From contig NZ_JANFLT010000005.1 in assembly GCF_024385505.1 (NCBI RefSeq), positions 682,001 through 746,000 on the forward strand: a stretch of DNA of 64,000 nucleotides, given 5' to 3'. This DNA comes from Arthrobacter zhaoxinii. Its GTDB lineage: Bacteria; Actinomycetota; Actinomycetes; Actinomycetales; Micrococcaceae. Positions within the stretch are counted from its first letter, which is position 1; each line of letters starts with the position of its first letter. Positions 1 through 64,000 of the stretch are shown here, piece by piece. A model generated the notes under the pieces. It was not told the DNA's origin. It ran no database searches and saw nothing but the letters and a program-made list of their open reading frames with translations. Both the position numbers and the translations under genes were made by a program.

Positions 1-306
1 CAGCCGGACCAGGCTGTCTGACTCGGAAACTCGGAACTCGCCGTCCGGGTCCTCTTCTGACCACCGAGTCCGCACTCCCGGCTGCCCGTCTATCCGGCCC
101 TGAAACCAGAACTGCTCGACGTCGGTCAAGTGCTGAACGAGTCCGGAGACCGTTGTCAGTGAGGGCAGCAGCTGCTTGGCGCCGTCGGCGTTGCTGAGTC
201 CTGCCGCCTTCAGGTGCACCGTGGCCCGGAAGTAGTCCAGGAAACCGGTCAGGGTCTCCCGTTCTCCGGCCGCCTCGGGCGGCTCTACACGAGTGTCTGT
301 CTGCAT
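1..306 (-). CDS. DinB/DUF664-family protein, C-terminus cut by window edge
   Basis: This frame opens with ATG at 306 and runs off the left end without a stop, so only the first 102 residues are visible. The opening pattern resembles DUF664, a branch of the DinB/YfiT four-helix-bundle superfamily: an initial LDYFRATVHLKAAGL segment followed by LVQHLTDVEQFWF about 25 residues later. Family members often use metal and a thiol cofactor such as mycothiol or bacillithiol in transfer or isomerase reactions, but most have no assigned substrate. The conserved H in LVQHL is a likely metal ligand. The gene is divergent from the acetyltransferase that starts at 396. I infer a cytosolic enzyme of unknown substrate. 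Confidence 0.75.
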   Translation of the reverse strand, partial: MQTDTRVEPPEAAGERETLTGFLDYFRATVHLKAAGLSNADGAKQLLPSLTTVSGLVQHLTDVEQFWFQGRIDGQPGVRTRWSEEDPDGEFRVSESDSLVRL

Positions 307-395
307 GCGGCTAATCTAACCGGCCTCGTCCGGGAATCCGCGGCACGGCACGCACGCCATCGGGGCGCCCTGACGCAGCGGCCCGTTTAGGCTGG

Positions 396-818
396 GTGAT
401 CGAATATTCCTACGCCGCTGCCGGCGAATTTTCCGTCTCCGACGTCGTCGACCTCTACTCGTCTGTGGGCTGGACCGCCTACACCGATGACCCGAAGACA
501 CTGCTGCAGGCGCTGTCAGGTTCTTCGACGGTCGCGGTGGCGCGCGAAGAAGGGCGGCTGATTGGACTGGCACGGGTTATTTCCGATGGCCACACCATCT
601 GCTGCCTGCAGGACATCCTGGTTCATCCCCGGTTCCAGCGGTTGGACATCGGCGGGGCGCTGGTATCTGCGGTGCTGCGGCCCTATCCCGCCGTGCGCCA
701 GAAGGTGCTGCTCACGGATGACGAATCCGGACAAAAGGCATTCTACGAGGCGCTCGGGTTCACCCAGTCGACGGCGTTTCTCGCCGGGCCGATGAACGCC
801 TTCGTCCGGTTCGACTAG
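396..818 (+). CDS. GNAT-family N-acetyltransferase
   Basis: The 140-residue protein starts with GTG. It has the GNAT fold pattern: an acidic N-terminal part, VAVAREEGRLIGLARVISDG as strands 2-3, then LQDILVHPRFQRLDIGGALV as strand 4 and the acetyl-CoA pyrophosphate loop, and YEALGFTQS near the end. The loop is a slightly degenerate Q/RxxGxG/A motif (QRLDIGGAL). Such proteins move an acetyl group from acetyl-CoA to an amine. The substrate cannot be read from sequence, and the neighbours give no hint. It is divergent from the DinB-like gene on the left, with about 90 bp between the starts. Confidence 0.85.
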   Translation: MIEYSYAAAGEFSVSDVVDLYSSVGWTAYTDDPKTLLQALSGSSTVAVAREEGRLIGLARVISDGHTICCLQDILVHPRFQRLDIGGALVSAVLRPYPAVRQKVLLTDDESGQKAFYEALGFTQSTAFLAGPMNAFVRFD

Positions 819-954
819 CCCGCCGGAGCGGCGGCAGCGGCTTGCCGCGGGGTCAGCCCGCAGGGGCGGGAAGCCGTGTTTGCTTTCGCCGTGGAAGGCG
901 CTATCGTAGATGCTGGTTCAGACGCGGGCCTTGGTTTCCTCTGTAAGGACACAT

Positions 955-1197
955 ATGCCCCCGCGCCCCATTATCTCCGTGGATGTCTTCCCGGATTTCT
1001 CCGCCATGACGGACAGTACCCTTGAGTCCCTGTGCGATCAGGTGTTCACCCAGCTTGAAGACGGCCCCATCGTTGAAGGGCTCTTCGCGTTCTACCTTTC
1101 CATCCAGACGGAAATTGAAGATCGGCAGTCCGCTCCCGCCTCTCCGCTGACCGCTTCGGCAGCGCCCGAGCAGAGCACGGCCCCCATCCCCGCCTGA
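955..1197 (+). CDS. Small conserved hypothetical protein
   Basis: This is an 80-residue acidic protein that I do not recognise. I chose the ATG at 955 over an upstream ATG at 910 because an AAGGA ribosome-binding sequence lies five bases before it. The first 55 residues look like a folded domain with a regular hydrophobic pattern (ISVDVFPDFSAMTD, then LCDQVFTQLEDGPIVEGLFAFYL). The last 25 residues are a loose Ala/Pro/Ser tail. There is no signal peptide or membrane segment. A strong hairpin terminator follows within 75 bp, so it is probably monocistronic. Confidence 0.6.
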   Translation: MPPRPIISVDVFPDFSAMTDSTLESLCDQVFTQLEDGPIVEGLFAFYLSIQTEIEDRQSAPASPLTASAAPEQSTAPIPA

Positions 1198-1268
1198 ACT
1201 GAAGCGCGGCCCGGAGGACCACCGGGACATGCGGCAGTCCCCGCAGGTAAACGGTCTCCGACACAAAG

Positions 1269-1311
1269 CGTCCCGGCACCCATCGCGTACTACGCGTCGG
1301 GTGCCGGGACG
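1269..1311. terminator. Bidirectional hairpin terminator
   Basis: A perfect 13-bp inverted repeat, CGTCCCGGCACCC and its complement, encloses a 17-nt loop that is itself paired (CGCGTA/TACGCG). It lies between two convergent genes, the small plus-strand protein and the minus-strand GlsB-type gene, so it probably ends transcription from both sides. There is no long T tract. Confidence 0.7.
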
Positions 1312-1331
1312 GCTTAGTTAGTGGTGCCGGG

Positions 1332-1601
1332 CTAGCGGCGTACCTGGTTGCCCTTGCCTCGGCCTGCAACAGCCTCGGCAACGCCGATCAGCAGGACCGC
1401 GGCGATGACGGCCACGATGAATCCAAGGAAGTTGAGCTCCCAAATGTTGCCGGTGCCCAGCAGGCTGGCAATGGATCCGCCGATAACGGAACCGACGAGG
1501 CCCAGCAGCAGAGTCGCCACCATCCCCAGGTTCTGGCGGCCCGGCTTGATCAACCGCGCGAGGGCTCCGATGATTAGCCCTGCAATGATGAATCCGATCA
1601 T
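1332..1601 (-). CDS. GlsB/YeaQ/YmgE-family stress membrane protein
   Basis: This is an 89-residue glycine-rich membrane protein with three hydrophobic segments: IGFIIAGLIIGALA, then MVATLLLGLVGSVIGGSIASLL, then FLGFIVAVIAAVLLIGV. The GxxxGxxA-type packing and the short K/R tail match the GlsB/YeaQ/YmgE (transglycosylase-associated) family, a stress-induced inner-membrane group of unknown mechanism. An in-frame start nine codons upstream exists. I prefer the ATG at 1601 because the membrane domain begins there, as in relatives, and GGGACCAGG precedes it. Confidence 0.85.
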   Translation of the reverse strand: MIGFIIAGLIIGALARLIKPGRQNLGMVATLLLGLVGSVIGGSIASLLGTGNIWELNFLGFIVAVIAAVLLIGVAEAVAGRGKGNQVRR

Positions 1602-1753
1602 GGTCCTGGTCCCTTCGTAGCAGTGCATACAACGGGAGCGGGGAACTCCCGCAAATCCGTTCTGCCATCAATCCTAGACAAGACCCGCCGGATTTCCTAA
1701 GCGTACTGTCTATTTCGGTCCGGGGCGGCCGGGATAACCCCGCCCTTCAGCGG

Positions 1754-3550
1754 CTATTCGAAGACAGGCACGCCGCTGCGTACCAGGCGCCAGTTGTTCT
1801 CGGCGAAGTCCGCCGGATCCACCGCCCCCTGGGCCACTACGTAGTCAATGAGCAGCTGGCGGATTTCCGTCTGCTGGTTGACCAGCACCGGCGCACTCGA
1901 GATGTGTGGGAAGTTGCCGCCGCCGGACTGCCGGTAGTTGTTGGTTGCCACGGCAAACCGCTGGGCCGGATCCACCGGAGCACCGTTGAAGCTCAGGTTG
2001 ACGATGCGCTCCCCCACCGGGCGGCTGATGTCGATGTCATAGTCCACGCCGGACATCATGTCGTAGTTGTAGTCGGGGGTGCCGTTGGCGTTGGTCAGCG
2101 TGGCCGGATCCACCGGAGCACCGGGGGCGGTCTGGGTGAAGTACTTCGCCGAGTACTCCAGGTACTCCTTCACCTGCGCACCAGTCATTTCCACGCCGAA
2201 GAGGGTGTTCGGGAAAACGTACAGTTCGGCCAGATCGCGGATGGTTACCGGACCGGCGGGGATTTCTGCAGTGCGGCTAAAGGGTGCCACCAGCGAGAGC
2301 ACCGGCAGGTCGGCGTTGGGACCGCCGTCGAGCGCCCGGTCCACGGCAGAGGCCTGGACGTAATTCACGAAGTCCATGACGGCGGTGTCACGGTACCGGG
2401 ACTCCTCTGCGGGCATTGACTCGGTGGCGGTGCCGACCGGGGTATTGACGTAATCGATGACCCGCTGGTGCTGTTCGGCAACCAGTTTGGAGACCACAGG
2501 GTCCGCCTCAACGGTGTTCGCATTCAACAGCAATGCCGACGCCGACGTCACGTCCCACTGGCCGCGGGTCTTGGTCAGTTCAAAGTCCATGACGGACAGG
2601 CGCATGCCCCAGTTCAACGGCTCGGTCAGCAGGACCTGCTCGCCGGTGGTTTTGTTGGTCACGAAGCGTTCCGGGATTTCCTGGTGGGCGTGCCCCACCA
2701 GGATGGCGTCGATGCCGGGCACGGTTTCCGCCAGCTGGGTGGAGGCGTTCTCCAAGGGCAGCTCGTCCCCGTAGGAGGAGGTTCCCGAGGTGCCGGAGTG
2801 CGAACTGACCACCACGACGTCGGCGCCGCGGGCCTTCATTTCCGGCACATACTTCTGTGCCTGCTCCACGATGCCGGGGAATTCGAGCTTCCCGTCAACA
2901 TTGTTCTTGTCCCAGATGGCTACGCCGGGATTGGTGAGGCCCAGGATTCCCACCTTTACGGGTTTGTTGCCCTTGGTCTTGACGGTCTTGATGATGTACG
3001 GGGTAAAGGCCGGCTTGTCCGTTGCGGAGTCCACCGCGTTGGCCCCGAGCAGCGGGAAGTTCAGCTGGGACTCGAATTTGCGCAGCATTTCGAGGCCGTA
3101 GTTGAATTCGTGGTTACCCAGCGCAGCGGCGTCGTAGTCCATGGAATTCATGGCCGCGGCCATGGGATGGATTTCCCCTGTTTCGGTAATCGGCTCCGTG
3201 TTGGCGAAGTAATCGGTCAGGGACGTGCCCTGAATGGTGTCGCCGGCGTCGATCAGCATGGTGGACTCCGGTCCCCGGTCGGCCCGTACCGAATCCACCA
3301 GGGTGGAGATCTTCGCCAATCCCACATCGTTGTGCGCGGCGTCGTCATATTCGGCGTCGTTGAAATAGTCCCAGTTCTCGACATAGCCGTGCATGTCCGA
3401 GGTTCCCATAACCGTGACGCTGGTTTTCTGGTCCTTGCCGGCATGCTCCGGCGGCGCGGCCGCTGCGGGTGTCATCGACACGAGTGTAACTGCCACGGCT
3501 GCGGTGACTGCGGTGGCAGCACCCCGGCGTCGGGCGGATGAATGCATCAA
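1754..3550 (-). CDS. Secreted 5'-nucleotidase / 2',3'-cyclic phosphodiesterase
   Basis: This 598-residue exported metallophosphatase begins with a signal peptide (an Arg-rich start, a hydrophobic run, cleavage near TPAAAA at about residue 32). The dinuclear-metal site is clear: SDMHG (Asp52, His54), AGDTIQG (Asp103), GNHEFN (Asn145, His146), SSHSG (His250) and GHAHQE (285-290). The C-terminal half is the substrate-binding 5_nucleotid_C domain (FSRTAEIPAGPVT, later FAVATNNYRQSGGGNFP). Relatives dephosphorylate extracellular nucleotides or cyclic 2',3'-NMPs to salvage phosphate and nucleosides. Translation may start at TTG 3550 (GAGGAG nine bases upstream) or the next codon, ATG 3547. No C-terminal sorting signal is visible, so it is probably released. 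Confidence 0.9.
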   Translation of the reverse strand: MMHSSARRRGAATAVTAAVAVTLVSMTPAAAAPPEHAGKDQKTSVTVMGTSDMHGYVENWDYFNDAEYDDAAHNDVGLAKISTLVDSVRADRGPESTMLIDAGDTIQGTSLTDYFANTEPITETGEIHPMAAAMNSMDYDAAALGNHEFNYGLEMLRKFESQLNFPLLGANAVDSATDKPAFTPYIIKTVKTKGNKPVKVGILGLTNPGVAIWDKNNVDGKLEFPGIVEQAQKYVPEMKARGADVVVVSSHSGTSGTSSYGDELPLENASTQLAETVPGIDAILVGHAHQEIPERFVTNKTTGEQVLLTEPLNWGMRLSVMDFELTKTRGQWDVTSASALLLNANTVEADPVVSKLVAEQHQRVIDYVNTPVGTATESMPAEESRYRDTAVMDFVNYVQASAVDRALDGGPNADLPVLSLVAPFSRTAEIPAGPVTIRDLAELYVFPNTLFGVEMTGAQVKEYLEYSAKYFTQTAPGAPVDPATLTNANGTPDYNYDMMSGVDYDIDISRPVGERIVNLSFNGAPVDPAQRFAVATNNYRQSGGGNFPHISSAPVLVNQQTEIRQLLIDYVVAQGAVDPADFAENNWRLVRSGVPVFE

Positions 3551-3592
3551 TTACAACAACTCCTCATAGTGCGGAAAATGTGACCTTAGGCA

Positions 3593-3609
3593 CCCTTACA
3601 GGGTAAGGG
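3593..3609. promoter_or_regulatory. Inverted repeat in divergent promoter region
   Basis: CCCTTAC-AGG-GTAAGGG is a perfect 7-bp inverted repeat with a 3-bp spacer. It lies in the 198-bp region between the starts of the divergent nucleotidase and M6 protease genes, about 45 bp from the nucleotidase start. The size and position suit a dimeric regulator. No regulator is encoded next to it, so its identity is unknown. Confidence 0.35.
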
Positions 3610-3748
3610 ACCATTTCGGAAGACCCCGGCGTTCTTTCGCTTCCGCTTTTCGTAACAAAGAAAAAAGGACCGACATGCCGCGTGTCACAGCCGACCGGAA
3701 AATGTAGCGTAATGCCACCTCACTCACACTCTGCACTAAGGGGAAACT

Positions 3749-5569
3749 TTGAAAATTGACATGAGACACCGGAGTTTCCGGTGCGCATTGGTGCTGGCCA
3801 TCGGCAGCGCCGTTGTCCTCTCCCCGGTGGCGGCCGTTGCCGCCCCCGCCAAGCCTGCGCCGGCACCCAGCGGGTTCTCCGGCGCACCGGGGCCGGACGG
3901 GAAAGCCGTCAAATCCGACGACCGTTCGGATCCGGCAGCCGATGAACGCCGCCAGCTGAACCAGCAGGCCGTAGAGAAAGTTGTCCGGGGTGAAGCGCCC
4001 GTGCAGGCCCGCGGCGGTTCCAAGTCCGTGCAGGTGGCACCGGGCCAGTGGGCCGAGTACGGGCTGGAGGACAGCGACCAGATCCTGTCCTTCCTCATCG
4101 ACTTCGGCGACCAGGTGGATCCGCGGTTCCCGGCCGCGCCTGCCGGGCCGCAGCACAATGAGATCCCCCAGCCCAACCGCGCCACGGACAACTCAACGTA
4201 CTGGGAGCCCGAGTTTGACCGGCAGCACTACCTGGACATGTTCTTCGATCCGCAGGAAGAGTCGTTGAAGACCCTGTATGAGGAAATGTCCAGCGGCCGC
4301 TATACGGTTGACGGCGATGTCAGCGACTGGGTCACGGTCCCCTACAACTCCGCCAGCTACGGAGAAACCGAGAGCCAGGAGGACATGACCCGCTTCGTAC
4401 AGGACGCTGCCGACGCCTGGTACGAGGCGCAGATCACGGCTGGCAAGAGCCCTGCCGAGATCGATGCCTATCTGGCCGGCTTCGACCAGTGGGACCGCTA
4501 CGACTACAACAACAACGGCAACTTCGATGAACCCGACGGCTACATCGACCATTTCCAGGCCATCCATGCAGGCGAGGGTGAGGAGGCCGGCGCTCCGACG
4601 TCGACCATCTGGGCCCACCGCTGGGCAGTAGGCCAGGCCGGCGCCGGCACGCAGGGACCCGCGACCAACCCGTTCGGCGGCATCCGGATCGGCGATTCGA
4701 AGGTCTGGATCCGCGACTACACCACGGAACCGGAAAACGGCGGCCTCGGCGTCTTCGCACACGAGTACGCCCATGACCTCGGACTTCCGGATCTCTACGA
4801 CACCAGCGGCGGCGAAAACAGCACCGGATTCTGGACACTCATGAGCTCCGGTTCCTGGCTCGGCCACGGCAACGGAACAATCGGCACCACACCGAACCAC
4901 ATGGGGGCCTGGGAAAAGCTGCAGCTCGGCTGGCTGGACTACGACACGGCGACAGCCGGGACAAAGTCCACCCACAAGCTCGGCCCGTCCTTCCACGCAA
5001 CCAAGAAACAGCAGGCTCTGGTGGTCACCCTGCCCCGGGATGCTGCCGGAAACGGCCGTTACTACATCGCCGAAAACCGGCAGTATGTGGGCTATGACGA
5101 CACGTTGCGGACCGGCCCGTACAACTTCGGCTGGGGGGTCAACGCCCCGGACCGGGTGGAGCATTACCCGTACCAGGACGGCCTGCTGATCACGTACTGG
5201 AATGCAGGACAGCGGAACAACAACACCCGCCAGCACCCGGGTTCCGGCCTCGTCCTCCCGGTTGACTCGCATCCGCAGACCCTGAGGTTCTCCGACGGCA
5301 GCATTGCCCGTAACCGCATCCAGAGTTTCGATGCAACGTTCGGCAAGGAGGCCACGGATCCGGTCCTGCTGCACAGGGAAACCGCCACCGGGATGACCAC
5401 GCTGAGCGCACCGTCCCGCCCCGGCGTGCCGGTGTTCGATGACACCAATCCGAATGCCTACTACGATCCCGCGAACCCGCAGGCGAGCGTGGTGGTGGCC
5501 GGAACGGGCACGAAGATAACCGTGGTGAACAGTAATCCGAAGGGCATGATGACGGTGCGGGTGAACTAG
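3749..5569 (+). CDS. Secreted M6-family (immune inhibitor A-like) metalloprotease
   Basis: This 606-residue secreted zinc protease starts at TTG 3749, with AAGGGG five bases upstream; ATG 3761 is an alternative. A signal peptide ends near VAAVAA (about residue 31), and a Pro/Ala-rich propeptide follows. The catalytic motif is HEYAHDLGLPD, an HExxHxxGxxD site with His338, Glu339 and His342. An aspartate-rich loop, DYNNNGNFDEPDG, looks like a calcium site. Later sections (WTLMSSGSWLG, MGAWEKLQLGWLDYD) are typical of peptidase M6. It should degrade extracellular protein for nutrients. It is divergent from the secreted nucleotidase, so the pair may respond together to nutrient limitation, which is inference. 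Confidence 0.9.
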   Translation: MKIDMRHRSFRCALVLAIGSAVVLSPVAAVAAPAKPAPAPSGFSGAPGPDGKAVKSDDRSDPAADERRQLNQQAVEKVVRGEAPVQARGGSKSVQVAPGQWAEYGLEDSDQILSFLIDFGDQVDPRFPAAPAGPQHNEIPQPNRATDNSTYWEPEFDRQHYLDMFFDPQEESLKTLYEEMSSGRYTVDGDVSDWVTVPYNSASYGETESQEDMTRFVQDAADAWYEAQITAGKSPAEIDAYLAGFDQWDRYDYNNNGNFDEPDGYIDHFQAIHAGEGEEAGAPTSTIWAHRWAVGQAGAGTQGPATNPFGGIRIGDSKVWIRDYTTEPENGGLGVFAHEYAHDLGLPDLYDTSGGENSTGFWTLMSSGSWLGHGNGTIGTTPNHMGAWEKLQLGWLDYDTATAGTKSTHKLGPSFHATKKQQALVVTLPRDAAGNGRYYIAENRQYVGYDDTLRTGPYNFGWGVNAPDRVEHYPYQDGLLITYWNAGQRNNNTRQHPGSGLVLPVDSHPQTLRFSDGSIARNRIQSFDATFGKEATDPVLLHRETATGMTTLSAPSRPGVPVFDDTNPNAYYDPANPQASVVVAGTGTKITVVNSNPKGMMTVRVN

Positions 5570-5616
5570 TTCGCCCTTTGCTGGCACCGGCGGCTTGGGC
5601 CGCCTGGGTCGCCTGC

Positions 5617-5696
5617 GGGGCCTGGCTCCGGCGGCAACGAAATTCCAAAGCTCGCAGAGCTCGCTTGGAATATTAAAGCCGCCTCCGCCAGGCCCC
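5617..5696 (+). repeat. Hairpin repeat element, copy 1
   Basis: This is a nested hairpin starting 48 bp after the M6 protease stop. From outside in: GGGGCCTGG (5617-5625) pairs with CCAGGCCCC (5688-5696); GGCGGC (5630-5635) with GCCGCC (5678-5683); and TTCCAA (5643-5648) with TTGGAA (5665-5670). The centre is GCTCGCAGAGCTCGC. AACGAAA and TATTAAA flank the inner arms. The same core occurs at 17549-17641 and, inverted, at 18346-18439. The arm sequences change between copies while pairing is mostly kept. Origin and function are unknown. Confidence 0.85.
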
Positions 5697-5731
5697 TACG
5701 GCTAATCCGGCAGCGTCACCGCACAAAAGAC

Positions 5732-5770
5732 AAACGGCAGGCCAGGGACTACTTCCCCGGCCTGCCGTTT
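5732..5770. terminator. Bidirectional terminator hairpin
   Basis: AAACGGCAGGCC pairs perfectly with GGCCTGCCGTTT around a 15-nt loop. It lies between the convergent M6 protease and GNAT genes. The A/T-rich base on both sides suits termination in both directions. It is separate from the repeat element 36 bp to its left. Confidence 0.75.
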
Positions 5771-5794
5771 CGTTGGTGCTTCGTCGTTTGGCCG

Positions 5795-6319
5795 CTAGAT
5801 CGTTGGCGGGGCGGAGTCTTCCCAGGATTCTTCGCCGTCGGCGTCGAGACGGCCGGTTGGGGTAAGGCCGAGATTGCGGGCCACAGCAGCGGAGGGAAGG
5901 TTTTCCGGATGGATGGATGCCGTGATGCGGACCGGTGGGTGCCGGCGGCGGAGCCAGGCGACCATGGCGCGGGCGGCCTCGGTGGCAGCACCCCGGCCCT
6001 GGAAAGCCTCGCCCACCACCCACGCCACGTCCGACGTCGGGCCCTCGAGCTCCAGGGTCGCCTGGACGAAGCCGATGCTCCGGCCCTCTTCGCGGATAAT
6101 CCAGTTCAGCCAGACCTCTCGTCTGTCCGCTGATGTTCCGACTGTTTGGGCCGCGTACCGGGCGGCCAGGATCTCCGCCGTCGGTGCCTGTCCGCCGATA
6201 TACCGATAGAGGGCGGTGCCGGCCAGGACCTGCACCATTTCCGCCGCATGGTGTACACCCAAGGGTTCAAGCGTCAGCCGATCCGTGGTGATCAGCCCGG
6301 CACGAAGGGTACCCGTCAT
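5795..6319 (-). CDS. GNAT N-acetyltransferase, RimJ/RimL type
   Basis: The 174-residue protein opens with the TDRLTLEPLG pattern of RimJ/RimL-like acetyltransferases. It continues with SIGFVQATLE (strands 2-3), VAWVVGEAFQGRGAATEAA, containing the QGRGAA acetyl-CoA loop, and RITASIHPENLPSAAVARNLGL. This subgroup acetylates protein N-termini, aminoglycosides or other small amines; the substrate here is unknown. A second RimJ-like gene lies 9 bp upstream in the same direction, so the two are probably cotranscribed. Sequence divergence argues against a recent tandem duplication. Confidence 0.85.
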   Translation of the reverse strand: MTGTLRAGLITTDRLTLEPLGVHHAAEMVQVLAGTALYRYIGGQAPTAEILAARYAAQTVGTSADRREVWLNWIIREEGRSIGFVQATLELEGPTSDVAWVVGEAFQGRGAATEAARAMVAWLRRRHPPVRITASIHPENLPSAAVARNLGLTPTGRLDADGEESWEDSAPPTI

Positions 6320-6328
6320 CGCCGGAAC

Positions 6329-6877
6329 CTAGAGAATCCGCTGGAAGAGCAGATGGTCCTGCCACTCCCCCGCAATTCGAAGATAGTCCGGCGCCATACC
6401 GATCCGCTCGAATCCGGAGCGGGCCAGGACTTTCTGCGACGCAGGGTTGTCCAGCAGGGTCGCCGCCTGGATCCGATGCAGTCCGAGCTGGCTGCGGGCC
6501 AGCTCGACGACGGCTGCTACCGCGGCGGTGCCGATCCCTTGTCCGGCGTAGTCACTGCCCACCCAGTAGCCCAGATTGGCCGACTGAAAGGGGCCCTGCA
6601 CTATTCCGGTCAGGGTGATGGTGCCGGCGATCCGTTCGTCCTGGACCAGGACCCAGGGGACCTCGGTACCCGCTGCGTGCTGCACCAGCTTTGCCCGGAG
6701 GACTGCGCGCTGGCCTGCCGGGGTATAGAACGTGTCCTCCCGGAGCGGCTCCCAGGGCGCCAGGTAGCTCCGGTTCCGCTGGTAGGCGGCGGCGAGCGCT
6801 TCGGCGTCGGACAGGTCTGCCACCCGAAGCCGGATGCCGTGCAGCAACTGTGTGTCGGGGAAAGGTTCGCTAAGCAC
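6329..6877 (-). CDS. GNAT N-acetyltransferase, RimJ/YdaF type
   Basis: The 182-residue protein reads from GTG. Family features in order are IRLRVADLSDAEAL, NRSYLAPWEP (typical of RimJ-like enzymes), IAGTITLTGIV, LGYWVGSDYAGQGIGTAAV with the QGIGTA acetyl-CoA loop, and LLDNPASQKVLARSGFE. Close relatives acetylate the N-terminal alanine of ribosomal protein S5 or unknown small substrates. It is the first gene of a two-gene acetyltransferase operon, ending 9 bp before the next start. Confidence 0.85.
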   Translation of the reverse strand: MLSEPFPDTQLLHGIRLRVADLSDAEALAAAYQRNRSYLAPWEPLREDTFYTPAGQRAVLRAKLVQHAAGTEVPWVLVQDERIAGTITLTGIVQGPFQSANLGYWVGSDYAGQGIGTAAVAAVVELARSQLGLHRIQAATLLDNPASQKVLARSGFERIGMAPDYLRIAGEWQDHLLFQRIL

Positions 6878-7036
6878 ACCCGAAGCCTACCTGCCGTGTC
6901 CCGGGTCACTGGGTAAGCCACATCCAGCCGCGCCGCCTCAGGACGTCCAGCCGCAGCGGCGGGCAGTCCGGCGATCCGCGGACCGTTGCGGGCGGCCACG
7001 CGGCCAACTCGCAGGTTGGTGTGGCAAGGTGACCCA

Positions 7037-7486
7037 ATGAACAGGACCGAACGGATTCCAGCATGGCTGCGCCGCACCGGCATCGAGGTGGCCGGCTGGT
7101 CCCTGGTTGTCCTGGGCGTCGCCGCACTGGTACTCCCCGGACCGGGACTGCTCATGGTGGTTGCCGGGTTGGCGGTGCTGTCGCTCCGCTACGCCTGGGC
7201 CCACCGCTGGCTGCACCCCGTGAAGGCCCGCGCCTTCCGTGCTGCGGCGCTGGGTGTGCAGACCACCCCGCGGATTGTGGGCTCGGTCGTAGGCGGGCTG
7301 GCAGTGATAGCCGCCGGCGTGCTCTGGGGTCTCTGGCGGCGGGTGCCGCACTGGTGGCCCCTGCAGGATTCCTGGTGGCTGCCGGGCGGCTGGATCACAG
7401 GTACAACGCTGATCGCGTCGGGCTGCATCGGCCTTGCCCTGATTGCCTACAGCTACGTGCGCTTCCGGCATTCCAGCCGACGCTGA
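7037..7486 (+). CDS. PGPGW/TIGR02611-family membrane protein
   Basis: The 149-residue protein starts at ATG 7037, preceded by AAGGTG. Its first membrane hairpin holds the family signature LPGPGLLMVVAGLAVLS, followed by a basic amphipathic stretch (RYAWAHRWLHPVKARAF). Two further hydrophobic segments follow (VVGGLAVIAAGVLWGLW and ITGTTLIASGCIGLALIAY). Members of this actinobacterial family are small integral membrane proteins of unknown role. It stands alone, and nothing in the sequence indicates regulation. Confidence 0.8.
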   Translation: MNRTERIPAWLRRTGIEVAGWSLVVLGVAALVLPGPGLLMVVAGLAVLSLRYAWAHRWLHPVKARAFRAAALGVQTTPRIVGSVVGGLAVIAAGVLWGLWRRVPHWWPLQDSWWLPGGWITGTTLIASGCIGLALIAYSYVRFRHSSRR

Positions 7487-7669
7487 GACGCTTCGGAAGC
7501 GCCGCCGCACGTCCGACCCGATCCGAAAGTCCGCCTGGGAACGGTTCCGTTCCGGAGCCTGGCCCCGCGTTGCGTTTCCCCGGATCCCTCCGGGACCGGC
7601 TAGGGTGCTTTCACTGCACAAAGCACCGCTGCTGCCTACCCGCACAGCCTGCAATCAAAGGAGATTGGC

Positions 7670-9376
7670 ATGCCGAAACCCGCACCCGCCCGCGCCCACA
7701 CGGCACAGGACACCACAGTGGACCTCCTGGTCATCGGCTCGGGAACCGGCATGGCAGCCGCCCTTGCCGCCTCCGAGCTGGGTTCTCAGGCCCTGATCAT
7801 TGAGAAGACCCCCTACGTCGGCGGCTCCACGGCCCGGTCCGGCGGAGCCTTCTGGATCCCCAACAACCCGGTGCTTCGAAAAGCGGGCGCAACGGACACC
7901 CCCGCCCGGGCCGCCGCCTACGTTGACGCCGTCGTCGGCGGGACGTCGCCGCGGGCACGCTGGGAAACTTTCCTCGCCCACGGCAGCGCCGCCGTGGAGA
8001 TGCTGCAGCGGATGACGCCGATGCGCTTCATGTGGGACAAGGAGTACTCGGACTACCAGCCGGAGCAGCCGGGCGGCTCGGCCATGGGCCGCAGCTGCGA
8101 ATGTGTTCCCTTTGACGCCAACGAGCTCGGTTCCGAACGCAGCCGCCTGCGCGGCGGAACCATGGAAGCACCGCTGCCTATGCCGGTCACCGGCAAGGAC
8201 TACCGCTGGCTGAACCTGATCGCCAAGGTGCCCGGGAAGGGACTGCCGACGGCGGCAACGCGGGCCATCCAGGGCATCGGCGGGCTGGCGCTGCGCCGGG
8301 ACTACGTCGCCGGCGGGCAGGCACTGGCCGCCGGACTTTACGCGGGTGTGCTGCGGGCCGGCATCCCGGTATGGACCGAGACATCCCTGGTCCGCCTCGT
8401 CAGCGAGGACGGGCGGGTCACCGGCGCCGTGCTGGAGCAGGACGGCCGGGAGGTCACCGTGACCGCACGGCAGGGCGTGGTCCTGGCCGCAGGCGGATTC
8501 GATCATGACATGGCCATGCGGCACAAGCACCAGTCAGCGGCGCTGGAGAACTGGAGCTTCGGGGCCGAGGGCAATACCGGCGACGCGATCAAGGCAGCCA
8601 CGGAAATCGGAGCGGGCACCGCACTGATGGACCAGTCCTGGTGGTTCCCCGCCGTCGCACCGCTGCCCGACGGCGCACCGTCGGTGATGCTGGCCGAACG
8701 GTCGCTGCCGGGGTCCTTTATTGTCGACGACGCCGGACGCCGGTTCACGAACGAAGCGCAGGATTACATGTCTTTCGGGCAGCGCGTGCTCGAGCGGGAA
8801 CGGCAGGGCGATCCGGTGGGCACCATGTGGATGGTCTTCGACCAGGAATACCGCAACAGCTACCTACTCGCCGGCGGCCTGTTTCCGCGCATGCCCCTGC
8901 CCGCAGCCTGGTACGAGGCGGGCATCGCGGCCAAGGCGGACAGCCTGTCCGAACTGGCCCGCGGCATCGGCCTCCCCGAAGAGGCCTTTACTGCCACCGC
9001 AGAGCGGTTCAATGAACTGGCCGCGGCCGGCGTGGACGAGGACTTCCACCGCGGCTCCAGCGCCTATGACCGCTACTACGGCGATCCCACGGTCCGGCCC
9101 AACCCGAACCTGCGCCCCCTGTCCGGCAAGACTTTCTATGCGGTCAAGGTGGTCCTGGCGGATCTGGGCACCTGCGGCGGCGTGACCGCGGACGAACGCG
9201 GCCGCGTGCGGCACGAGGACGGCAGCCCGGTGGAGGGGCTGTACGCCATCGGCAACACGGCGGCGAACGTCTTCGGCAAGAGCTACCCCGGTGCCGGAGC
9301 CACTATCGGCCAGGGCCTGGTCTACGGCTACGTGGTGGCCCGCGACGCCGCGGGCCGGCTTATGGAAGCAGCTTGA
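7670..9376 (+). CDS. KstD-like FAD-dependent dehydrogenase
   Basis: The 568-residue flavoprotein has a strong AAAGGAG site before its ATG. The N-terminal FAD-binding loop is VIGSGTGMAAALAASELG, followed by an acidic strand end (IIEKTPYVGGSTARSGG). The C-terminus carries LYAIGNTAANVFGKSYPGAG, the closing flavin-binding motif of the fumarate reductase/3-ketosteroid delta-1-dehydrogenase family. Overall length and motif spacing fit KstD-type enzymes, which desaturate ring A of 3-ketosteroids, but relatives act on other cyclic ketones. No steroid-degradation gene is nearby, so the substrate is open. Its end overlaps the converging UvrA-like gene by 17 bp. Confidence 0.8.
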   Translation: MPKPAPARAHTAQDTTVDLLVIGSGTGMAAALAASELGSQALIIEKTPYVGGSTARSGGAFWIPNNPVLRKAGATDTPARAAAYVDAVVGGTSPRARWETFLAHGSAAVEMLQRMTPMRFMWDKEYSDYQPEQPGGSAMGRSCECVPFDANELGSERSRLRGGTMEAPLPMPVTGKDYRWLNLIAKVPGKGLPTAATRAIQGIGGLALRRDYVAGGQALAAGLYAGVLRAGIPVWTETSLVRLVSEDGRVTGAVLEQDGREVTVTARQGVVLAAGGFDHDMAMRHKHQSAALENWSFGAEGNTGDAIKAATEIGAGTALMDQSWWFPAVAPLPDGAPSVMLAERSLPGSFIVDDAGRRFTNEAQDYMSFGQRVLERERQGDPVGTMWMVFDQEYRNSYLLAGGLFPRMPLPAAWYEAGIAAKADSLSELARGIGLPEEAFTATAERFNELAAAGVDEDFHRGSSAYDRYYGDPTVRPNPNLRPLSGKTFYAVKVVLADLGTCGGVTADERGRVRHEDGSPVEGLYAIGNTAANVFGKSYPGAGATIGQGLVYGYVVARDAAGRLMEAA

Positions 9377-11888
9377 GCGCCGCCGACAGGTAGGGTGCCG
9401 TCCGGCTGGCGTCGCACGCGGCGACGTCGCCGGCGGTCCCGGCGCAGATGATCCGGCCGCCTTCCTCGCCGCCGGACGGGCCCATGTCGATGACCCAGTC
9501 CGCGGACGCCACCACGTTCATGGAGTGTTCCACCACCACCACGGTGTTGCCGGCGTCCACCAGCCGGTTCAGCTGGCGCAGCAGCAGCTGCACATCCTGC
9601 GGGTGCAGGCCGGTGGTCGGCTCGTCGAGCAGGAACAGTGTGTGGCCGCGCCGGGCACGCTGCAGCTCGGTGGCGAGCTTGATCCGCTGGGCCTCGCCGC
9701 CGGAGAGTTCGGTGGCGGGCTGGCCCAGGCGCAGATAACCCAGTCCGACGTCGAGCAGGGTCTGCAGGCTCCGCGATGCCGCGGGCACATCGGCCAGGAA
9801 CTCGGCGGCGGTTTCCACCCGCATCCCCAGCACGTCGGCGATGCTCTTGCCGCGGTAGGTGACTTCCAGGGTTTCCTCGTTGTAGCGGGCGCCGTGGCAG
9901 ACCGGGCAGGGTCCGTAGGTGCCGGGCAGGAACAAAAGTTCGACGGCGAGGAAGCCTTCGCCCTGGCAGGTCTCGCAGCGTCCGCCGGTCACGTTGAAGG
10001 AGAACCGGCCGGCGTTGTAGCCCCGGGCACGCGCTTCCTCGGTGCCGGCATACAGCTTCCGCACGGCGTCGAAAAGGCCGGTGTAGGTGGCCAGGTTGGA
10101 ACGCGGGGTGCGGCCGATGGGGCGCTGGTCCACCCGGACCAGCCGGTCCAGGTGCTCCAGCCCGGAAATGCTGCGTACGTGGGCGCCGGGATCGTTGTCC
10201 TCCGCCGCCTCGGGATCCTCGGGCTCCGCGGCCACTCCGTTGACCTGGCGTCCCACCGTTTCAGCGAGGACCTGGCTGACCAGCGTGGACTTGCCGGAAC
10301 CCGAAACACCGGTGACCGCCGTGAACACCCCCAGCGGAATCTCGGCGTCCAGGCCCTGCAGGTTGTGCCGGGTGATCCCCTTCAGGCTCAGCCACCGGTC
10401 CGGTGTCCGTCGGGCCGGTCTGGCGGTTTCCGCGTCGCCGAACAGGAACGGACGGGTGGCGCTTTCCGTTACCTCGGCCAGTCCCGCGACGGGGCCGCTG
10501 TAAAGCACTGTTCCGCCGCCGTCGCCGGCCTGCGGGCCTACGTCCACAATCCATTCGGCGCTGCGCACCACGTCCATGTTGTGCTCGACGACGAACACGG
10601 AGTTCCCGGCGTCCTTGAGTTCCTGCAGCACGGTCAGCAGCGGCTCGGCGTCGGCCGGATGCAGCCCGGCGGAGGGCTCATCCAGGACATAGATGACCCC
10701 GAACAGGCCCGAGCGCAGCTGGGTGGCAATCCGAAGGCGCTGCATTTCCCCGGGCGAGAGGGTCGGCGTGGCGCGGGACAGGCTCAGGTAGCCCAGGCCC
10801 AGTCCGATCAGCACCTCCAGCCGTCCCAGCAGATCCCGGGTGATGGTCACGGCCACTTCGGTGTCTTCGTTGGACGCCGCGGCCCGGGAGGCGGTGCCCG
10901 CGGACTTCAGTTCCGCCGTCGGCCGGATAATCTCGGCCAGCTCTGCCAATGTGGCGCCGTTCAACTCGGCGATGTTCTTGCCTGCGAACGTCACAGCGAG
11001 AGCCTCCGGGCGCAGGCCCGCTCCCCCGCAGACGGGGCAGGGACCCGAGACCATGTAGGCCAGGACCCGTTCACGCATCTGCGCACTGCCCGAATCCGCC
11101 AGCGTGTGCATGACGTAGCTCTTGGCGCTCCAGAACCGTCCCTTGTACGGTTTGGCCACGCGGTCACGCTGCGGGGTGATCATCACTACGGGCTGTTCTT
11201 CGGTGAACAGGATCCAGTCGCGGTCCTTCTTGGGCAGCTTCTTCCAGGGCACGTCGACGTCGTAGCCGAGCTGGATGAGGATGTCGCGCAGGTTCTTTCC
11301 CTGCCACGCGCCGGGCCAGGCGGCGATCGCGCCGTCCCGGATGCTGAGGGTGGGATCCGGCACCAGGGAGTCCTCGGTGACGGTGTGGGCGATCCCCAGC
11401 CCGGAGCATTCCCGGCAGGCTCCTGCCGCCGTGTTGGGTGAGAAGGCGTCCGAGTCGAGGCTGCCGGGTTCGGCGTCCGCCGGATAGGTGCCCCCGCGGG
11501 AGAAGAGCATGCGCATTGAGTTGGAGAGCGTGGTGAGAGTGCCCACGGTGGACCGTGAGCTGGGGGCTCCTCGGCGCTGCTGGAGGGCGACGGCGGGCGG
11601 CAGCCCGGTGATTTCCTCCACCTTCGGGTTGGATCCCTGGGCGAGCAGCCGGCGTGCGTACGGGGCCACCGACTCCATGTAGCGGCGCTGCGCTTCGGCG
11701 TAGATAGTACCGAAGGCCAGCGAGGACTTGCCTGATCCGGACACCCCGGTGAAGGCGACAATGGCGTCGCGGGGAACATCGACGTCGACGTTGCGCAGGT
11801 TGTTCTCCTGCGCTCCGCGGACGCTGACCATTCCGGATGTGCTGGGCGTGGGGGCAGTGTTCGGGGAGATTTTCGCAGTACTCATCAT
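9360..11888 (-). CDS. UvrA-like ABC protein lacking the UvrB-binding region
   Basis: This is a tandem ABC ATPase of about 842 residues in the UvrA family, shorter than UvrA proper (about 950). It has Walker A motifs GVSGSGKSSLAFGT and GVSGSGKSTLVSQV, ABC signatures (LSPGEMQRLRIA and LSGGEAQRIKLA), and zinc-finger cysteines CRECSGLG, CPVCGGAG and CETCQGEG with CPVCHGARYN. After SSRSTVGTLTTLSNSMRMLF it jumps directly to the zinc region, omitting the segment in which UvrA carries its UvrB-binding domain. Such paralogues (UvrA2/DrrC-like) are linked to tolerance of DNA-intercalating drugs. The start is ATG 11888 or 11885; longer upstream readings are probably spurious. Confidence 0.85.
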   Translation of the reverse strand: MMSTAKISPNTAPTPSTSGMVSVRGAQENNLRNVDVDVPRDAIVAFTGVSGSGKSSLAFGTIYAEAQRRYMESVAPYARRLLAQGSNPKVEEITGLPPAVALQQRRGAPSSRSTVGTLTTLSNSMRMLFSRGGTYPADAEPGSLDSDAFSPNTAAGACRECSGLGIAHTVTEDSLVPDPTLSIRDGAIAAWPGAWQGKNLRDILIQLGYDVDVPWKKLPKKDRDWILFTEEQPVVMITPQRDRVAKPYKGRFWSAKSYVMHTLADSGSAQMRERVLAYMVSGPCPVCGGAGLRPEALAVTFAGKNIAELNGATLAELAEIIRPTAELKSAGTASRAAASNEDTEVAVTITRDLLGRLEVLIGLGLGYLSLSRATPTLSPGEMQRLRIATQLRSGLFGVIYVLDEPSAGLHPADAEPLLTVLQELKDAGNSVFVVEHNMDVVRSAEWIVDVGPQAGDGGGTVLYSGPVAGLAEVTESATRPFLFGDAETARPARRTPDRWLSLKGITRHNLQGLDAEIPLGVFTAVTGVSGSGKSTLVSQVLAETVGRQVNGVAAEPEDPEAAEDNDPGAHVRSISGLEHLDRLVRVDQRPIGRTPRSNLATYTGLFDAVRKLYAGTEEARARGYNAGRFSFNVTGGRCETCQGEGFLAVELLFLPGTYGPCPVCHGARYNEETLEVTYRGKSIADVLGMRVETAAEFLADVPAASRSLQTLLDVGLGYLRLGQPATELSGGEAQRIKLATELQRARRGHTLFLLDEPTTGLHPQDVQLLLRQLNRLVDAGNTVVVVEHSMNVVASADWVIDMGPSGGEEGGRIICAGTAGDVAACDASRTAPYLSAALKLLP

Positions 11889-11997
11889 TCTCAGATTAGC
11901 GAGGTGCCCGGCGCGAAACGAATTAGTAAGCATGCTTCCGCCCAAAGCATCAGTGATATGGTTCACAGGCGAATACTCACGAGACCTTGGGGGATCC

Positions 11998-12408
11998 ATG
12001 AAGAGAAAACTGGCAGCAACTGCCGTCCTGCTCCTGGCCGCTTCGCTGACCGGATGCGGCGGCGGGGACGAGCCGGCCGACGCCCAGGAGCCGGCCTCGG
12101 AGGAAGCCAAGACGCACACCATCCTCTTCGAGGTGAGCAGCGACAGCCCCACCTCCCCTTCCGTCATCGTCTCCGGCAAGGTCGGCGCGAATGAAGACGA
12201 GCAACTCACCGACGTCGCGCTCCCGTTCACCAGGGAACTGACGGACAAGAACGAGACGGAATACGAGAGTTTCTACGACGTCTCCGCCACCAAGGATGAA
12301 TCGGCCACGTCCATCACCTGTAAAATCACGGTGGACGGCGAAGTGATGGAAGAGCAAACGTCCACAGGGGCCGAGAGCGCCTACTGCGCCGTCACGCCTG
12401 ATCTCTGA
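11998..12408 (+). CDS. Lipoprotein with MmpS-like domain
   Basis: The 136-residue precursor has a lipobox: the signal peptide MKRKLAATAVLLLAAS is followed by LTGC, so Cys19 should be lipidated. A short acidic linker follows, then a beta-rich domain of about 95 residues with a conserved-looking end, ITCKITVDGEVMEEQTS and later AYCAVTPDL. The C-x-I-x-VDG and final C pattern resembles the MmpS domain that partners MmpL transporters in mycobacteria. No MmpL gene is in the window. GGGGGAT lies just before the ATG. Exact function unknown; the MmpS assignment is inferred from pattern only. Confidence 0.65.
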   Translation: MKRKLAATAVLLLAASLTGCGGGDEPADAQEPASEEAKTHTILFEVSSDSPTSPSVIVSGKVGANEDEQLTDVALPFTRELTDKNETEYESFYDVSATKDESATSITCKITVDGEVMEEQTSTGAESAYCAVTPDL

Positions 12409-12579
12409 CGTAACGGGCAAGAACTTTTTCTCCGGCGGGAATGACCGCTGTGCCGCCTATTGGCAGGCATAGGCAGCCCCGATGTCACGGTTCACTGGTC
12501 CCGCAGCGGCGAGGGCCGGCCACCGCACGGTGCCGACATGGCCGGGCGCATCAAATAAACGCAAGCAAATGGGGGACAG

Positions 12580-13053
12580 TTGAGCAACAACCCGAGGCCA
12601 CCCGGCTACCCGGAGCCAGGCGCTCCGCAGGCGTCTGTGCCTGAGCCCGGTGCGCAGTATGGGGCCCGGCAGGAGCCCGCACAGCAGGAACGCCGCGGGC
12701 AATACCCGCAGTACCCGCAGTACCCCGGACAACTCGCAGGCACCGGGTATGCCCAAGGTCAGCTGCCGAAGAAAGAGACGGGCAAGAAACTTGCCACCGT
12801 CGTCATGCTGGTCATCGGGTACGCGACAGGCGCCTTATTCCTGCTCGTTGTGCCGGGGAGCCTGGCGATGACGCTGGAAGAGGGAACCGGAGGCATCGCC
12901 TATTCCATGGGCGCCGTAATCGGCGTTCTCCTGCCCCCTGCCCTATGCGCCGTTGCCCTGTTTTTCACGCACCGCTGGCGTGGCCGCATCAAGCGCCGCG
13001 AGGTAGGGATAATCAAGCTCCGCGAAGCACGGATGACCGATTTTCGGCCCTAG
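12580..13053 (+). CDS. Proline-rich N-terminus, two-TM membrane protein
   Basis: The 157-residue protein starts at TTG 12580 after GGGGGACAG; the nearby ATG at 12569 is out of frame and stops at once. The first 60 residues are Pro/Gly/Gln/Tyr-rich, with a small QYPQYPQYPG repeat, and are probably disordered and cytoplasmic. Two hydrophobic helices follow (VVMLVIGYATGALFLLVVPG and YSMGAVIGVLLPPALCAVAL), then a basic C-terminus. This layout is common in actinobacterial membrane proteins of unknown role. It follows the lipoprotein gene in the same direction and overlaps the convergent esterase gene by 4 bp. Confidence 0.65.
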   Translation: MSNNPRPPGYPEPGAPQASVPEPGAQYGARQEPAQQERRGQYPQYPQYPGQLAGTGYAQGQLPKKETGKKLATVVMLVIGYATGALFLLVVPGSLAMTLEEGTGGIAYSMGAVIGVLLPPALCAVALFFTHRWRGRIKRREVGIIKLREARMTDFRP

Positions 13054-13970
13054 ATCCGGATTCTTCCTAGCATTTTCCCGTACCGCCGGAGCAGGGTATC
13101 GCCGGCCGTCCGCGCGGCCGGCGATACCGTATCCAGCGTCATAAATCCGTGGACCAGGCCGGGGTGTGGCAGATACTCGACGTCGGTTCCGCCGCGGGCC
13201 AGCTCGTCGGCCAGCTGTTTTCCTTCATCCCGCAGTGGATCATGTTCGGCAGTTGCCAGCAGCGTCGGCACCGGCATGGGGCAGCGGCGCGCGCCGTCCA
13301 CGGGGCTGAAGCCCGACAGGTTCGATGCTTCCGGAATCCACTGGGCTATGTAAAAGGCGAGATCCCGTGCCGACAGCCCCCACCCCTCTCCTTTCTCCCG
13401 GACACTGGGCAGGCTGAGGGTCAGGTCCGCATTCGGATACGCCAGGAACAGAAGATCGGGCCGGGCCGGTGTGCCGACAAGCCGCTGGGCGGCAAGGAAG
13501 GCAATCAGCCCGCCGGCGCTGTCACCGGCCAGTCCGACTCGTGGGTTCAACGGCCCCAGCTCCCCCGGCCCCCTTGCCGCCCAGGCCAGCACCGCCGCGA
13601 CGTCGTCCACCGCCGCCGGAGCCGGATGCTCAGGGGCCAGCCGGTAGTCCACCGCCAGTACCGCCGTTCCCGCCAGCAGCGCCAGCCTGCGGCACAGGCG
13701 GTCATGCGATGCCAGGCCGCCGAACACGAAGCCCCCGCCGTGGACAAACACCGTCAACGGCTGCGGCCTCATGCAGGAGCGGTACAACCGGGTCCGCACC
13801 GGGACATCGGCGGGAACCGTCACATCCTGCACCTGCACCAGCTCGGGACCGGGCGGGCGGGCGCGCGGCAGCCGCAGCTGCCGGATCTGTTCCAGGGAGG
13901 GTTTCCCGCCTTCGGCGCGCTGCGACTCTGCAAGCCAGGCCGCCAGCTGCGGGTCCGCGACAAAATCCAC
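13050..13970 (-). CDS. HSL-family alpha/beta hydrolase (esterase)
   Basis: The 306-residue protein starts at GTG. It has the hormone-sensitive-lipase signature FVHGGGFVFGG (oxyanion hole) and the nucleophile elbow GLAGDSAGGLIAF, with Ser in GDSAG. The acid and base are visible as AEHDPLRDEG and LVHGFMTLD. VDYRLAPEHPAPAAVDD is also characteristic. These enzymes hydrolyse short to medium acyl esters in the cytosol. The gene diverges from fadA with 190 bp between starts, which may place both under one control region, but no functional link is proven. Confidence 0.9.
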   Translation of the reverse strand: MDFVADPQLAAWLAESQRAEGGKPSLEQIRQLRLPRARPPGPELVQVQDVTVPADVPVRTRLYRSCMRPQPLTVFVHGGGFVFGGLASHDRLCRRLALLAGTAVLAVDYRLAPEHPAPAAVDDVAAVLAWAARGPGELGPLNPRVGLAGDSAGGLIAFLAAQRLVGTPARPDLLFLAYPNADLTLSLPSVREKGEGWGLSARDLAFYIAQWIPEASNLSGFSPVDGARRCPMPVPTLLATAEHDPLRDEGKQLADELARGGTDVEYLPHPGLVHGFMTLDTVSPAARTAGDTLLRRYGKMLGRIRI

Positions 13971-14093
13971 CGGGCCAACCTAACACCGGGTTTCTCGAAC
14001 GCCGGTATGTCGATAGGGTCGGTGCTGGCGCCGGCGTGATCCATGCCATATCGGACCTTCTTTCCGCAGTCACCCGCGGCGTCCTTGCAGGCT

Positions 14094-14113
14094 ATGTTAC
14101 CCGCGAGTAACAT
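14094..14113. promoter_or_regulatory. Near-palindromic operator candidate upstream of fadA
   Basis: ATGTTACCCGCGAGTAACAT is a 20-bp near-perfect palindrome (ATGTTAC / GTAACAT, with one mismatched pair near the centre). It ends 47 bp before the fadA start codon, in the intergenic region shared with the divergent esterase. Length and symmetry fit a TetR-type repressor site, the usual class for actinobacterial fatty-acid genes. No regulator gene is adjacent, so the protein that binds it is unknown. Confidence 0.55.
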
Positions 14114-14160
14114 CGAGCCCGGACGTAGTTCCGTTTCATATCTCAAAGAGGAGTAAGTAC

Positions 14161-15402
14161 GTGAGCCCACAAAGCCGATCACGGCAGATCAGGGACGTAG
14201 TTTTCGTTGACGGAGTGCGGACACCCTTCGGCAAAGCAGGCGACAAGGGCATCTACGCCGGAATGCGTGCTGATGACCTGGTGGTCAAGTGCATCCGGGA
14301 ACTGATGCGCCGCAACCCCTCCCTTCCTCCGGAACGTATTGATGAAGTAGCCATCGCCGCCACCACGCAGTCCGGTGACCAGGGCATGACCATCGGGCGC
14401 ACCGCAGCCCTGCTGGCCGGCCTGCCGCGCACGGTGCCGGGCTTCGCCATTGACCGCATGTGCGCCGGTGCCATGACGGCCGTGACCACCACCGCGTCCG
14501 GTATCGGCTTCGGCGCCTACGACGTCGTCATTGCCGGCGGCGTGGAGCACATGGGCAACCACCCGATGGGCAAGGACGCCGATCCGAACCCGCGCTTCAT
14601 GACCGAGCGCCTGGTGGACCCGGCTGCCCTGAACATGGGCAACACCGCGGAGAACCTGCACGACCGCTTCCCGCACATCACCAAGGACCGCACCGACGCG
14701 TACGCCGCCGCCAGCCAGGAAAAGCTTGCCAAGGCCTACGCCGGCAACTCCATCCAGCCGGATCTGGTCCCCGTCGCCACCAAGAAGCCCGGCACCGGCT
14801 GGACCCTGAACACCGTGGACGAGCCGCCGCGCCCGGGCACCACCGTTGAAGACCTCGCACAGCTGCGCACCCCGTTCCGTGCGCACGGCCGGGTCACCGC
14901 CGGTAACGCTGCCGGCCTGAACGACGGCGCCACCACCGCGCTGCTGGCCTCCGCCGAAGCTGCCGAGGAACTCGGCCTGGGCGTCAAGATGCGCCTGGTC
15001 GGCTACGCCTTCGCCGGCGTCGAGCCCGAGGTCATGGGCTACGGCCCGGTCCCCTCCACCGAAAAGGTGCTGAAGCAGACCGGCCTGTCCATCGAGGACA
15101 TCGGCCTCTTCGAAATCAACGAGGCCTTCGCCATCCAGGTCCTGGCCTTCCTGGACCACTTCGGCATCGCCGACGACGACCCCCGCGTGAACCGCTACGG
15201 CGGCGCCATCGCCGTCGGCCACCCGCTGGCCTCCTCGGGCGTCCGCCTGATGAACCAGCTGGCCCGCCAGTTCGAGGAAGACCCGAGCGTCCGCTACGGC
15301 ATGACCACCATGTGCATCGGCCTGGGCATGGGCGCCACCGTGATCTGGGAAAACCCGAACCACCCCGACTACAACACCGATTCCACGGAGGCCACGAAGT
15401 AA
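14161..15402 (+). CDS. fadA: Acetyl-CoA C-acyltransferase (thiolase)
   Basis: The 413-residue thiolase starts at GTG 14161, with AGAGGAG seven bases upstream. The nucleophile is Cys101 in DRMCAGAM. The other catalytic residues are His354 in GHPLASSG and Cys385 in MCIGLGMG. It cleaves 3-ketoacyl-CoA to acetyl-CoA plus a shortened acyl-CoA in the last step of beta-oxidation. The stop codon overlaps the fadB start by one base (TAATG), so translation of the two is coupled and they should form the usual complex. The palindrome at 14094-14113 is a likely regulatory site. Confidence 0.95.
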   Translation: MSPQSRSRQIRDVVFVDGVRTPFGKAGDKGIYAGMRADDLVVKCIRELMRRNPSLPPERIDEVAIAATTQSGDQGMTIGRTAALLAGLPRTVPGFAIDRMCAGAMTAVTTTASGIGFGAYDVVIAGGVEHMGNHPMGKDADPNPRFMTERLVDPAALNMGNTAENLHDRFPHITKDRTDAYAAASQEKLAKAYAGNSIQPDLVPVATKKPGTGWTLNTVDEPPRPGTTVEDLAQLRTPFRAHGRVTAGNAAGLNDGATTALLASAEAAEELGLGVKMRLVGYAFAGVEPEVMGYGPVPSTEKVLKQTGLSIEDIGLFEINEAFAIQVLAFLDHFGIADDDPRVNRYGGAIAVGHPLASSGVRLMNQLARQFEEDPSVRYGMTTMCIGLGMGATVIWENPNHPDYNTDSTEATK

Positions 15403-17528
15403 TGTCTGCTCCTGACTACCAGCGCCTCGCGGGCCTCTTCCCCACCGAGGTCATCACCCACTCCTACGTCTCCGACATCCAGCTGCCGGGCAACGCCGGC
15501 ACCTTCGCCCTGATCACCCTGGACAACGACGTCGACCACTCACGTCCCACCACGCTGGGCCCGAACACGCTCCTTGAGCTGGGTCAGAAGCTGGACGAGC
15601 TCAAGGCCCGCGCGGACAAGGGCGAGATTGTCGGCGTCGGCGTCACCGGCAAGCCGTTCTACCTCGTGGCCGGCGCCGACCTTTCCGCCGTGAAGTCCAT
15701 CTCCGACTATGAAGACGGTGCGGCCATGGCCCACCTGGGCCACGACGTCTACGCCAAGCTCGGCAACCTGGGCGTGCCCAGCTTCGCCTTCATCAACGGT
15801 GTAGCCCTCGGCGGCGGACTGGAGATCGCCCTGCAGTCGGACTACCGCACCGTCTCCACCGGTGCCGGTGCCCTGTCGCTGCCGGAAGCGTTCATCGGCC
15901 TGGTGCCGGGCTGGGGCGGCGTCTACCTGCTGCCGCGCCTGATCGGCCCCGAGAACGCCGTCAAGGTGATGATCGAGAACCCGCTGAGCAACAACCGCAC
16001 CCTGTCCGGGGCTGCCGCCTACAAGCTGGGCATTGCCGATGCCCTGTTCGAGCCGGCGGATTTCCTCGAGCAGTCGCTGGCCTGGGCCTCCCGCGTGATC
16101 AGCGGCGAGGAGCAGGTGTCCCGGCCCAACGCCGTCGAACCCGCCGACGCCGGCGAAGCGTGGGATGCCGCCGTCGCCAAGGGTCGCGCCTTTGTGGAGG
16201 CCAAGACCTCCAACGCAGCACCTGCACCGGCTAAGGTCCTGGACCTGCTCGAAGCCGGCAAGACGTGGACCCGCGAGGAGTCCCGTGACGCCGAGTGCAA
16301 TGCCCTGGCCGAGCTGATGCAGACCCCGCAGTTCCGCTCCACCGTCTACGCGTTCCTGGACCTGGTCCAGAAGCGCGGCAAGCGGCCCGCCGGTGCTCCG
16401 GATAAGAAGCTGGCCCGCCCGGTCACCAAGGTGGGCGTGGTCGGCGCCGGCCTGATGGCCAGCCAGCTCGCCCTGCTCTTCGCCCGCCAGCTCAAGGTGC
16501 CCGTGGTGATGACGGACATCGACCAGGCGCGCGTGGACAAAGGTGTGGGCTACGTGCACGCGGAGGTGGACAAGCTCCTGGCCAAGAAGCGCATCTCCCC
16601 CGACGCCGCCAACCGTACCAAGGCCCTGGTCACCGGGTCGGTGTCCAAGGAAGCGTTCTCCGACGCCGACTTCGTCATCGAAGCCGTCTTCGAGGAACTC
16701 TCCGTGAAGAAGCAGGTGTTCGCCGAGGTGGAGGCCGTGGTCTCCCCCGAGTGCATCCTGGCCACCAACACCTCCTCGCTCTCCGTGACGGAGATGGCGG
16801 CTGACCTGCAGCACCCGGAGCGTGTGGTGGGCTTCCACTTCTTCAACCCGGTGGCCGTGATGCCGCTGCTGGAAATCGTACGCGCTCCCAAGACCGACGA
16901 CGCCGTGCTGGCCACCGCGTTTGTGCTGGCCAAGCAGCTGAAGAAGACCGCCGTGCTGGTCAAGGACGCTGCCGCCTTCGTGGTGAACCGCATCCTGGGC
17001 CGTATGTTCGGCGAGATCACCATGGTCTTCGACGAGGGCACCGATGCTGCCACCGCAGACAACGCGCTGCGCCCGATGGGCCTGCCGATGTCGCCGTTCA
17101 CCCTGCTGGCCCTGGTGGGCCTGCCGGTGGGACAGCATGTGCAGGAATCCCTGCACTCGGCGTTCGGTGAGCGCTTCTGGCTCTCGAAGAACTCCCAGAA
17201 GATCATCGACGCCGGCATCAAGTCCCTGTGGCAGAAGGACGAGGACGGCAACGCCTACATCCCCGAGGAAACCCTGGCGATGCTGGACTTCGGCACCACT
17301 CCCTCCACCTCCGAGGAAGTCCTGCGCCGGACGCAGGATGCCCTGGCCGAGGAAATCGGGCTCATGCTCGAAGAGGGCGTTGTGGCAGGTCCCGAGGACA
17401 TCGACCTGTGCGTCATCCTCGGTGCCGGCTGGCCGATGCACCTGGGCGGCATCACGCCGTACCTGGACCGTGTCGGGGCGTCCGAGCGCGTGAACGGCAG
17501 GAAGTTCCATGAGGCTGCTGCTGCCTAG
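15402..17528 (+). CDS. fadB: Bifunctional enoyl-CoA hydratase / 3-hydroxyacyl-CoA dehydrogenase
   Basis: The 708-residue protein starts at ATG 15402. Residues up to about 320 form the crotonase domain (GKPFYLVAGADLS; ALGGGLEIALQSDYR; LPEAFIGLVPGWGG). Next comes the NAD-binding domain with VGVVGAGLMASQLALLF, and then the dehydrogenase signature HFFNPVAVMPLLEIV and the C-terminal 3HCDH domains (DAAAFVVNRILG, MGLPMSPFTLLALVG). It hydrates trans-2-enoyl-CoA and oxidises the product to 3-ketoacyl-CoA, which FadA then cleaves. It is the second gene of the fadAB operon. Hairpin repeat copy 2, whose outer stem is followed by four T residues, lies just downstream and probably ends the transcript. Confidence 0.95.
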   Translation: MSAPDYQRLAGLFPTEVITHSYVSDIQLPGNAGTFALITLDNDVDHSRPTTLGPNTLLELGQKLDELKARADKGEIVGVGVTGKPFYLVAGADLSAVKSISDYEDGAAMAHLGHDVYAKLGNLGVPSFAFINGVALGGGLEIALQSDYRTVSTGAGALSLPEAFIGLVPGWGGVYLLPRLIGPENAVKVMIENPLSNNRTLSGAAAYKLGIADALFEPADFLEQSLAWASRVISGEEQVSRPNAVEPADAGEAWDAAVAKGRAFVEAKTSNAAPAPAKVLDLLEAGKTWTREESRDAECNALAELMQTPQFRSTVYAFLDLVQKRGKRPAGAPDKKLARPVTKVGVVGAGLMASQLALLFARQLKVPVVMTDIDQARVDKGVGYVHAEVDKLLAKKRISPDAANRTKALVTGSVSKEAFSDADFVIEAVFEELSVKKQVFAEVEAVVSPECILATNTSSLSVTEMAADLQHPERVVGFHFFNPVAVMPLLEIVRAPKTDDAVLATAFVLAKQLKKTAVLVKDAAAFVVNRILGRMFGEITMVFDEGTDAATADNALRPMGLPMSPFTLLALVGLPVGQHVQESLHSAFGERFWLSKNSQKIIDAGIKSLWQKDEDGNAYIPEETLAMLDFGTTPSTSEEVLRRTQDALAEEIGLMLEEGVVAGPEDIDLCVILGAGWPMHLGGITPYLDRVGASERVNGRKFHEAAAA

Positions 17529-17548
17529 TTAGTCCGTTCGCTTCGCCC

Positions 17549-17641
17549 GCGCCGGGCGGACCGGAACGGCGGCAACGAAAATCCTTTGCTCGCAGAGCTC
17601 GCAAGGATTATTAAAGCCGCCTAACCCGGTCCGTCCGGCGC
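17549..17641 (+). repeat. Hairpin repeat element, copy 2
   Basis: This nested hairpin starts 20 bp after the fadB stop. The outer stem GCGCCGGGCGGACCGG (17549-17564) pairs with 17626-17641 (one mismatch) and is followed by TTTT, like an intrinsic terminator. Inside are GGCGGC (17568-17573) / GCCGCC (17616-17621) and ATCCTT (17581-17586) / AAGGAT (17603-17608), around the invariant centre GCTCGCAGAGCTCGC. Compared with copy 1, three of the six inner-arm bases differ and all three changes are compensated on the other side. Confidence 0.85.
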
Positions 17642-17712
17642 TTTTGCGTGTCCGTCCCGGTGCATTTCATTCGGGTCTGGTCAGCGGGCAGCGGCCGCGC
17701 TAACCTCCCTGC

Positions 17713-17949
17713 ATGAGTCAGGACCCAGCATGGTCGCAGACGCGTACAAAGCGAATGGTGCTGTTCATGCTCAGTGCTTGCGTCTCTTTGTGGCTGGTTC
17801 TTCTCCTACCGTTCGACGAGCCGTGGAATTGGTTGTTGATAGGTCTTTTCCTGGTACTGGGCGCTGCTTTCATCAAGCTGCTGGCAAGCTTCGTCCTACA
17901 GCAGCGTGAGAGTTACCGGCAGGAACGCGAGGAAGAGACTGGCAGCTAG
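17713..17949 (+). CDS. Small two-TM membrane protein, unknown
   Basis: This 78-residue protein is not one I recognise. It has a polar N-terminus (MSQDPAWSQTRTKR), a hydrophobic helix (MVLFMLSACVSLWLVLLL), a short loop (PFDEPWNW), a second helix (LLIGLFLVLGAAFIKLLASF) and a charged tail (RESYRQEREEETGS). It is probably an inner-membrane hairpin with both ends in the cytoplasm. No clear ribosome-binding site is visible. It may be cotranscribed with the DUF4287 gene 59 bp downstream. Confidence 0.55.
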   Translation: MSQDPAWSQTRTKRMVLFMLSACVSLWLVLLLPFDEPWNWLLIGLFLVLGAAFIKLLASFVLQQRESYRQEREEETGS

Positions 17950-18008
17950 CGCTCCTGCAACCAACCCGGCGAATCCGCAAAGTCAGCTCAGGATTTTAGG
18001 AGAACCAG

Positions 18009-18299
18009 ATGTCTTTCCAGGCCTACCTCGACGCCATCGAGGAGAAAACGGGACTAACACCCCGCCAGCTCGTGGATATTGCCGCCGCTAAAGGATTCAG
18101 CGGCGGCAACGTGAAAGCCGGGGAAATCCTCGAATGGCTCAAAACCGACTATGGAATCGGGCGCGGGCATGGGATGGCACTCGTCCATGTCATTAAGAAC
18201 GGCGCCTCCATAGATCAGAAACATGTGGGCACTACGGGAACCCACCGGGACGACTCCGACACCCTGTGGCTCGACGGCAGGGCAACCAAGCCCGCCTGA
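18009..18299 (+). CDS. DUF4287 domain protein
   Basis: The 96-residue soluble protein matches the DUF4287 pattern: SFQAYLDAIEEKTGLTPRQL at the N-terminus, then the VKAGEILEWLKTDYGIGRGH core ending in HGMALVHVIKNG. The domain is small and helical, often stands alone or is fused to DUF5655, and has no known function. TTTTAGGAGAA before the ATG supplies the ribosome-binding site. Repeat copy 3 follows just past the stop. Confidence 0.8.
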   Translation: MSFQAYLDAIEEKTGLTPRQLVDIAAAKGFSGGNVKAGEILEWLKTDYGIGRGHGMALVHVIKNGASIDQKHVGTTGTHRDDSDTLWLDGRATKPA

Positions 18300-18345
18300 G
18301 CCTCCCGCGGGTCAGGGCTAGGCGGAGGCTTGCGGAGGCACCGTT

Positions 18346-18439
18346 GGGCCCGGAGGGTCCGGGTTAGGCGGCTTTAATAATCTCGGCGAGCTCTGCGAGC
18401 AGGGATTTTCGTTGCCGCCGTTCCGGACCCACCGGGCCA
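18346..18439 (-). repeat. Hairpin repeat element, copy 3 (inverted)
   Basis: Read on the minus strand this copy has the same core (AACGAAA, inner arm, GCTCGCAGAGCTCGC, inner arm, TATTAAA) between GGCGGC (paired bases at 18414-18419) and GCCGCC (18367-18372). The inner arms ATCCCT and CGAGAT pair at only four of six positions. The outer stem (18346-18362 with 18423-18439) is 17 bp with two mismatches. It lies between the convergent DUF4287 and aldo/keto reductase genes. Confidence 0.8.
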
Positions 18440-18474
18440 CCGGACCCACCGGGCCACCGGACCCACCGGACCCA
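18423..18474. repeat. Short tandem repeat array at edge of repeat copy 3
   Basis: The unit CCGGACCCACCGGGCCA (17 bp) occurs twice in a row (18423-18456), followed by two copies of CCGGACCCA (18457-18474). The first unit doubles as the right arm of the outer stem of hairpin copy 3. It is noncoding, ending 28 bp before the aldo/keto reductase stop. Confidence 0.85.
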
Positions 18475-18501
18475 CCAGCGCACCCAAGGCGAGTGACAAG
18501 A

Positions 18502-19479
18502 CTAGAACAAAGCAACCTTCGGCGTCCGCGGGAAGATCCGGTCCAGTTCTTCAAGGTCCTTCTCCGACGGAACCCAGCACACGGCCTCGGCGTTCTGCTG
18601 CACCTGCTCCACCTTCGTAGCCCCGGCGATCACGGACGCGACCGACGGCTGAGCTGCGAGCCAGGAGAAGGCGACCTGCACTTCGGTCAGACCGCGGTCC
18701 GCGGCGAACCGGCCGAACTCCGCCAGCTGCTCCATATCGGCGTTCTCCAGCAGGTTCTTCCGCGAATGGGTAAGCCGGCTGCCTTCGGGAGCCTTGCCGC
18801 TGCTGTACTTGCCGGTGAGCAGGCCGTTGGCCAGCGGGAAGTAGGGCAGCACACCCAGCCCGTACGCTTCGGCGGCGGGAGTGACCTCGAGCTCGGCCCG
18901 GCGGTCCAGCAGGTTGTAGTGGTTCTGTGCGGAGATGAACGGGGTGTATCCGCCCATGCGCGCGGTGAACTCGGCTTCGGCAATCTGCCAGCCCGTGCGG
19001 TTGGAGTGTCCGATGTAGCGGACCTTGCCGCTGGTCACCAGATCATCCAGGGCCGCAAGGGTCTCTTCGATGGGCGTCAGGGGGTCCGGTGTGTGGAACT
19101 GGTACAGGTCAATCCAGTCCGTGTTCAGCCGGCGCAGGGAGGCTTCCGCGGCCTTCACGATATAGCGGCGCGAGCCCCGGGCACCGAAGTCGGCACCGTT
19201 GACGCCCTGCATGTCCATACCGAACTTGGTAGCCAGCACAATGTCATCGCGCCGGGAGCCCAGCGCCTTGCCCAGCATTTCCTCGCTCAGCCCCGGCGTG
19301 CGCCCATACGTATCGGCCACGTCGAACAAGGTGATGCCGGCGTCGATCGCGGCGTGGACGACGGCGTCGGTGCCCTCCTGCGATTCGGTGGGTGTTCCCG
19401 GTCGGCCCAGGTTGTTGCAGCCCAGCCCGACCGTGGAGACGGTCAGGCCGGAATTTCCAAGTCTGTTGTAAGAAGTCAT
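18502..19479 (-). CDS. Aldo/keto reductase
   Basis: The 325-residue protein has the AKR barrel signatures: GLGCNNLGRPG near the start, GITLFDVADTYG with catalytic Asp and Tyr, VLATKFGMD with the Lys, and WIDLYQFHTPDP with the His. Late motifs include QNHYNLLDRR and AFSWLAAQPSVASVIAGATK, the NADPH-binding part. It is closest in pattern to YghZ/Tas-like AKRs, which reduce aldehydes, methylglyoxal or other carbonyls with NADPH. It is monocistronic and converges on the DUF4287 gene. Confidence 0.9.
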   Translation of the reverse strand: MTSYNRLGNSGLTVSTVGLGCNNLGRPGTPTESQEGTDAVVHAAIDAGITLFDVADTYGRTPGLSEEMLGKALGSRRDDIVLATKFGMDMQGVNGADFGARGSRRYIVKAAEASLRRLNTDWIDLYQFHTPDPLTPIEETLAALDDLVTSGKVRYIGHSNRTGWQIAEAEFTARMGGYTPFISAQNHYNLLDRRAELEVTPAAEAYGLGVLPYFPLANGLLTGKYSSGKAPEGSRLTHSRKNLLENADMEQLAEFGRFAADRGLTEVQVAFSWLAAQPSVASVIAGATKVEQVQQNAEAVCWVPSEKDLEELDRIFPRTPKVALF

Positions 19480-19545
19480 GGAAGCTACGGTATACCTCGG
19501 AACTCCGCCTCGTTGCGGCCGCAGGTTCCGCGACGCCGCCGGAAC

Positions 19546-19866
19546 TCAGCCCGGGAAGGTGTCCAGGGTGTTGTTGGGTCCGGGGGCCTTGTCCGTTTCA
19601 AGGATGTACTGGATGGGGATGGCCCCGGTGGGGAGCAGCCCGGTGTAAACCTGTTCACTGCGCCGGCGCTCTGCCTCTATCCCCTCCCCCTGGACCGCGG
19701 CGGAGAAAACCTGCATGCCCTGCGGTTCCATCCCCTGCTGTTCACTCCAGATCATGTACATGCCGTAGAGGTCGGCCACGGGGGTCACCTCGTCATCCAG
19801 ATCGCCGACTGTGCATTCGGCAAGAAACCGCTGGATATCCGGGAATATGTCCTGAGCCATACCCAT
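19546..19866 (-). CDS. Small hypothetical protein, possible primase-C-terminal-like fold
   Basis: The 106-residue acidic protein starts at ATG 19866 with AGAGGAT upstream. I cannot assign it firmly. The pattern IQRFLAECTVGDLDDEVTPV, then ADLYGMYMIWSEQQGM, then FSAAVQGEGIEAER resembles the small helical domain at the C-terminus of phage or plasmid D5-like primases (an F-L-x-E-C start, L-Y-x-x-Y-x-x-W, then a late F and G). Those domains normally end large helicase-primase proteins; here it stands alone with no phage gene around. It may simply be a small regulator with a related fold. Confidence 0.55.
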   Translation of the reverse strand: MGMAQDIFPDIQRFLAECTVGDLDDEVTPVADLYGMYMIWSEQQGMEPQGMQVFSAAVQGEGIEAERRRSEQVYTGLLPTGAIPIQYILETDKAPGPNNTLDTFPG

Positions 19867-19911
19867 GACACTATCCTCTGTTCCCCCCGCACGGCACTCC
19901 CCTTCGAACGC

Positions 19912-20769
19912 TTACTTGCGGGGTTGCTGCAGGTAATCCTCGAACCTCAGCGGAGCAACGCCGGTGATCTGTTCAATGTCCGGGCTGGCCGGTGCCAGCT
20001 GCCCCGCCGCAATGGCCTGGTAGCTGCTGGTCCAGGCCTCGGCCTGCCACTGCGCGGCCCCGGCCTTTGTCCGCGACGCCATGGCCTCGTCGTAGGACTC
20101 CGGCTCATATCGCACGCGCCTTCCGGTCACCGTGGACAGGATGCCTGCTGCCTCGGCCATGGTCAGCTCGGCGGGACCGGTGAGGGCGTAGGTGCGGTTC
20201 CGATGCCGTTCCGGGGAGAGCAGGATCTTCACAGCGGTACGGGCAACATCGGTCCGGGCCACCGGCGCAAAACGGCCGTCCCCCGCCGGGCCGCGGATGA
20301 CGCCGTCGGGCTGGACAAAGGTGGGCAGCACATCCTGATAGAGGCAGTCGCGCAGGAACGTGTACGCGAGCCCGTTCCGGGAGGAAATGTACTCCTCGGT
20401 GGCGGCATGGTCGCGGGCCAGGGTGAAGACGGCATCGGGTGCCGCGCCCATGAATGACGTGTACACAAGGTGCTCCACCCCGGCCTCGACGGCGGCATCC
20501 ACAAACGTGCACTGGTCTTCCACCCGGTGCGGGCTCTCGTCGGCAGACACCATAAACAGTGTCTGCACGCCGCGCAGGGCGCTGACGGACTGCGGCCGGT
20601 CCAGGTAGGACGCTGCAAAGACGGGAGTATCCGGCAGCTGAGGCAGCCGGGCGGTGTTCCGTGCCAGCAGCCGCTGACGGACTCCGGCTTCCCCGAGCAA
20701 CCGGGCGACGGCGCCGCCCAGGGCGCCGGTCGCCCCCGTAACGGCAAGGGCAGGAACGTTGTCCGCCAT
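19912..20769 (-). CDS. NmrA/QorB-like NAD(P)-binding oxidoreductase
   Basis: The 285-residue Rossmann protein starts with ALAVTGATGALGGAVARLLG, a TGxxGxxG dinucleotide site typical of atypical SDR and NmrA proteins. LLARNTARL suggests NADP specificity. Middle motifs are VEHLVYTSFMGAAPD and YTFLRDCLYQDVLP, and there is a late segment YALTGPAELTMAEAAGILS. The YxxxK of classical SDRs is absent, as expected for this branch. Relatives act as quinone reductases (QorB) or redox sensors. It ends a minus-strand run and is 44 bp from the dxs stop. Confidence 0.85.
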   Translation of the reverse strand: MADNVPALAVTGATGALGGAVARLLGEAGVRQRLLARNTARLPQLPDTPVFAASYLDRPQSVSALRGVQTLFMVSADESPHRVEDQCTFVDAAVEAGVEHLVYTSFMGAAPDAVFTLARDHAATEEYISSRNGLAYTFLRDCLYQDVLPTFVQPDGVIRGPAGDGRFAPVARTDVARTAVKILLSPERHRNRTYALTGPAELTMAEAAGILSTVTGRRVRYEPESYDEAMASRTKAGAAQWQAEAWTSSYQAIAAGQLAPASPDIEQITGVAPLRFEDYLQQPRK

Positions 20770-20788
20770 GGCTACTCCCCTTCACAGT

Positions 20789-20806
20789 GGTCCGGCCGCC
20801 CGGACC
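20789..20806 (-). terminator. Small hairpin after dxs
   Basis: GGTCCGG and CCGGACC pair around a 4-nt CCGC loop, between the dxs stop and the start of the next minus-strand gene. It could be a weak terminator. There is no T tract, so this is tentative. Confidence 0.4.
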
Positions 20807-20813
20807 TGCGTGA

Positions 20814-22787
20814 CTACTGGATCTTCGGCACCTGCCCCGTCGGCATTTCGGAGCCGGGCAGCGGACGGGCAAACGGAACCTTGGTGCCCAGGACCTGCGC
20901 GACGACGTCGTTGGCGATCTGCCGGGCGGTCAGTCCCACCCGCTCGAGCACCTCGCTCCGGCTGCCGTGATCCAGGAACTCCGCCGGAAGCCCGACTTCG
21001 TTGAGTGCTGTGTCGACGCCGGCGGCCCGCATTTCCTGCCGGATCCGCGATCCGACGCCGCCGGCCCGGACGCCGTCTTCGATCACGATGACAATCCGGT
21101 GCTCGGCAGCGATGCTGATGATGGACCGCGGGACGGGCAATACCCAGCGCGGGTCCACCACGGTGGAGCTGATGCCCTGCGCGCCGAGGCGGTCGGCAAC
21201 GTCAAGGGCCATATCCGCCATGGCACCCACGCTGACGATCAGGACGTCATTGGAGCTGTCTCCGGTGGGACGGCGGGCCAGGATGTCCACGCCGTCGGAG
21301 GTCCGCTCCACGGCGTCAATATCGCTGCCCACGGTGCCCTTGGAGAAGCGGACAACGCTGGGGGCATCCGAGATGGCCACGGCTTCGCGCAGTTCTTCCT
21401 TCAGGCGGGTGGCGTCGCGCGGTGCGGCGAGGTGCAGCCCGGGAACAATCTGCAGCATGGACATGTCCCACATGCCGTGGTGGCTGGCGCCGTCGGGGCC
21501 GGTCACGCCCGCCCGGTCGAGGACGATCGTGACGCCGGCCTTGTGCAGCGCAACATCCATCAGCAGCTGGTCGAAGGCCCGGTTCAGGAAGGTGGCGTAC
21601 AACGCCACCACCGGATGCAGGCCGCCGAAAGCCATGCCTGCAGCGGAGGTGAGGGCATGCTGCTCGGCGATGCCGACGTCGATCACCCGCTCGGGGTGCC
21701 GCTCGGCGAACCGGTGCAGTCCGACCGGAATCAGCATGGCGCCGGTGATCCCGACGATATCGCTGCGTTCGTCGGCAATCTCGGCGATCTCCGTGGCGAA
21801 CACGGAGGTCCAGGATTCCTTGCCGCCCGGCTCCACCGGGGCACCGGTTTCCGGATCGATGATGCCGACGGCGTGGAACTGGTCTGCCTCGTGCGCGCGG
21901 GCCGGGGCGTAGCCGCGTCCCTTCTCGGTCATGGCGTGCACGATGACCGGGCCGGCGTAGTTCTTGGCCTTGTGCAGGGCGCGTTCGACGGCGTCAAGGT
22001 CATGGCCGTCGATGGGTCCCACGTACTTCATGCCGAGGTCCTCGAAGAGGCCCTGCGGGGTCCACCAGTCCTTGATGCCCTTCTTCGCGGCGTGCAGGCT
22101 GCGGTAGGCGAACCGGCCGGCAGGACCGCCCTGCTGCAGACGGTCGCGCCACCAGCCGAGGGTGTTTTCATAGGCGTGGTGCGTGCGCACGGCGTCAATG
22201 GTGGGCCGCAGGGAGGCGAGGTAGTCGGCCAGGCCGCCGATGGTCGGGGCGTAGGAGCGGCCGTTGTCGTTGACGACGATCACCACGCGGCGCCGCTGGT
22301 CAGCGGCGATATTGTTGAGGGCTTCCCAGGCCATGCCGCCGGTCAGGGCGCCGTCGCCCACCATTACTACGGTGTAGCGGTCCCCTTCGCCGTTGAGCTG
22401 GCGGGCACGGGAGATGCCGTCCGCCCAGGAGAGGGAGGAGGAGGCGTGGGAGCTTTCCACGATGTCGTGGACGGACTCGGCGCGCGCCGGATAGCCGGAC
22501 ATGCCGCCCTGCTGGCGCAGCGTGGCGAAGTCCTGGCGGCCGGTGAGGATCTTGTGCACATAGGACTGGTGCCCGGTGTCAAAGACAATGCTGTCCCGCG
22601 GGGAATCAAAGACCCGGTGGATGCCCATGGTCAGTTCCACCACGCCCAGGTTCGGCCCCAGGTGCCCGCCGGTCTGTGCGACGTTAGTGATCAGGAACGA
22701 ACGGATCTCCTCAGCAAGCCGCTTCAGCTGTGTCAGCGAAAGCCTGCTGAGGTCCCGAGGATCCCGGATTGTTTCCAGAAGTCCCAA
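20814..22787 (-). CDS. dxs: 1-deoxy-D-xylulose-5-phosphate synthase
   Basis: This 657-residue thiamine-diphosphate enzyme makes DXP from pyruvate and glyceraldehyde-3-phosphate, the first step of the MEP isoprenoid pathway. I place the start at TTG 22787 ([10 protein letters not shown]), since GGGAGG lies eight bases upstream and family proteins begin there; the extra upstream codons look untranslated. Visible motifs are [13 protein letters not shown], the cofactor site GDGALTGG (144-151) with NDN at about 173, the catalytic Glu375 in GIAEQHAL, and [18 protein letters not shown]. The transketolase C-terminal domain follows. It is expressed from the minus strand downstream of acnA, separated by a strong hairpin. 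Confidence 0.95.
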
Positions 22788-22885
22788 CAGGGGTGCCTCC
22801 CTTGAGTCGTATCGGCGGCACTGCACACCGTCGCAATGGATTAACTCTAACGCGCGGCGTGCGCTCCGCGGTTCCTACCCAACGC

Positions 22886-22945
22886 TTCAGGGCCCCGTTT
22901 CCCTTCCTCCGCCTTCTGGACGGATCGGGGAAACGGGGCCCTGAA
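22886..22945 (-). terminator. Strong hairpin terminator between acnA and dxs
   Basis: TTCAGGGCCCCGTTTCCC (22886-22903) is perfectly complementary to 22928-22945, giving an 18-bp stem with a 24-nt loop. It lies 17 bp beyond the acnA stop. It should end the acnA transcript and isolate dxs. Confidence 0.8.
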
Positions 22946-22961
22946 CGTGGTGCGTTTACTG

Positions 22962-25787
<2,826 letters not shown>

Positions 25788-26099
25788 AACAGGACTCCTC
25801 TCGCCACCTAGTTATCTTTGTCCACGTCACAACTGCCCGCCAGTTAGGTTTCCCTAATAGCCGGGCAAGGGGGGCGGCAGGAAAACCGGTGGTTCATTTC
25901 CCTGCCGACACATGCCCCCTGCCTGGGCAATAACCGCTCGAAAGCGGGAAACTCCCCCGGGAAACCCCCATAAAGGCGCAGGACTGGACAACTGCCTCCC
26001 ATCCTAGCCTTTACAGGGGCGCCCGCAGGAGATATGGGCCACGACGCGTCGTGACGGGGCTCGCTGGCCGCCTTCCGGGCGGTTTCGGGGGCGGTTCGC
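25788..26099. other. 312-bp noncoding region upstream of acnA
   Basis: This is the promoter and leader region of acnA, and also the 3' side of the methyltransferase gene. No convincing coding frame is present. It contains the inverted repeat at 25844-25857. A short hairpin, CCGCC/GGCGG near 26067-26080, could be a weak terminator of the methyltransferase. Otherwise it is GC-rich with short G runs. Confidence 0.6.
25844..25857. promoter_or_regulatory. Inverted repeat upstream of acnA
   Basis: TTAGG-TTTC-CCTAA is a perfect 5-bp inverted repeat 57 bp upstream of the acnA start codon. It shares the TTAGGTT half with IdeR/DtxR boxes, which would fit iron control of an iron-sulfur enzyme, but the other half of the 19-bp consensus is poor. 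Tentative. Confidence 0.35.
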
Positions 26100-27389
26100 C
26101 TAGCGCTTGCGCAGGACGGCGAAGGACTCCATGTGGTGGGTATGCGGGTACAGGTCAAAGACCCGCAGGCTGTCCATGTCCCAGCCGGCGCTGCGGAAAT
26201 AGCCCAGGTCGCGGGAGAACGACGCCGGATCGCAGGACACGTAGCCGACCACGCGGGGCGCGGCGGCATCGATCTGCTGCACCACCGTTTTTCCGGCCCC
26301 GGCACGCGGCGGGTCCAGCAGTACGACGTCGAGGTCCCCGACCTCGCGGAGCATCTTGTCCACGCGGCCCTGGCTAATGGAAACCTGGGGTGCGGCGAAG
26401 AGGTTCTTGCGGGCATCCCGGCTGGCACCCGGGGATCCTTCCACCGAGAGCACCCGGCCGGATTCGCCTGCAGCCTCGGCCAGCGGTGCGGTGAACAGCC
26501 CGGCACCTGCGTACAGGTCAGCCACGGATTCCCCGGACTGCACGTCGAGCCCTTCGAGGACGGCGGCTGCCAGGGTCTGCGGTGCGGAGCGGTGGATCTG
26601 CCAGAACCCTGCACCGGTGACCCGGTAGTCGTGGCCGAGCACTGTTTCCTGCACCCAGGTCCGGCCCTTGAGGCGGGTGAGTTCATGGGTTTCCGGATCC
26701 CAGGCTGCCACGGACACGCCGTCCGGCAGGTTCTGGGCAATCCGGGCCGGCATCCGCGGATGGGTTCCCGGTGCCGGGATCAGCAGGACCAGGGGCTGCC
26801 CGCCTGCCGCCGGCGCGGCGACCTCTACTCGGTCCATACCCGTGAAGTCCGCTTCCCACAGCCGCAGGGCGTTGATCGCCTCAGTGGCCAGCGGCATGGC
26901 CTCGACCGGAATCAGCTCGTCCGAGCGGTGGGCATGCATGGCCAGCCGGCCGCTGGGTGCCACCGAGAAACTGACGCGGGTGCGCCAGGCCAGGCCGTCG
27001 GCACTCTCCTCCAGGGCGGGTTCAACCTCGGGGACCAGGTCGGTGCCGCCGAGCCGGCGCAGCTGCTCGGCGAAGATCTCCGCTTTCAGCCGGCGCTGGA
27101 CATCAAGGTCGATGTGGCCGAACTCGGCGCCGCCCACGGGCAGCTTGCCCCGGGCTGCGGCGCGCAGCGCATCGGCGTCCTTCCAGAAATGCTCGCGGCG
27201 CCCCTGGGCGGGCTCCAGGACCTCGACGACGTCGGCACGCCAGAATTTGGCGTCCTCGCCGGATTCGGTGAGCCGGACCCGGACCCGCTCCCCCGGCAGG
27301 CCGTGCCGGACAAAAATGACGCGCCCTTCGTGCCGGGCAACGAAATGGCCGCCGTGGGCCGGGGCGCCGATGGTGAGTTCAAGTGACAT
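26100..27389 (-). CDS. TRAM-domain RNA m5U methyltransferase (TrmA/RlmD family)
   Basis: The 429-residue protein has an N-terminal TRAM RNA-binding domain (residues 1 to about 60) and a C-terminal class I SAM methyltransferase domain: VADLYAGAGLFTAPLA (SAM loop), LLDPPRAGAGK (motif IV) and VGYVSCDPASFSRDL with the nucleophilic Cys. It should methylate uridine-C5 in rRNA or tRNA. The usual RlmD iron-sulfur cysteines are missing: no Cys is present in the first 110 residues, and the CGGCxxQH block reads PVGGAEFGH. It diverges from the TrkA pair, with 209 bp between starts. Confidence 0.9.
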   Translation of the reverse strand: MSLELTIGAPAHGGHFVARHEGRVIFVRHGLPGERVRVRLTESGEDAKFWRADVVEVLEPAQGRREHFWKDADALRAAARGKLPVGGAEFGHIDLDVQRRLKAEIFAEQLRRLGGTDLVPEVEPALEESADGLAWRTRVSFSVAPSGRLAMHAHRSDELIPVEAMPLATEAINALRLWEADFTGMDRVEVAAPAAGGQPLVLLIPAPGTHPRMPARIAQNLPDGVSVAAWDPETHELTRLKGRTWVQETVLGHDYRVTGAGFWQIHRSAPQTLAAAVLEGLDVQSGESVADLYAGAGLFTAPLAEAAGESGRVLSVEGSPGASRDARKNLFAAPQVSISQGRVDKMLREVGDLDVVLLDPPRAGAGKTVVQQIDAAAPRVVGYVSCDPASFSRDLGYFRSAGWDMDSLRVFDLYPHTHHMESFAVLRKR

Positions 27390-27598
27390 GGGGTGGTTCT
27401 GCTTCTTTCAAGAGGCCTAAAACTCCATCTCACCACGGGAGCCGGGCGCGGTGCTATTTGGGCCGCCGACGGGACTAAGCTGGCGTTGATTGTTTTTTAT
27501 GCACGGACGGCCGGACCGACGGTCCGGCACAACGGTGCAGCCGCCTCTGAAGGCGGAGCAGCCACCCAGAGGACCAAACCGAAACCGAGGTAGGGCAG

Positions 27599-28273
27599 TT
27601 GGCCCATTACGTGATCATGGGGTGCGGGCGCGTAGGCGTCAGCCTGGCCCATACCCTGGACAATGCCGGCCATTCGGTGGCCATCATCGACCAGGACGAG
27701 CGGGCGTTCCGGCGGCTGCGGCAGACCTTCACCGGCCGCAAGGTGACCGGCGTCGGGTTTGACCGCGAGACGCTGAAGGCCGCGGGCATCGAAGAGGCCT
27801 ACGCGTTCGCCGCGGTTTCCAGCGGCGACAACTCCAATATCCTGGCCACCCGCGTCGCCCGTGAGACCTTCCACGTCGGGCACGTCGTTGCGCGCATCTA
27901 CGATCCGGGACGCGCGGAAATCTACCAGCGCCTTGGCATCCCCACGGTCGCTGCAGTCCGGTGGAGTGCGGACCAGGTGCTGCGCCGGATCCTGCCGGAG
28001 CAAAGCATCAACGGCGATTTCCGGGAGTCCTCCGGGCGGCTGATCCTCGGTGAGCTGTCCCTGCATGAAGGCTGGCTGGGACGCTCGCTGGGCAGTATCG
28101 AGACCGCCGCCGGTGTCCGGATTGCCTACATCACCCGCTTTGGGGAAGGGATCCTGCCGCGGCCGGACAGCAGCTACCAGGAGGGTGACGTCCTGCACGC
28201 CATGATGTCCGTGGACCGGACGGCCGAAATCAGCAAGATCCTGTCCAAGGAACCAGTCAAGGAGTCCCTGTGA
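27599..28273 (+). CDS. TrkA-family potassium uptake regulator (CeoB-like)
   Basis: The 224-residue protein starts at TTG 27599 after GAGGTAGGG. It has an N-terminal RCK/TrkA-N Rossmann domain (VIMGCGRVGVSLAHTLDNAG, then IIDQDERAFRRL) that binds NAD(H), and a TrkA-C domain (LGELSLHEGWLGRSLGSIE to EGDVLHAMMSVD). It should gate a Trk/Ktr-type K+ channel from the cytoplasmic face. Its stop overlaps the next gene's start by 4 bp, so the two TrkA proteins are translationally coupled and probably form a hetero-assembly. No membrane channel subunit lies in the window. Confidence 0.9.
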   Translation: MAHYVIMGCGRVGVSLAHTLDNAGHSVAIIDQDERAFRRLRQTFTGRKVTGVGFDRETLKAAGIEEAYAFAAVSSGDNSNILATRVARETFHVGHVVARIYDPGRAEIYQRLGIPTVAAVRWSADQVLRRILPEQSINGDFRESSGRLILGELSLHEGWLGRSLGSIETAAGVRIAYITRFGEGILPRPDSSYQEGDVLHAMMSVDRTAEISKILSKEPVKESL

Positions 28274-29103
28274 AAGTTGTGATTGCCGGTGCCGGCAGCG
28301 TGGGCTCGTCCATTGCCAAGGAGCTGCTGTCCCACGGCCACGATGTGCTGCTGATCGACGAAAAGCCCGAGTGCGTGGGGCGCAGCGGCCTGCGCGGAGC
28401 GCGGTGGCTGATCGGCGATGCCTGCGAGCTCACCACGTTGAAGGATGCACTGCTGGAGGAGGCCGACGTCGTCGTTTCCGCCACCGGCGATGACAAGGTC
28501 AACCTCGTGGTTTCGCTGCTGGCCAAGAGTGAATTCGGCGTGGCGCGGACGGTGGGCCGGGTAAACAACCCGAAGAACGACTGGATGTTCGACGATTCGT
28601 GGGGTGTGGACGTGGCCGTGAACACGCCGCGCCTGATGACCGCCCTGGTGGAGGAAGCCGTCGAGATCGGCGACCTGGTCCGGCTGCTGAGCCTGCAGAC
28701 CGGGGTGTCCTCCATGGTCGAGTTCACCGTTCCCACCGATTCGCACCTCACGGGCCGGACTCTGGGGTCGATCGACTGGCCGCAGGATGCCACCGTGGTG
28801 GCGATCCTGCGCGACGACGCTCCCATTACTCCGAGCAACGACGACGTCGTCGAGCCCGGTGACGAACTGTTCTTCATCACCACCATCGCGGCCGAGGACG
28901 AGCTGCGGGCGGTCCTGTCCCCCGCCGCGGCTGAGGCTGCTGCGCAGGCACGTCGGGAGTCCCTCGACGCCGAGCCGGCTGCTGCGCAATCCTCCGGAAC
29001 TCAGTCTCCCGGTACCGGAGAGGATGCGGACCCGCTCGCTGCTTCCGGCACGATGGCCGAGGGGCGGGAAACCACCCACGCCAGCCAGAGCCCCAGCGCG
29101 TAG
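28270..29103 (+). CDS. TrkA-family potassium uptake regulator (CeoC-like)
   Basis: The 277-residue protein starts at GTG 28270. Its TrkA-N domain begins VVIAGAGSVGSSIAKELLSHG with IDEKPE as the acidic ligand of NAD. The TrkA-C domain runs from VEFTVPTDSHLTGRTLGSID to VVEPGDELFFITTIAAED. After that comes a disordered Ala/Ser/Glu tail of about 60 residues. The last 103 bp of the gene overlap, on the opposite strand, the end of the DUF3159 gene, so the tail may be a recent extension by loss of an earlier stop. It pairs with the CeoB-like protein. Confidence 0.9.
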   Translation: MKVVIAGAGSVGSSIAKELLSHGHDVLLIDEKPECVGRSGLRGARWLIGDACELTTLKDALLEEADVVVSATGDDKVNLVVSLLAKSEFGVARTVGRVNNPKNDWMFDDSWGVDVAVNTPRLMTALVEEAVEIGDLVRLLSLQTGVSSMVEFTVPTDSHLTGRTLGSIDWPQDATVVAILRDDAPITPSNDDVVEPGDELFFITTIAAEDELRAVLSPAAAEAAAQARRESLDAEPAAAQSSGTQSPGTGEDADPLAASGTMAEGRETTHASQSPSA

Positions 29104-29729
29104 AGCGGTACGCCCATCGCCAGGCGCATGGTGCCCAGCGCGGCCACGTTCCCGGCCAGGAAAAGCGGAAGCTGGACGGCCAGCCGGAGCGCGAAGACCG
29201 CCACGATGATCCAGCTGGCCCAGGTGTAGGCCTTCAGCCGCACAGGTTCGGAGCGCCAGTCCAGGTTCTCGCCGCGGATCATCCCGAACAACAGGCCGGC
29301 AACCGGCCATTTCACTGCGATTGAGACCAGGAACGCCAGGATGTAGGCGCCGTTCAGGTAGAACCCGGGCACGAAGTACGTGGCGCCGTCGCCGCTGCGC
29401 AGTGCCACGAAGGCGCAGATGGCGACGCCTGCCACACCGGTCAGGGACTGCATCAGCGGGCGCCGCTGGATAAGGTTGGCCACCGAAAACACGGCGGCTG
29501 CGGCCACGGCTGCTCCCAGCGAGACGTTCAGCTCGGCGCCCACCGTGTGGAGCAGGGTGAAGAGGAGCCCCGGAATAATGGCCTCGGCGAGCCCGCGGAC
29601 ACCGCCGACGGACCTGAGCACATCAATCTGGCCGTCGTCCCGGCGTTCCACGCCGGCCCGCGCCGCGTACTGGCCTGCGAGCTGGTTCAGGTCCGGCTGG
29701 CCGTCCTCCGGCTGTTTGGGGGTGCTCAT
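29001..29729 (-). CDS. DUF3159 membrane protein
   Basis: The 242-residue protein has a polar N-terminus, then about six hydrophobic helices (ASGAVIPGLLFTLL-type segments such as GLAEAIIPGLLFTLLHTVGA, VAGVAICAFVALRSGD, FYLNGAYILAFLVSIAVKWP, LAVQLPLFLAG, LAMGVPLYALGLWLAWVVS). The motif WPVAGLLFGMIRGENLDWRS is conserved in this actinobacterial family, whose function is unknown. It is the third gene of the dut-DUF3710-OB-DUF3159 minus-strand run; its start overlaps the OB-fold gene by 4 bp. The final helix and tail coding region overlap the convergent TrkA gene. Confidence 0.85.
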   Translation of the reverse strand: MSTPKQPEDGQPDLNQLAGQYAARAGVERRDDGQIDVLRSVGGVRGLAEAIIPGLLFTLLHTVGAELNVSLGAAVAAAAVFSVANLIQRRPLMQSLTGVAGVAICAFVALRSGDGATYFVPGFYLNGAYILAFLVSIAVKWPVAGLLFGMIRGENLDWRSEPVRLKAYTWASWIIVAVFALRLAVQLPLFLAGNVAALGTMRLAMGVPLYALGLWLAWVVSRPSAIVPEAASGSASSPVPGD

Positions 29730-30067
29730 GCGTCGGCCTCCGGGCGTCCAATGATTTCGTAGCGGGGATTAAAGATCGTGGGGCGGCCGTCCACAGTGGA
29801 CACCATGCCCTCGAACGCGAGACAGGTTCCCGCCTCGATCCCCGGCACCCGGCGCTGGCCCACCCAGACCAGGCGGACCTTGGCCCGTGCCGTCGCCGGG
29901 TTTTCCCGGTACTCGGCCATCGAGTCCTCGACCACCGCCGTAAAGCGGGGCGGATCGTTGACCGGAACCACGGTGATGGCCGAAACATAGCCGCGGCAGG
30001 ACGCACGGCCGCGCTCCGGCAGGGATTTGATGCTCACGCTGTGCGTAGAAGCGGTGACTGCTGACAC
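29726..30067 (-). CDS. OB-fold nucleic-acid-binding protein
   Basis: The 113-residue protein starts at GTG 30067. It resembles the small OB-fold proteins that accompany DUF3159 in Actinobacteria: GRASCRGYVSAITVVPVN, FTAVVEDSM, RAKVRLVWVGQRRVPGIEAG, LAFEGMVSTVDGRPTIFNPRYEII. The last segment is the typical strand 4-5 of an OB barrel. The role is unknown. It sits two bases past the DUF3710 stop and overlaps the DUF3159 start, so it is translated as part of that operon. Confidence 0.85.
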   Translation of the reverse strand: MSAVTASTHSVSIKSLPERGRASCRGYVSAITVVPVNDPPRFTAVVEDSMAEYRENPATARAKVRLVWVGQRRVPGIEAGTCLAFEGMVSTVDGRPTIFNPRYEIIGRPEADA

Positions 30068-30069
30068 GG

Positions 30070-30795
30070 TTAGCCGATCGTCGTGATTTCCGGGCCGCGC
30101 TCGGGCGCGGCGGGCTTGGCGGCAGCCTTGTCGGGGCGAGGGAGCGGGGAAGCATCGCGCGGCAGGCGCAGCTGCAGCAGGTCGCGCGGCGGCAGGGGCT
30201 GATCGCCGCGGACCACCACGACGTTGCGGAAGACTTCCTCGAGGGGGCCGGCGGCGTCGGGGTTCATTGCGGCCGGGCCGCCGAAGACGCCGCGGAGGAA
30301 CCAGCGGGGACCGTCAACGCCGATAAAGCGGGCCACCCGGTATCCCTTGGAACCGTCCTGGGCCTGCGCGGGCACCCGGGCCAGCAGCTCAGTGCCGAAG
30401 ATGCCGGAGCGCTCATCCACTGTTCCGCCCTGCGATGCCACCGATTTGCCGATCTGTTCCCGGATATCGTCCCAGAGGGTCTCGGACCGCGGAGCGGCGA
30501 AGGCCTGCAGCTGAAGGCTGGAACCTTCCAGATCCAGTGTCACGGCAACCACGCGCTGGGTCTTCTCCTCGACTTCCAGCCTCAGCTGAAGTCCCTGGGA
30601 CGCGGCAATCCGGAGGGCTCCGAGGTCAATGTAGCCTTCCTCGGAGGGACGCTCGCTGAGATCGTAGGGACCGCCGGCCGCCTGCACGGCGCCGCTGCCG
30701 GCGTCTGCCGGCTCCCCGGCCGCTGCGTTCTCCGCGGCTGCCTCGGTCCCGGCCGTTTCCTCTGCCTTGGTTTTCCTACGGCGCCCAAATGCCAT
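30070..30795 (-). CDS. DUF3710 protein
   Basis: The 241-residue protein starts at ATG 30795 (MAFGRRRKTKAEE), preceded by GAAGGAA; a longer upstream reading covers promoter DNA. A basic start and an acidic Ala/Gly linker precede the conserved domain from about residue 55: YIDLGALRIAASQGLQLRLE, then DDIREQIGKSVASQGGTVDE, VRFIGVDGPRWFLRGVFGG-like text, and PLPPRDLLQLRLP. DUF3710 proteins are confined to Actinobacteria and lie next to dut, but have no known function. Predicted cytosolic. Confidence 0.88.
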   Translation of the reverse strand: MAFGRRRKTKAEETAGTEAAAENAAAGEPADAGSGAVQAAGGPYDLSERPSEEGYIDLGALRIAASQGLQLRLEVEEKTQRVVAVTLDLEGSSLQLQAFAAPRSETLWDDIREQIGKSVASQGGTVDERSGIFGTELLARVPAQAQDGSKGYRVARFIGVDGPRWFLRGVFGGPAAMNPDAAGPLEEVFRNVVVVRGDQPLPPRDLLQLRLPRDASPLPRPDKAAAKPAAPERGPEITTIG

Positions 30796-30880
30796 AACCG
30801 ACGTTCCTTCTCTCGTGTGTCTGCAAGTTCTTAGTATGGCCGCCGCAGTGTCTGCTGCCGCCCGGGACCGGAAAAGCGGA

Positions 30881-31351
30881 TCAGGCCGGAACGGCGGTGA
30901 ACCCTCCGGTGGAACCGAATCCGCCGGCTCCCCGGACGGAGTCCGGCAGCTCGTCAACGGGATCAAACTCTGCCGTTTCCACCCGCTGGATCACGAGCTG
31001 GGCAATCCGGTCGCCGCGCCGAAGCGTCACTGGCTGCGACACATCGGTATTGATCAGCGTGACCGAAATTTCGCCGCGGTAACCGGCATCCACGGTCCCG
31101 GGTGCGTTGACGATGCTGATGCCGTGCTTGGTGGCCAGCCCGGAGCGGGGATGGACAAAGGCTGCATAGCCGAAGGGCAGTGCCAGGGAAACACCCGTGG
31201 GAATGAGCTGCCGTTCCCCGGGTGCGAGGGTGAAGTCTATCCGGGAGCGAAGGTCGGCTCCGGCGTCGCCGGGGTGCGCGTACGACGGCGGTTCCAGCCC
31301 GTCGTCGAGCATTTTCAGCTGTACCTTCAACGTGGTCCCTGCACCTTGCAC
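30881..31351 (-). CDS. dut: dUTP diphosphatase
   Basis: The 156-residue trimeric dUTPase hydrolyses dUTP to dUMP and pyrophosphate, keeping uracil out of DNA and supplying dUMP for thymidylate. I chose GTG 31351 (GGAG six bases upstream). The five motifs are visible: [52 protein letters not shown] and the C-terminal GGFGSTGGF, whose Phe covers the active site. It heads the run dut-DUF3710-OB-DUF3159. Thymidine kinase in the same region acts in the neighbouring pathway step. Confidence 0.96.
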
Positions 31352-31560
31352 CAGTTTCTCCGGTTTCCATAGATTTCCGACAGCTGCTGCCCCGGCGGAC
31401 TGCACGGGGTGTGGAAGCTTCCCGGCGGGCGGAGCCGTCCAGGGCCCGGCCGCCGTGCCAACCCCCACACTTTAGCGCGTTTTCCTGTGTGGCCGCCGGG
31501 CATCCGGCACCCGGCACGGCGCGGGATGAAATGCCCCGCCAAAGGTGAAAAGCTGGGGGT

Positions 31561-32046
31561 ATGTCATCCCCTTCCCCACAGAGCCGTTCCTCAAAGAGCT
31601 CCGCCGGCACCGTGCTGTATTCCGAACGCCTCACTCCCTCCCTCGGGATCTGGTTGGTCGCGGCCCTCCTCGCCGCCGCCTGCATCTTTGTGTTTGTCCC
31701 GATCAGCCTTGCGGCCGGAATCACTGGTGCCGTAGTTGCCGCCGTTATTTTTGCCGTCCTGCTCGTTATATCGACCCCCCAGATCCGGGTCACTCCGGAA
31801 ACCCTGCAGGTTGGCCGGGCACAGATCGAGCGCCGCTTCATCGGCAAGGTGGAGGCCTTCCGCGGTGAAGACGCCACCATGCAGCGCGGTCCGGCACTTA
31901 ACGCCACGGCCTACATGTGCATCCGGGGCTGGATTTCGCCGGTGGTCCGCATTGAAATCACGGATCCGGCGGACCGCACGCCCTACTGGCTGACCTCGAC
32001 GCGGCGTCCCGAGAAGCTCGTGGAAGCCCTCACGCAGGACCGCTGA
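31561..32046 (+). CDS. DUF3093 membrane protein
   Basis: The 161-residue protein has a Ser-rich start, LYSERLTPSLGIWLVA as the conserved opening, two closely spaced hydrophobic helices (residues about 28-70), then a soluble domain with ETLQVGRAQIERRFIGKVE, RGPALNATAYMCIRGWI and WLTSTRRPEKLVEAL. This is the actinobacterial DUF3093 pattern; function unknown. It is divergent from dut and converges on DUF4193, whose stop lies one base away. Confidence 0.88.
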   Translation: MSSPSPQSRSSKSSAGTVLYSERLTPSLGIWLVAALLAAACIFVFVPISLAAGITGAVVAAVIFAVLLVISTPQIRVTPETLQVGRAQIERRFIGKVEAFRGEDATMQRGPALNATAYMCIRGWISPVVRIEITDPADRTPYWLTSTRRPEKLVEALTQDR

Positions 32047-32047
32047 A

Positions 32048-32347
32048 CTACCCTTCGCAGTCCACGCAGTACGACATTCCGTTTTTCTCCAGGGCTATCT
32101 GCGAGCGGTGGCGGACCAGGAAGCACGACGCGCAGGTGAACTCGTCCGCCTGGGCCGGAAGGACCCGCACCAGGAGCTCTTCGCCGGAAAGGTCCGCCCC
32201 GGGCAGCTCGAATCCGTCCGCGGCCTCGGCTTCGTCCTCGTCGACAACGGCCGACTGCGGGTCGGTACGCCTGGTCTTGAGCGCCGCTATCGGCTCGGAG
32301 ACGATGTCTTCCTCGATCTTGCGGGGGGCGTCATAATCTGTCGCCAT
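32048..32347 (-). CDS. DUF4193 zinc-ribbon-like protein
   Basis: This 99-residue acidic protein has a C-terminal CASCFLVRHRSQIA and YCVDCEG pair, a four-cysteine zinc ribbon. The N-terminal half is Glu/Asp-rich (VVDEDEAEAADGFELP). The family is found in Actinobacteria next to dut and sepH; it is small and probably binds nucleic acid or a transcription partner, but no role has been shown. It is divergent from sepH. Confidence 0.88.
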   Translation of the reverse strand: MATDYDAPRKIEEDIVSEPIAALKTRRTDPQSAVVDEDEAEAADGFELPGADLSGEELLVRVLPAQADEFTCASCFLVRHRSQIALEKNGMSYCVDCEG

Positions 32348-32661
32348 AGTGTCTTATCTCGCCGTTCGGTTGAGTGGTGTTCGCTGCTGCCTGAGCCCGG
32401 GGGCCGGACCGGCTGTCCGGCCCGAGTCGGTGCTCTGAGATATCAACGCCACGGATACCTGTTTTGTGCCCGTAAGGCAGAGATTTTTACCCACATGCCG
32501 CCAAAAAGCGAACCGGCACCGCCCCGGGACACGTACCCGGGTGCCGGACCGGCGTTCCGCGGCCCGTCCCAAAAGCGCCACACCCGGGCAAAGCTTAGGT
32601 TTTCGCCGCCGGGGATGGCATTGTGTCAAGAAGGAATTGCTATCGGGTGGAGGACTTTTTG
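32348..32661. other. 314-bp divergent promoter region with two hairpins, DUF4193/sepH
   Basis: No coding frame is convincing here. GGGCCGGAC and GTCCGGCCC (32401-32423) form a 9-bp hairpin with a 5-nt loop. A second compound hairpin runs from 32513 to 32547 (CCGGCAC/GTGCCGG outside, CCCGGG/CCCGGG inside). The second lies about 115 bp before the sepH start and could be in its mRNA leader. The region should also hold both promoters. Confidence 0.55.
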
Positions 32662-33981
32662 ATGCAGGATCTACGGCTGGTGGGTGTCCAGGAAGGTGGC
32701 GAACATCTGCTGTTAAGCGGCAAGGGCGGGGAAACCTTCCGTCTCCGGATTGATGAAGCCCTCCGGGTGGCGGCATCACGTCCGCACCGGTCCGCACCGC
32801 AGGCCGCTCCCTCGGCCGGCACCAGCATGTCCCCGCGGGATATCCAGGCACGGATCCGTTCCGGTGCCAGCGCCGAAGAGGTTGCCGAACTATCCGGCCT
32901 CGACCTTGCCCACATCCACCGCTATGAGGGTCCCGTCCTCGCCGAACGTGAGTATGTTGCACGGCAGGCACAGGGCGTGGAAGTCGCTGCGCCGATGTCC
33001 GCCACCCACGACGGGTACCGCAGTGCCTTCGGCGAAAACCCGGTCAACCTCGGAGACATGGTGCTCCACCGGCTGCGTTCCTTCGGCGTCGACCCCGATT
33101 CCGTCGAGTGGGACGCCTGGCGCCGCCCCGACGGCACCTGGGAAGTTGTCGCACGTTTCGCACTCACGGAAAAGTCCCGCGTCGCCATCGGTGAAGAACC
33201 CCCGGCCCGCTGGATCTTCAGCCCGCTGCGCAAGAGTGTCACCAACACCAACCGCTGGGCGCAGGTCCTCAGTGAGCTGGAACCCCTGGATACGCCCGTG
33301 CCCACCCGCCGCCTGTCAGCCGTCGCGGACCGGGTCTTCGATTTTGAAGCCGAAGGCAGCCCGTCTCCGGACGATACCGACAACATCCTCGAAGTCCTCA
33401 AGTCGCGCCGCGGCCAGCGGCTGGGCAGCGATGAAGACGGCGACGACGCCCTCGCGGCCCTGCTCTCCAAGGGCAGCATCCCCGCAGCACACCCCCGCGA
33501 CGGCAGCCCCGACGCCGAGGACGAGGACAGCAACGGCAGAAGCCCGCGTACCGGCCGCCTGACCCTGGCGCCGTCCGTCGATTCAGCTGACTCCGACGAT
33601 CCGGTTGATCCCGTAGCCCTTCCCGGCAGCGTGACCCAGACGCGGGAAATCAGCGTCCTGGCACGGCCCTTCCGCCGGCGCGCAGCCCGCGCTGAGGAAC
33701 CCGCAGCGATCGATACCGAAGAGGCCGCGGCGACCCCGCCCGCGGAGGCGGACGAGACTGTCCCGGAGGAATCACCGGCTCCCGCGCCCGCCGAACCGTC
33801 CGGCCGCAAGAATGCCGGACGTGATTTCCCGTGGGACCGACTGCCCAACGGCGGCAAGGGCCAGCAGGAATCCGACGCGGATAAGGGCAAGGATGACGCC
33901 GCCCAGGAACGGCGTATCAAGCCGAAGCGTTCCTCGGTTCCTTCCTGGGACGAGATTGTCTTCGGGACCAAGGGCGACTAG
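32662..33981 (+). CDS. sepH: Septation protein SepH
   Basis: The 439-residue protein starts at ATG 32662 with GGTGGAGG upstream. The N-terminal DUF3071 domain (QDLRLVGVQEGGEHLLLSG onward) contains a helix-turn-helix region (SPRDIQARIRSGASAEEVAE, then SGLDLAHIHRYEGPVLAERE). The C-terminal two thirds is a disordered acidic region ending in a short conserved basic motif near KRSSVPSWDEIVFG. SepH in Streptomyces and Mycobacterium binds FtsZ through the N-terminal domain and promotes Z-ring assembly. It is monocistronic and converges on the thymidine kinase gene. Confidence 0.92.
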   Translation: MQDLRLVGVQEGGEHLLLSGKGGETFRLRIDEALRVAASRPHRSAPQAAPSAGTSMSPRDIQARIRSGASAEEVAELSGLDLAHIHRYEGPVLAEREYVARQAQGVEVAAPMSATHDGYRSAFGENPVNLGDMVLHRLRSFGVDPDSVEWDAWRRPDGTWEVVARFALTEKSRVAIGEEPPARWIFSPLRKSVTNTNRWAQVLSELEPLDTPVPTRRLSAVADRVFDFEAEGSPSPDDTDNILEVLKSRRGQRLGSDEDGDDALAALLSKGSIPAAHPRDGSPDAEDEDSNGRSPRTGRLTLAPSVDSADSDDPVDPVALPGSVTQTREISVLARPFRRRAARAEEPAAIDTEEAAATPPAEADETVPEESPAPAPAEPSGRKNAGRDFPWDRLPNGGKGQQESDADKGKDDAAQERRIKPKRSSVPSWDEIVFGTKGD

Positions 33982-34029
33982 GTGGCTGGAGACTGCGGGC
34001 TTCCTCATCGCCGCTGAAGGCGTTGCCGG

Positions 34030-34866
34030 CTAGGCTCCGAAGGTTTCCGGCCGGGACTCTACGGAGCACAACGACGGCGACTGCCCGGTCTCTGCGTGGG
34101 CGGCACCCTGCTGCGCGGTTACCCGGCGCATGTAGTGCCGTCGGCACAGCGTTTCATAACCGATGACGGGGCCGGATCCGGCCGAAGTGCCGGACGAAGA
34201 ACCCGGCTCCTTGGCCGGCAGGAGATCGCCGGCGTCGAACAGCGGCTGATCATCGAACAACGGCCGGTCCTCAAACAGCGGCTCGTCTTCAAACACGGCC
34301 CGCTCCGTGTCCGCGGCGGCGGCCGGAGCCGGAGTGCGGGACTCGACGTCGCCCACCACCACCTGGTCCCCTTCCGTCACCATCACGCCGTCAACGGTGC
34401 GCGCGTTGTGCGTGGCCCGCCGACCGCACCAGCACAGGGCCCGGACCTGGAGGACTTCCATGCGGTCCGCCAGCTCCACGAGCCGTTGGGATCCGGGGAA
34501 GAGCCGGGTCCTGAAGTCGGAGGTGATGCCGAAGGCAAACACGTCAATGTCCATCTCGTCCACAATGCAGGCGAGCTGCTCCACCTGCTGCGCGCTGTAG
34601 AACTGCGCCTCGTCGCAGATGACGTAGTCCACGTTGCCGGACTCCCGGCAGCGCAGCACCTCCGCCCAGAAGTCGGTGTCGTCGCGCACCTCGACGGCCG
34701 GAGTCTGCAGGCCGAGGCGGCTGGAAATCATGGATTCCCCCGCCCGGTCATTGCGGCTGAACAGGATGCCGCCGCGTCCGCGGGCGCTGTGGTTGTAATC
34801 CATCTGGAGCGCGAGCGTGGACTTGCCACAGTCCATGGTGCCTGAGAAAAAGACCAGTTCCGCCAT
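34030..34866 (-). CDS. tdk: Thymidine kinase (TK1-like) with an acidic repeat insertion
   Basis: The 278-residue protein starts at ATG 34866, two bases after the preceding stop. It phosphorylates thymidine with ATP for dTMP salvage. Motifs are the P-loop GTMDCGKST (9-17), catalytic Glu86 in CDEAQF, and lasso-type zinc residues Cys145 and Cys147 and then Cys241 and His244 (CRRHY). Between the halves of the zinc region lies an unusual insert (about 175-233) with four six-residue units, FEDEPL, FEDRPL, FDDQPL and FDAGDL (192-215). Family members usually join these parts directly. It is last in the DUF5998-phosphodiesterase-tdk operon. Confidence 0.93.
   Translation of the reverse strand: MAELVFFSGTMDCGKSTLALQMDYNHSARGRGGILFSRNDRAGESMISSRLGLQTPAVEVRDDTDFWAEVLRCRESGNVDYVICDEAQFYSAQQVEQLACIVDEMDIDVFAFGITSDFRTRLFPGSQRLVELADRMEVLQVRALCWCGRRATHNARTVDGVMVTEGDQVVVGDVESRTPAPAAAADTERAVFEDEPLFEDRPLFDDQPLFDAGDLLPAKEPGSSSGTSAGSGPVIGYETLCRRHYMRRVTAQQGAAHAETGQSPSLCSVESRPETFGA
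34222..34293 (-). repeat. 18-bp imperfect tandem repeat inside tdk
   Basis: Four 18-bp units in the tdk reading frame encode FEDEPL, FEDRPL, FDDQPL and FDAGDL. They form the centre of the acidic insertion that splits the zinc-binding region of the enzyme. Confidence 0.85.
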
Positions 34867-34868
34867 GG

Positions 34869-36077
34869 CTACTTTCCGCCCTGCGCCGTCGAGGACTTGG
34901 CTTTGCGTGTTTCGGGCCGGGCGAGGACCAGGAGCGGAACCTCGCATTCCGCCTTGGTGAGGGATCCGTGCTGGCCGGTGACCTCCATAGCCGACGCGGG
35001 TGCCCGGCGGCCGTCGAACAGGGCAATCGGCTCCCGCGCGGCGACCATCAGGTTCCCGATGCGCGGCAGGACGGCGGCATCCACCTCCGGACCGAAGTAG
35101 CCGGCACGCACTGCTTCGTCCCGGGTGAATACCCAGGCCCGGGTGCCGTAGGCGGCCTGCCAGGCAGCTTTGAGGCCGGCCAGCGCGGCTTCGCCTGCCT
35201 CCGGCTCCAGGTACAGATGAACCATGCGCGGCTCCCCCGCCGTGTGCCGGACGCCGTCGATCAGTTCCGGCCGGGTACTGAAGTCGAACCGCTGCGACAC
35301 CGGAACATCCACCATGCCGTGATCTGCAGTCAAAACCACCAGGGTGCCGGACGGCACTCGGGCCACCAGCCGTTTCAGGGCACTGTCGAGCTCTTCCAGC
35401 TCGTTGCCCCACTCCGGGGATGCTGCACCGTACCGGTGCCCTGCTTTGTCCAGCTCATTCCAGTAGAGGTACATCAGCATCCGGTCCGCCCCGGCCAGGG
35501 CGTCGACGGCTGCGGAAACCCGGGCGTGGACCCCGGACGCCGGGATGAACGTTCCTCCCCGGAGCGCGGCACGGGTCAGGGCTGAGTCGGCGAAGCGCGG
35601 CAGGCTGACCGTGGTGACCGGGATGTGCTCTGCGGCCTTTTCGAGGACGGTGGGATAGGGCTGCCACCGGAGCGGGTCGACGCCGGGATCCCAGGACCCG
35701 AGCATGTTGACCACTTTGTCCTGCTGCGGATCCAGGACGTCATATCCCACCAGACCGTGCCGCCCGGGTGGAAGCCCCGTGCCGAGGGACGCCAGCGACG
35801 CCACAGTGGTGGTGGGGAAGGAAGCACTGAGGCTGCGGGCGGCCGGAAGGAACCCCTTCAGGAACGGCGCATGCCCGCCGCGTTTCCGAAGCAGGGACAG
35901 GCCCAGCCCGTCCACCATGACCACAACAACGCGTCGGGCGGCGGGCAGGTCCAGCCGGTTCTCGTAGCCCGGGACACCCAGCACAGCGGCGGCGCTGGAG
36001 AGCACGTCCGCTACGGAACGGGTTCCGTAGGCCGGTGCTGCGGGCAGGAGGTCAGGGACAGCAGGGATCGAAGCCAC
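34869..36077 (-). CDS. Alkaline-phosphatase-superfamily phosphodiesterase
   Basis: The 402-residue protein starts at GTG 36077, four bases after the DUF5998 stop; longer upstream frames overlap that gene. The N-terminal metal site is VVVVMVDGLGLSLL, and the nucleophile region is SASFPTTTVASLASLGTG, with the Thr in FPTTT. Later ligands are WNELDKAGHRYG and VLTADHGMVDVP. This is the nucleotide pyrophosphatase/phosphodiesterase (PglZ-like or Type I PDE) pattern. No signal peptide is seen, so it is probably cytosolic and acts on nucleotide or phosphodiester substrates. Operon: DUF5998, this gene, tdk. Confidence 0.9.
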   Translation of the reverse strand: MASIPAVPDLLPAAPAYGTRSVADVLSSAAAVLGVPGYENRLDLPAARRVVVVMVDGLGLSLLRKRGGHAPFLKGFLPAARSLSASFPTTTVASLASLGTGLPPGRHGLVGYDVLDPQQDKVVNMLGSWDPGVDPLRWQPYPTVLEKAAEHIPVTTVSLPRFADSALTRAALRGGTFIPASGVHARVSAAVDALAGADRMLMYLYWNELDKAGHRYGAASPEWGNELEELDSALKRLVARVPSGTLVVLTADHGMVDVPVSQRFDFSTRPELIDGVRHTAGEPRMVHLYLEPEAGEAALAGLKAAWQAAYGTRAWVFTRDEAVRAGYFGPEVDAAVLPRIGNLMVAAREPIALFDGRRAPASAMEVTGQHGSLTKAECEVPLLVLARPETRKAKSSTAQGGK

Positions 36078-36081
36078 GGTT

Positions 36082-36756
36082 CTAGCGCTGCGGGTGGGCG
36101 CGGTTGAAGCGGCCCCCGATGCCGGGCATGCGCTGGCGCGCATCGCCGCCGTCGAGCGGGCGCGGAACTGCAGTGGTATCGGTGTTGACCTTGCGCAGCG
36201 CGCGGGCGAAGGCCTTGGCGTTCTGGACCGCCTGCGCGCCGTCGGCTTCGGCGCTGACCCGGAGCACAATGTCTTCCTGCGCGATGGTGCCGGTGTAGCC
36301 GTGGTCCGCATCGCACTGCGGGTCTGCGCAGCCGGCCGGACCCATGTCCAGCCGCTGGCCGCCTGACCAGGCGATGGCAAGGGTCATTTCCCGCACCGGG
36401 TCGGACGGCTTGTAGTTCTGCGGCTGGGCATACATGTAGCCCAGCACCACGGAGCGGATCTGCGTCACCGGGACCGATTCGGTGGAAACCTGCGCCATCA
36501 TCTGCTCACCGGCGTCGTCCAGCTGCTGGTCGTCCACGTGGGTGATGACCAGCATGTCCTCGGTCAGCACCAGAACCGTGATGTGGCGGTGCACCTCGGT
36601 ACGCTCAAAGTGCGTTTCCAGGTGGATCAAATGGGAAAGCGGTTCGCGGCCGTCGAGGGCATCGTGGACCACGTCGGCCAGAAGCGTCGGGTAGAAGCCT
36701 GCCCGTTCCATGGATGCGTCAAGGCTGCGGCGTTCAGCGGAAAGTAACGGCGACAT
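36082..36756 (-). CDS. DUF5998 protein
   Basis: The 224-residue protein matches the actinobacterial DUF5998 family: ASMERAGFYPTLLADVVHDAL, then the beta-rich HLIHLETHFERTEVHRHITV, LTEDMLVITHVDDQQ, and ADPQCDADHGYTGTIAQEDI. The fold looks like a soluble beta-sandwich. No function is known. It is the first gene of the minus-strand operon with the phosphodiesterase and thymidine kinase. Confidence 0.85.
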   Translation of the reverse strand: MSPLLSAERRSLDASMERAGFYPTLLADVVHDALDGREPLSHLIHLETHFERTEVHRHITVLVLTEDMLVITHVDDQQLDDAGEQMMAQVSTESVPVTQIRSVVLGYMYAQPQNYKPSDPVREMTLAIAWSGGQRLDMGPAGCADPQCDADHGYTGTIAQEDIVLRVSAEADGAQAVQNAKAFARALRKVNTDTTAVPRPLDGGDARQRMPGIGGRFNRAHPQR

Positions 36757-36817
36757 GGTTCCAGTTTCCCCCAGATCAGCCCTTCCTGCCTAAATGGCGC
36801 GCGGGTGGTGGAAAAGA

Positions 36818-39505
36818 TCAGTCCCGCATTGCCCGCCGGGCGCTGTCGGTGCGCCGCTGCGGGTTGCCCAGCCGGACGTCCGCACTCAGCACGGTGATGC
36901 CGTCGGCAGAGACCAGGACCGGGTTGATTTCGATCAGGGCGATCTGCGGATGCTCGTCCTTCAGGACGGCCAGCCGGGCCATCAGGTCCTCCAGCGCCGC
37001 GATATCCGCTTCCGGCAGCCCCTGGTAGCCGAACAGCTTCGCCGCGGCACGGGGCGTCCGGACCAGATCGGCAATGTCGCGGTCCGTCAGCGGGGGAACG
37101 CCGTGCGCCCAGTCGTCCAGCAGGCTGGTGGCATCGCCGGCCAGCCCGAAGGAGACCACCGGCCCCAGCAGCGGATCCTCGATGGCCCGGATGCGGCAGC
37201 CCTGCCCGCTGGCGGCCATGGACTGGACTTCCATGTCGAATTCCCCGTAGCGGCGCAGGGCCTGGCGCATCTGCTCCACGGTGGTCCGCAGCGCCTCCGG
37301 TGTGGAGATGTTCAGCCGTACTCCGCCCAGGTCAAGGCGGTGCCGCAGGTGCCCTTCACGGGTCTTGACCGCAACCGGCCAGCCAAGCTGTTCGGCGGCG
37401 GCAACGGCTTCGTCCGGAGTGGCGAAGCCGACGGCGGGCAGCACCGAGATGCCGTAGAACTCCAGGAGCCGGGCCGTCTGACCGGGGTCCAGCCGGGTCA
37501 GGGCATCTCCCTGAACCGAGTCCATCAGTGTATCGATGTAGGCCGCCGCTCCCCCGGTGTCGACGCCGGCCGGTTCCACGAAACTGCCGTGGTCCCGGTT
37601 CGCCCACTCGGTGTAGCGCACCACCGATGCCAGGGCGGCGACCGCAGCTCCGGGGCTGCTGAAGCACGGCAGTCCCTCGCCGGGGACGCCCGGATCCGCC
37701 GCGAGCAGTCCTTCCACGTGCGCACTCGGGTCCAGGATCCCGGTAAACGCAGCGACCAGGGGCTTGCCGGTGGCCTGCACGCACTCGGCCAGGACGGCGG
37801 CTATCGCTTCCGTCTTCAGCCCCGGCGCCGGCAGGATGGCGACGACGCCGGCGTCCACGGCGTCGTCGGACAGCACCTCGGTGACCGTCCGGCGCAGCTG
37901 CGGCAGGGCCACGCTCATCCCGGTGTCCAGGGCCAGTTCGGTCTCGAGCCGGGTGATCTCCAGGTCCAGGCCGGTGCACGCATCCGCCAGGACCCGGCCC
38001 AGGGCCGCCGAATTGCTGAACACGGCGACGCGGCGGCCGCGCGGCAGCGGCTGGCTGACCGCGATCTGCGCCACGTCGATCAGCTGCTCGTTGGTGCTGA
38101 CCCGGATGACGCCGGACTGGCGCAGCATCGCGTCCAGGGCGCCCGGAGGCGCCTGCGTGGTCCGGACGGCGTGGCCCGGCGGCAGCTGGAGGCCGGTGAC
38201 ATCCGACTTGGCGACGATCACGGGCTTGGTCCGTGCCAGCCGGCGGGCCAGGCGGGAGAACTTGCGCGGGTTCCCCACCGACTCAAGGTACATCGCCACA
38301 ACGCGCGTATCGGCGTCGTCCTCCCAGTACTGCATGGCGTCATTGCCGGAGACGTCCGCACGGTTGCCCGCGGAGATGGTGGAGGACAGTCCCAGGTCCC
38401 GGCGCTGGGCGGTGGCGTAGAGCAGCACGCCGATGGCGGCGGACTGGCTGAACAGTCCCAGTCCCCCGCGGCGAGGCAGGGCCGGTGCCATGGAAGCGTT
38501 CAGGGACACCTCCGGCCGGGTGTTGATCAGGCCCAGGGACGCCGGGCCGACCACCCGCATGCCGTGGGCACGTGCCCGGCGGACCAGGGCGCGCTGCTGC
38601 GCCAGCCCCTCCGGTCCCTTGGGACCGAAACCGGCGGTGACCACGAGCAGGGCCTTCACTCCTGCGGCGGCGCACTCGTCCGCCACTGCCAGGACCTGGT
38701 CGTACGGGACGGCGATGACGGCCAGCTGGACCGGTTCCGGCACTTCGGCGATCCGGGCGTAGGAAATCATTCCGGCGAGTTCGAAGGCTTCCGGGTTGAT
38801 GGCGTACACAGAGCCCTTGAAGCCGCCCTCGATGATGTGCTCCAGCAGCTGGTAGCCCACCGAACCCCATTCCCGGCTGGCTCCGATGACGGCGATCGAC
38901 GACGGTGCGAGCAGGTCCGCGACACTGCGGGCCTCGGCGCGGTGCTCGCGGGCCTCCATGACCGCCAGTGATTTTTCCGTGGGGTCGATATTGAAGTCCA
39001 GGGCGATCACGCCGTCGTCGAAGTGCCGGCTCACCTCGTATCCGGCGTCGGCGAAGACCCCGATCATTTTGCGGTTCTCCGGCAGGACCTCTGCCGAGAA
39101 CCGGCGGATCCCGTTCTCCCGGGCGGCGGCGGCAAGGTGTTCCAGCAGGATGGATCCCAGGCCGCGGCCCTGGTGTCCGTCGGCAATGTTGAAGGCCACT
39201 TCGGCCTCGGTGGGATCGTCGAGGCGGTCATAGCGGCCGATGCCGATGATCTCGTCGCCGATGGTGATGACAAACGCCACCCGGTCCCGGTAATCCACGT
39301 TGGTGAAGCGCTCGAGCTCCTTGTTGCTGAGCTTCGCCTTGTAGGTGAAGAACCGCAGGTAGATGGAGCTCTGCGACTGGCGCATGTGGAACGCCTGCAG
39401 CGCGTCCGCATCCGCGGGGGACACGGGCCGTAAATGGCCGGTCCCTCCGTCCCGCAACACGACGTCGGCTTCCCAATATTCGGGGTAATGTCCCTGCTCC
39501 ACCAT
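36818..39505 (-). CDS. GNAT / ADP-forming acyl-CoA ligase fusion (Pat-like)
   Basis: The 895-residue protein probably starts at ATG 39505 (MVEQGHYPEYW). Its order is GNAT domain first (about 15-180; VAFNIADGHQGRGLGSILLE contains the acetyl-CoA loop), then the NDP-forming acyl-CoA synthetase CoA-binding and ligase domains (LLAPSSIAVIGASREWGSVG; LFSQSAAIGVLLYAT; ISAGNRADVSGNDAMQYWED) and a C-terminal ATP-grasp domain (LIEINPVLVSADG). This domain order is type II protein acetyltransferase Pat, which in other bacteria acetylates acyl-CoA synthetases and other lysines. Whether the ligase half is active was not resolved. It is divergent from parC. Confidence 0.88.
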   Translation of the reverse strand: MVEQGHYPEYWEADVVLRDGGTGHLRPVSPADADALQAFHMRQSQSSIYLRFFTYKAKLSNKELERFTNVDYRDRVAFVITIGDEIIGIGRYDRLDDPTEAEVAFNIADGHQGRGLGSILLEHLAAAARENGIRRFSAEVLPENRKMIGVFADAGYEVSRHFDDGVIALDFNIDPTEKSLAVMEAREHRAEARSVADLLAPSSIAVIGASREWGSVGYQLLEHIIEGGFKGSVYAINPEAFELAGMISYARIAEVPEPVQLAVIAVPYDQVLAVADECAAAGVKALLVVTAGFGPKGPEGLAQQRALVRRARAHGMRVVGPASLGLINTRPEVSLNASMAPALPRRGGLGLFSQSAAIGVLLYATAQRRDLGLSSTISAGNRADVSGNDAMQYWEDDADTRVVAMYLESVGNPRKFSRLARRLARTKPVIVAKSDVTGLQLPPGHAVRTTQAPPGALDAMLRQSGVIRVSTNEQLIDVAQIAVSQPLPRGRRVAVFSNSAALGRVLADACTGLDLEITRLETELALDTGMSVALPQLRRTVTEVLSDDAVDAGVVAILPAPGLKTEAIAAVLAECVQATGKPLVAAFTGILDPSAHVEGLLAADPGVPGEGLPCFSSPGAAVAALASVVRYTEWANRDHGSFVEPAGVDTGGAAAYIDTLMDSVQGDALTRLDPGQTARLLEFYGISVLPAVGFATPDEAVAAAEQLGWPVAVKTREGHLRHRLDLGGVRLNISTPEALRTTVEQMRQALRRYGEFDMEVQSMAASGQGCRIRAIEDPLLGPVVSFGLAGDATSLLDDWAHGVPPLTDRDIADLVRTPRAAAKLFGYQGLPEADIAALEDLMARLAVLKDEHPQIALIEINPVLVSADGITVLSADVRLGNPQRRTDSARRAMRD

Positions 39506-39632
39506 AGAATCAGAGTAGTGGGCAATCTTCCCCCTAGTCATCCACCCGCTCCGTACCGTGTTGATCCGCACCGCGGCGACCGTCTACGGCACGGGCTCTC
39601 TGTCCCCTAACACTGCAAGGATTCGACACAGC

Positions 39633-42131
39633 ATGGCCCGGCGCCAACCCGTCTCCAAATCAGTCCCCGGCGAAAAGATCGCCGAGAACATCATCGATAT
39701 CGATGTCACCACCGAGATGGAAGGTTCCTTCCTCGAGTACGCCTACTCGGTGATTTATTCGCGTGCCCTTCCCGATGCGCGCGACGGCCTCAAGCCTGTC
39801 CAGCGGCGCATCCTGTACATGATGTCCGACATGGGCCTGCGTCCGGACCGCGGGCATGTGAAGTCCGCCCGCGTGGTGGGCGAGGTGATGGGCAAGCTGC
39901 ATCCGCACGGAGACACGGCCATCTACGACGCCATGGTGCGCATGGCGCAGGACTGGGCGCTGCGGCTGCCGCTGATTGACGGCCACGGCAACTTCGGTTC
40001 GCTCGACGACGGCCCGGCCGCCGCCCGGTACACCGAGGCCCGGCTGGCCGCACCTGCCCTGACCATGACGGACCACCTGGACGAAGACGTCGTGGACTTC
40101 GTTCCCAACTACGACAACCAGCTCCAGCAGCCCGAAGTGCTGCCGGCAGCCTTCCCCAACCTGCTGGTCAACGGTGCCACGGGTATTGCCGTGGGTATGG
40201 CCACCAACATGGCACCGCACAACCTGGGTGAGGTCATCGCAGCCACCCAGCACCTGATCGCCAACCCGGACGCGTCCCTGGACGAGCTGATGCGGTTCAT
40301 TCCCGGCCCGGACCTGCCCACCGGGGGACGCATTGTGGGTCTGGACGGCATCCGCGACGCGTATGCCTCCGGCCGCGGCTCCTTCAAGACACGGGCCAAG
40401 GTGGAGGTGGAGCAGCTTACCGCCCGCCGCACCGGCCTGGTGGTCACCGAACTGCCCTACATGGTCGGCCCGGAAAAGGTCATTGAAAAAATCAAGGACG
40501 CCGTCACGTCCAAGAAGCTGCAGGGCATCTCCGACATTGTGGACCTGACCGACCGCAGCCACGGCCTGCGGCTGGTGATCGAGCTGAAGAACGGGTTCAA
40601 CCCGAACGCCGTGCTGGCCCAGCTGTACAAGTTCACGCCCATGGAGGATTCCTTCGGCATCAACAATGTGACCCTCGTGGACGGCCAGCCCCGGACCCTG
40701 GGCCTGGTGGAGCTGCTGCAGGTCTACGTTGCCCACCGTCTCGGCGTGGTCCGCCGCCGCACCGCCTACCGGCTGGGCCGGAAGAAGGACCGGCTGCACC
40801 TGGTCGAGGGCCTCCTCATTGCCATTGTCGACATTGACGAAGTCATCCAGATCATCCGTTCCTCGGATGAAACCGCGCAGGCCCGGGAACGGCTGATGGC
40901 GGTGTATGACCTGACTGAAGTCCAGGCCAGCCACATCCTGGAACTGCGCCTGCGGCAGCTGACGAAGTACTCGAGGATCGAACTCGAGAAGGAGCAGGAC
41001 GAGCTGCGCAGGGCCATCGAGGAACTCGAAGCGATCCTGGGATCCGAGGAGCGGCTGCGGTCCCTGGTCTCGGAAGAGCTGGGTGAAGTGGCGGCAAAGT
41101 ATGCGACGCCGCGGCGTACCGCGCTGCTCGAATCGGAGGCTGCCGCTCCCCTGAAGGGCGCCGCAGTGACGGCTGCTGCGGGTGCTCCGGGCAAGGGCGC
41201 CAAGGCGGTGCTGCCGCTGGAGATTCCGGACGACCCCTGCTGGGCCATCCTGTCCGCGTCCGGCCAGGTGGCCAGGACCTCGGACCGGGAGCCGCTGACC
41301 GAGGGCGGGCAGCGGGTGCGCCATGACGTGTTCCGTTCGGTGGTCGGCACTACTGCCCGCGGCGAGATCGGGGCGCTGACCTCCTCCGGGCGGATGATCC
41401 GGATCTCCGTCCTGGACCTGCCCGCGCTGCCCCCGACGGCCGGGCTGCCCAACCTCGCCGGCGGTGTTCCGGTGAAGGACTTCATGACCCTGGGCAAGGG
41501 CGAGAAGCTCGTGGGGCTCGTCCCCCTGAACTCCGTGGTGGCCATCGGCACCCGCAACGGCGTGGTGAAGCGGGTCAACCCGGATTACCCGCTGAACCGC
41601 GACGACTGGGAAGCCATCACGCTCAAGCCCAAGGACGAGGTTGTCGGTGCGGCAGTGGCTGCCGACGAAACCGATGAACTGGTGTTCATCACCCGGTCCG
41701 CGCAGCTGCTGCACTTCCCTGCCTCCACCGTCCGTGCCCAGGGCCGCACCGCCGGCGGCGTGGCCGGGATCAAGCTGGCCGCTGACGACGCCGTAGTGTT
41801 CTTCGGCGTTGTGGCCGCGGAGGATCCGGACGCCGTCGTCGTCACGGTGTCCTCCACCACCGAGGCACTGCCGGGAACCCCCGGCGGGTCGGTCAAGGTC
41901 ACGCCCTTTGCCGAGTATCCGGCGAAGGGACGGGCAACGGCCGGAGTCCGTGCACACCGCTTCCTGAAGGGCGAGGATTCGCTGTCGGTTGCATGGGCCG
42001 GCCACGGACCCGCGAAGGCCTCCGCCGCCAACGGCGTGGCCCGGGCGCTGCCTACGGAGCACGGGCGCCGGGACGGATCCGGCGTCCCGCTGACCAATGC
42101 GGTGGACGCCGTCGGCCCCAGCCAGGGCTAG
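39633..42131 (+). CDS. parC: DNA topoisomerase IV subunit A
   Basis: The 832-residue type IIA subunit starts at ATG 39633 with AAGGA upstream. The active-site Tyr lies in [14 protein letters not shown]. The quinolone-determining region is [19 protein letters not shown], with Thr and Asp at the two usual resistance positions. [21 protein letters not shown] and the six-bladed C-terminal repeats follow. It works with ParE (54929-57040), 12.8 kb away, to unlink replicated chromosomes. I call ParC rather than GyrA because its partner here is ParE-like and gyrAB normally lies near the origin, but sequence alone cannot exclude a gyrase. A T-rich terminator follows. Confidence 0.88.
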
Positions 42132-42167
42132 GCCATCGGCAGTAGGCCGTCGCCTGTAACAACGGCA

Positions 42168-42216
42168 ACGGGCCGGTCCGGGGAGCTGAATGCTCCGCGG
42201 ACCGGCCCGTTTTTTC
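42168..42216 (+). terminator. Intrinsic terminator of parC (bidirectional)
   Basis: AACGGGCCGGTCCG pairs with CGGACCGGCCCGTT (14 bp), and TTTTTT follows (42211-42216). The stem is shared with the convergent copA gene, ending 21 bp beyond it, so it probably terminates both. Confidence 0.9.
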
Positions 42217-42236
42217 TTGTCTGCCTGCCGGGTTTC

Positions 42237-44573
42237 CTACTTGCCGAAGCTGCGCAGCCGCAGCGAATTGCCGACCACCAGCACCGAACTGGCCGCCATG
42301 GCGGCTCCGGCGATCATCGGGTTCAGCAGTCCGAAGGCAGCCACCGGGATGCCCACGGCGTTGTAGAAGAACGCCCAAAACAGGTTGGTCTTGATAGTCC
42401 GCAGCGTCCGCCGGGAGAGCTCGACGGCGGTGGCCACCTGCTCCAGGCTGCTGCCCATCACGGTCAGGTCCGCTGCTTCCATGGCGACGTCGGTGCCCGA
42501 TCCCATGGCGATCCCGAGATCGGCCTGGGCGAGTGCCGCGGCGTCGTTCACGCCGTCCCCTGCCATGGCCACCGTGCGTCCCTGCGCCTGGAGGCGGCGG
42601 ACGGCGTCGACCTTGCCCTCGGGACGGACGTCGGCCAGCACGTCCTCGCCGGGGATTCCCACCTGTTCGGCAACCTGGGCTGCCACCACCGCGTTGTCAC
42701 CGGTCAGCAGCACCGGGTGCAGACCCAGGCGGCGGAACCGTGCAACGGCAGCGGCAGATCCCTCCTTGACGGTGTCCTGCAGACTGATGATTCCCGCGGT
42801 CCGGCCATCGACCGCCACGAAGACGGCGGTGGCTCCGGCGTCCTGTTCCTCGCGCAGTGCTGCATAGGCGGCATCGGGCAGGTCGATGCCGTTCTCGTCC
42901 AGCCAAGCCGGACGGCCGGCCACAATGCGCTGCCCGTCCACAGTGCCCCGGACTCCCCCGCCCGGGGCGGAATCGAAATCGGTGACCTGCGCGGTGCCGG
43001 GGCCGGAGCGGGCGGACGCGGCGACGGCCCGGGCAATCGGATGTTCGCCGGCGTCCTCTACGGAGCCTGCCAGGCGCAGCAGGCCGTCTGCGGTGAGGCC
43101 GGAGGGAGCGCTGTCCAGCAGGCGGATCCGGGCCACGGACAGCCGGCCTGAGGTGATGGTGCCGGTCTTGTCCAGCACGATGGTGTCCACCGTGCGGGTG
43201 TCCTCGAGGACCTGGGCGCCCTTGATGAGAATGCCGAGCTGCGCGCCGCGGCCGGTCCCGGTCAGCAGGCCCACCGGGGTGGCGAGGCCGAGGGCGCAGG
43301 GGCAGGCGATCACGAGCACCGCGACGGCGGCGGTAAAGGCGGCCTGCAGGTCGCCGGTGAGGACCAGCCACAGGACGAAGGTCAGGACGGCGATCCCAAG
43401 CACCACGGGGACGAAGACGGCGCTGATGCGGTCCGCGAGCCGGGCGATGGGTGCCTTGGAGGACTGGGCCTCGCTGACGAGCCGCCCCATCTGCGCCAGC
43501 GTCGTTTCACTGCCCACGCGGGTGGCCCGGACCAGCAGGCGGCCGGAGGTGTTGATGGTGGCGCCGGTGACGGTGCTGTCCACGTCCACTTCCACCGGCA
43601 GGGACTCTCCGGTGATCAGCGAGGCGTCCACTGCGGAGCGTCCCTCGACGACGACGCCGTCCGCAGGAATCTTTTCCCCGGGACGGACAACAAATACGTC
43701 GCCGACTTCCAGCCGGTCCGCCGGGATCCGGACTTCCTGCCCGTCCCGCAGCACCGTGGCGTCCTTCGCACCCAGGTTCAGCAGGGCTTTCAGTGCATCG
43801 GCCGCCTGGGTTTTGGCGTTGGCCTCCAGGTAGCGGCCCAGCAGCAGGAAGGTGACCACGACGGCAGCCACCTCGAAGTACAGGTGCGGCTCGGACCCCA
43901 TGCCCGGATCGGCAGTGAGACCGGGACTGACCACCAGCTGGCCCAGCGAGAACAGGTAGGCCGCTGCGACGCCGATGGAGACCAGGGTGTCCATGGTGGA
44001 GGCAAGGTGCCGGGCATTGATTGCCGCGGCCCGGTGGAACGGCCACGCGGACCAGGTCACGACGGGCAGGGCCGGCAGCGCCACCACCCATCCCCAGTTC
44101 GGAAAGGCCAGGGCAGGGACCATGGAAATGAGCAGGACCGGAACGCTGAGCAGCGCTGCGAGGATCAGCCGCGGCCGCAGCTGGGCGGCGGTTCCGCCGT
44201 GCGACATGTGGTTTTCGTGCGACATGTCGTCGCCACCGGACATGTGCCCCGCGCCGTGCTCCGCCGGCGTTTCATCCCGGGTGTCCGCTCCGGTTGCCGA
44301 GGCGGCGTGCCCCCCGTGGGCGGAAGACCGGGCAGCGTGCCGGGTTTTCAGCCGGGCGCTGTAACCGGCAGCATTCACGGCGTCGACAATCTGCTGGTCC
44401 GTCACCGATGCCGGCACCGTGACCCGGGCGCTTTCCAGCGGCAGGTTGACGGACGCCTCTACTCCCTCGATCTTTCCAAGCTTCCGCTCCACCCGGGCCA
44501 CGCAGGAAGCACACGTCATACCCTGGATGTCGAGCTCAACTGCCCTGGATACTTCTTGTTCACGAGTGTCCAT
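42237..44573 (-). CDS. copA: Copper-exporting P1B-type ATPase
   Basis: The 778-residue pump starts at ATG 44573 with AAGGGAATC upstream. It has an N-terminal heavy-metal-associated domain (GMTCASC, Cys21 and Cys24), a His/Met-rich cytoplasmic stretch (about 80-130), eight transmembrane helices with the CPC motif (Cys424-Pro-Cys426), phosphorylated Asp468 in DKTGT, and [10 protein letters not shown]. It exports Cu(I) from the cytosol using ATP. It is last in the csoR-copZ-copA operon, and its transcription should be relieved when CsoR binds copper. Confidence 0.95.
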
Positions 44574-44622
44574 GATGATTCCCTTCTGCTGGATCCCGGG
44601 GGTGCGCGGCTGAGTGCGCCGG

Positions 44623-44847
44623 CTATGCTTCGGCGTTCACCACCGAGTACCCGGCTTCGGCCACTGCCTCGACCAGTTCTGCGGGGGTCAGGCTTCGGTT
44701 CGCGGTGACGGTTGCCGTGGAGATGCCGCCGGCGTTCAGGTCGACCGAAACCTCGTCGACGCCGTCGAGTGCTTCGAGTTCCTCAGTCACCGAGGCGACA
44801 CAGTGTCCGCAGGTCATTCCGGAAATGTTCAGTGTGGTGGTTTCCAT
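44623..44847 (-). CDS. copZ: Copper chaperone, heavy-metal-associated domain
   Basis: The 74-residue protein starts at ATG 44847 ([10 protein letters not shown]) with AGGAAG upstream; longer readings overlap csoR. It is a single HMA domain with MTCGHC (metal-binding Cys pair), [20 protein letters not shown] and AGYSVVN. It hands Cu(I) to CopA. It lies between csoR and copA, with a gap of 37 bp to csoR and 49 bp to copA. Confidence 0.93.
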
Positions 44848-44884
44848 GGTGCTCTTCTTCCTGTTGATGAATGGGGTCTGCGTG

Positions 44885-45229
44885 CTAGCGCAGCAGCCTG
44901 CCGATGGCGTCTGTGGCTTCCTGGATCTTCGCGGAGACAATCTCCGGGTTGCCGGTGCGCTCGGCTTCCTGTGCAGCTCCGACGACGCAGTGCGACATGT
45001 GGTCCTGGACCAGCCCAAGGCTCACTGCATGCAGTGCCTTGTTGATGGCTGCGACCTGGGTGAGGATGTCGATGCAGTATTGATCTTCCTCGACCATGCG
45101 GGCAATGCCCCGCACCTGTCCTTCAATCCTGCGCAGCCGCCGCAGATAGGCTTCTTTGTCCGAGGTGTATCCGTGCGGGCCTTCGTGGTTCTCCAGGGTT
45201 CCGGAGATGCCGTCAGTGGTTGCTTCCAT
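44885..45229 (-). CDS. csoR: Copper-sensing repressor, CsoR family
   Basis: The 114-residue repressor starts at ATG 45229 (GGAG six bases upstream). The CsoR Cys-His-Cys copper site is visible: Cys52 in QYCIDIL, His77 and Cys81 in DHMSHC. The first helix is LRRLRRIEGQVRGIARM. An N-terminal extension of about 24 residues precedes the helical core. In the absence of copper it represses the operon. Two near-identical CsoR-type palindromes lie upstream (45261-45301). Confidence 0.95.
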   Translation of the reverse strand: MEATTDGISGTLENHEGPHGYTSDKEAYLRRLRRIEGQVRGIARMVEEDQYCIDILTQVAAINKALHAVSLGLVQDHMSHCVVGAAQEAERTGNPEIVSAKIQEATDAIGRLLR

Positions 45230-45260
45230 GGGGTGCTCCAATCTCGACACCTCCGAAGTT

Positions 45261-45277
45261 ATACCCCCTTGGGGTAT
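45261..45277. promoter_or_regulatory. CsoR operator, site 1
   Basis: ATACCCCCTTGGGGTAT is a 17-bp palindrome with the GC-rich centre known for CsoR operators. It sits 32 bp upstream of the csoR start, where it would autoregulate the csoR-copZ-copA operon. Confidence 0.8.
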
Positions 45278-45284
45278 GCGTCAA

Positions 45285-45301
45285 GTACCCCCTGGGGGTA
45301 T
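45285..45301. promoter_or_regulatory. CsoR operator, site 2
   Basis: GTACCCCCTGGGGGTAT is a second 17-bp palindrome, centred 24 bp (about two helical turns) from site 1. It is 43 bp from the start of the divergent MntR-type gene, so CsoR could also act on that gene. Confidence 0.75.
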
Positions 45302-45343
45302 CTTTCCGGGAGCGGGCGGGGCGGTTCCAGTAAGGTGGAGCCC

Positions 45344-46039
45344 GTGGTGCACAGCGAACTCTCGACAGCAAGCCAGGATTACCTGAAGGTCATTTGGACC
45401 GCGCAGGAGTGGACGGATGAGCCGTTGACGGTGTCCGCACTGTCCATGCACATGGGCTTTTCGCCGTCGTCGGTGTCCGAGGCGGTCAAGAAGCTGACCG
45501 GCCAGGGCCTGCTGACGCATGCGCGGTACGGATCGATTGCGCTGACGGAGGCGGGCGAGCTGGCCGCCGTGGGCATGGTCCGCCGCCACCGCCTGATTGA
45601 AACGTTCCTGGTGGAGTACCTGGGCTACCGGTGGGACGAGGTGCATGACGAAGCGGAGCACCTCGAGCATGCCGTGTCGGACAAGATGGTGGATGCCCTG
45701 GCTGCCCGCCTGGGCCACCCGGTACGCGACCCGCACGGGGATCCGATCCCGGCCCGCGACGGGAGCTACCCCGCGCTGGATGCAAAGCGGCTGAGCCGCT
45801 GCGAACCGGGCACCCGCGGGCAGGTGGCCCGCGTTTCCGACAACGAGCCGGAACTGCTCCGCTACATCGCCGGGCTGGGCCTGCACCTGGACACCATGGT
45901 GTCGGTGGTGCAGCGCCAGCCCTATGCGGGCACCATCACCATCGAGGCCGGCGGGCGCACGCTGGACCTCGGCCTGCCCGCGGCGGAGGCCATCTGGATC
46001 CTCACGGCCGCGGACGCTGCCGCTTCCCCGGCCTTGTAG
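45344..46039 (+). CDS. DtxR-family regulator with MntR-type metal ligands
   Basis: The 231-residue regulator starts at GTG 45344 (or the next codon). It has a winged-helix DNA-binding domain (LTVSALSMHMGFSPSSVSEAVKKL), a dimerisation domain and a C-terminal SH3-like part. The metal site looks like MntR: Asp12 (SQDYLKVIW) replaces DtxR Met10, and Glu105, Glu108 and His109 (EHLEH) replace the Cys102-Glu105-His106 set of DtxR. That suggests Mn(II) rather than Fe(II) sensing. It should repress Mn uptake when Mn is plentiful. It is divergent from csoR and ends 9 bp before a convergent GNAT gene. Confidence 0.85.
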   Translation: MVHSELSTASQDYLKVIWTAQEWTDEPLTVSALSMHMGFSPSSVSEAVKKLTGQGLLTHARYGSIALTEAGELAAVGMVRRHRLIETFLVEYLGYRWDEVHDEAEHLEHAVSDKMVDALAARLGHPVRDPHGDPIPARDGSYPALDAKRLSRCEPGTRGQVARVSDNEPELLRYIAGLGLHLDTMVSVVQRQPYAGTITIEAGGRTLDLGLPAAEAIWILTAADAAASPAL

Positions 46040-46048
46040 CCGCCGGTC

Positions 46049-47041
46049 CTACAGCACGGTTTTGTCGAAGACCACTTCCCGGTGCGTGGGCCGATAGCCC
46101 AGGCTTTCGTACAGGCCCAGGGCACCCGACGGGTTCTCCGTGTCGACGCCGAGGCCGGCGTTATCCATGCCGCCGTTCCGGAAGCGGCGCATTGCCTCCC
46201 GCAGCATGGCCGGCGCCAGTTTCCTTCCGCGCCACTCCCGCCGCACCCCGAGGAGCATGGTGTAGCCCTCTTTGTACCCGTGGATGTCCTTGCTTTCCGG
46301 ATCAAAGCTGGCCAGCTGGTAGGCGGCCACTTCCCCGGAACCGGTGTCCACCACGGCGAAGCTCCACTTCGGCCGGAACTGCGGATGGTCGACGGTGAAT
46401 CCCCAGCGTTCCTTGTTGCGCGGCTCGCTCCCCCAGTGGTCCCGAAATGCCTCGTTGTGCGCCCGGCGCACGGCGTCGGAGATTTCCTCGTTGAAGGTCC
46501 GGAACTCCATTCCCTCCGGCAGCTGGGCGTCGGGAAGTTCCCCTGCCAGCGGCCGGCTCATTTCGGTGAAGTACCGGACCACGACGGCACCCTCGGACTG
46601 CAGCAGTGCCACCTGGGAGGCATTGGATTCCTCGGCGTAGGTGCGCAGCACCCCGTGCTTCCTGTGTTCGGTGAGCAGGCGCTGGCGCAGCCGGGTTTCC
46701 TGCCAGCGGTACACCTGTGCGCCGATGCCGCGCCGGCGCCACTGCGGGTCCACGCCGCCGAACCCTGAACCGGTCTCGGAGCCGGGGTTCAGCGCAATCC
46801 GGCCGTAGGCCCGCGCGGCCCCGGTCTTGTCCAGCCCGATCAGGGTGTCCAGGGCGGGGTTGCCGGACGTGGTCTCCAGTGCCTGCTCGAGGTCCCTGCG
46901 GTCCTCCACCCATCCGGGCCTGTCCGCCTCCGCCATCCGGCGGATCAGCGCGTACCAGGCGTCCACGTCGTCAGCGCCGATGGACCGCCAGCGGAGGCCG
47001 GTTTCCGGCCCGGGGAACAGGGGTGGGGATGGCGTCTGCAT
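46049..47041 (-). CDS. GNAT-family N-acetyltransferase, two-domain
   Basis: The 330-residue protein contains two GNAT repeats, as in mycothiol synthase (MshD) and related enzymes. The first has FGGVDPQWRRRGIGAQVYRW with the RRGIGA acetyl-CoA loop. The second has TMLLGVRREWRGRKLAPAML (RGRKLA) and DNAGLGVDTENPSGALGLYE. It may acetylate an aminated sugar-derived thiol precursor or another amine. mshD proper cannot be claimed from sequence, since mycothiol cluster genes are not nearby. It converges with the MntR-type gene. Confidence 0.8.
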   Translation of the reverse strand: MQTPSPPLFPGPETGLRWRSIGADDVDAWYALIRRMAEADRPGWVEDRRDLEQALETTSGNPALDTLIGLDKTGAARAYGRIALNPGSETGSGFGGVDPQWRRRGIGAQVYRWQETRLRQRLLTEHRKHGVLRTYAEESNASQVALLQSEGAVVVRYFTEMSRPLAGELPDAQLPEGMEFRTFNEEISDAVRRAHNEAFRDHWGSEPRNKERWGFTVDHPQFRPKWSFAVVDTGSGEVAAYQLASFDPESKDIHGYKEGYTMLLGVRREWRGRKLAPAMLREAMRRFRNGGMDNAGLGVDTENPSGALGLYESLGYRPTHREVVFDKTVL

Positions 47042-47050
47042 CCATCCACC

Positions 47051-50000
47051 CTAGGACAGAAGTACCGCCCCCAGTGAGACCTCCCGTTCACACCAGGCGG
47101 CATCGGCTTGATTATGCGTAACCACCACAACCGCCTTGCCCTGCAGCCCCGATTTCAGGTCTGCCATCAGCTGCGCGCCGGCTGCCGCATCCAGGTGGGC
47201 GGTCGGTTCGTCCAGGAGGACGACGTCGGCCTCCGCCAGCAGCGCACGGGCCACGGCAAGCCGCTGGCGCTGGCCGCCGGAGAGGAAATGCCCGCCGGCA
47301 CCGATGGGTGTATCGAGTCCGTCCGGGAGCGTATCGAAGACCGATCCTAGGCCGACGGCACGCAGGGAACCGATCATTTCCGCCTCCGTCGGGGCGAGGG
47401 CGCGGTCGCGGGCCAGCAGCAGGTTGCCGCGCAGGGTGGAGTCGAAGAGGTGCGCTTCCTGCGGGCACCACGCCATCCGCCGGGCCGCCGGCGGCACCGA
47501 CCCCGCGGGAACGCCGTTGATTCGGTAGGAACCGCTGCGGGGCGGCAGGAAGCCCAGCAGCACGCCGAGCAGTGTGGATTTGCCGCTGCCGGACGGGCCG
47601 GTGACGGCCACCCACTCCCCTGCCGAGAGGCGCAGGTCCACCCCGGTCAGGACGTCTTCCGCCGCCCCGGGGTAGCGGTAGCGGATGTCGTTCAGTTCGA
47701 GGGTGCGGACTGCCCCGAAGCTGCGACGGGCCGCGGTGTCCTCCCCGGTCGTGTCGGCGTCGATGTCCTCGGTGCCCAGGTCCGGCAGGACCTTGTCCCC
47801 CAGGGCCCGCCAGGCGGTGAACTGCTGGATGGATCCGTTGACCGCCACAAAGGGTTCAATCAGGGCAAGCTGGACCAGGACGACGACGGCGGCCACGGTG
47901 GCCGGTGCGTCCTGTGCGGCGCGGATCATGTAGACGGCTGCCAGGGAGCAGGCCAGGGCAGTGAGCGCGTTGGCTGCGCCCTGGGCCCAGGCGCTGCGCC
48001 GGACCGCCCGGGCAGCGGCGGCTTCGTATTGCTGCTGCCGGGCCAGCACCGGGGCGGAGCTCGAGTTGGCTTCCAGATCGGTGGCCGCGGAAAGGAGGCG
48101 CGCCATCGAGGACATGGACCGGGCCTGCAGGTTCACGGTGGCGGCGCGTGCGGCGGCGTCGGCGAACAGGGCCAGCAGCGGGGCAACCACCATGCCCACC
48201 ACGGTCAGCGCCACCTGTACGGCGAAGCCTTCCGGTACCAGCAGCCAGGTGACCAGGCAGGCGCCGGCCGCGGTCAGCAGTCCGGTCAGGGGTGCGAAGA
48301 CCACGCGGGGAGCAATGTCCCGCAGCTCGTCCACATCACCCACCAGGCGCTCCAGGGCTCCCGAGCCCCGCGCCACCCGGCGCCAGCCTTCGGGGCGCTG
48401 CAGCAGTCCGTTCCAGAGCCGCACCCGCAGCGTGTTGGTGGCCCGGAAGACGGCGTCGTGCAGGGAGAGGCGCTCGAGGTAACGCAGCAGTGCCCGGCCG
48501 ATGCCGAAGAACCGCACGCCGACAATCGCCATGAGCAGGTAGAGGATCGGCGGCTGCTCCGCCGCCCGCACGATCAGCCACGCGGACAGGGCCGTGAGCG
48601 CGACGGCGAACATGGTGGCACCGGTGCCCAGCACCAGGGCCAGGACGAACTGCCTGCTCCACGGCTTCAGCACCAGGAGGTTCTTCCAGAGCGGTTCACG
48701 GGGAGCGGGCTCCGCGGAGGCCTCCGCGGCGGCGGGGCCGGAAGCTGCGGCCGCCCCGGTGGATCCAGGGGCCGCGCCGGCACCGGCCGCAAGGTGCGGG
48801 GCGGACGGATCGACGTCTGCTGCGGCGGCGGGCAAGGTGTGCCTGCCCTGGCTTCGGCGCAGGGTCGCTGCCCCGGAAGCTTCCGGATCGACGGGGATCA
48901 TGACGTCGGCAATGGCCGCGGTTTCGGCATCGTGGGCCACCAGCAGAACGGTGGTCCGGCCGCGCAGTGCCCGAAGGGCTGCACGGACAGCGGAGGCGCT
49001 GTGCGCGTCCAGGTGCGCGGTGGGTTCGTCCGCCAGCAGGACCCGGACCTCGGGATGTGCTTCGATGCGGGCCAGGGCACGGGCCACGGCGACCCGGCGC
49101 TGCTCGCCGGGGCTCAGGTCCGCGGTGGCGGCGTCGAGGAGGTGTCCGGCGTTGATCTGTTCCAGAGCGGCGCGGGCGGCCGCCCGGCCTGTGGTGTCCC
49201 TGTTGTTGCTGTCGCTGTCTGCGGCAGGGTGTCCGTCGGCGGCATCGGCGACGGGGAAGCCCGCGTAGAGTGCGATCTCCTCTGCAACGGTGTCCTCGAC
49301 GAGCACGGGGTGCTGCGGAATCCAGGCCTGCGTGGTGCGGGTGATCCCGTCGACGGTCCCGGTCAGCCGGGTGTCTCCGCCGTTCCGGCGCAGCCCGGCC
49401 AGGGCTTCCAGCACGGACGTCTTCCCTGCCCCGCTGGGGCCGGTGAGGGCGGCGATGGTACCTGCGGGCACGGCGAAGCTGAGGTTCTCCACGGCCGGGT
49501 GCGGCCGGCCCTCGTAGGCGATGGTCAGGTCCCGGACCGTCAGCGCTGCGGCGGGAAGCGGGCCCGATGCGCCGGCTGTCAGGGGCCGGGCCTCCGGGGC
49601 GTCCAGCACCGCGTTGGTCCGGTTCAGTGCTTCGAGGCCGTCCTCGCTGGCGTGGTGCGCGGTGCCCAGATCGCGCAGCGGCTGGTAGCACTCGGGCGCG
49701 AGGATCAGGGCAAGCAGACCGAGTTCAAGCGGCATGCCGCCGTGCACCAGGCGGACACCGATGAAGACGGCGACCAGGGCCACCGAGATGGTGGCGATCA
49801 GTTCCAGGGCAAGCGAGGACATAAAGGCCACCCGCAGGGTCGCCAGCGTGGTGACGCGGTAGCGGTCGGCCACGTCGCGCAGCGCCCGGGTCTGGGCGCG
49901 GGCCCGGCCCAGGCCCACCAGCACGGGTAGCCCCTTGGCCAGCTCCAGCATGTTGTCCGACAACCGGTTCAATGCGTCCACCGCCGCCGCGGTCTTGTCC

Positions 50001-50524
50001 TCGGTGTGGAGGCCGATCAGGATCATAAAGACCGGGATAAGGGGAACGGTCAGCACAATCGTGACGGCGCTGACCCAGTCCGCGGCAAGGATCCGGGCTC
50101 CCACCAGCAGGGGAACGACGGCGCAGGTCACCAGGGCGGGAAGGTACTTGGAGTAGTAGTTGTCCAGCCCGTCCAGGCCGCGGGTCAGCAGCACGCTCAG
50201 CGCACCGCTGCCCATCCCCGGGACCGTGCCCCCGTCAGCCAGGACGCGTTCAGCCAGCTGCCGGCGCAGTTCGTCCTTCACCCCGGCGGCGGCGCGCTGG
50301 GCCACGCTGTCCTGGCCCCACGCGGCCACGGAACGCAGCACGGCGCCGGCAACCCCGAGGAGGAACACCCGGTTCCAGTCCGGGCCGCCGGCGGCCAGCC
50401 CGGCGATGCCGTGTGCCACGGCGTCGGCCAGCAGGACGAGCCCCGCAGCCTTGACGGCGGCAAGCAGCCCCAGGAGGTACAGCGCCCGGCGGCTGGTGGC
50501 GCTGACGGGCAGTACCGGTTTCAC
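47051..50524 (-). CDS. cydDC: CydD-CydC fusion, heterodimeric ABC exporter in one chain
   Basis: The 1157-residue fusion starts at GTG 50524, overlapping the cydB stop (GTGA). Each half has six transmembrane helices and an ATPase domain. The first half (to about 570) carries LTGPSGAGKTSVLEAL and signature LSPGEQRRVAVA; the second (from about 620) carries VTGPSGSGKSTLLGVL and LSGGQRQRLAVARAL. In E. coli CydDC exports cysteine and glutathione and is required to assemble cytochrome bd. The two halves are linked by an Ala/Pro-rich stretch. Fusion of the subunits is known in other Actinobacteria. Operon: cydA, cydB, cydDC. Confidence 0.93.
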   Translation of the reverse strand: MKPVLPVSATSRRALYLLGLLAAVKAAGLVLLADAVAHGIAGLAAGGPDWNRVFLLGVAGAVLRSVAAWGQDSVAQRAAAGVKDELRRQLAERVLADGGTVPGMGSGALSVLLTRGLDGLDNYYSKYLPALVTCAVVPLLVGARILAADWVSAVTIVLTVPLIPVFMILIGLHTEDKTAAAVDALNRLSDNMLELAKGLPVLVGLGRARAQTRALRDVADRYRVTTLATLRVAFMSSLALELIATISVALVAVFIGVRLVHGGMPLELGLLALILAPECYQPLRDLGTAHHASEDGLEALNRTNAVLDAPEARPLTAGASGPLPAAALTVRDLTIAYEGRPHPAVENLSFAVPAGTIAALTGPSGAGKTSVLEALAGLRRNGGDTRLTGTVDGITRTTQAWIPQHPVLVEDTVAEEIALYAGFPVADAADGHPAADSDSNNRDTTGRAAARAALEQINAGHLLDAATADLSPGEQRRVAVARALARIEAHPEVRVLLADEPTAHLDAHSASAVRAALRALRGRTTVLLVAHDAETAAIADVMIPVDPEASGAATLRRSQGRHTLPAAAADVDPSAPHLAAGAGAAPGSTGAAAASGPAAAEASAEPAPREPLWKNLLVLKPWSRQFVLALVLGTGATMFAVALTALSAWLIVRAAEQPPILYLLMAIVGVRFFGIGRALLRYLERLSLHDAVFRATNTLRVRLWNGLLQRPEGWRRVARGSGALERLVGDVDELRDIAPRVVFAPLTGLLTAAGACLVTWLLVPEGFAVQVALTVVGMVVAPLLALFADAAARAATVNLQARSMSSMARLLSAATDLEANSSSAPVLARQQQYEAAAARAVRRSAWAQGAANALTALACSLAAVYMIRAAQDAPATVAAVVVLVQLALIEPFVAVNGSIQQFTAWRALGDKVLPDLGTEDIDADTTGEDTAARRSFGAVRTLELNDIRYRYPGAAEDVLTGVDLRLSAGEWVAVTGPSGSGKSTLLGVLLGFLPPRSGSYRINGVPAGSVPPAARRMAWCPQEAHLFDSTLRGNLLLARDRALAPTEAEMIGSLRAVGLGSVFDTLPDGLDTPIGAGGHFLSGGQRQRLAVARALLAEADVVLLDEPTAHLDAAAGAQLMADLKSGLQGKAVVVVTHNQADAAWCEREVSLGAVLLS

Positions 50525-51537
50525 TGGTTCTTGAAACTGTGGGGGGCAGGAATGGCCTCGGTGGTGACCCGCTTACGGAACACCCAGTAGGTCCAGCCCT
50601 GGTACAGCACCACAACCGGCAGGCCGAACAGGGCCACCCAGCTCATGACCTTCAGGGCGTAGGGCGATGCGGAAGCGTTTTCCACCGTAAGGTTCCAGGC
50701 GGCATCCAGCGTGGAGGGCAGCACCACCGGGTATATGGAGGCGAAGATCGTCGCCGCGCCGGCCACCAGGAAGACGCCGAGGCTGATGAAGCTCAGGCCG
50801 TCACGGTCCCGGCGTGCGTAGATCCATGCAAGGACGGCTCCGACCACGGCAATCACGAGCAGGGGCAGGGTCTCCACCTTGCCGTTCATGAACTGCACAA
50901 TGATGGCCCATGCCGCCAGGGGCAGGATGCCCACGGGCAGCCAGCGCGTCACGATGCGCTTGGCGCGCTCACGGATCTCACCGTCGGTCTTGAGCATCAG
51001 GAACGCGCAGGCGTGGATCAGGCAGAAGGCCACTACGGCCAGGCCGCCCAGCACCGCGTACGGGGTGAGCCAGGCAAAGGCTCCGCCCACGCGGTCGCCG
51101 TTCTCGTTCAGCGGCAGGCCGGTGGTGGTCAGGCCGAGCGCGGCTCCGACGCCGAAGGCGGCCGTGAACGCGCCGAGGGCATGGGCCCAGTCCCAGCGGT
51201 TTCGCCACCTGTCGCTGTCATGCTTGCCGCGGTATTCGATGGAGACGGCCCTGAAGATGAGTCCCATCAGCACAAAGACCAGCGGGATATACAGGGCGGA
51301 GAACAACGAGGCGTACCACATCGGGAAGGCTGCGAAAGTCATTGCACCCACGGTGATCAACCAGACTTCATTGCCGTCCCAGACCGGGCCGATGGTGTTG
51401 AGCAGCACCCGGCGGTCCTTCTCGTTGCGGGCCATGAGCTTCATGAGCATGCCCACGCCCAGGTCGAAGCCCTCCAGGAACAGGTACCCGACCCATAGGA
51501 AGGCAATCACAATGAACCAGAACAGCGGTAGCGACAT
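50521..51537 (-). CDS. cydB: Cytochrome bd ubiquinol oxidase subunit II
   Basis: The 338-residue membrane protein has the CydB start LPLFWFIVIAFLWVGYLFLE, continues GFDLGVGMLM, and has WDGNEVWLITVGAMTFAAFP. It has about eight transmembrane helices and is the partner of CydA in the quinol oxidase that reduces O2 to water at low oxygen without proton pumping. The gene lies 99 bp after the cydA stop and overlaps cydDC by 4 bp. No CydX/CydS-like small gene was seen in the gap. Confidence 0.95.
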   Translation of the reverse strand: MSLPLFWFIVIAFLWVGYLFLEGFDLGVGMLMKLMARNEKDRRVLLNTIGPVWDGNEVWLITVGAMTFAAFPMWYASLFSALYIPLVFVLMGLIFRAVSIEYRGKHDSDRWRNRWDWAHALGAFTAAFGVGAALGLTTTGLPLNENGDRVGGAFAWLTPYAVLGGLAVVAFCLIHACAFLMLKTDGEIRERAKRIVTRWLPVGILPLAAWAIIVQFMNGKVETLPLLVIAVVGAVLAWIYARRDRDGLSFISLGVFLVAGAATIFASIYPVVLPSTLDAAWNLTVENASASPYALKVMSWVALFGLPVVVLYQGWTYWVFRKRVTTEAIPAPHSFKNQ

Positions 51538-51636
51538 TACTTTCAGAGCTCCAGAAATGCCGGCGGCCGGCAGATTGCAGGGTGGTCGGACAGGGTCCGG
51601 AGGGCGGCCGCATGCGCGGTTGCCCTCCGGAGAATC

Positions 51637-53238
51637 TCAGTAGGCAAAGTCGAGGACATCGCCCTTCTTCTTTCCGGGGCTGCCGTCAGGATCGCCGCCG
51701 GCGGAATCCAGGCCGCCCGTGCCGCCGTCGTCGCCGTGCAGCAGGTCAGGCATCGCTGCCGGAACGCCGCCGCGGACGAACTTGAACAGCAGCCGCACCT
51801 CCACGATCAGCAGCGCCAGGTACACGACGGTGAAGGTGATGACGGAGAACAGCAGCTCCGCCATGCTCACCCCGGGCGAGACGGCTGCGGCGGTGAACAT
51901 AAACACGCCGTCGGAACCGGTGGGGTTCGGTGCCACAACGAACGGCTGGCGGCCCATTTCGGTGAAGATCCACCCCGCGGAGTTGGCACCGAACGGCGCG
52001 AGGATACCGAACACGGCCAGACGCATCAGCCACTTGGATTCAGGAACCGTACCCTTGCGGACCACCCAGAGGGCGAAGGCGGCGGCAACGGCTGCGATGC
52101 CGCCGAAACCGATCATGATGCGGAAGCCCCAATAGGTGACCGCGAAGTTCGGCGTGTAGTCGATTTCCATGCCGGAGTTGGCGCCGTACATCTCGTCAGC
52201 GGGCAGGTGGGTGCCGTAGGCATCCTGGTACTGCTCCAGCAGGGTGTTCACCCCTCGGATTTCAGTGTCGAAGTCACCGTTGGCGAGGAAGGACAGCATG
52301 CCCGGGATTTCCACCAGCGTCTGTACGTCCTCGCAGTTCTTCGCGCCCGGGTCACCGATGGACAGGACGGAGAAGGAGGTGCCGTCATGGCATGCTGCTT
52401 CCGCAGCGGCCATCTTCATGGGCTGCTGCTCAAACATCAGCTTGCCCTGCAGGTCACCGCTCACCGCGACGCCGGCAAAGGAGATCATGGCGACGACGGC
52501 ACCGATGCGCAGGGACCGCAGCCACACGGAATGGTCGGTCTTGTCCCGGCCGATTTCGGGCCGCTCACCCACTACCACGTTGCCTTTGGCGTCGACGGTG
52601 TCGATGCCGTCACGGCGCCGCTTCCAGAGGTGGTACCAGGCGATGCCGAGCAGGAATCCGCCGGCAACGGCGAAGGCACCGAAGATCGTGTGCGGGAATG
52701 CAACGAGGAGGGTGTTGTTGGTCAGGACGGCCCAGATGTCGTTCATGACCGGGCGCCCGTCCACCATTTCCACGCCCACGGGGTGCTGCATCCACGAGTT
52801 CGCGGCGAGGATGAAGTAGGCCGAGAGCATGGAGGCGAGTGTGGTGATCCACAGGCACGCCAGATGGATTTTCGGGGGCAGGCGTTTCCAGCCGAAGATC
52901 CACAGCCCCAGGAATACCGATTCGGTGAAGAAGGCCAGGAGTGATTCCAGCGCCAGCGGAGCGCCGAACACGTCACCGACGAACCGGCTGTACTCGCTCC
53001 ACGCCATCCCGAACTGGAACTCCTGAACGAGTCCGGTTGCCAGGCCCAGGATGAAGTTAATGAGGAACAGCTTGCCCCAGAACTTCGTCATTCTCAGGTA
53101 CTGCTCTTTGCCGGTGCGCACCCAGGCTGTCTGCATGGCTGCCACCACAATCCCCAGCCCAATGGTCAGCGGAACCATGAGGAAGTGGTAGACGGTCGTG
53201 ATGCCGAACTGCCACCGGGCGATATCCAGTGCTTCCAC
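51637..53238 (-). CDS. cydA: Cytochrome bd ubiquinol oxidase subunit I
   Basis: The 533-residue subunit starts at GTG 53238 with AAGGA upstream. Haem ligands are visible: His18 (VYHFLM), His183 (FPHTIFGAF) and a late Met (FRIMIGFGG). The quinol loop GKLMFEQQPMKMAAAEA is followed by Cys283 and Cys302, which may form the disulfide reported in the Q-loop of mycobacterial cytochrome bd. The GRQPW motif reads GRQPF. It begins the cydABDC operon and diverges from the BlaI-type gene; three BlaI-like operators lie in between. The C-terminal part is a charged Gly/Asp-rich tail. Confidence 0.95.
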   Translation of the reverse strand: MEALDIARWQFGITTVYHFLMVPLTIGLGIVVAAMQTAWVRTGKEQYLRMTKFWGKLFLINFILGLATGLVQEFQFGMAWSEYSRFVGDVFGAPLALESLLAFFTESVFLGLWIFGWKRLPPKIHLACLWITTLASMLSAYFILAANSWMQHPVGVEMVDGRPVMNDIWAVLTNNTLLVAFPHTIFGAFAVAGGFLLGIAWYHLWKRRRDGIDTVDAKGNVVVGERPEIGRDKTDHSVWLRSLRIGAVVAMISFAGVAVSGDLQGKLMFEQQPMKMAAAEAACHDGTSFSVLSIGDPGAKNCEDVQTLVEIPGMLSFLANGDFDTEIRGVNTLLEQYQDAYGTHLPADEMYGANSGMEIDYTPNFAVTYWGFRIMIGFGGIAAVAAAFALWVVRKGTVPESKWLMRLAVFGILAPFGANSAGWIFTEMGRQPFVVAPNPTGSDGVFMFTAAAVSPGVSMAELLFSVITFTVVYLALLIVEVRLLFKFVRGGVPAAMPDLLHGDDGGTGGLDSAGGDPDGSPGKKKGDVLDFAY

Positions 53239-53265
53239 GCTTATGTCCTTCAGTCGAGGAACGAC

Positions 53266-53282
53266 TTCTACACGTTGTAGAA
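53266..53282. promoter_or_regulatory. BlaI-like operator, site 1
   Basis: TTCTACACGTTGTAGAA is a perfect inverted repeat (TTCTACA-CGT-TGTAGAA). It is 28 bp upstream of the cydA start, in a position to block cydA transcription. The TACA/TGTA core is that of BlaI/MecI operators. Confidence 0.75.
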
Positions 53283-53290
53283 CCCCTTAC

Positions 53291-53307
53291 TTCTACACAG
53301 CGTAGAA
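53291..53307. promoter_or_regulatory. BlaI-like operator, site 2
   Basis: TTCTACACAGCGTAGAA is the middle site (one mismatch in the inverted repeat), centred 25 bp from site 1. Confidence 0.7.
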
Positions 53308-53322
53308 CAACTCGGCGGAGAT

Positions 53323-53339
53323 TTCTACGTGATGTAGAA
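53323..53339. promoter_or_regulatory. BlaI-like operator, site 3
   Basis: TTCTACGTGATGTAGAA (one mismatch) is the site nearest the blaI-type gene, about 82 bp from its start and centred 32 bp from site 2. Autoregulation is likely. Confidence 0.7.
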
Positions 53340-53420
53340 CAAACGGATGAAACACGGTACATTAGTAAGTCTGGACCTGATACCGGGGTCCACCGGGGTC
53401 TCGATCAAAAAAGGATGCAC

Positions 53421-53786
53421 ATGGCAACGCTCGGCGATTTGGAACGCGCGATGATGGACCTGCTGTGGGAATCGACCGAAGCAGCAACCGCGAATGAACT
53501 GCGCGAGAAGCTGGCGCAGCGCGAAGACTCTGCGGACGGCAAGGGCCTGGCCGTGACCACGGTGCTGACCGTGCTCTCCCGCCTGGAGAAGAAGTCGCTG
53601 GTGGTCCGCGAACGCGATATCCGCCCCCACCGCTACCGCGCCGTGACCAGCCGCGCCGAACACACTGCCGAACTTATGCACGAAGCCCTCGGAACCGCGA
53701 ATGACCGGGAAGCCGTGCTGGCCCGGTTCGTCGGGTCCGTCTCCGACACCGAGGCCCAAATGCTGCGCAGGCTGCTCGGCGCCTAG
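53421..53786 (+). CDS. blaI: BlaI/MecI-family winged-helix repressor
   Basis: The 121-residue repressor starts at ATG 53421 with AAAAAAGGA upstream; the longer upstream reading runs through the operator region. It has the BlaI winged helix (LGDLERAMMDLLWESTEAAT, ELREKLAQ, AVTTVLTVLSRLEKKSLVVRE) and a C-terminal helical dimer domain (ADLMHEALGTAND-type text and LRRLLGA). BlaI proteins repress target genes as dimers and are inactivated when a membrane M56 protease cuts them. The M56 gene lies 9 bp downstream. Divergent cydA with three operators makes cyd a probable target. Confidence 0.9.
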   Translation: MATLGDLERAMMDLLWESTEAATANELREKLAQREDSADGKGLAVTTVLTVLSRLEKKSLVVRERDIRPHRYRAVTSRAEHTAELMHEALGTANDREAVLARFVGSVSDTEAQMLRRLLGA

Positions 53787-53794
53787 TACCCCGG

Positions 53795-54787
53795 GTGTTC
53801 TGGGCCTCCTACGCACTGGCTGCGCTGGCGATCGTGCTGGCGTGGCCCGTTCCGGTTCTCCTTTCGCGGGCGCAGTGGCCCGCGCGCTCCCCTTTCACCG
53901 CGATGGTCCTCTGGCAGGCCATAGCCCTCGCGGGCGGCCTGTCAATGATCGGCGCCATGCTTACCTGGGGCCTTGAACCGCTCGGTGACAACCTCCTGGC
54001 CGGCCTGCACGGCCTCTGGCGCATCCTGCTTGAGGGTGCCCCTGCCAGCACCCTGGGCCTGGTCCACGTTTTCGCCCTGAGCGCCGCGACCCTGCTGAGC
54101 GCCCACCTGGTCTTCACCCTGCTGCTGACCTACTACCGCATTCAGCGCGGCAGGCGCCGGCACCGGGACATGCTGAACCTGCTCAGCAGCCCGTCGGCGG
54201 ATACTCCTGCCACCCTCGTGATCCAGCATCCGACCCCGGTGGCCTACTGCCTGCCGGGCGGTGCGCGTTCCGTCACCGTGCTCTCCGACGGACTGTTGAA
54301 CATGCTCTCCAAGGAAGAGCTGGGCGCGGTCCTGACCCACGAGCGGGCCCATCTGGCCCAGCACCACCATCTCCTGCTGTGGGCTTTTGCCGCCTGGCGG
54401 GCGGCCCTGCCGTGGCTGCCGACGTCGCTGCTGGCCCAGCGCTCGGTCAACGAGCTGATCGAGATGCTTGCCGATGACGAGGCGCTGCACGAGGCGGACA
54501 GGATGACCCTCGTCCGCGCAGTGGCCATTGTCGGTTCGGGCAGTGCCGCTCCGGAGGACGGAGCTGAAGCGAAGCTGCCGCCGGCCCTGCCCGCCCCGGG
54601 GAACACTCCCCTGCCCCTGGGCGGCCCGGATGCGTCCGAACCGCTGGGCACCGCAGGCCGGCTCAGCCGCCTGCTGACGCCGCAGCCGCCGCTGCCGCGC
54701 TGGCAGGAGTGGAGCGTGCTGTGCCTCTCGATCCTGCTGCTGGCCGTACCGACAACGCTGCTGATCGCCCCGGGACTGCTTAACTAA
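53795..54787 (+). CDS. M56-family membrane metalloprotease (BlaR1/HtpX-like)
   Basis: The 330-residue protein starts at GTG 53795. It has about four transmembrane helices: at residues 1-20, about 33-55, about 80-110 and near the C-terminus (SVLCLSILLLAVPTTLLIAPG). The zinc site is THERAHLAQHH (His182, Glu183, His186) with a downstream LADDEALHEAD that may supply the third ligand. BlaR1 carries an extracellular penicillin-binding sensor after the protease domain; here only about ten residues follow the last helix, so no sensor is present. It should cut the BlaI-type repressor in response to an unidentified signal. Confidence 0.88.
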   Translation: MFWASYALAALAIVLAWPVPVLLSRAQWPARSPFTAMVLWQAIALAGGLSMIGAMLTWGLEPLGDNLLAGLHGLWRILLEGAPASTLGLVHVFALSAATLLSAHLVFTLLLTYYRIQRGRRRHRDMLNLLSSPSADTPATLVIQHPTPVAYCLPGGARSVTVLSDGLLNMLSKEELGAVLTHERAHLAQHHHLLLWAFAAWRAALPWLPTSLLAQRSVNELIEMLADDEALHEADRMTLVRAVAIVGSGSAAPEDGAEAKLPPALPAPGNTPLPLGGPDASEPLGTAGRLSRLLTPQPPLPRWQEWSVLCLSILLLAVPTTLLIAPGLLN

Positions 54788-54928
54788 GGCACACCCCTGG
54801 TGCGCGTGGGATTCGGCGGACCCGGCAGGACATCCCACCCGGTGGAACCAGACCCGCCCACTCAATCCCACCGGTCACAGCAGCACCACTGCGTGGACAA
54901 ACCTGCGCCAGCGGGCGGGAAGGTGGCG

Positions 54929-57040
54929 CTATGCGTCGATCCGGTCCCGGTCCAGCATGGCGGCTCCGGCAATGATGAAGTCCTTGCGCGGCGCCACGTC
55001 GCTGCCCATCAGCAGTTCGAACGCCTGCTCGGCTGCAGCGGCTTCCGAAATGCGCACCCGCCTGAGCGTCCGGTGCCGCGGGTCCATGGTGGTCTCGGCC
55101 AGCTGGCCTGCATCCATCTCGCCCAGGCCCTTGTACCGCTGGATTGGTTCCTTGTAGCGCTTCCCTTCCTTTTCCAGCCGGGTAAGCACCTGGTGCAGTT
55201 CCTTTTCGCTGTAGGTATAGACCATCTCGTTGCTCTTGGAGCCGGCGTTGATGACCTCGACGCGGTGCAGCGGCGGAACGGCGGCATAGACCCGCCCGGC
55301 ATCCACCAGTGGGCGCATGTAGCGGAAGAACAGCGTAAGCAGCAGGGTCCGGATGTGGGCGCCGTCGACGTCGGCGTCCGTCATGAAGATGACCTTGCCG
55401 TAGCGGGCGGCGTCCAGCTGGAAGCTGCGGCCTGAACCGGCGCCCACCACCTGGATCAGGGCTGCGCATTCGGCGTTGGACAGCATGTCCGCAACGGACG
55501 CCTTCTGCACGTTGAGGATTTTGCCGCGGATCGGCAGCAGCGCCTGGTAGTCCGAGGACCGGGCGAGCTTGGCTGTGCCGAGGGCACTGTCACCCTCCAC
55601 GATGAACAGTTCCGAGCGTTCCTGGTCATCGATGCGGCAGTCCGCCAGCTTCGCCGGCATGGTGGAGGTTTCCAGCGCGTTTTTCCGGCGCTGGGTTTCC
55701 TTGTGCACGCGGGCGGAGATCCGGGACTTCATCTCCGCCACCACCTTTTCCAGCAGCTGCGAAGCCTGCGTCTTGTCGGCGCGGGCGGTGGAGTTCAGCC
55801 GGGCGGTGATTTCCTTTTCCACGACCTTGCTCACGATGGCCCGCACCGCGGAGGTGCCGAGGATTTCCTTGGTCTGGCCTTCGAACTGCGGTTCGGCCAG
55901 GCGGACGGTCAGCACGGCGGTGAGGCCGGCGAAGACATCGTCCTTTTCGATCTTGTCATTGCCGGCCTTGAGCTTGCGGGCGTTGGCTTCGATGACCTTG
56001 CGGAAGGTTTTCAGCAGTCCCTGCTCAAACCCTGCCTGGTGCGTTCCGCCCTTCGGCGTGGCAATGATGTTCACGAACGAGCGGATGTTTGTTTCGTAGC
56101 CGATCCCCCAGCGCAGGGCGATATCCACCTCCGCCTCGCGCTCGACTTCGGTGATCCGGCTGTGCCCGCTGTCATCCAGCACGGGTACGGATTCCTTGAA
56201 CTTGCCCGAACCGTGCAGGCGCCAGATGTCGGTAACGGCGGCGTCGGCGGCCAGGTAGTCGACGAACTCGGCGATGCCGCCGTCGTGGTGGAAGACTTCC
56301 TCCACCGGTCCGTTTTCCCCCGGCGTGCCGGGCAGGCGCCGTTCATCCCGGAGAGTGATCCGCAGCCCGGGCACCAGGAACGAGGTCTGGCGGGCGCGGG
56401 CCTGCAGCTCCGTGTAGGAGAACTTGGCATCCGGCGTGAAAATCTGCCGGTCCGCCCAGTAGCGGATGCGCGTGCCCGTGACGCCGCGCTTGGCCTTGCC
56501 CACTACTTCCAGCCGTGAACTGTCCAGGAACGGAGAGAATTTGGCCTCGGGGCCGGGCTTCCTACCCGTGTCGTCAAAATGCCCGGGCTCGCCGCGGCGG
56601 AACGCCATCTGGTAGGTCTTGCCGGCACGGTCCACCTGCACATCGAGGCGGGAGGACAGGGCATTGACCACGCTGGCGCCGACGCCGTGCAGGCCGCCGG
56701 AGGCAGCATAGGACCCGCCGCCGAACTTTCCGCCGGCGTGGAGCTTGGTGAAGACGACTTCGACGCCGGACAGGCCGGTTTTCGGTTCGATGTCCACGGG
56801 GATGCCGCGTCCGTCATCGTGGATCTCCACGGAGCCGTCCGGGTGGAGGATGATCTTGATGCTCTGCCCAAAGCCGGCAAGGGCTTCGTCGACCGAGTTG
56901 TCGATGATCTCCCAGAGGCAGTGCATCAGGCCGCGGGAGTCGGTGGACCCGATGTACATGCCGGGACGCTTGCGGACGGCTTCCAGTCCTTCCAGGACGG
57001 ACAGGTGCCGGGCGGTGTAATCAGAACTAGGGGGCGCCAC
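54929..57040 (-). CDS. parE: DNA topoisomerase IV subunit B
   Basis: The 703-residue GHKL ATPase subunit starts at GTG 57040 (AAGGAG 11 bases upstream). It has YIGSTDSRGLMHCLWEIIDNSVDEAL, DDGRGIPVDIEPKTGLSGVEVV and GGKFGGGSYAASGGLHGVGASVVNAL (ATP lid), then the TOPRIM domain ELFIVEGDSALGTAKLARSSDYQALLP-type text, followed by FMTDADVDGAHIRTLLLTLFFR. It drives strand passage with ParC (39633-42131). In many relatives parC and parE lie close together; here copper and cytochrome bd genes lie between them. Confidence 0.92.
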   Translation of the reverse strand: MAPPSSDYTARHLSVLEGLEAVRKRPGMYIGSTDSRGLMHCLWEIIDNSVDEALAGFGQSIKIILHPDGSVEIHDDGRGIPVDIEPKTGLSGVEVVFTKLHAGGKFGGGSYAASGGLHGVGASVVNALSSRLDVQVDRAGKTYQMAFRRGEPGHFDDTGRKPGPEAKFSPFLDSSRLEVVGKAKRGVTGTRIRYWADRQIFTPDAKFSYTELQARARQTSFLVPGLRITLRDERRLPGTPGENGPVEEVFHHDGGIAEFVDYLAADAAVTDIWRLHGSGKFKESVPVLDDSGHSRITEVEREAEVDIALRWGIGYETNIRSFVNIIATPKGGTHQAGFEQGLLKTFRKVIEANARKLKAGNDKIEKDDVFAGLTAVLTVRLAEPQFEGQTKEILGTSAVRAIVSKVVEKEITARLNSTARADKTQASQLLEKVVAEMKSRISARVHKETQRRKNALETSTMPAKLADCRIDDQERSELFIVEGDSALGTAKLARSSDYQALLPIRGKILNVQKASVADMLSNAECAALIQVVGAGSGRSFQLDAARYGKVIFMTDADVDGAHIRTLLLTLFFRYMRPLVDAGRVYAAVPPLHRVEVINAGSKSNEMVYTYSEKELHQVLTRLEKEGKRYKEPIQRYKGLGEMDAGQLAETTMDPRHRTLRRVRISEAAAAEQAFELLMGSDVAPRKDFIIAGAAMLDRDRIDA

Positions 57041-57280
57041 GTGCGTTGAAACTCCTTGGTGCCGGCTGTTTTGCCGGTAGAGATATCCGGGAACAATCAG
57101 GGACTCCTTCAAGGTTAATCCCAGGCGGTGACACTTCCGCTCAACGACTCAGCTGCGTGAGACTGCCCACAGGAGCCGCGCCGGTTTCCTACGCGTAGAG
57201 CGAAAGGCGGACCCTCCTGCGCGGGAGTGGGTGTCAAAGGTGGTTATATAAAGTATCAACACCCCTTGAGGAGGCAACTC

Positions 57281-57502
57281 ATGACAGCAGCAGTAGCAAC
57301 CCGTGAGCTGAACAGCCTGGACCGCTGCGACCGTTGCGGCGCACAGGCCTACGTACGTGCCGTACTGGAATCCTCCGGTGGGGAACTGCTTTTCTGCGGG
57401 CACCACGCCCGCGCGGTGGAGGCAAACCTCCGTCCGCTCACTTCGGAATGGCAGGATGAGACGTCACGCCTGAACGAGAAGGCACCCGTCTCCGCAGAGT
57501 AA
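57281..57502 (+). CDS. DUF7455 protein
   Basis: The 73-residue protein starts at ATG 57281 with GAGGAGG upstream. It has the RCDRCGAQAYVRAVL pattern and later LLFCGHHARAVEANLRP, a small zinc-ribbon with Cys/His pairs typical of DUF7455 in Actinobacteria. The family is often found near the principal sigma factor gene and has no known function. A TATATAAAG stretch upstream may be part of its promoter. A strong terminator follows. Confidence 0.85.
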   Translation: MTAAVATRELNSLDRCDRCGAQAYVRAVLESSGGELLFCGHHARAVEANLRPLTSEWQDETSRLNEKAPVSAE

Positions 57503-57574
57503 ACACGCAGTCGCCTGCGCGGTCTGCGGCGCCGCGGAGTAAAGTCCGACGGCGGCGCAGCGTACCAAGCTTGA

Positions 57575-57613
57575 AGAAGTCCCCTTCCGGGTCGGAAGGG
57601 GACTTCTTTTTTG
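57575..57613 (+). terminator. Intrinsic terminator
   Basis: AAGAAGTCCCCTTCC pairs with GGAAGGGGACTTCTT, and the T run continues to 57613. It ends the DUF7455 transcript and is a classic strong terminator. Confidence 0.92.
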
Positions 57614-57691
57614 CGCCGCCGTGTCTGCCGGCGTCGCCGCCCTGCACTGCATCACCCAGCTGTGCCGTCCTCCAACAGCGCTGCCGCAGAC

Positions 57692-57729
57692 AACAGCACC
57701 CCGCCCGCGGAAGCGGACGGGGTGCTGTT
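57692..57729 (-). terminator. Terminator of sigA
   Basis: AACAGCACCCCGCCCGC pairs with GCGGACGGGGTGCTGTT (one G-U) around a 4-nt loop. It lies 23 bp past the stop of the sigma factor gene on the minus strand. Confidence 0.8.
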
Positions 57730-57751
57730 CGTTCGACCTGCCGGCAGATGC

Positions 57752-59041
<1,290 letters not shown>

Positions 59042-59308
59042 AGAAAACCTTTCATACGGCGGGTTGTGGCACCGCCATTGGGGGCAACACCACTATGACC
59101 CTGTCAAGTCCGTGCTTATTTCCAAGTGTTCGGCTTGGCATGTCCTGATAGAACACACCGTGCCGGTGTTTTGTTCCGCTGGTCACAGGGACCGGCAGTT
59201 CAAAGGACACTTGATACACGAACCCGACCGGGTCTCGGTTCCCATTGTCGCACGTTTTCCGTTTCTCCACAGCACGGCGCAGGCCGTAAGGCGGACGGTC
59301 TCCGCGGG

Positions 59309-60559
59309 TCAGTCGTCCGGAATGCCCGGCCAGGAGCCGCCGCGCGAGCGGGACCAGTCCGGAAGGATTCCGGTGCCGAGCAGCTCCCGAAGCAGAAGCG
59401 CCAGGCGGTAGCCGGGACTGGCCTCGGCTGCGTGCTGCAGGTAGATCTGCGCCCGGGACCCCCGGCCCCTGGCCCACTCGATCCAGGCCAGCAGTGAAAG
59501 CAGGGCGGCCTTGGAATCACCGCCGGCCACCGGGACGAGGTCGGTGAACACGGCGTGCGCCCGGTCCAGCAGGGTCCAGTCCGGGGCGCAGGCACCCCGG
59601 CCCACCAGGATGCTGCGGAAATCCGCCGCGGCGGAAGATCGCCGCCGGGCCCGCGGCAGCAGCGGGACCACCGAGGGCTCCCCGGCGGGCGGGCCGGCAG
59701 CCCCGGGCAGGACCAGGGGGTGCAGCTGCGGGCGGACCATGCCGTTGGCTTCGGCGCCGTCCACCGCTGCCGCTTCGCCCACAGCGGCCAGGATCAGCAG
59801 GGCATCCCGGATTCCCCGGTCGCCGAGGCTGGCCAGGAGGAATCCGGCGCATTCGGCATCGCGGCGCAGCCGATCCCCTCCTCCGGAGAAGCACTCGGTC
59901 CACAGCCGGATTGAGCGCCGGAACTGGTCCCGCTCACACCAGCGCCCGGCCAGCACGCCGGCAAAGCGTTCCTGTTCGCTGCCAACCTCCCGCCGGTTCG
60001 GCCATTGCTCCGGGAAGGAGTCCCTCACCGCCCGCTCGAGTGTCGCGGCGAACGCACTCCCCCGATACACCAGCTCCGTGTTGAGCATGCTGTCCGCTAT
60101 CTGCGACCGCGGAGCCCCCGGCCAGGGGCAGCAGTCCGGCCGGATGCAGAAATAGTCCCGCCAGGTCCGGGCGCCGACCAGCCAGCCGTCCTGCAGCGGG
60201 ATGCCTGCCGCGGCCAGTTCCTTCTCCAGCTTCCGGACCAGCTGCCGGTACGGCGGCTGTGCCGGATTTTCCCAGGGGGCCTCCGTGTACATCGCCAGGA
60301 GGACACCGTCGGCCTCGGCATCAGAGGTCAGGAACTGACGGGCGGTGGCTGCATACGCGGCGGTTCCCGCTTTGGCCGCCGGCCAGTGGGGAAGGTCAAG
60401 GCGAAGCGTCGCTCCCAGCCGGCCTCCACACAGCGCCATCAGCACCAGGGACTCGTGGGGCTCAAAGCCCAGGGTATGGGGAATCAGGCTGAGGATGTCC
60501 GCCGGAGCGCTGACGCGGTAGGGATTGCGCGGGGTGCCGTCGGCCGGTTCTGTGCTCAT
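59309..60559 (-). CDS. DUF4192 protein
   Basis: The 416-residue protein matches DUF4192, a family of Actinobacteria found near sigA: RVSAPADILSLIPHTLGFEP at the N-terminus, HESLVLMALCGGRLGATLRLDLP, and the ending LALLLRELLGTGILPDW with an alpha-helical repeat-like C-terminal part (LAWIEWARGRGSRAQIYLQH). No function is known. The start could also be at 60580; I prefer ATG 60559 because the conserved domain starts soon after. Confidence 0.85.
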   Translation of the reverse strand: MSTEPADGTPRNPYRVSAPADILSLIPHTLGFEPHESLVLMALCGGRLGATLRLDLPHWPAAKAGTAAYAATARQFLTSDAEADGVLLAMYTEAPWENPAQPPYRQLVRKLEKELAAAGIPLQDGWLVGARTWRDYFCIRPDCCPWPGAPRSQIADSMLNTELVYRGSAFAATLERAVRDSFPEQWPNRREVGSEQERFAGVLAGRWCERDQFRRSIRLWTECFSGGGDRLRRDAECAGFLLASLGDRGIRDALLILAAVGEAAAVDGAEANGMVRPQLHPLVLPGAAGPPAGEPSVVPLLPRARRRSSAAADFRSILVGRGACAPDWTLLDRAHAVFTDLVPVAGGDSKAALLSLLAWIEWARGRGSRAQIYLQHAAEASPGYRLALLLRELLGTGILPDWSRSRGGSWPGIPDD

Positions 60560-60685
60560 GCCACAAGGGTCCGCGGGCACCTGTCTTCGCCGCAGATCCG
60601 GACCGATACCTGTGCATCCGCCGCAGCCTGGACCGCCGCGTCCGCGGGTGGTGGAGGACGAGTGATCCCCGGCAGTCCGCCGGAG

Positions 60686-61441
60686 TCATTTCCAGCGGAA
60701 AACCCTCGCGGCCACCACGGCGCAACTTACCGTCCAGCCGAGCATGACGGCAAAGGGAGCAACTGTGACTGCCCCTCCATACCAGGCGGCGGTGAGTGCC
60801 TGGGTCATGGCACCGAGCGGAGTGAAGGCGGCGACCTGCCGGACCCCCTCGGGCATTAATGGTCCCGGCGTCCACAGTCCGGCGCTGAACATGCACACCA
60901 TGAAAACCAGGAACCCGATGGCGTAGGCGTTCTGGGCGGTCCCGGCGAGGGCGGCGATGAGCGATCCCACGGCCATCATGGCGGCAGCACCGAAGAGGAG
61001 CACAAGGACCACCAGTGTCCCGCTGCCGGGCATCCGGCTGGAAAAGGCGACTCGAGCCAACAGGACGGTGACCGTCACCGCCACGGCGAGCGACACGGCG
61101 CTGACGATCCACTGGGCAAAAAGGATGCGGTGCGCCCCCACTGGCGTCACGCCTAGGCGGCGCAGGACCCCGCTTTCCCGGTAGCCGCTGATGGCGGACG
61201 GATAGTTGGTGACCGCCACGCTGGCCAAAGCCACCGCAATGGACAGCGGCACGAGAAGATCGATGGGGCGCAGGGCTGCGTAGACGGGATCGGTGCCGCC
61301 CAGCGGGGCCCTGGTGCCCGGAATAACGAAACCCTGCAGCAGCAGGATCGCCGAGGGCAGCACCAGTGCCATGAAAACGCTCAGCGGGTTACGCAGGTAC
61401 AGTGCTGCTTCAGTGCGAGTCAAGGCTCCCAGCGCCCGCAT
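60686..61441 (-). CDS. ABC-2 type transporter permease
   Basis: The 251-residue membrane protein starts at ATG 61441 with AAGG five bases upstream; a TTG at 61453 that overlaps the ATPase stop is an alternative. It has six hydrophobic segments and the ABC-2 pattern LYLRNPLSVFMALVLPSAIL, GYRESGVLRRLGVTPVGAHR and FTPLGAMTQALTAAWYGG. It should pair with the ATP-binding protein encoded just upstream to export an unknown lipid, drug or polymer. Confidence 0.88.
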   Translation of the reverse strand: MRALGALTRTEAALYLRNPLSVFMALVLPSAILLLQGFVIPGTRAPLGGTDPVYAALRPIDLLVPLSIAVALASVAVTNYPSAISGYRESGVLRRLGVTPVGAHRILFAQWIVSAVSLAVAVTVTVLLARVAFSSRMPGSGTLVVLVLLFGAAAMMAVGSLIAALAGTAQNAYAIGFLVFMVCMFSAGLWTPGPLMPEGVRQVAAFTPLGAMTQALTAAWYGGAVTVAPFAVMLGWTVSCAVVAARVFRWK

Positions 61442-61449
61442 GCTTCCCT

Positions 61450-62208
61450 TCAATCGGCTGTCGTCTGCTCAATGAAGGCCAGATAGGCGTCCTCGAGGCC
61501 GCCGGGCCCACCGGTACCCGTGCCGGAGACGGCCAGCAGTTCCGCCGTGGTGCCCACGAAGCGCGTCCGGCCGGCGTCGATAATTGCCAGGCGGTCGCAC
61601 AGTCGCTCGACGTCGTCCAGGTAGTGGGTGACGAGCACTACCGTGATGCCGTCATCCTTCACCTGCTGGATCAGCTGCCGGACGTCACGCCGGCCCTGGG
61701 GGTCCAGCCCCGTGGTCAGCTCATCGAAAACGACGACGTCGGGGTTGCCTACGAGCGCGAGGGCAATGGAAAGCCGCTGCTTCTGGCCCCCGGAGAGCTT
61801 GCCGAAGGGGCGTTTTCGGTGTTGATCGAGCCCGACGGTCCGCAGCAGGTCCGGCACGTCCGCAGGCTCGGGATAAAAGGCGGCAAAGAGGCGCAGGGCC
61901 TCCTCCACCCGGAGTGCCGGAGGCAGTGCGGCGGCCTGAAGCTGATAGCCCACGCGCCCGCGCACCGTTTCGCGGTCCTCCGCGGGATCCACCCCCAGGA
62001 CCGTGACCCGGCCGGCGTCGGGCCGCAGCGTACCGGCAACGCACTCCACTGTGGTTGTCTTGCCGGCCCCGTTGGGACCGAGGATTCCGAAGGCTTCACC
62101 GGCCTCAATGGAAAACGTTACGTCTTCGAGGGCCGCGACCTTCCGAAAGGATTTGGCGAGTCCGTTCACGCTTACCACTGTGCCGGTGGGCATCTGCGCC
62201 CTGGTCAT
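61450..62208 (-). CDS. ABC transporter ATP-binding protein
   Basis: The 252-residue ATPase starts at ATG 62208 or 62193. It has Walker A GPNGAGKTTTVE, Q-loop VGYQLQAAALPPALRV, signature LSGGQKQRLSIALAL, Walker B DVVVFDELTTGLDP and a switch His in VTHYLDD. Architecture matches the ABC-2 exporters (DrrA/CcmA-like). With the permease it forms an export pump; no substrate can be inferred. The MFS gene lies upstream in the same direction but is separated by 79 bp. Confidence 0.9.
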   Translation of the reverse strand: MTRAQMPTGTVVSVNGLAKSFRKVAALEDVTFSIEAGEAFGILGPNGAGKTTTVECVAGTLRPDAGRVTVLGVDPAEDRETVRGRVGYQLQAAALPPALRVEEALRLFAAFYPEPADVPDLLRTVGLDQHRKRPFGKLSGGQKQRLSIALALVGNPDVVVFDELTTGLDPQGRRDVRQLIQQVKDDGITVVLVTHYLDDVERLCDRLAIIDAGRTRFVGTTAELLAVSGTGTGGPGGLEDAYLAFIEQTTAD

Positions 62209-62287
62209 GCCGACAATTGTGGCGGCGGTGCCGCGGAGGGTCAAGAGTTCCGGCGCCGGGGGTGACGACGGCACCGGCGGCGGAGTG

Positions 62288-63625
62288 CTAGGGGGTTCCC
62301 GGCCCGCGTCGTTCCTCCCGGCGCCGCTGCCGCTCACGGGCCAGGGCTGCACGGAGCGGCGGCAGCGGAGTTCCTTCGTCGGCCAGGCGTGCGCGGATCT
62401 GCCCGCGGGTGCGCAGGATACCCACGACGCCCACCGCCATGACGGCGAACTGCACCGACAGGGCAATCCGGAACGAGCCCAGGGCGTAGAGGTTGCCGCC
62501 GGAGAAACCGCTGTTGTTCAGCATGTCCAGCACCACGCCGATCAGGTACATGCTGACCAGTGAGGCAATAAAGCCGCCGATGTTCACGATTCCGGTGGCG
62601 GTGCCCAGCCGGGAGCTGGGGTTGTACGTCCGGGCGAAGTCGAAGCCGATCATGGATCCCGGACCGCCGACGGCGAGCAGCGTCACCAGAAGGACCAGCA
62701 GCCACAGCGGAGCCGGTCCGGGGTAGAGCATCACGGCCGCCCACCCCGCGGCCATAGCTGCGGCGATCAGCAGCACCATGGTGGACCGGCGCAGTGGATG
62801 CCGGCCCACCCACGAGCCCATCCAGGGACCGCAGATGATGCCGACCACAACGAAATAGGTCATCAGCCCGGAGGCGACGGCCGAGGACACGCCTTCCGCG
62901 CTGACGAGATAGGGGAACCCCCACATCATCACGAACACCGTGCCGGGGAACTGGACGGTGTAGTGGGTCCACATCCCCAGCCGGGTTCCGGGCTGCGCGA
63001 AGGCCTCCGCCAGGGAGGTGCCGGTCTGCCTCAGCGGAAGCGGCACCGGCGCCTCGCCGCCGTGGGGCCGGTTCCGCACGCAGGCGAGGACCAGGACGAG
63101 CGACAGCAGTGACAGGGACGCAGCCGAAAGAAAGGCCGGGCTCCAGCCGAACCGGTGCAGCACGAAGGCGAACGGAATCGCGCTGACAATTTGCCCCAGC
63201 TGGCCGACGATGCCGGTGTACTGGGTCAGGACGGGAATCTTCCGGCCGGAGAACCAGGCCGGAAGCAGCCGAAGCACCGAGATGAAGGTCAGCGCATCCC
63301 CGGCACCCACCAGCGAGCGTCCCAGGATGCCGGCGCCGACGGATTCGGCGGTGGCCAGCTGGAACTGCCCCGCGAACATCAGTGCCGCTCCCCCCGCGAT
63401 CAGCAGCCGGGGGCCGAAACGGTCCACCAGCACGCCCACGGGTATCTGCAGTCCGGCGTACACCAGAAGCTGAACCACGGTGAAGATGGACAGGACCGAT
63501 GCGGTGGCGGAGAAGCGCTCGGTGGCTTCGATACCTGCCACGCCAAACGAGGTGCGCTGCGTGACCGCGACCAGATAGGCGAAAACGCCGACACCCCAGA
63601 CGATCCAGGCACGGGTTCCGTTCAT
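62288..63625 (-). CDS. MFS transporter
   Basis: The 445-residue protein has about twelve hydrophobic helices. The start WIVWGVGVFAYLVAVTQRTSFGVAGIEA is typical of the nitrate/sialate-like MFS group, and GLQIPVGVLVDRFGPRLLI is the loop 2-3 signature G-x-x-x-D-R-x-G. Substrate unknown. The gene runs on the minus strand, with 39 bp to the PAC2 gene upstream. Confidence 0.88.
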   Translation of the reverse strand: MNGTRAWIVWGVGVFAYLVAVTQRTSFGVAGIEATERFSATASVLSIFTVVQLLVYAGLQIPVGVLVDRFGPRLLIAGGAALMFAGQFQLATAESVGAGILGRSLVGAGDALTFISVLRLLPAWFSGRKIPVLTQYTGIVGQLGQIVSAIPFAFVLHRFGWSPAFLSAASLSLLSLVLVLACVRNRPHGGEAPVPLPLRQTGTSLAEAFAQPGTRLGMWTHYTVQFPGTVFVMMWGFPYLVSAEGVSSAVASGLMTYFVVVGIICGPWMGSWVGRHPLRRSTMVLLIAAAMAAGWAAVMLYPGPAPLWLLVLLVTLLAVGGPGSMIGFDFARTYNPSSRLGTATGIVNIGGFIASLVSMYLIGVVLDMLNNSGFSGGNLYALGSFRIALSVQFAVMAVGVVGILRTRGQIRARLADEGTPLPPLRAALARERQRRREERRGPGTP

Positions 63626-63664
63626 CGGGAGACCTGCCCCGGACAGGGGCGGCGGCCCGGGGCT

Positions 63665-64000
63665 TTAGGCCGTCCCGGGCCGTTCGTTCCCGTCGTCGCT
63701 GCCGTGGCCCTCAGCCGTGCCCTCGGTGGCATGTGGTGCAATCTCCTGATCCGCGTTTTCGCTCGGTTCGCTGCTGTCGGGCCCGGCTGCCTGCTGGGTT
63801 TCCGGCCACAGTGCCTCGGATTCCTCTTCGGCCTGCGGGCTGGCCAGGTAGGCCTCCACCGCGGCGCCGATTTCCTCGGCATCCGCGAGTTCGTCGTTGC
63901 CCTTGACCAGGAGGGAACGCCGGACTGTGCTTTCGGTGTATTGGTCGTAACGCTTCTCCAGCGTGGACACGACGCCCTTGACCTCCGCCGAAGCGTCGAC
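63665..64000 (-). CDS. PAC2-family protein, N-terminus beyond window
   Basis: The frame is open to the right edge, so only the last 111 residues are visible. The segment EVKGVVSTLEKRYDQYTEST, then LVKGNDELADAEEIGAAVEAYL, matches the end of actinobacterial PAC2-family proteins, which are related to proteasome-assembly chaperones and have no clear role here. An acidic, disordered tail of about 55 residues (rich in Glu, Ala, Gly) ends the protein. An in-frame GTG at 63970 would only give a truncated reading. Confidence 0.7.
   Translation of the reverse strand, partial: VDASAEVKGVVSTLEKRYDQYTESTVRRSLLVKGNDELADAEEIGAAVEAYLASPQAEEESEALWPETQQAAGPDSSEPSENADQEIAPHATEGTAEGHGSDDGNERPGTA

Follow-up and report, generated by a model that had tools for sequence, protein, structure and literature searches.

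We describe a new Arthrobacter family of short, noncoding, REP-like palindromic repeats that have a conserved internal loop and that switch orientation at one site. Three copies lie in the window, which here means the whole 64,000-nucleotide stretch of Arthrobacter zhaoxinii DNA that was analyzed. No paper naming the element was found among the CC-licensed articles in PMC.

Results

Three Nested Hairpins in the Window

Three copies of a nested hairpin, with tips at positions 5630–5683 (+), 17568–17621 (+), and 18367–18419 (−), were found in the window, and none of 100 shuffled windows contained as many matches to the exact pattern. The tip spans 53–54 bp (GGCGGC-AACGAA..ATTAAA-GCCGCC), was strongly conserved in our alignments, and consists of a GGCGGC/GCCGCC stem, a 6 × 6 internal loop in which AACGAA lies opposite ATTAAA (in copy 2, positions 17574–17579 and 17610–17615, from the alignments), a short inner stem (about 5 bp), and the apical loop GCTCGCAGAGCTCGC, which is common to all three window tips. 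The search pattern that yielded most copies was exact and fixes GGCGGCAACGAA and TTAAAGCCGCC; only the fadB and rpoB-rpoC sites that were located through their genes show the conservation of these bases free from that bias. The outer arms vary in sequence from copy to copy, yet they pair, and the full hairpins of copies 1, 2, and 3 gave RNA folding z-scores of −5.0, −7.1, and −6.3, with none of 200 shuffles folding as well for each copy. Thus, the pattern and folding controls bore out the initial annotation, which had described three hairpin cores enclosed by paired outer stems. The stems that it named (GGGGCCTGG, GCGCCGGGCGGACCGG, and a GGGTCCGG-containing arm) are all present, as is the TTTT that it placed after copy 2 (17642–17645); by direct reading, a T-run is lacking at the arm end in copies 1 and 3.

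When the outer arms were scored on their own by ungapped pairing (best of 14 positions), copies 1, 2, and 3 reached 11, 14, and 13, and random spaced window pairs scored at least 13 in 9 of 5,000 cases and at least 11 in 357 of 5,000; this crude score sets apart copies 2 and 3 but not copy 1 on its own. A covariance model recovered the three copies (model R1, tips of copies 1, 2, and 3: E = 4.5e-21, 2.8e-24, and 1.2e-22), and its next-best window match (E = 0.13) was unconvincing. In alignment A2, the 38 rows of which were selected by us and mix pattern-found with gene-found copies, 98.6% of 416 tip-stem cells were paired and 8 of 11 pairs had changed on both sides; none of 500 shuffles matched four of the five covariation measures, and 2 of 500 matched the fifth. 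Inspection by eye established no concerted evolution of the tips. A known RNA family was rejected, as none of 4,227 Rfam covariance models reached the gathering level in the window (best E = 0.5 over 17500–18520).

The Repeated Unit and Its Arm Classes

Among same-class copies in the window's genome (35 pairs), identity in successive 5-bp bins to the left of the tip was 1.00, 0.71, 0.61, and 0.55, versus 0.28 expected, and the shared flanks of same-class paralogs dropped to background at about 20–25 bp from the tip. This extent of flank sharing indicates a repeated unit of approximately 93–100 bp, and the presence of common outer arms at paralogous loci indicates that the arms belong to the element. 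From these comparisons, we read the repeated unit as the complete hairpin and not the tip alone. The best paralogous blast matches of copy 1 ran from about positions 5598–5612 to 5701–5702, others covering less, and a paralogous locus in one relative (G022) was 98% identical over 5602–5701; the best matches of copy 2 ran from about 17547–17552 to 17639–17644.

Three junction classes were recognized: CCGGAAC..TAACCCGG, CCTGGCTCC..TCCGCCAGG, and CCTGGAAC..TTCCTCCAGG. Copy 1, delimited by its best matches at paralogous loci in relatives, is a class B unit of tip and outer arms at 5602–5701 (+). Copy 2 is a class A unit at 17549–17641 (+), with arms at 17549–17567 and 17622–17641, and lies behind a fadB-type gene (15402–17528, +; Pfam 3HCDH_N and ECH_1). 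Copy 3, assigned to class A from direct reading, junction class, and folding, occupies 18347–18438 (−) behind an aldo/keto reductase gene (18502–19479, −; Pfam PF00248), and one of its outer arms is repeated in tandem at 18421–18475 (direct reading; repeat family D5). Where class A loci were compared, arm differences were largely paired changes. The outer stems had been called different between copies and unrelated; they do differ, but arm classes are common to several loci. Likewise, the AAC/TAAC junction pointed out in copies 2 and 3 is present, but it is typical of one whole class rather than special to these two.

Distribution and Genomic Context

The window's genome (3.5 Mb) contains 17 exact copies and at least one further copy with a single stem change; this one-base variant occupies the site that was compared for presence and absence within the species. 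Within the genus, exact copies were present in 28 of 29 genomes, with 2–19 in each, so that copy number ranged from 0 to 19, and the reversed-pattern control gave none in the window's genome or in any of the 29. Within the family, 36 of 295 genomes, belonging to 5 of 32 genera, carried the element; in the order, a model search with strict filters and an upper limit of 11 scored candidates per genome, which may have missed copies, found it in at least 8 of 396 genomes and at least 2 of 109 genera. The named genome collection gave at least 107 matching stretches, and the 80 that were listed came from Arthrobacter (gandavensis, koreensis, luteolus, citreus, yangruifuii, and others), one Paenarthrobacter, and one Clostridia MAG (L130). 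The last, the sole listed match beyond Arthrobacter and Paenarthrobacter, lacked the inner hairpin by eye and was set down to chance. Phage or plasmid carriage was rejected, as the exact pattern had no match in the viral contigs of IMG/VR and blastn with copy 2 found no match in plasmids and none in phages.

A simple codon-score script called both neighboring genes for 158 copies, the others being dropped; 76 of these copies lay between convergent genes, 61 were tandem and sense, 21 were tandem and antisense, and none lay between divergent genes. All 17 copies in the window's genome were located 31–136 bp 3′ of a same-strand gene, and the orientation was sense in 16 of 16 cases at the fadB site and in 11 of 11 at the aldo/keto reductase site. 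Copies were also observed inside operons, at rpoB-rpoC, grpE-dnaJ, and pyrH-frr, where the products that we take to be RpoB, RpoC, DnaJ, and Frr were named from translated sequence, with Pfam as a further source for GrpE and the pyrH-type kinase; the rpoB-rpoC site was used in three genera and the grpE-dnaJ site in two. Because it occurs within operons, the element is not simply a terminator. On scanning, 40 of 45 sites (a set that includes the chance Clostridia match) were preceded by genes that looked diverse, several of them belonging to acyl-CoA or central carbon metabolism, and a regulon reading was set aside. The genes before these 45 sites included fadB and those for acyl-CoA dehydrogenase, citrate synthase, isocitrate dehydrogenase, AMP-ligases, and 2-oxoacid dehydrogenase.

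The copies were clustered. In the 24 genomes with listed positions (190 copies), 23 neighbor pairs lay within 3 kb, versus 1.8 expected, a count inflated by orthologous pairs that are not independent; 18 of the 23 faced each other (+−) and none stood back to back. Copies 2 and 3 flank a segment that is variable among species: the content and length of the region between the fadB and aldo/keto reductase genes vary by species, and in the window it holds a gene for a small DUF4287 protein (18009–18299). In one genome (G023), the short gap between these two genes holds a single terminator-like hairpin and lacks the element. Other local arrangements were noted: two same-orientation copies about 120 bp apart (G006:C6:426517–426718), another palindromic repeat, in two direct copies and one inverted copy, between two facing copies (L003:1953–2058), and a copy with tandem repeats in both outer arms, a 25-nt unit present about five times in one and a 35-nt unit present twice in the other (L005:1375–1502).

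Gain of a Complete Hairpin at the Copy 1 Locus

Across the 29 genomes, the copy 1 locus was filled in seven and empty in eight, the remaining 14 having no usable alignment, and the element model was found at all seven filled sites and at none of the eight empty sites. The empty sites have a stop codon followed by a terminator-like hairpin and no element, whereas at the filled sites the complete hairpin is placed between the stop codon and the terminator-like hairpin. Empty sites had been predicted in relatives and were found; the empty terminator loop predicted with them was not found at copy 1, as all eight sites carry, within 150 bases of the stop codon, a hairpin of 15–19 perfect pairs that is unlike the element's outer stem. 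The neighboring terminator-like hairpin has at least 12 perfect pairs in five of the seven filled genomes and is imperfect by eye in G017 and G018. In the window it lies at 5732–5770 and has a 17-pair stem, and it was the one hit of the terminator scan, versus 0.7 expected in shuffles. The hairpin of the empty site in G026 is a clear sequence counterpart of this hairpin; those of others, such as G027, differ in sequence. The gene that ends at 5569 and precedes copy 1 was assigned to an immune inhibitor A-like M6 metallopeptidase on the strength of Pfam results for the corresponding site of a relative (L167).

In the fadB tree, the filled genomes all fall inside one clade (100/99), two further members of which (G009 and G010) lack the upstream gene match, and the sister group and the tested outgroups are empty. 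This distribution indicates that a complete hairpin was gained at copy 1. To judge from the alignments, it arrived beside an existing gene-end signal and not in the loop of that signal, at what is the sole datable site. No target-site duplication was recognized between filled and empty sites, the flanks of which are too diverged for exact placement of the ends.

Retention of Arms and Probable Loss of the Tip at the fadB Site

By eye, the fadB site in the 29 genomes has arms and tip in 21, arms around a 6-nt loop in three, another inner hairpin in one, a remnant in one, and nothing in three; the right arm is broken in G007. The arms were identical at 39 of 39 bases in 19 of the 29 genomes and at 38 of 39 in two more, and the identity of the fadB 3′ end fell to as low as 79%. 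In the three collapsed sites (G001, G005, and G013), the arms matched at 39 of 39 bases in two and at 38 of 39 in the third; thus, the arms were kept without the tip, and the tip and arms can part. The near-empty loops read GGCGGC-6 nt-GCCGCC in G005 and G013, with one base different in G001, and the 6 nt in between correspond to the left inner arm (ATTCCT/AATCCT), which suggests tip loss. These loops point to remnants left after tip loss, with a direction that the tree alone does not fix: the collapsed state needs three changes, and a single origin remains compatible. A terminator-like hairpin precedes the element in G002 and G019 by eye, and only such a hairpin is present in G024 and G025.

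Repeated Orientation Switches at the rpoB-rpoC Site

Of 148 family genomes with a match to the rpoB-rpoC region, 70 were read; 13 of these 70 have the tip, 29 a tipless hairpin of at least eight perfect pairs, and 24 neither, and in four the spacer was too short (<50 nt), including G065, which has an antisense tip (L097). Genus g32 includes four genomes with a GCGGCC/GGCCGC tip stem and a nearly unchanged loop, a switch that we interpret as a compensatory change. We built a tree from 33 chosen rows (17 sense, 8 antisense, and 8 without a tip), in which the 8 antisense cases required 8 changes, and well-supported sister pairs had opposite orientations (G228/G084, G191/G167, G211/G124, and G005/G012). 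By this reconstruction, the orientation of the element has switched repeatedly at rpoB-rpoC, through either a flip of the tip only or inversion of the complete hairpin. These repeated switches imply that sense orientation is not essential there, and the antisense copies weaken the case for a strictly sense RNA motif. Two further features of the region were noted: many family genera have a strong, fast-evolving tipless hairpin behind the rpoB stop codon (L206–L275), and two genomes of one species, that of the window and another (L330 vs. L001), differ in the outer arms of the rpoB-rpoC hairpin, as though one complete hairpin had been exchanged for another.

Discussion

Palindromic extragenic repeats are common, and REPs are palindromes of 20–40 bp with a conserved GTAG/CTAG-type head. 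Similar to REP/RAYT systems, the element is extragenic, palindromic, and multicopy, and lies at 3′ ends and between operon genes, with 0 of 158 copies between divergent genes. It differs in its unit of 93–100 bp, in its conserved 6 × 6 internal loop and low copy number (up to 19 exact copies), and in the lack of RAYT from the Arthrobacter genomes (0 of 29); by eye, no GTAG/CTAG-type head stands beside the palindrome in its conserved columns. ERIC/RU-type and MITE-like repeats are likewise self-complementary noncoding units of about 100 bp, and the element was gained complete at an intergenic site; however, its conserved part is the tip and not the ends, and neither a target-site duplication nor a partner transposase (Y1_Tnp and RVT_1 searched) was recognized. 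With intrinsic (Rho-independent) terminators it shares a GC-rich hairpin behind genes, but it lacks a general T-tract, has a far longer stem and an internal loop, and occurs inside operons and beside terminator-like hairpins.

Convergence of ordinary intrinsic terminators on a similar hairpin would suit the location 3′ of genes and the TTTT after copy 2; nevertheless, we regard it as improbable, because convergence would not yield a near-identical tip at some 40 sites, the element has a separate terminator-like hairpin next to it at copy 1 as well as, by eye, at the fadB site of G002 and G019, and it is found inside operons. In addition, the terminator scan, which allows loops of 3–8 only and is blind to stems with long internal loops, reported none of the three full hairpins, its one call within them being a 5-pair stem in the copy 3 tip. 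Still more improbable, in our estimate, is the explanation offered by the initial annotation, in which a tip element of about 57 bp inserts into the loops of old terminator hairpins that persist as the outer stems. The variation of outer stems among loci, the fadB arms that persist around a 6-nt loop in G001, G005, and G013, and the tipless hairpins of at least eight perfect pairs in 29 of 70 rpoB-rpoC genomes would agree with it. However, the empty sites of copy 1 have no outer stem and a different hairpin of their own, the outer arms are common to paralogous loci, and the 6-nt loops at fadB have the sequence of the left inner arm and look like remnants. That proposal was right in that the repeat is present at multiple sites, is partly modular in tip and arms, and has empty sites; insertion of the tip into terminator loops did not hold at copy 1, the locus where it could be tested.

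The element might instead be a purely cis-acting RNA module of 3′ ends, bound by a protein through the 6 × 6 loop and spread by ordinary duplication or recombination. Stem covariation with a near-invariant loop, the sense bias at tandem sites (61 sense vs. 21 antisense), the ultraconserved fadB arms, and the use of the same sites in several genera (three for rpoB-rpoC and two for grpE-dnaJ) all speak for such a module. We nonetheless consider it unlikely, as the eight antisense rpoB-rpoC cases need eight changes, antisense tips keep the loop (although the finding pattern demands the loop), genomes of the genus hold anywhere from 0 to 19 copies, and the genes preceding 40 of the 45 sites look diverse on scanning.

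Our preferred reading, which we hold to be somewhat probable, is that of a palindromic repeat family that gains sites as complete hairpins, with arms kept as an mRNA hairpin and a tip that serves as the signature for spread. The unit would be a complete hairpin of about 93–100 bp, in which a conserved tip with a 6 × 6 internal loop is carried on self-complementary outer arms. New sites would be gained as complete hairpins 3′ of genes, beside existing terminators as at one locus, and also between operon genes; once placed, arms and tip would be maintained as a hairpin, as at fadB and rpoB-rpoC. By analogy with REP hairpins, the arms may function as a highly stable mRNA structure, 3′ or intercistronic, so that the element would now serve as mRNA hairpins in these positions, and the near-invariant tip may be the signature by which a protein recognizes the folded strand for propagation. 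Against the repeat-family reading, a polarized gain is available at one locus only, and arms so well conserved at orthologous sites would be equally compatible with old structures under selection and with a mobile repeat. The outcome of the enzyme searches (Y1_Tnp in 0 and RVT_1 in 2 of 29 genomes), the lack of a recognized target-site duplication, the orientation switches at rpoB-rpoC, and the parting of tip and arms at fadB likewise count against it.

The means of spread were approached through searches for two mobilizing enzymes, Y1_Tnp and RVT_1. A RAYT-type or other transposase had been suggested as a possible partner of the element, but Y1_Tnp (PF01797, RAYT) was found in 0 of 29 genus genomes, with a control search positive in 5 of 14 known genomes, and RAYT mobilization is rejected for the 29 genomes searched. 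Spread by a reverse transcriptase is unlikely, RVT_1 being present in 2 of the 29. We tentatively propose, as a conjecture that is more doubtful than the repeat-family reading itself, a RAYT-independent mobile hairpin, in which an enzyme would recognize the folded single strand through the 6 × 6 loop and copy the complete hairpin to the 3′ ends of genes, and in which the tip would invert in place on its arms, as suggested by the repeated orientation switches at rpoB-rpoC. To our knowledge, there is no settled account of how palindromic repeat families without RAYT spread. The Arthrobacter family supplies polarized filled and empty sites together with named carriers, and its conserved internal loop is a candidate recognition site; it could make both the mobilizing factor and the effect of intercistronic hairpins on core genes such as rpoB/rpoC directly testable.
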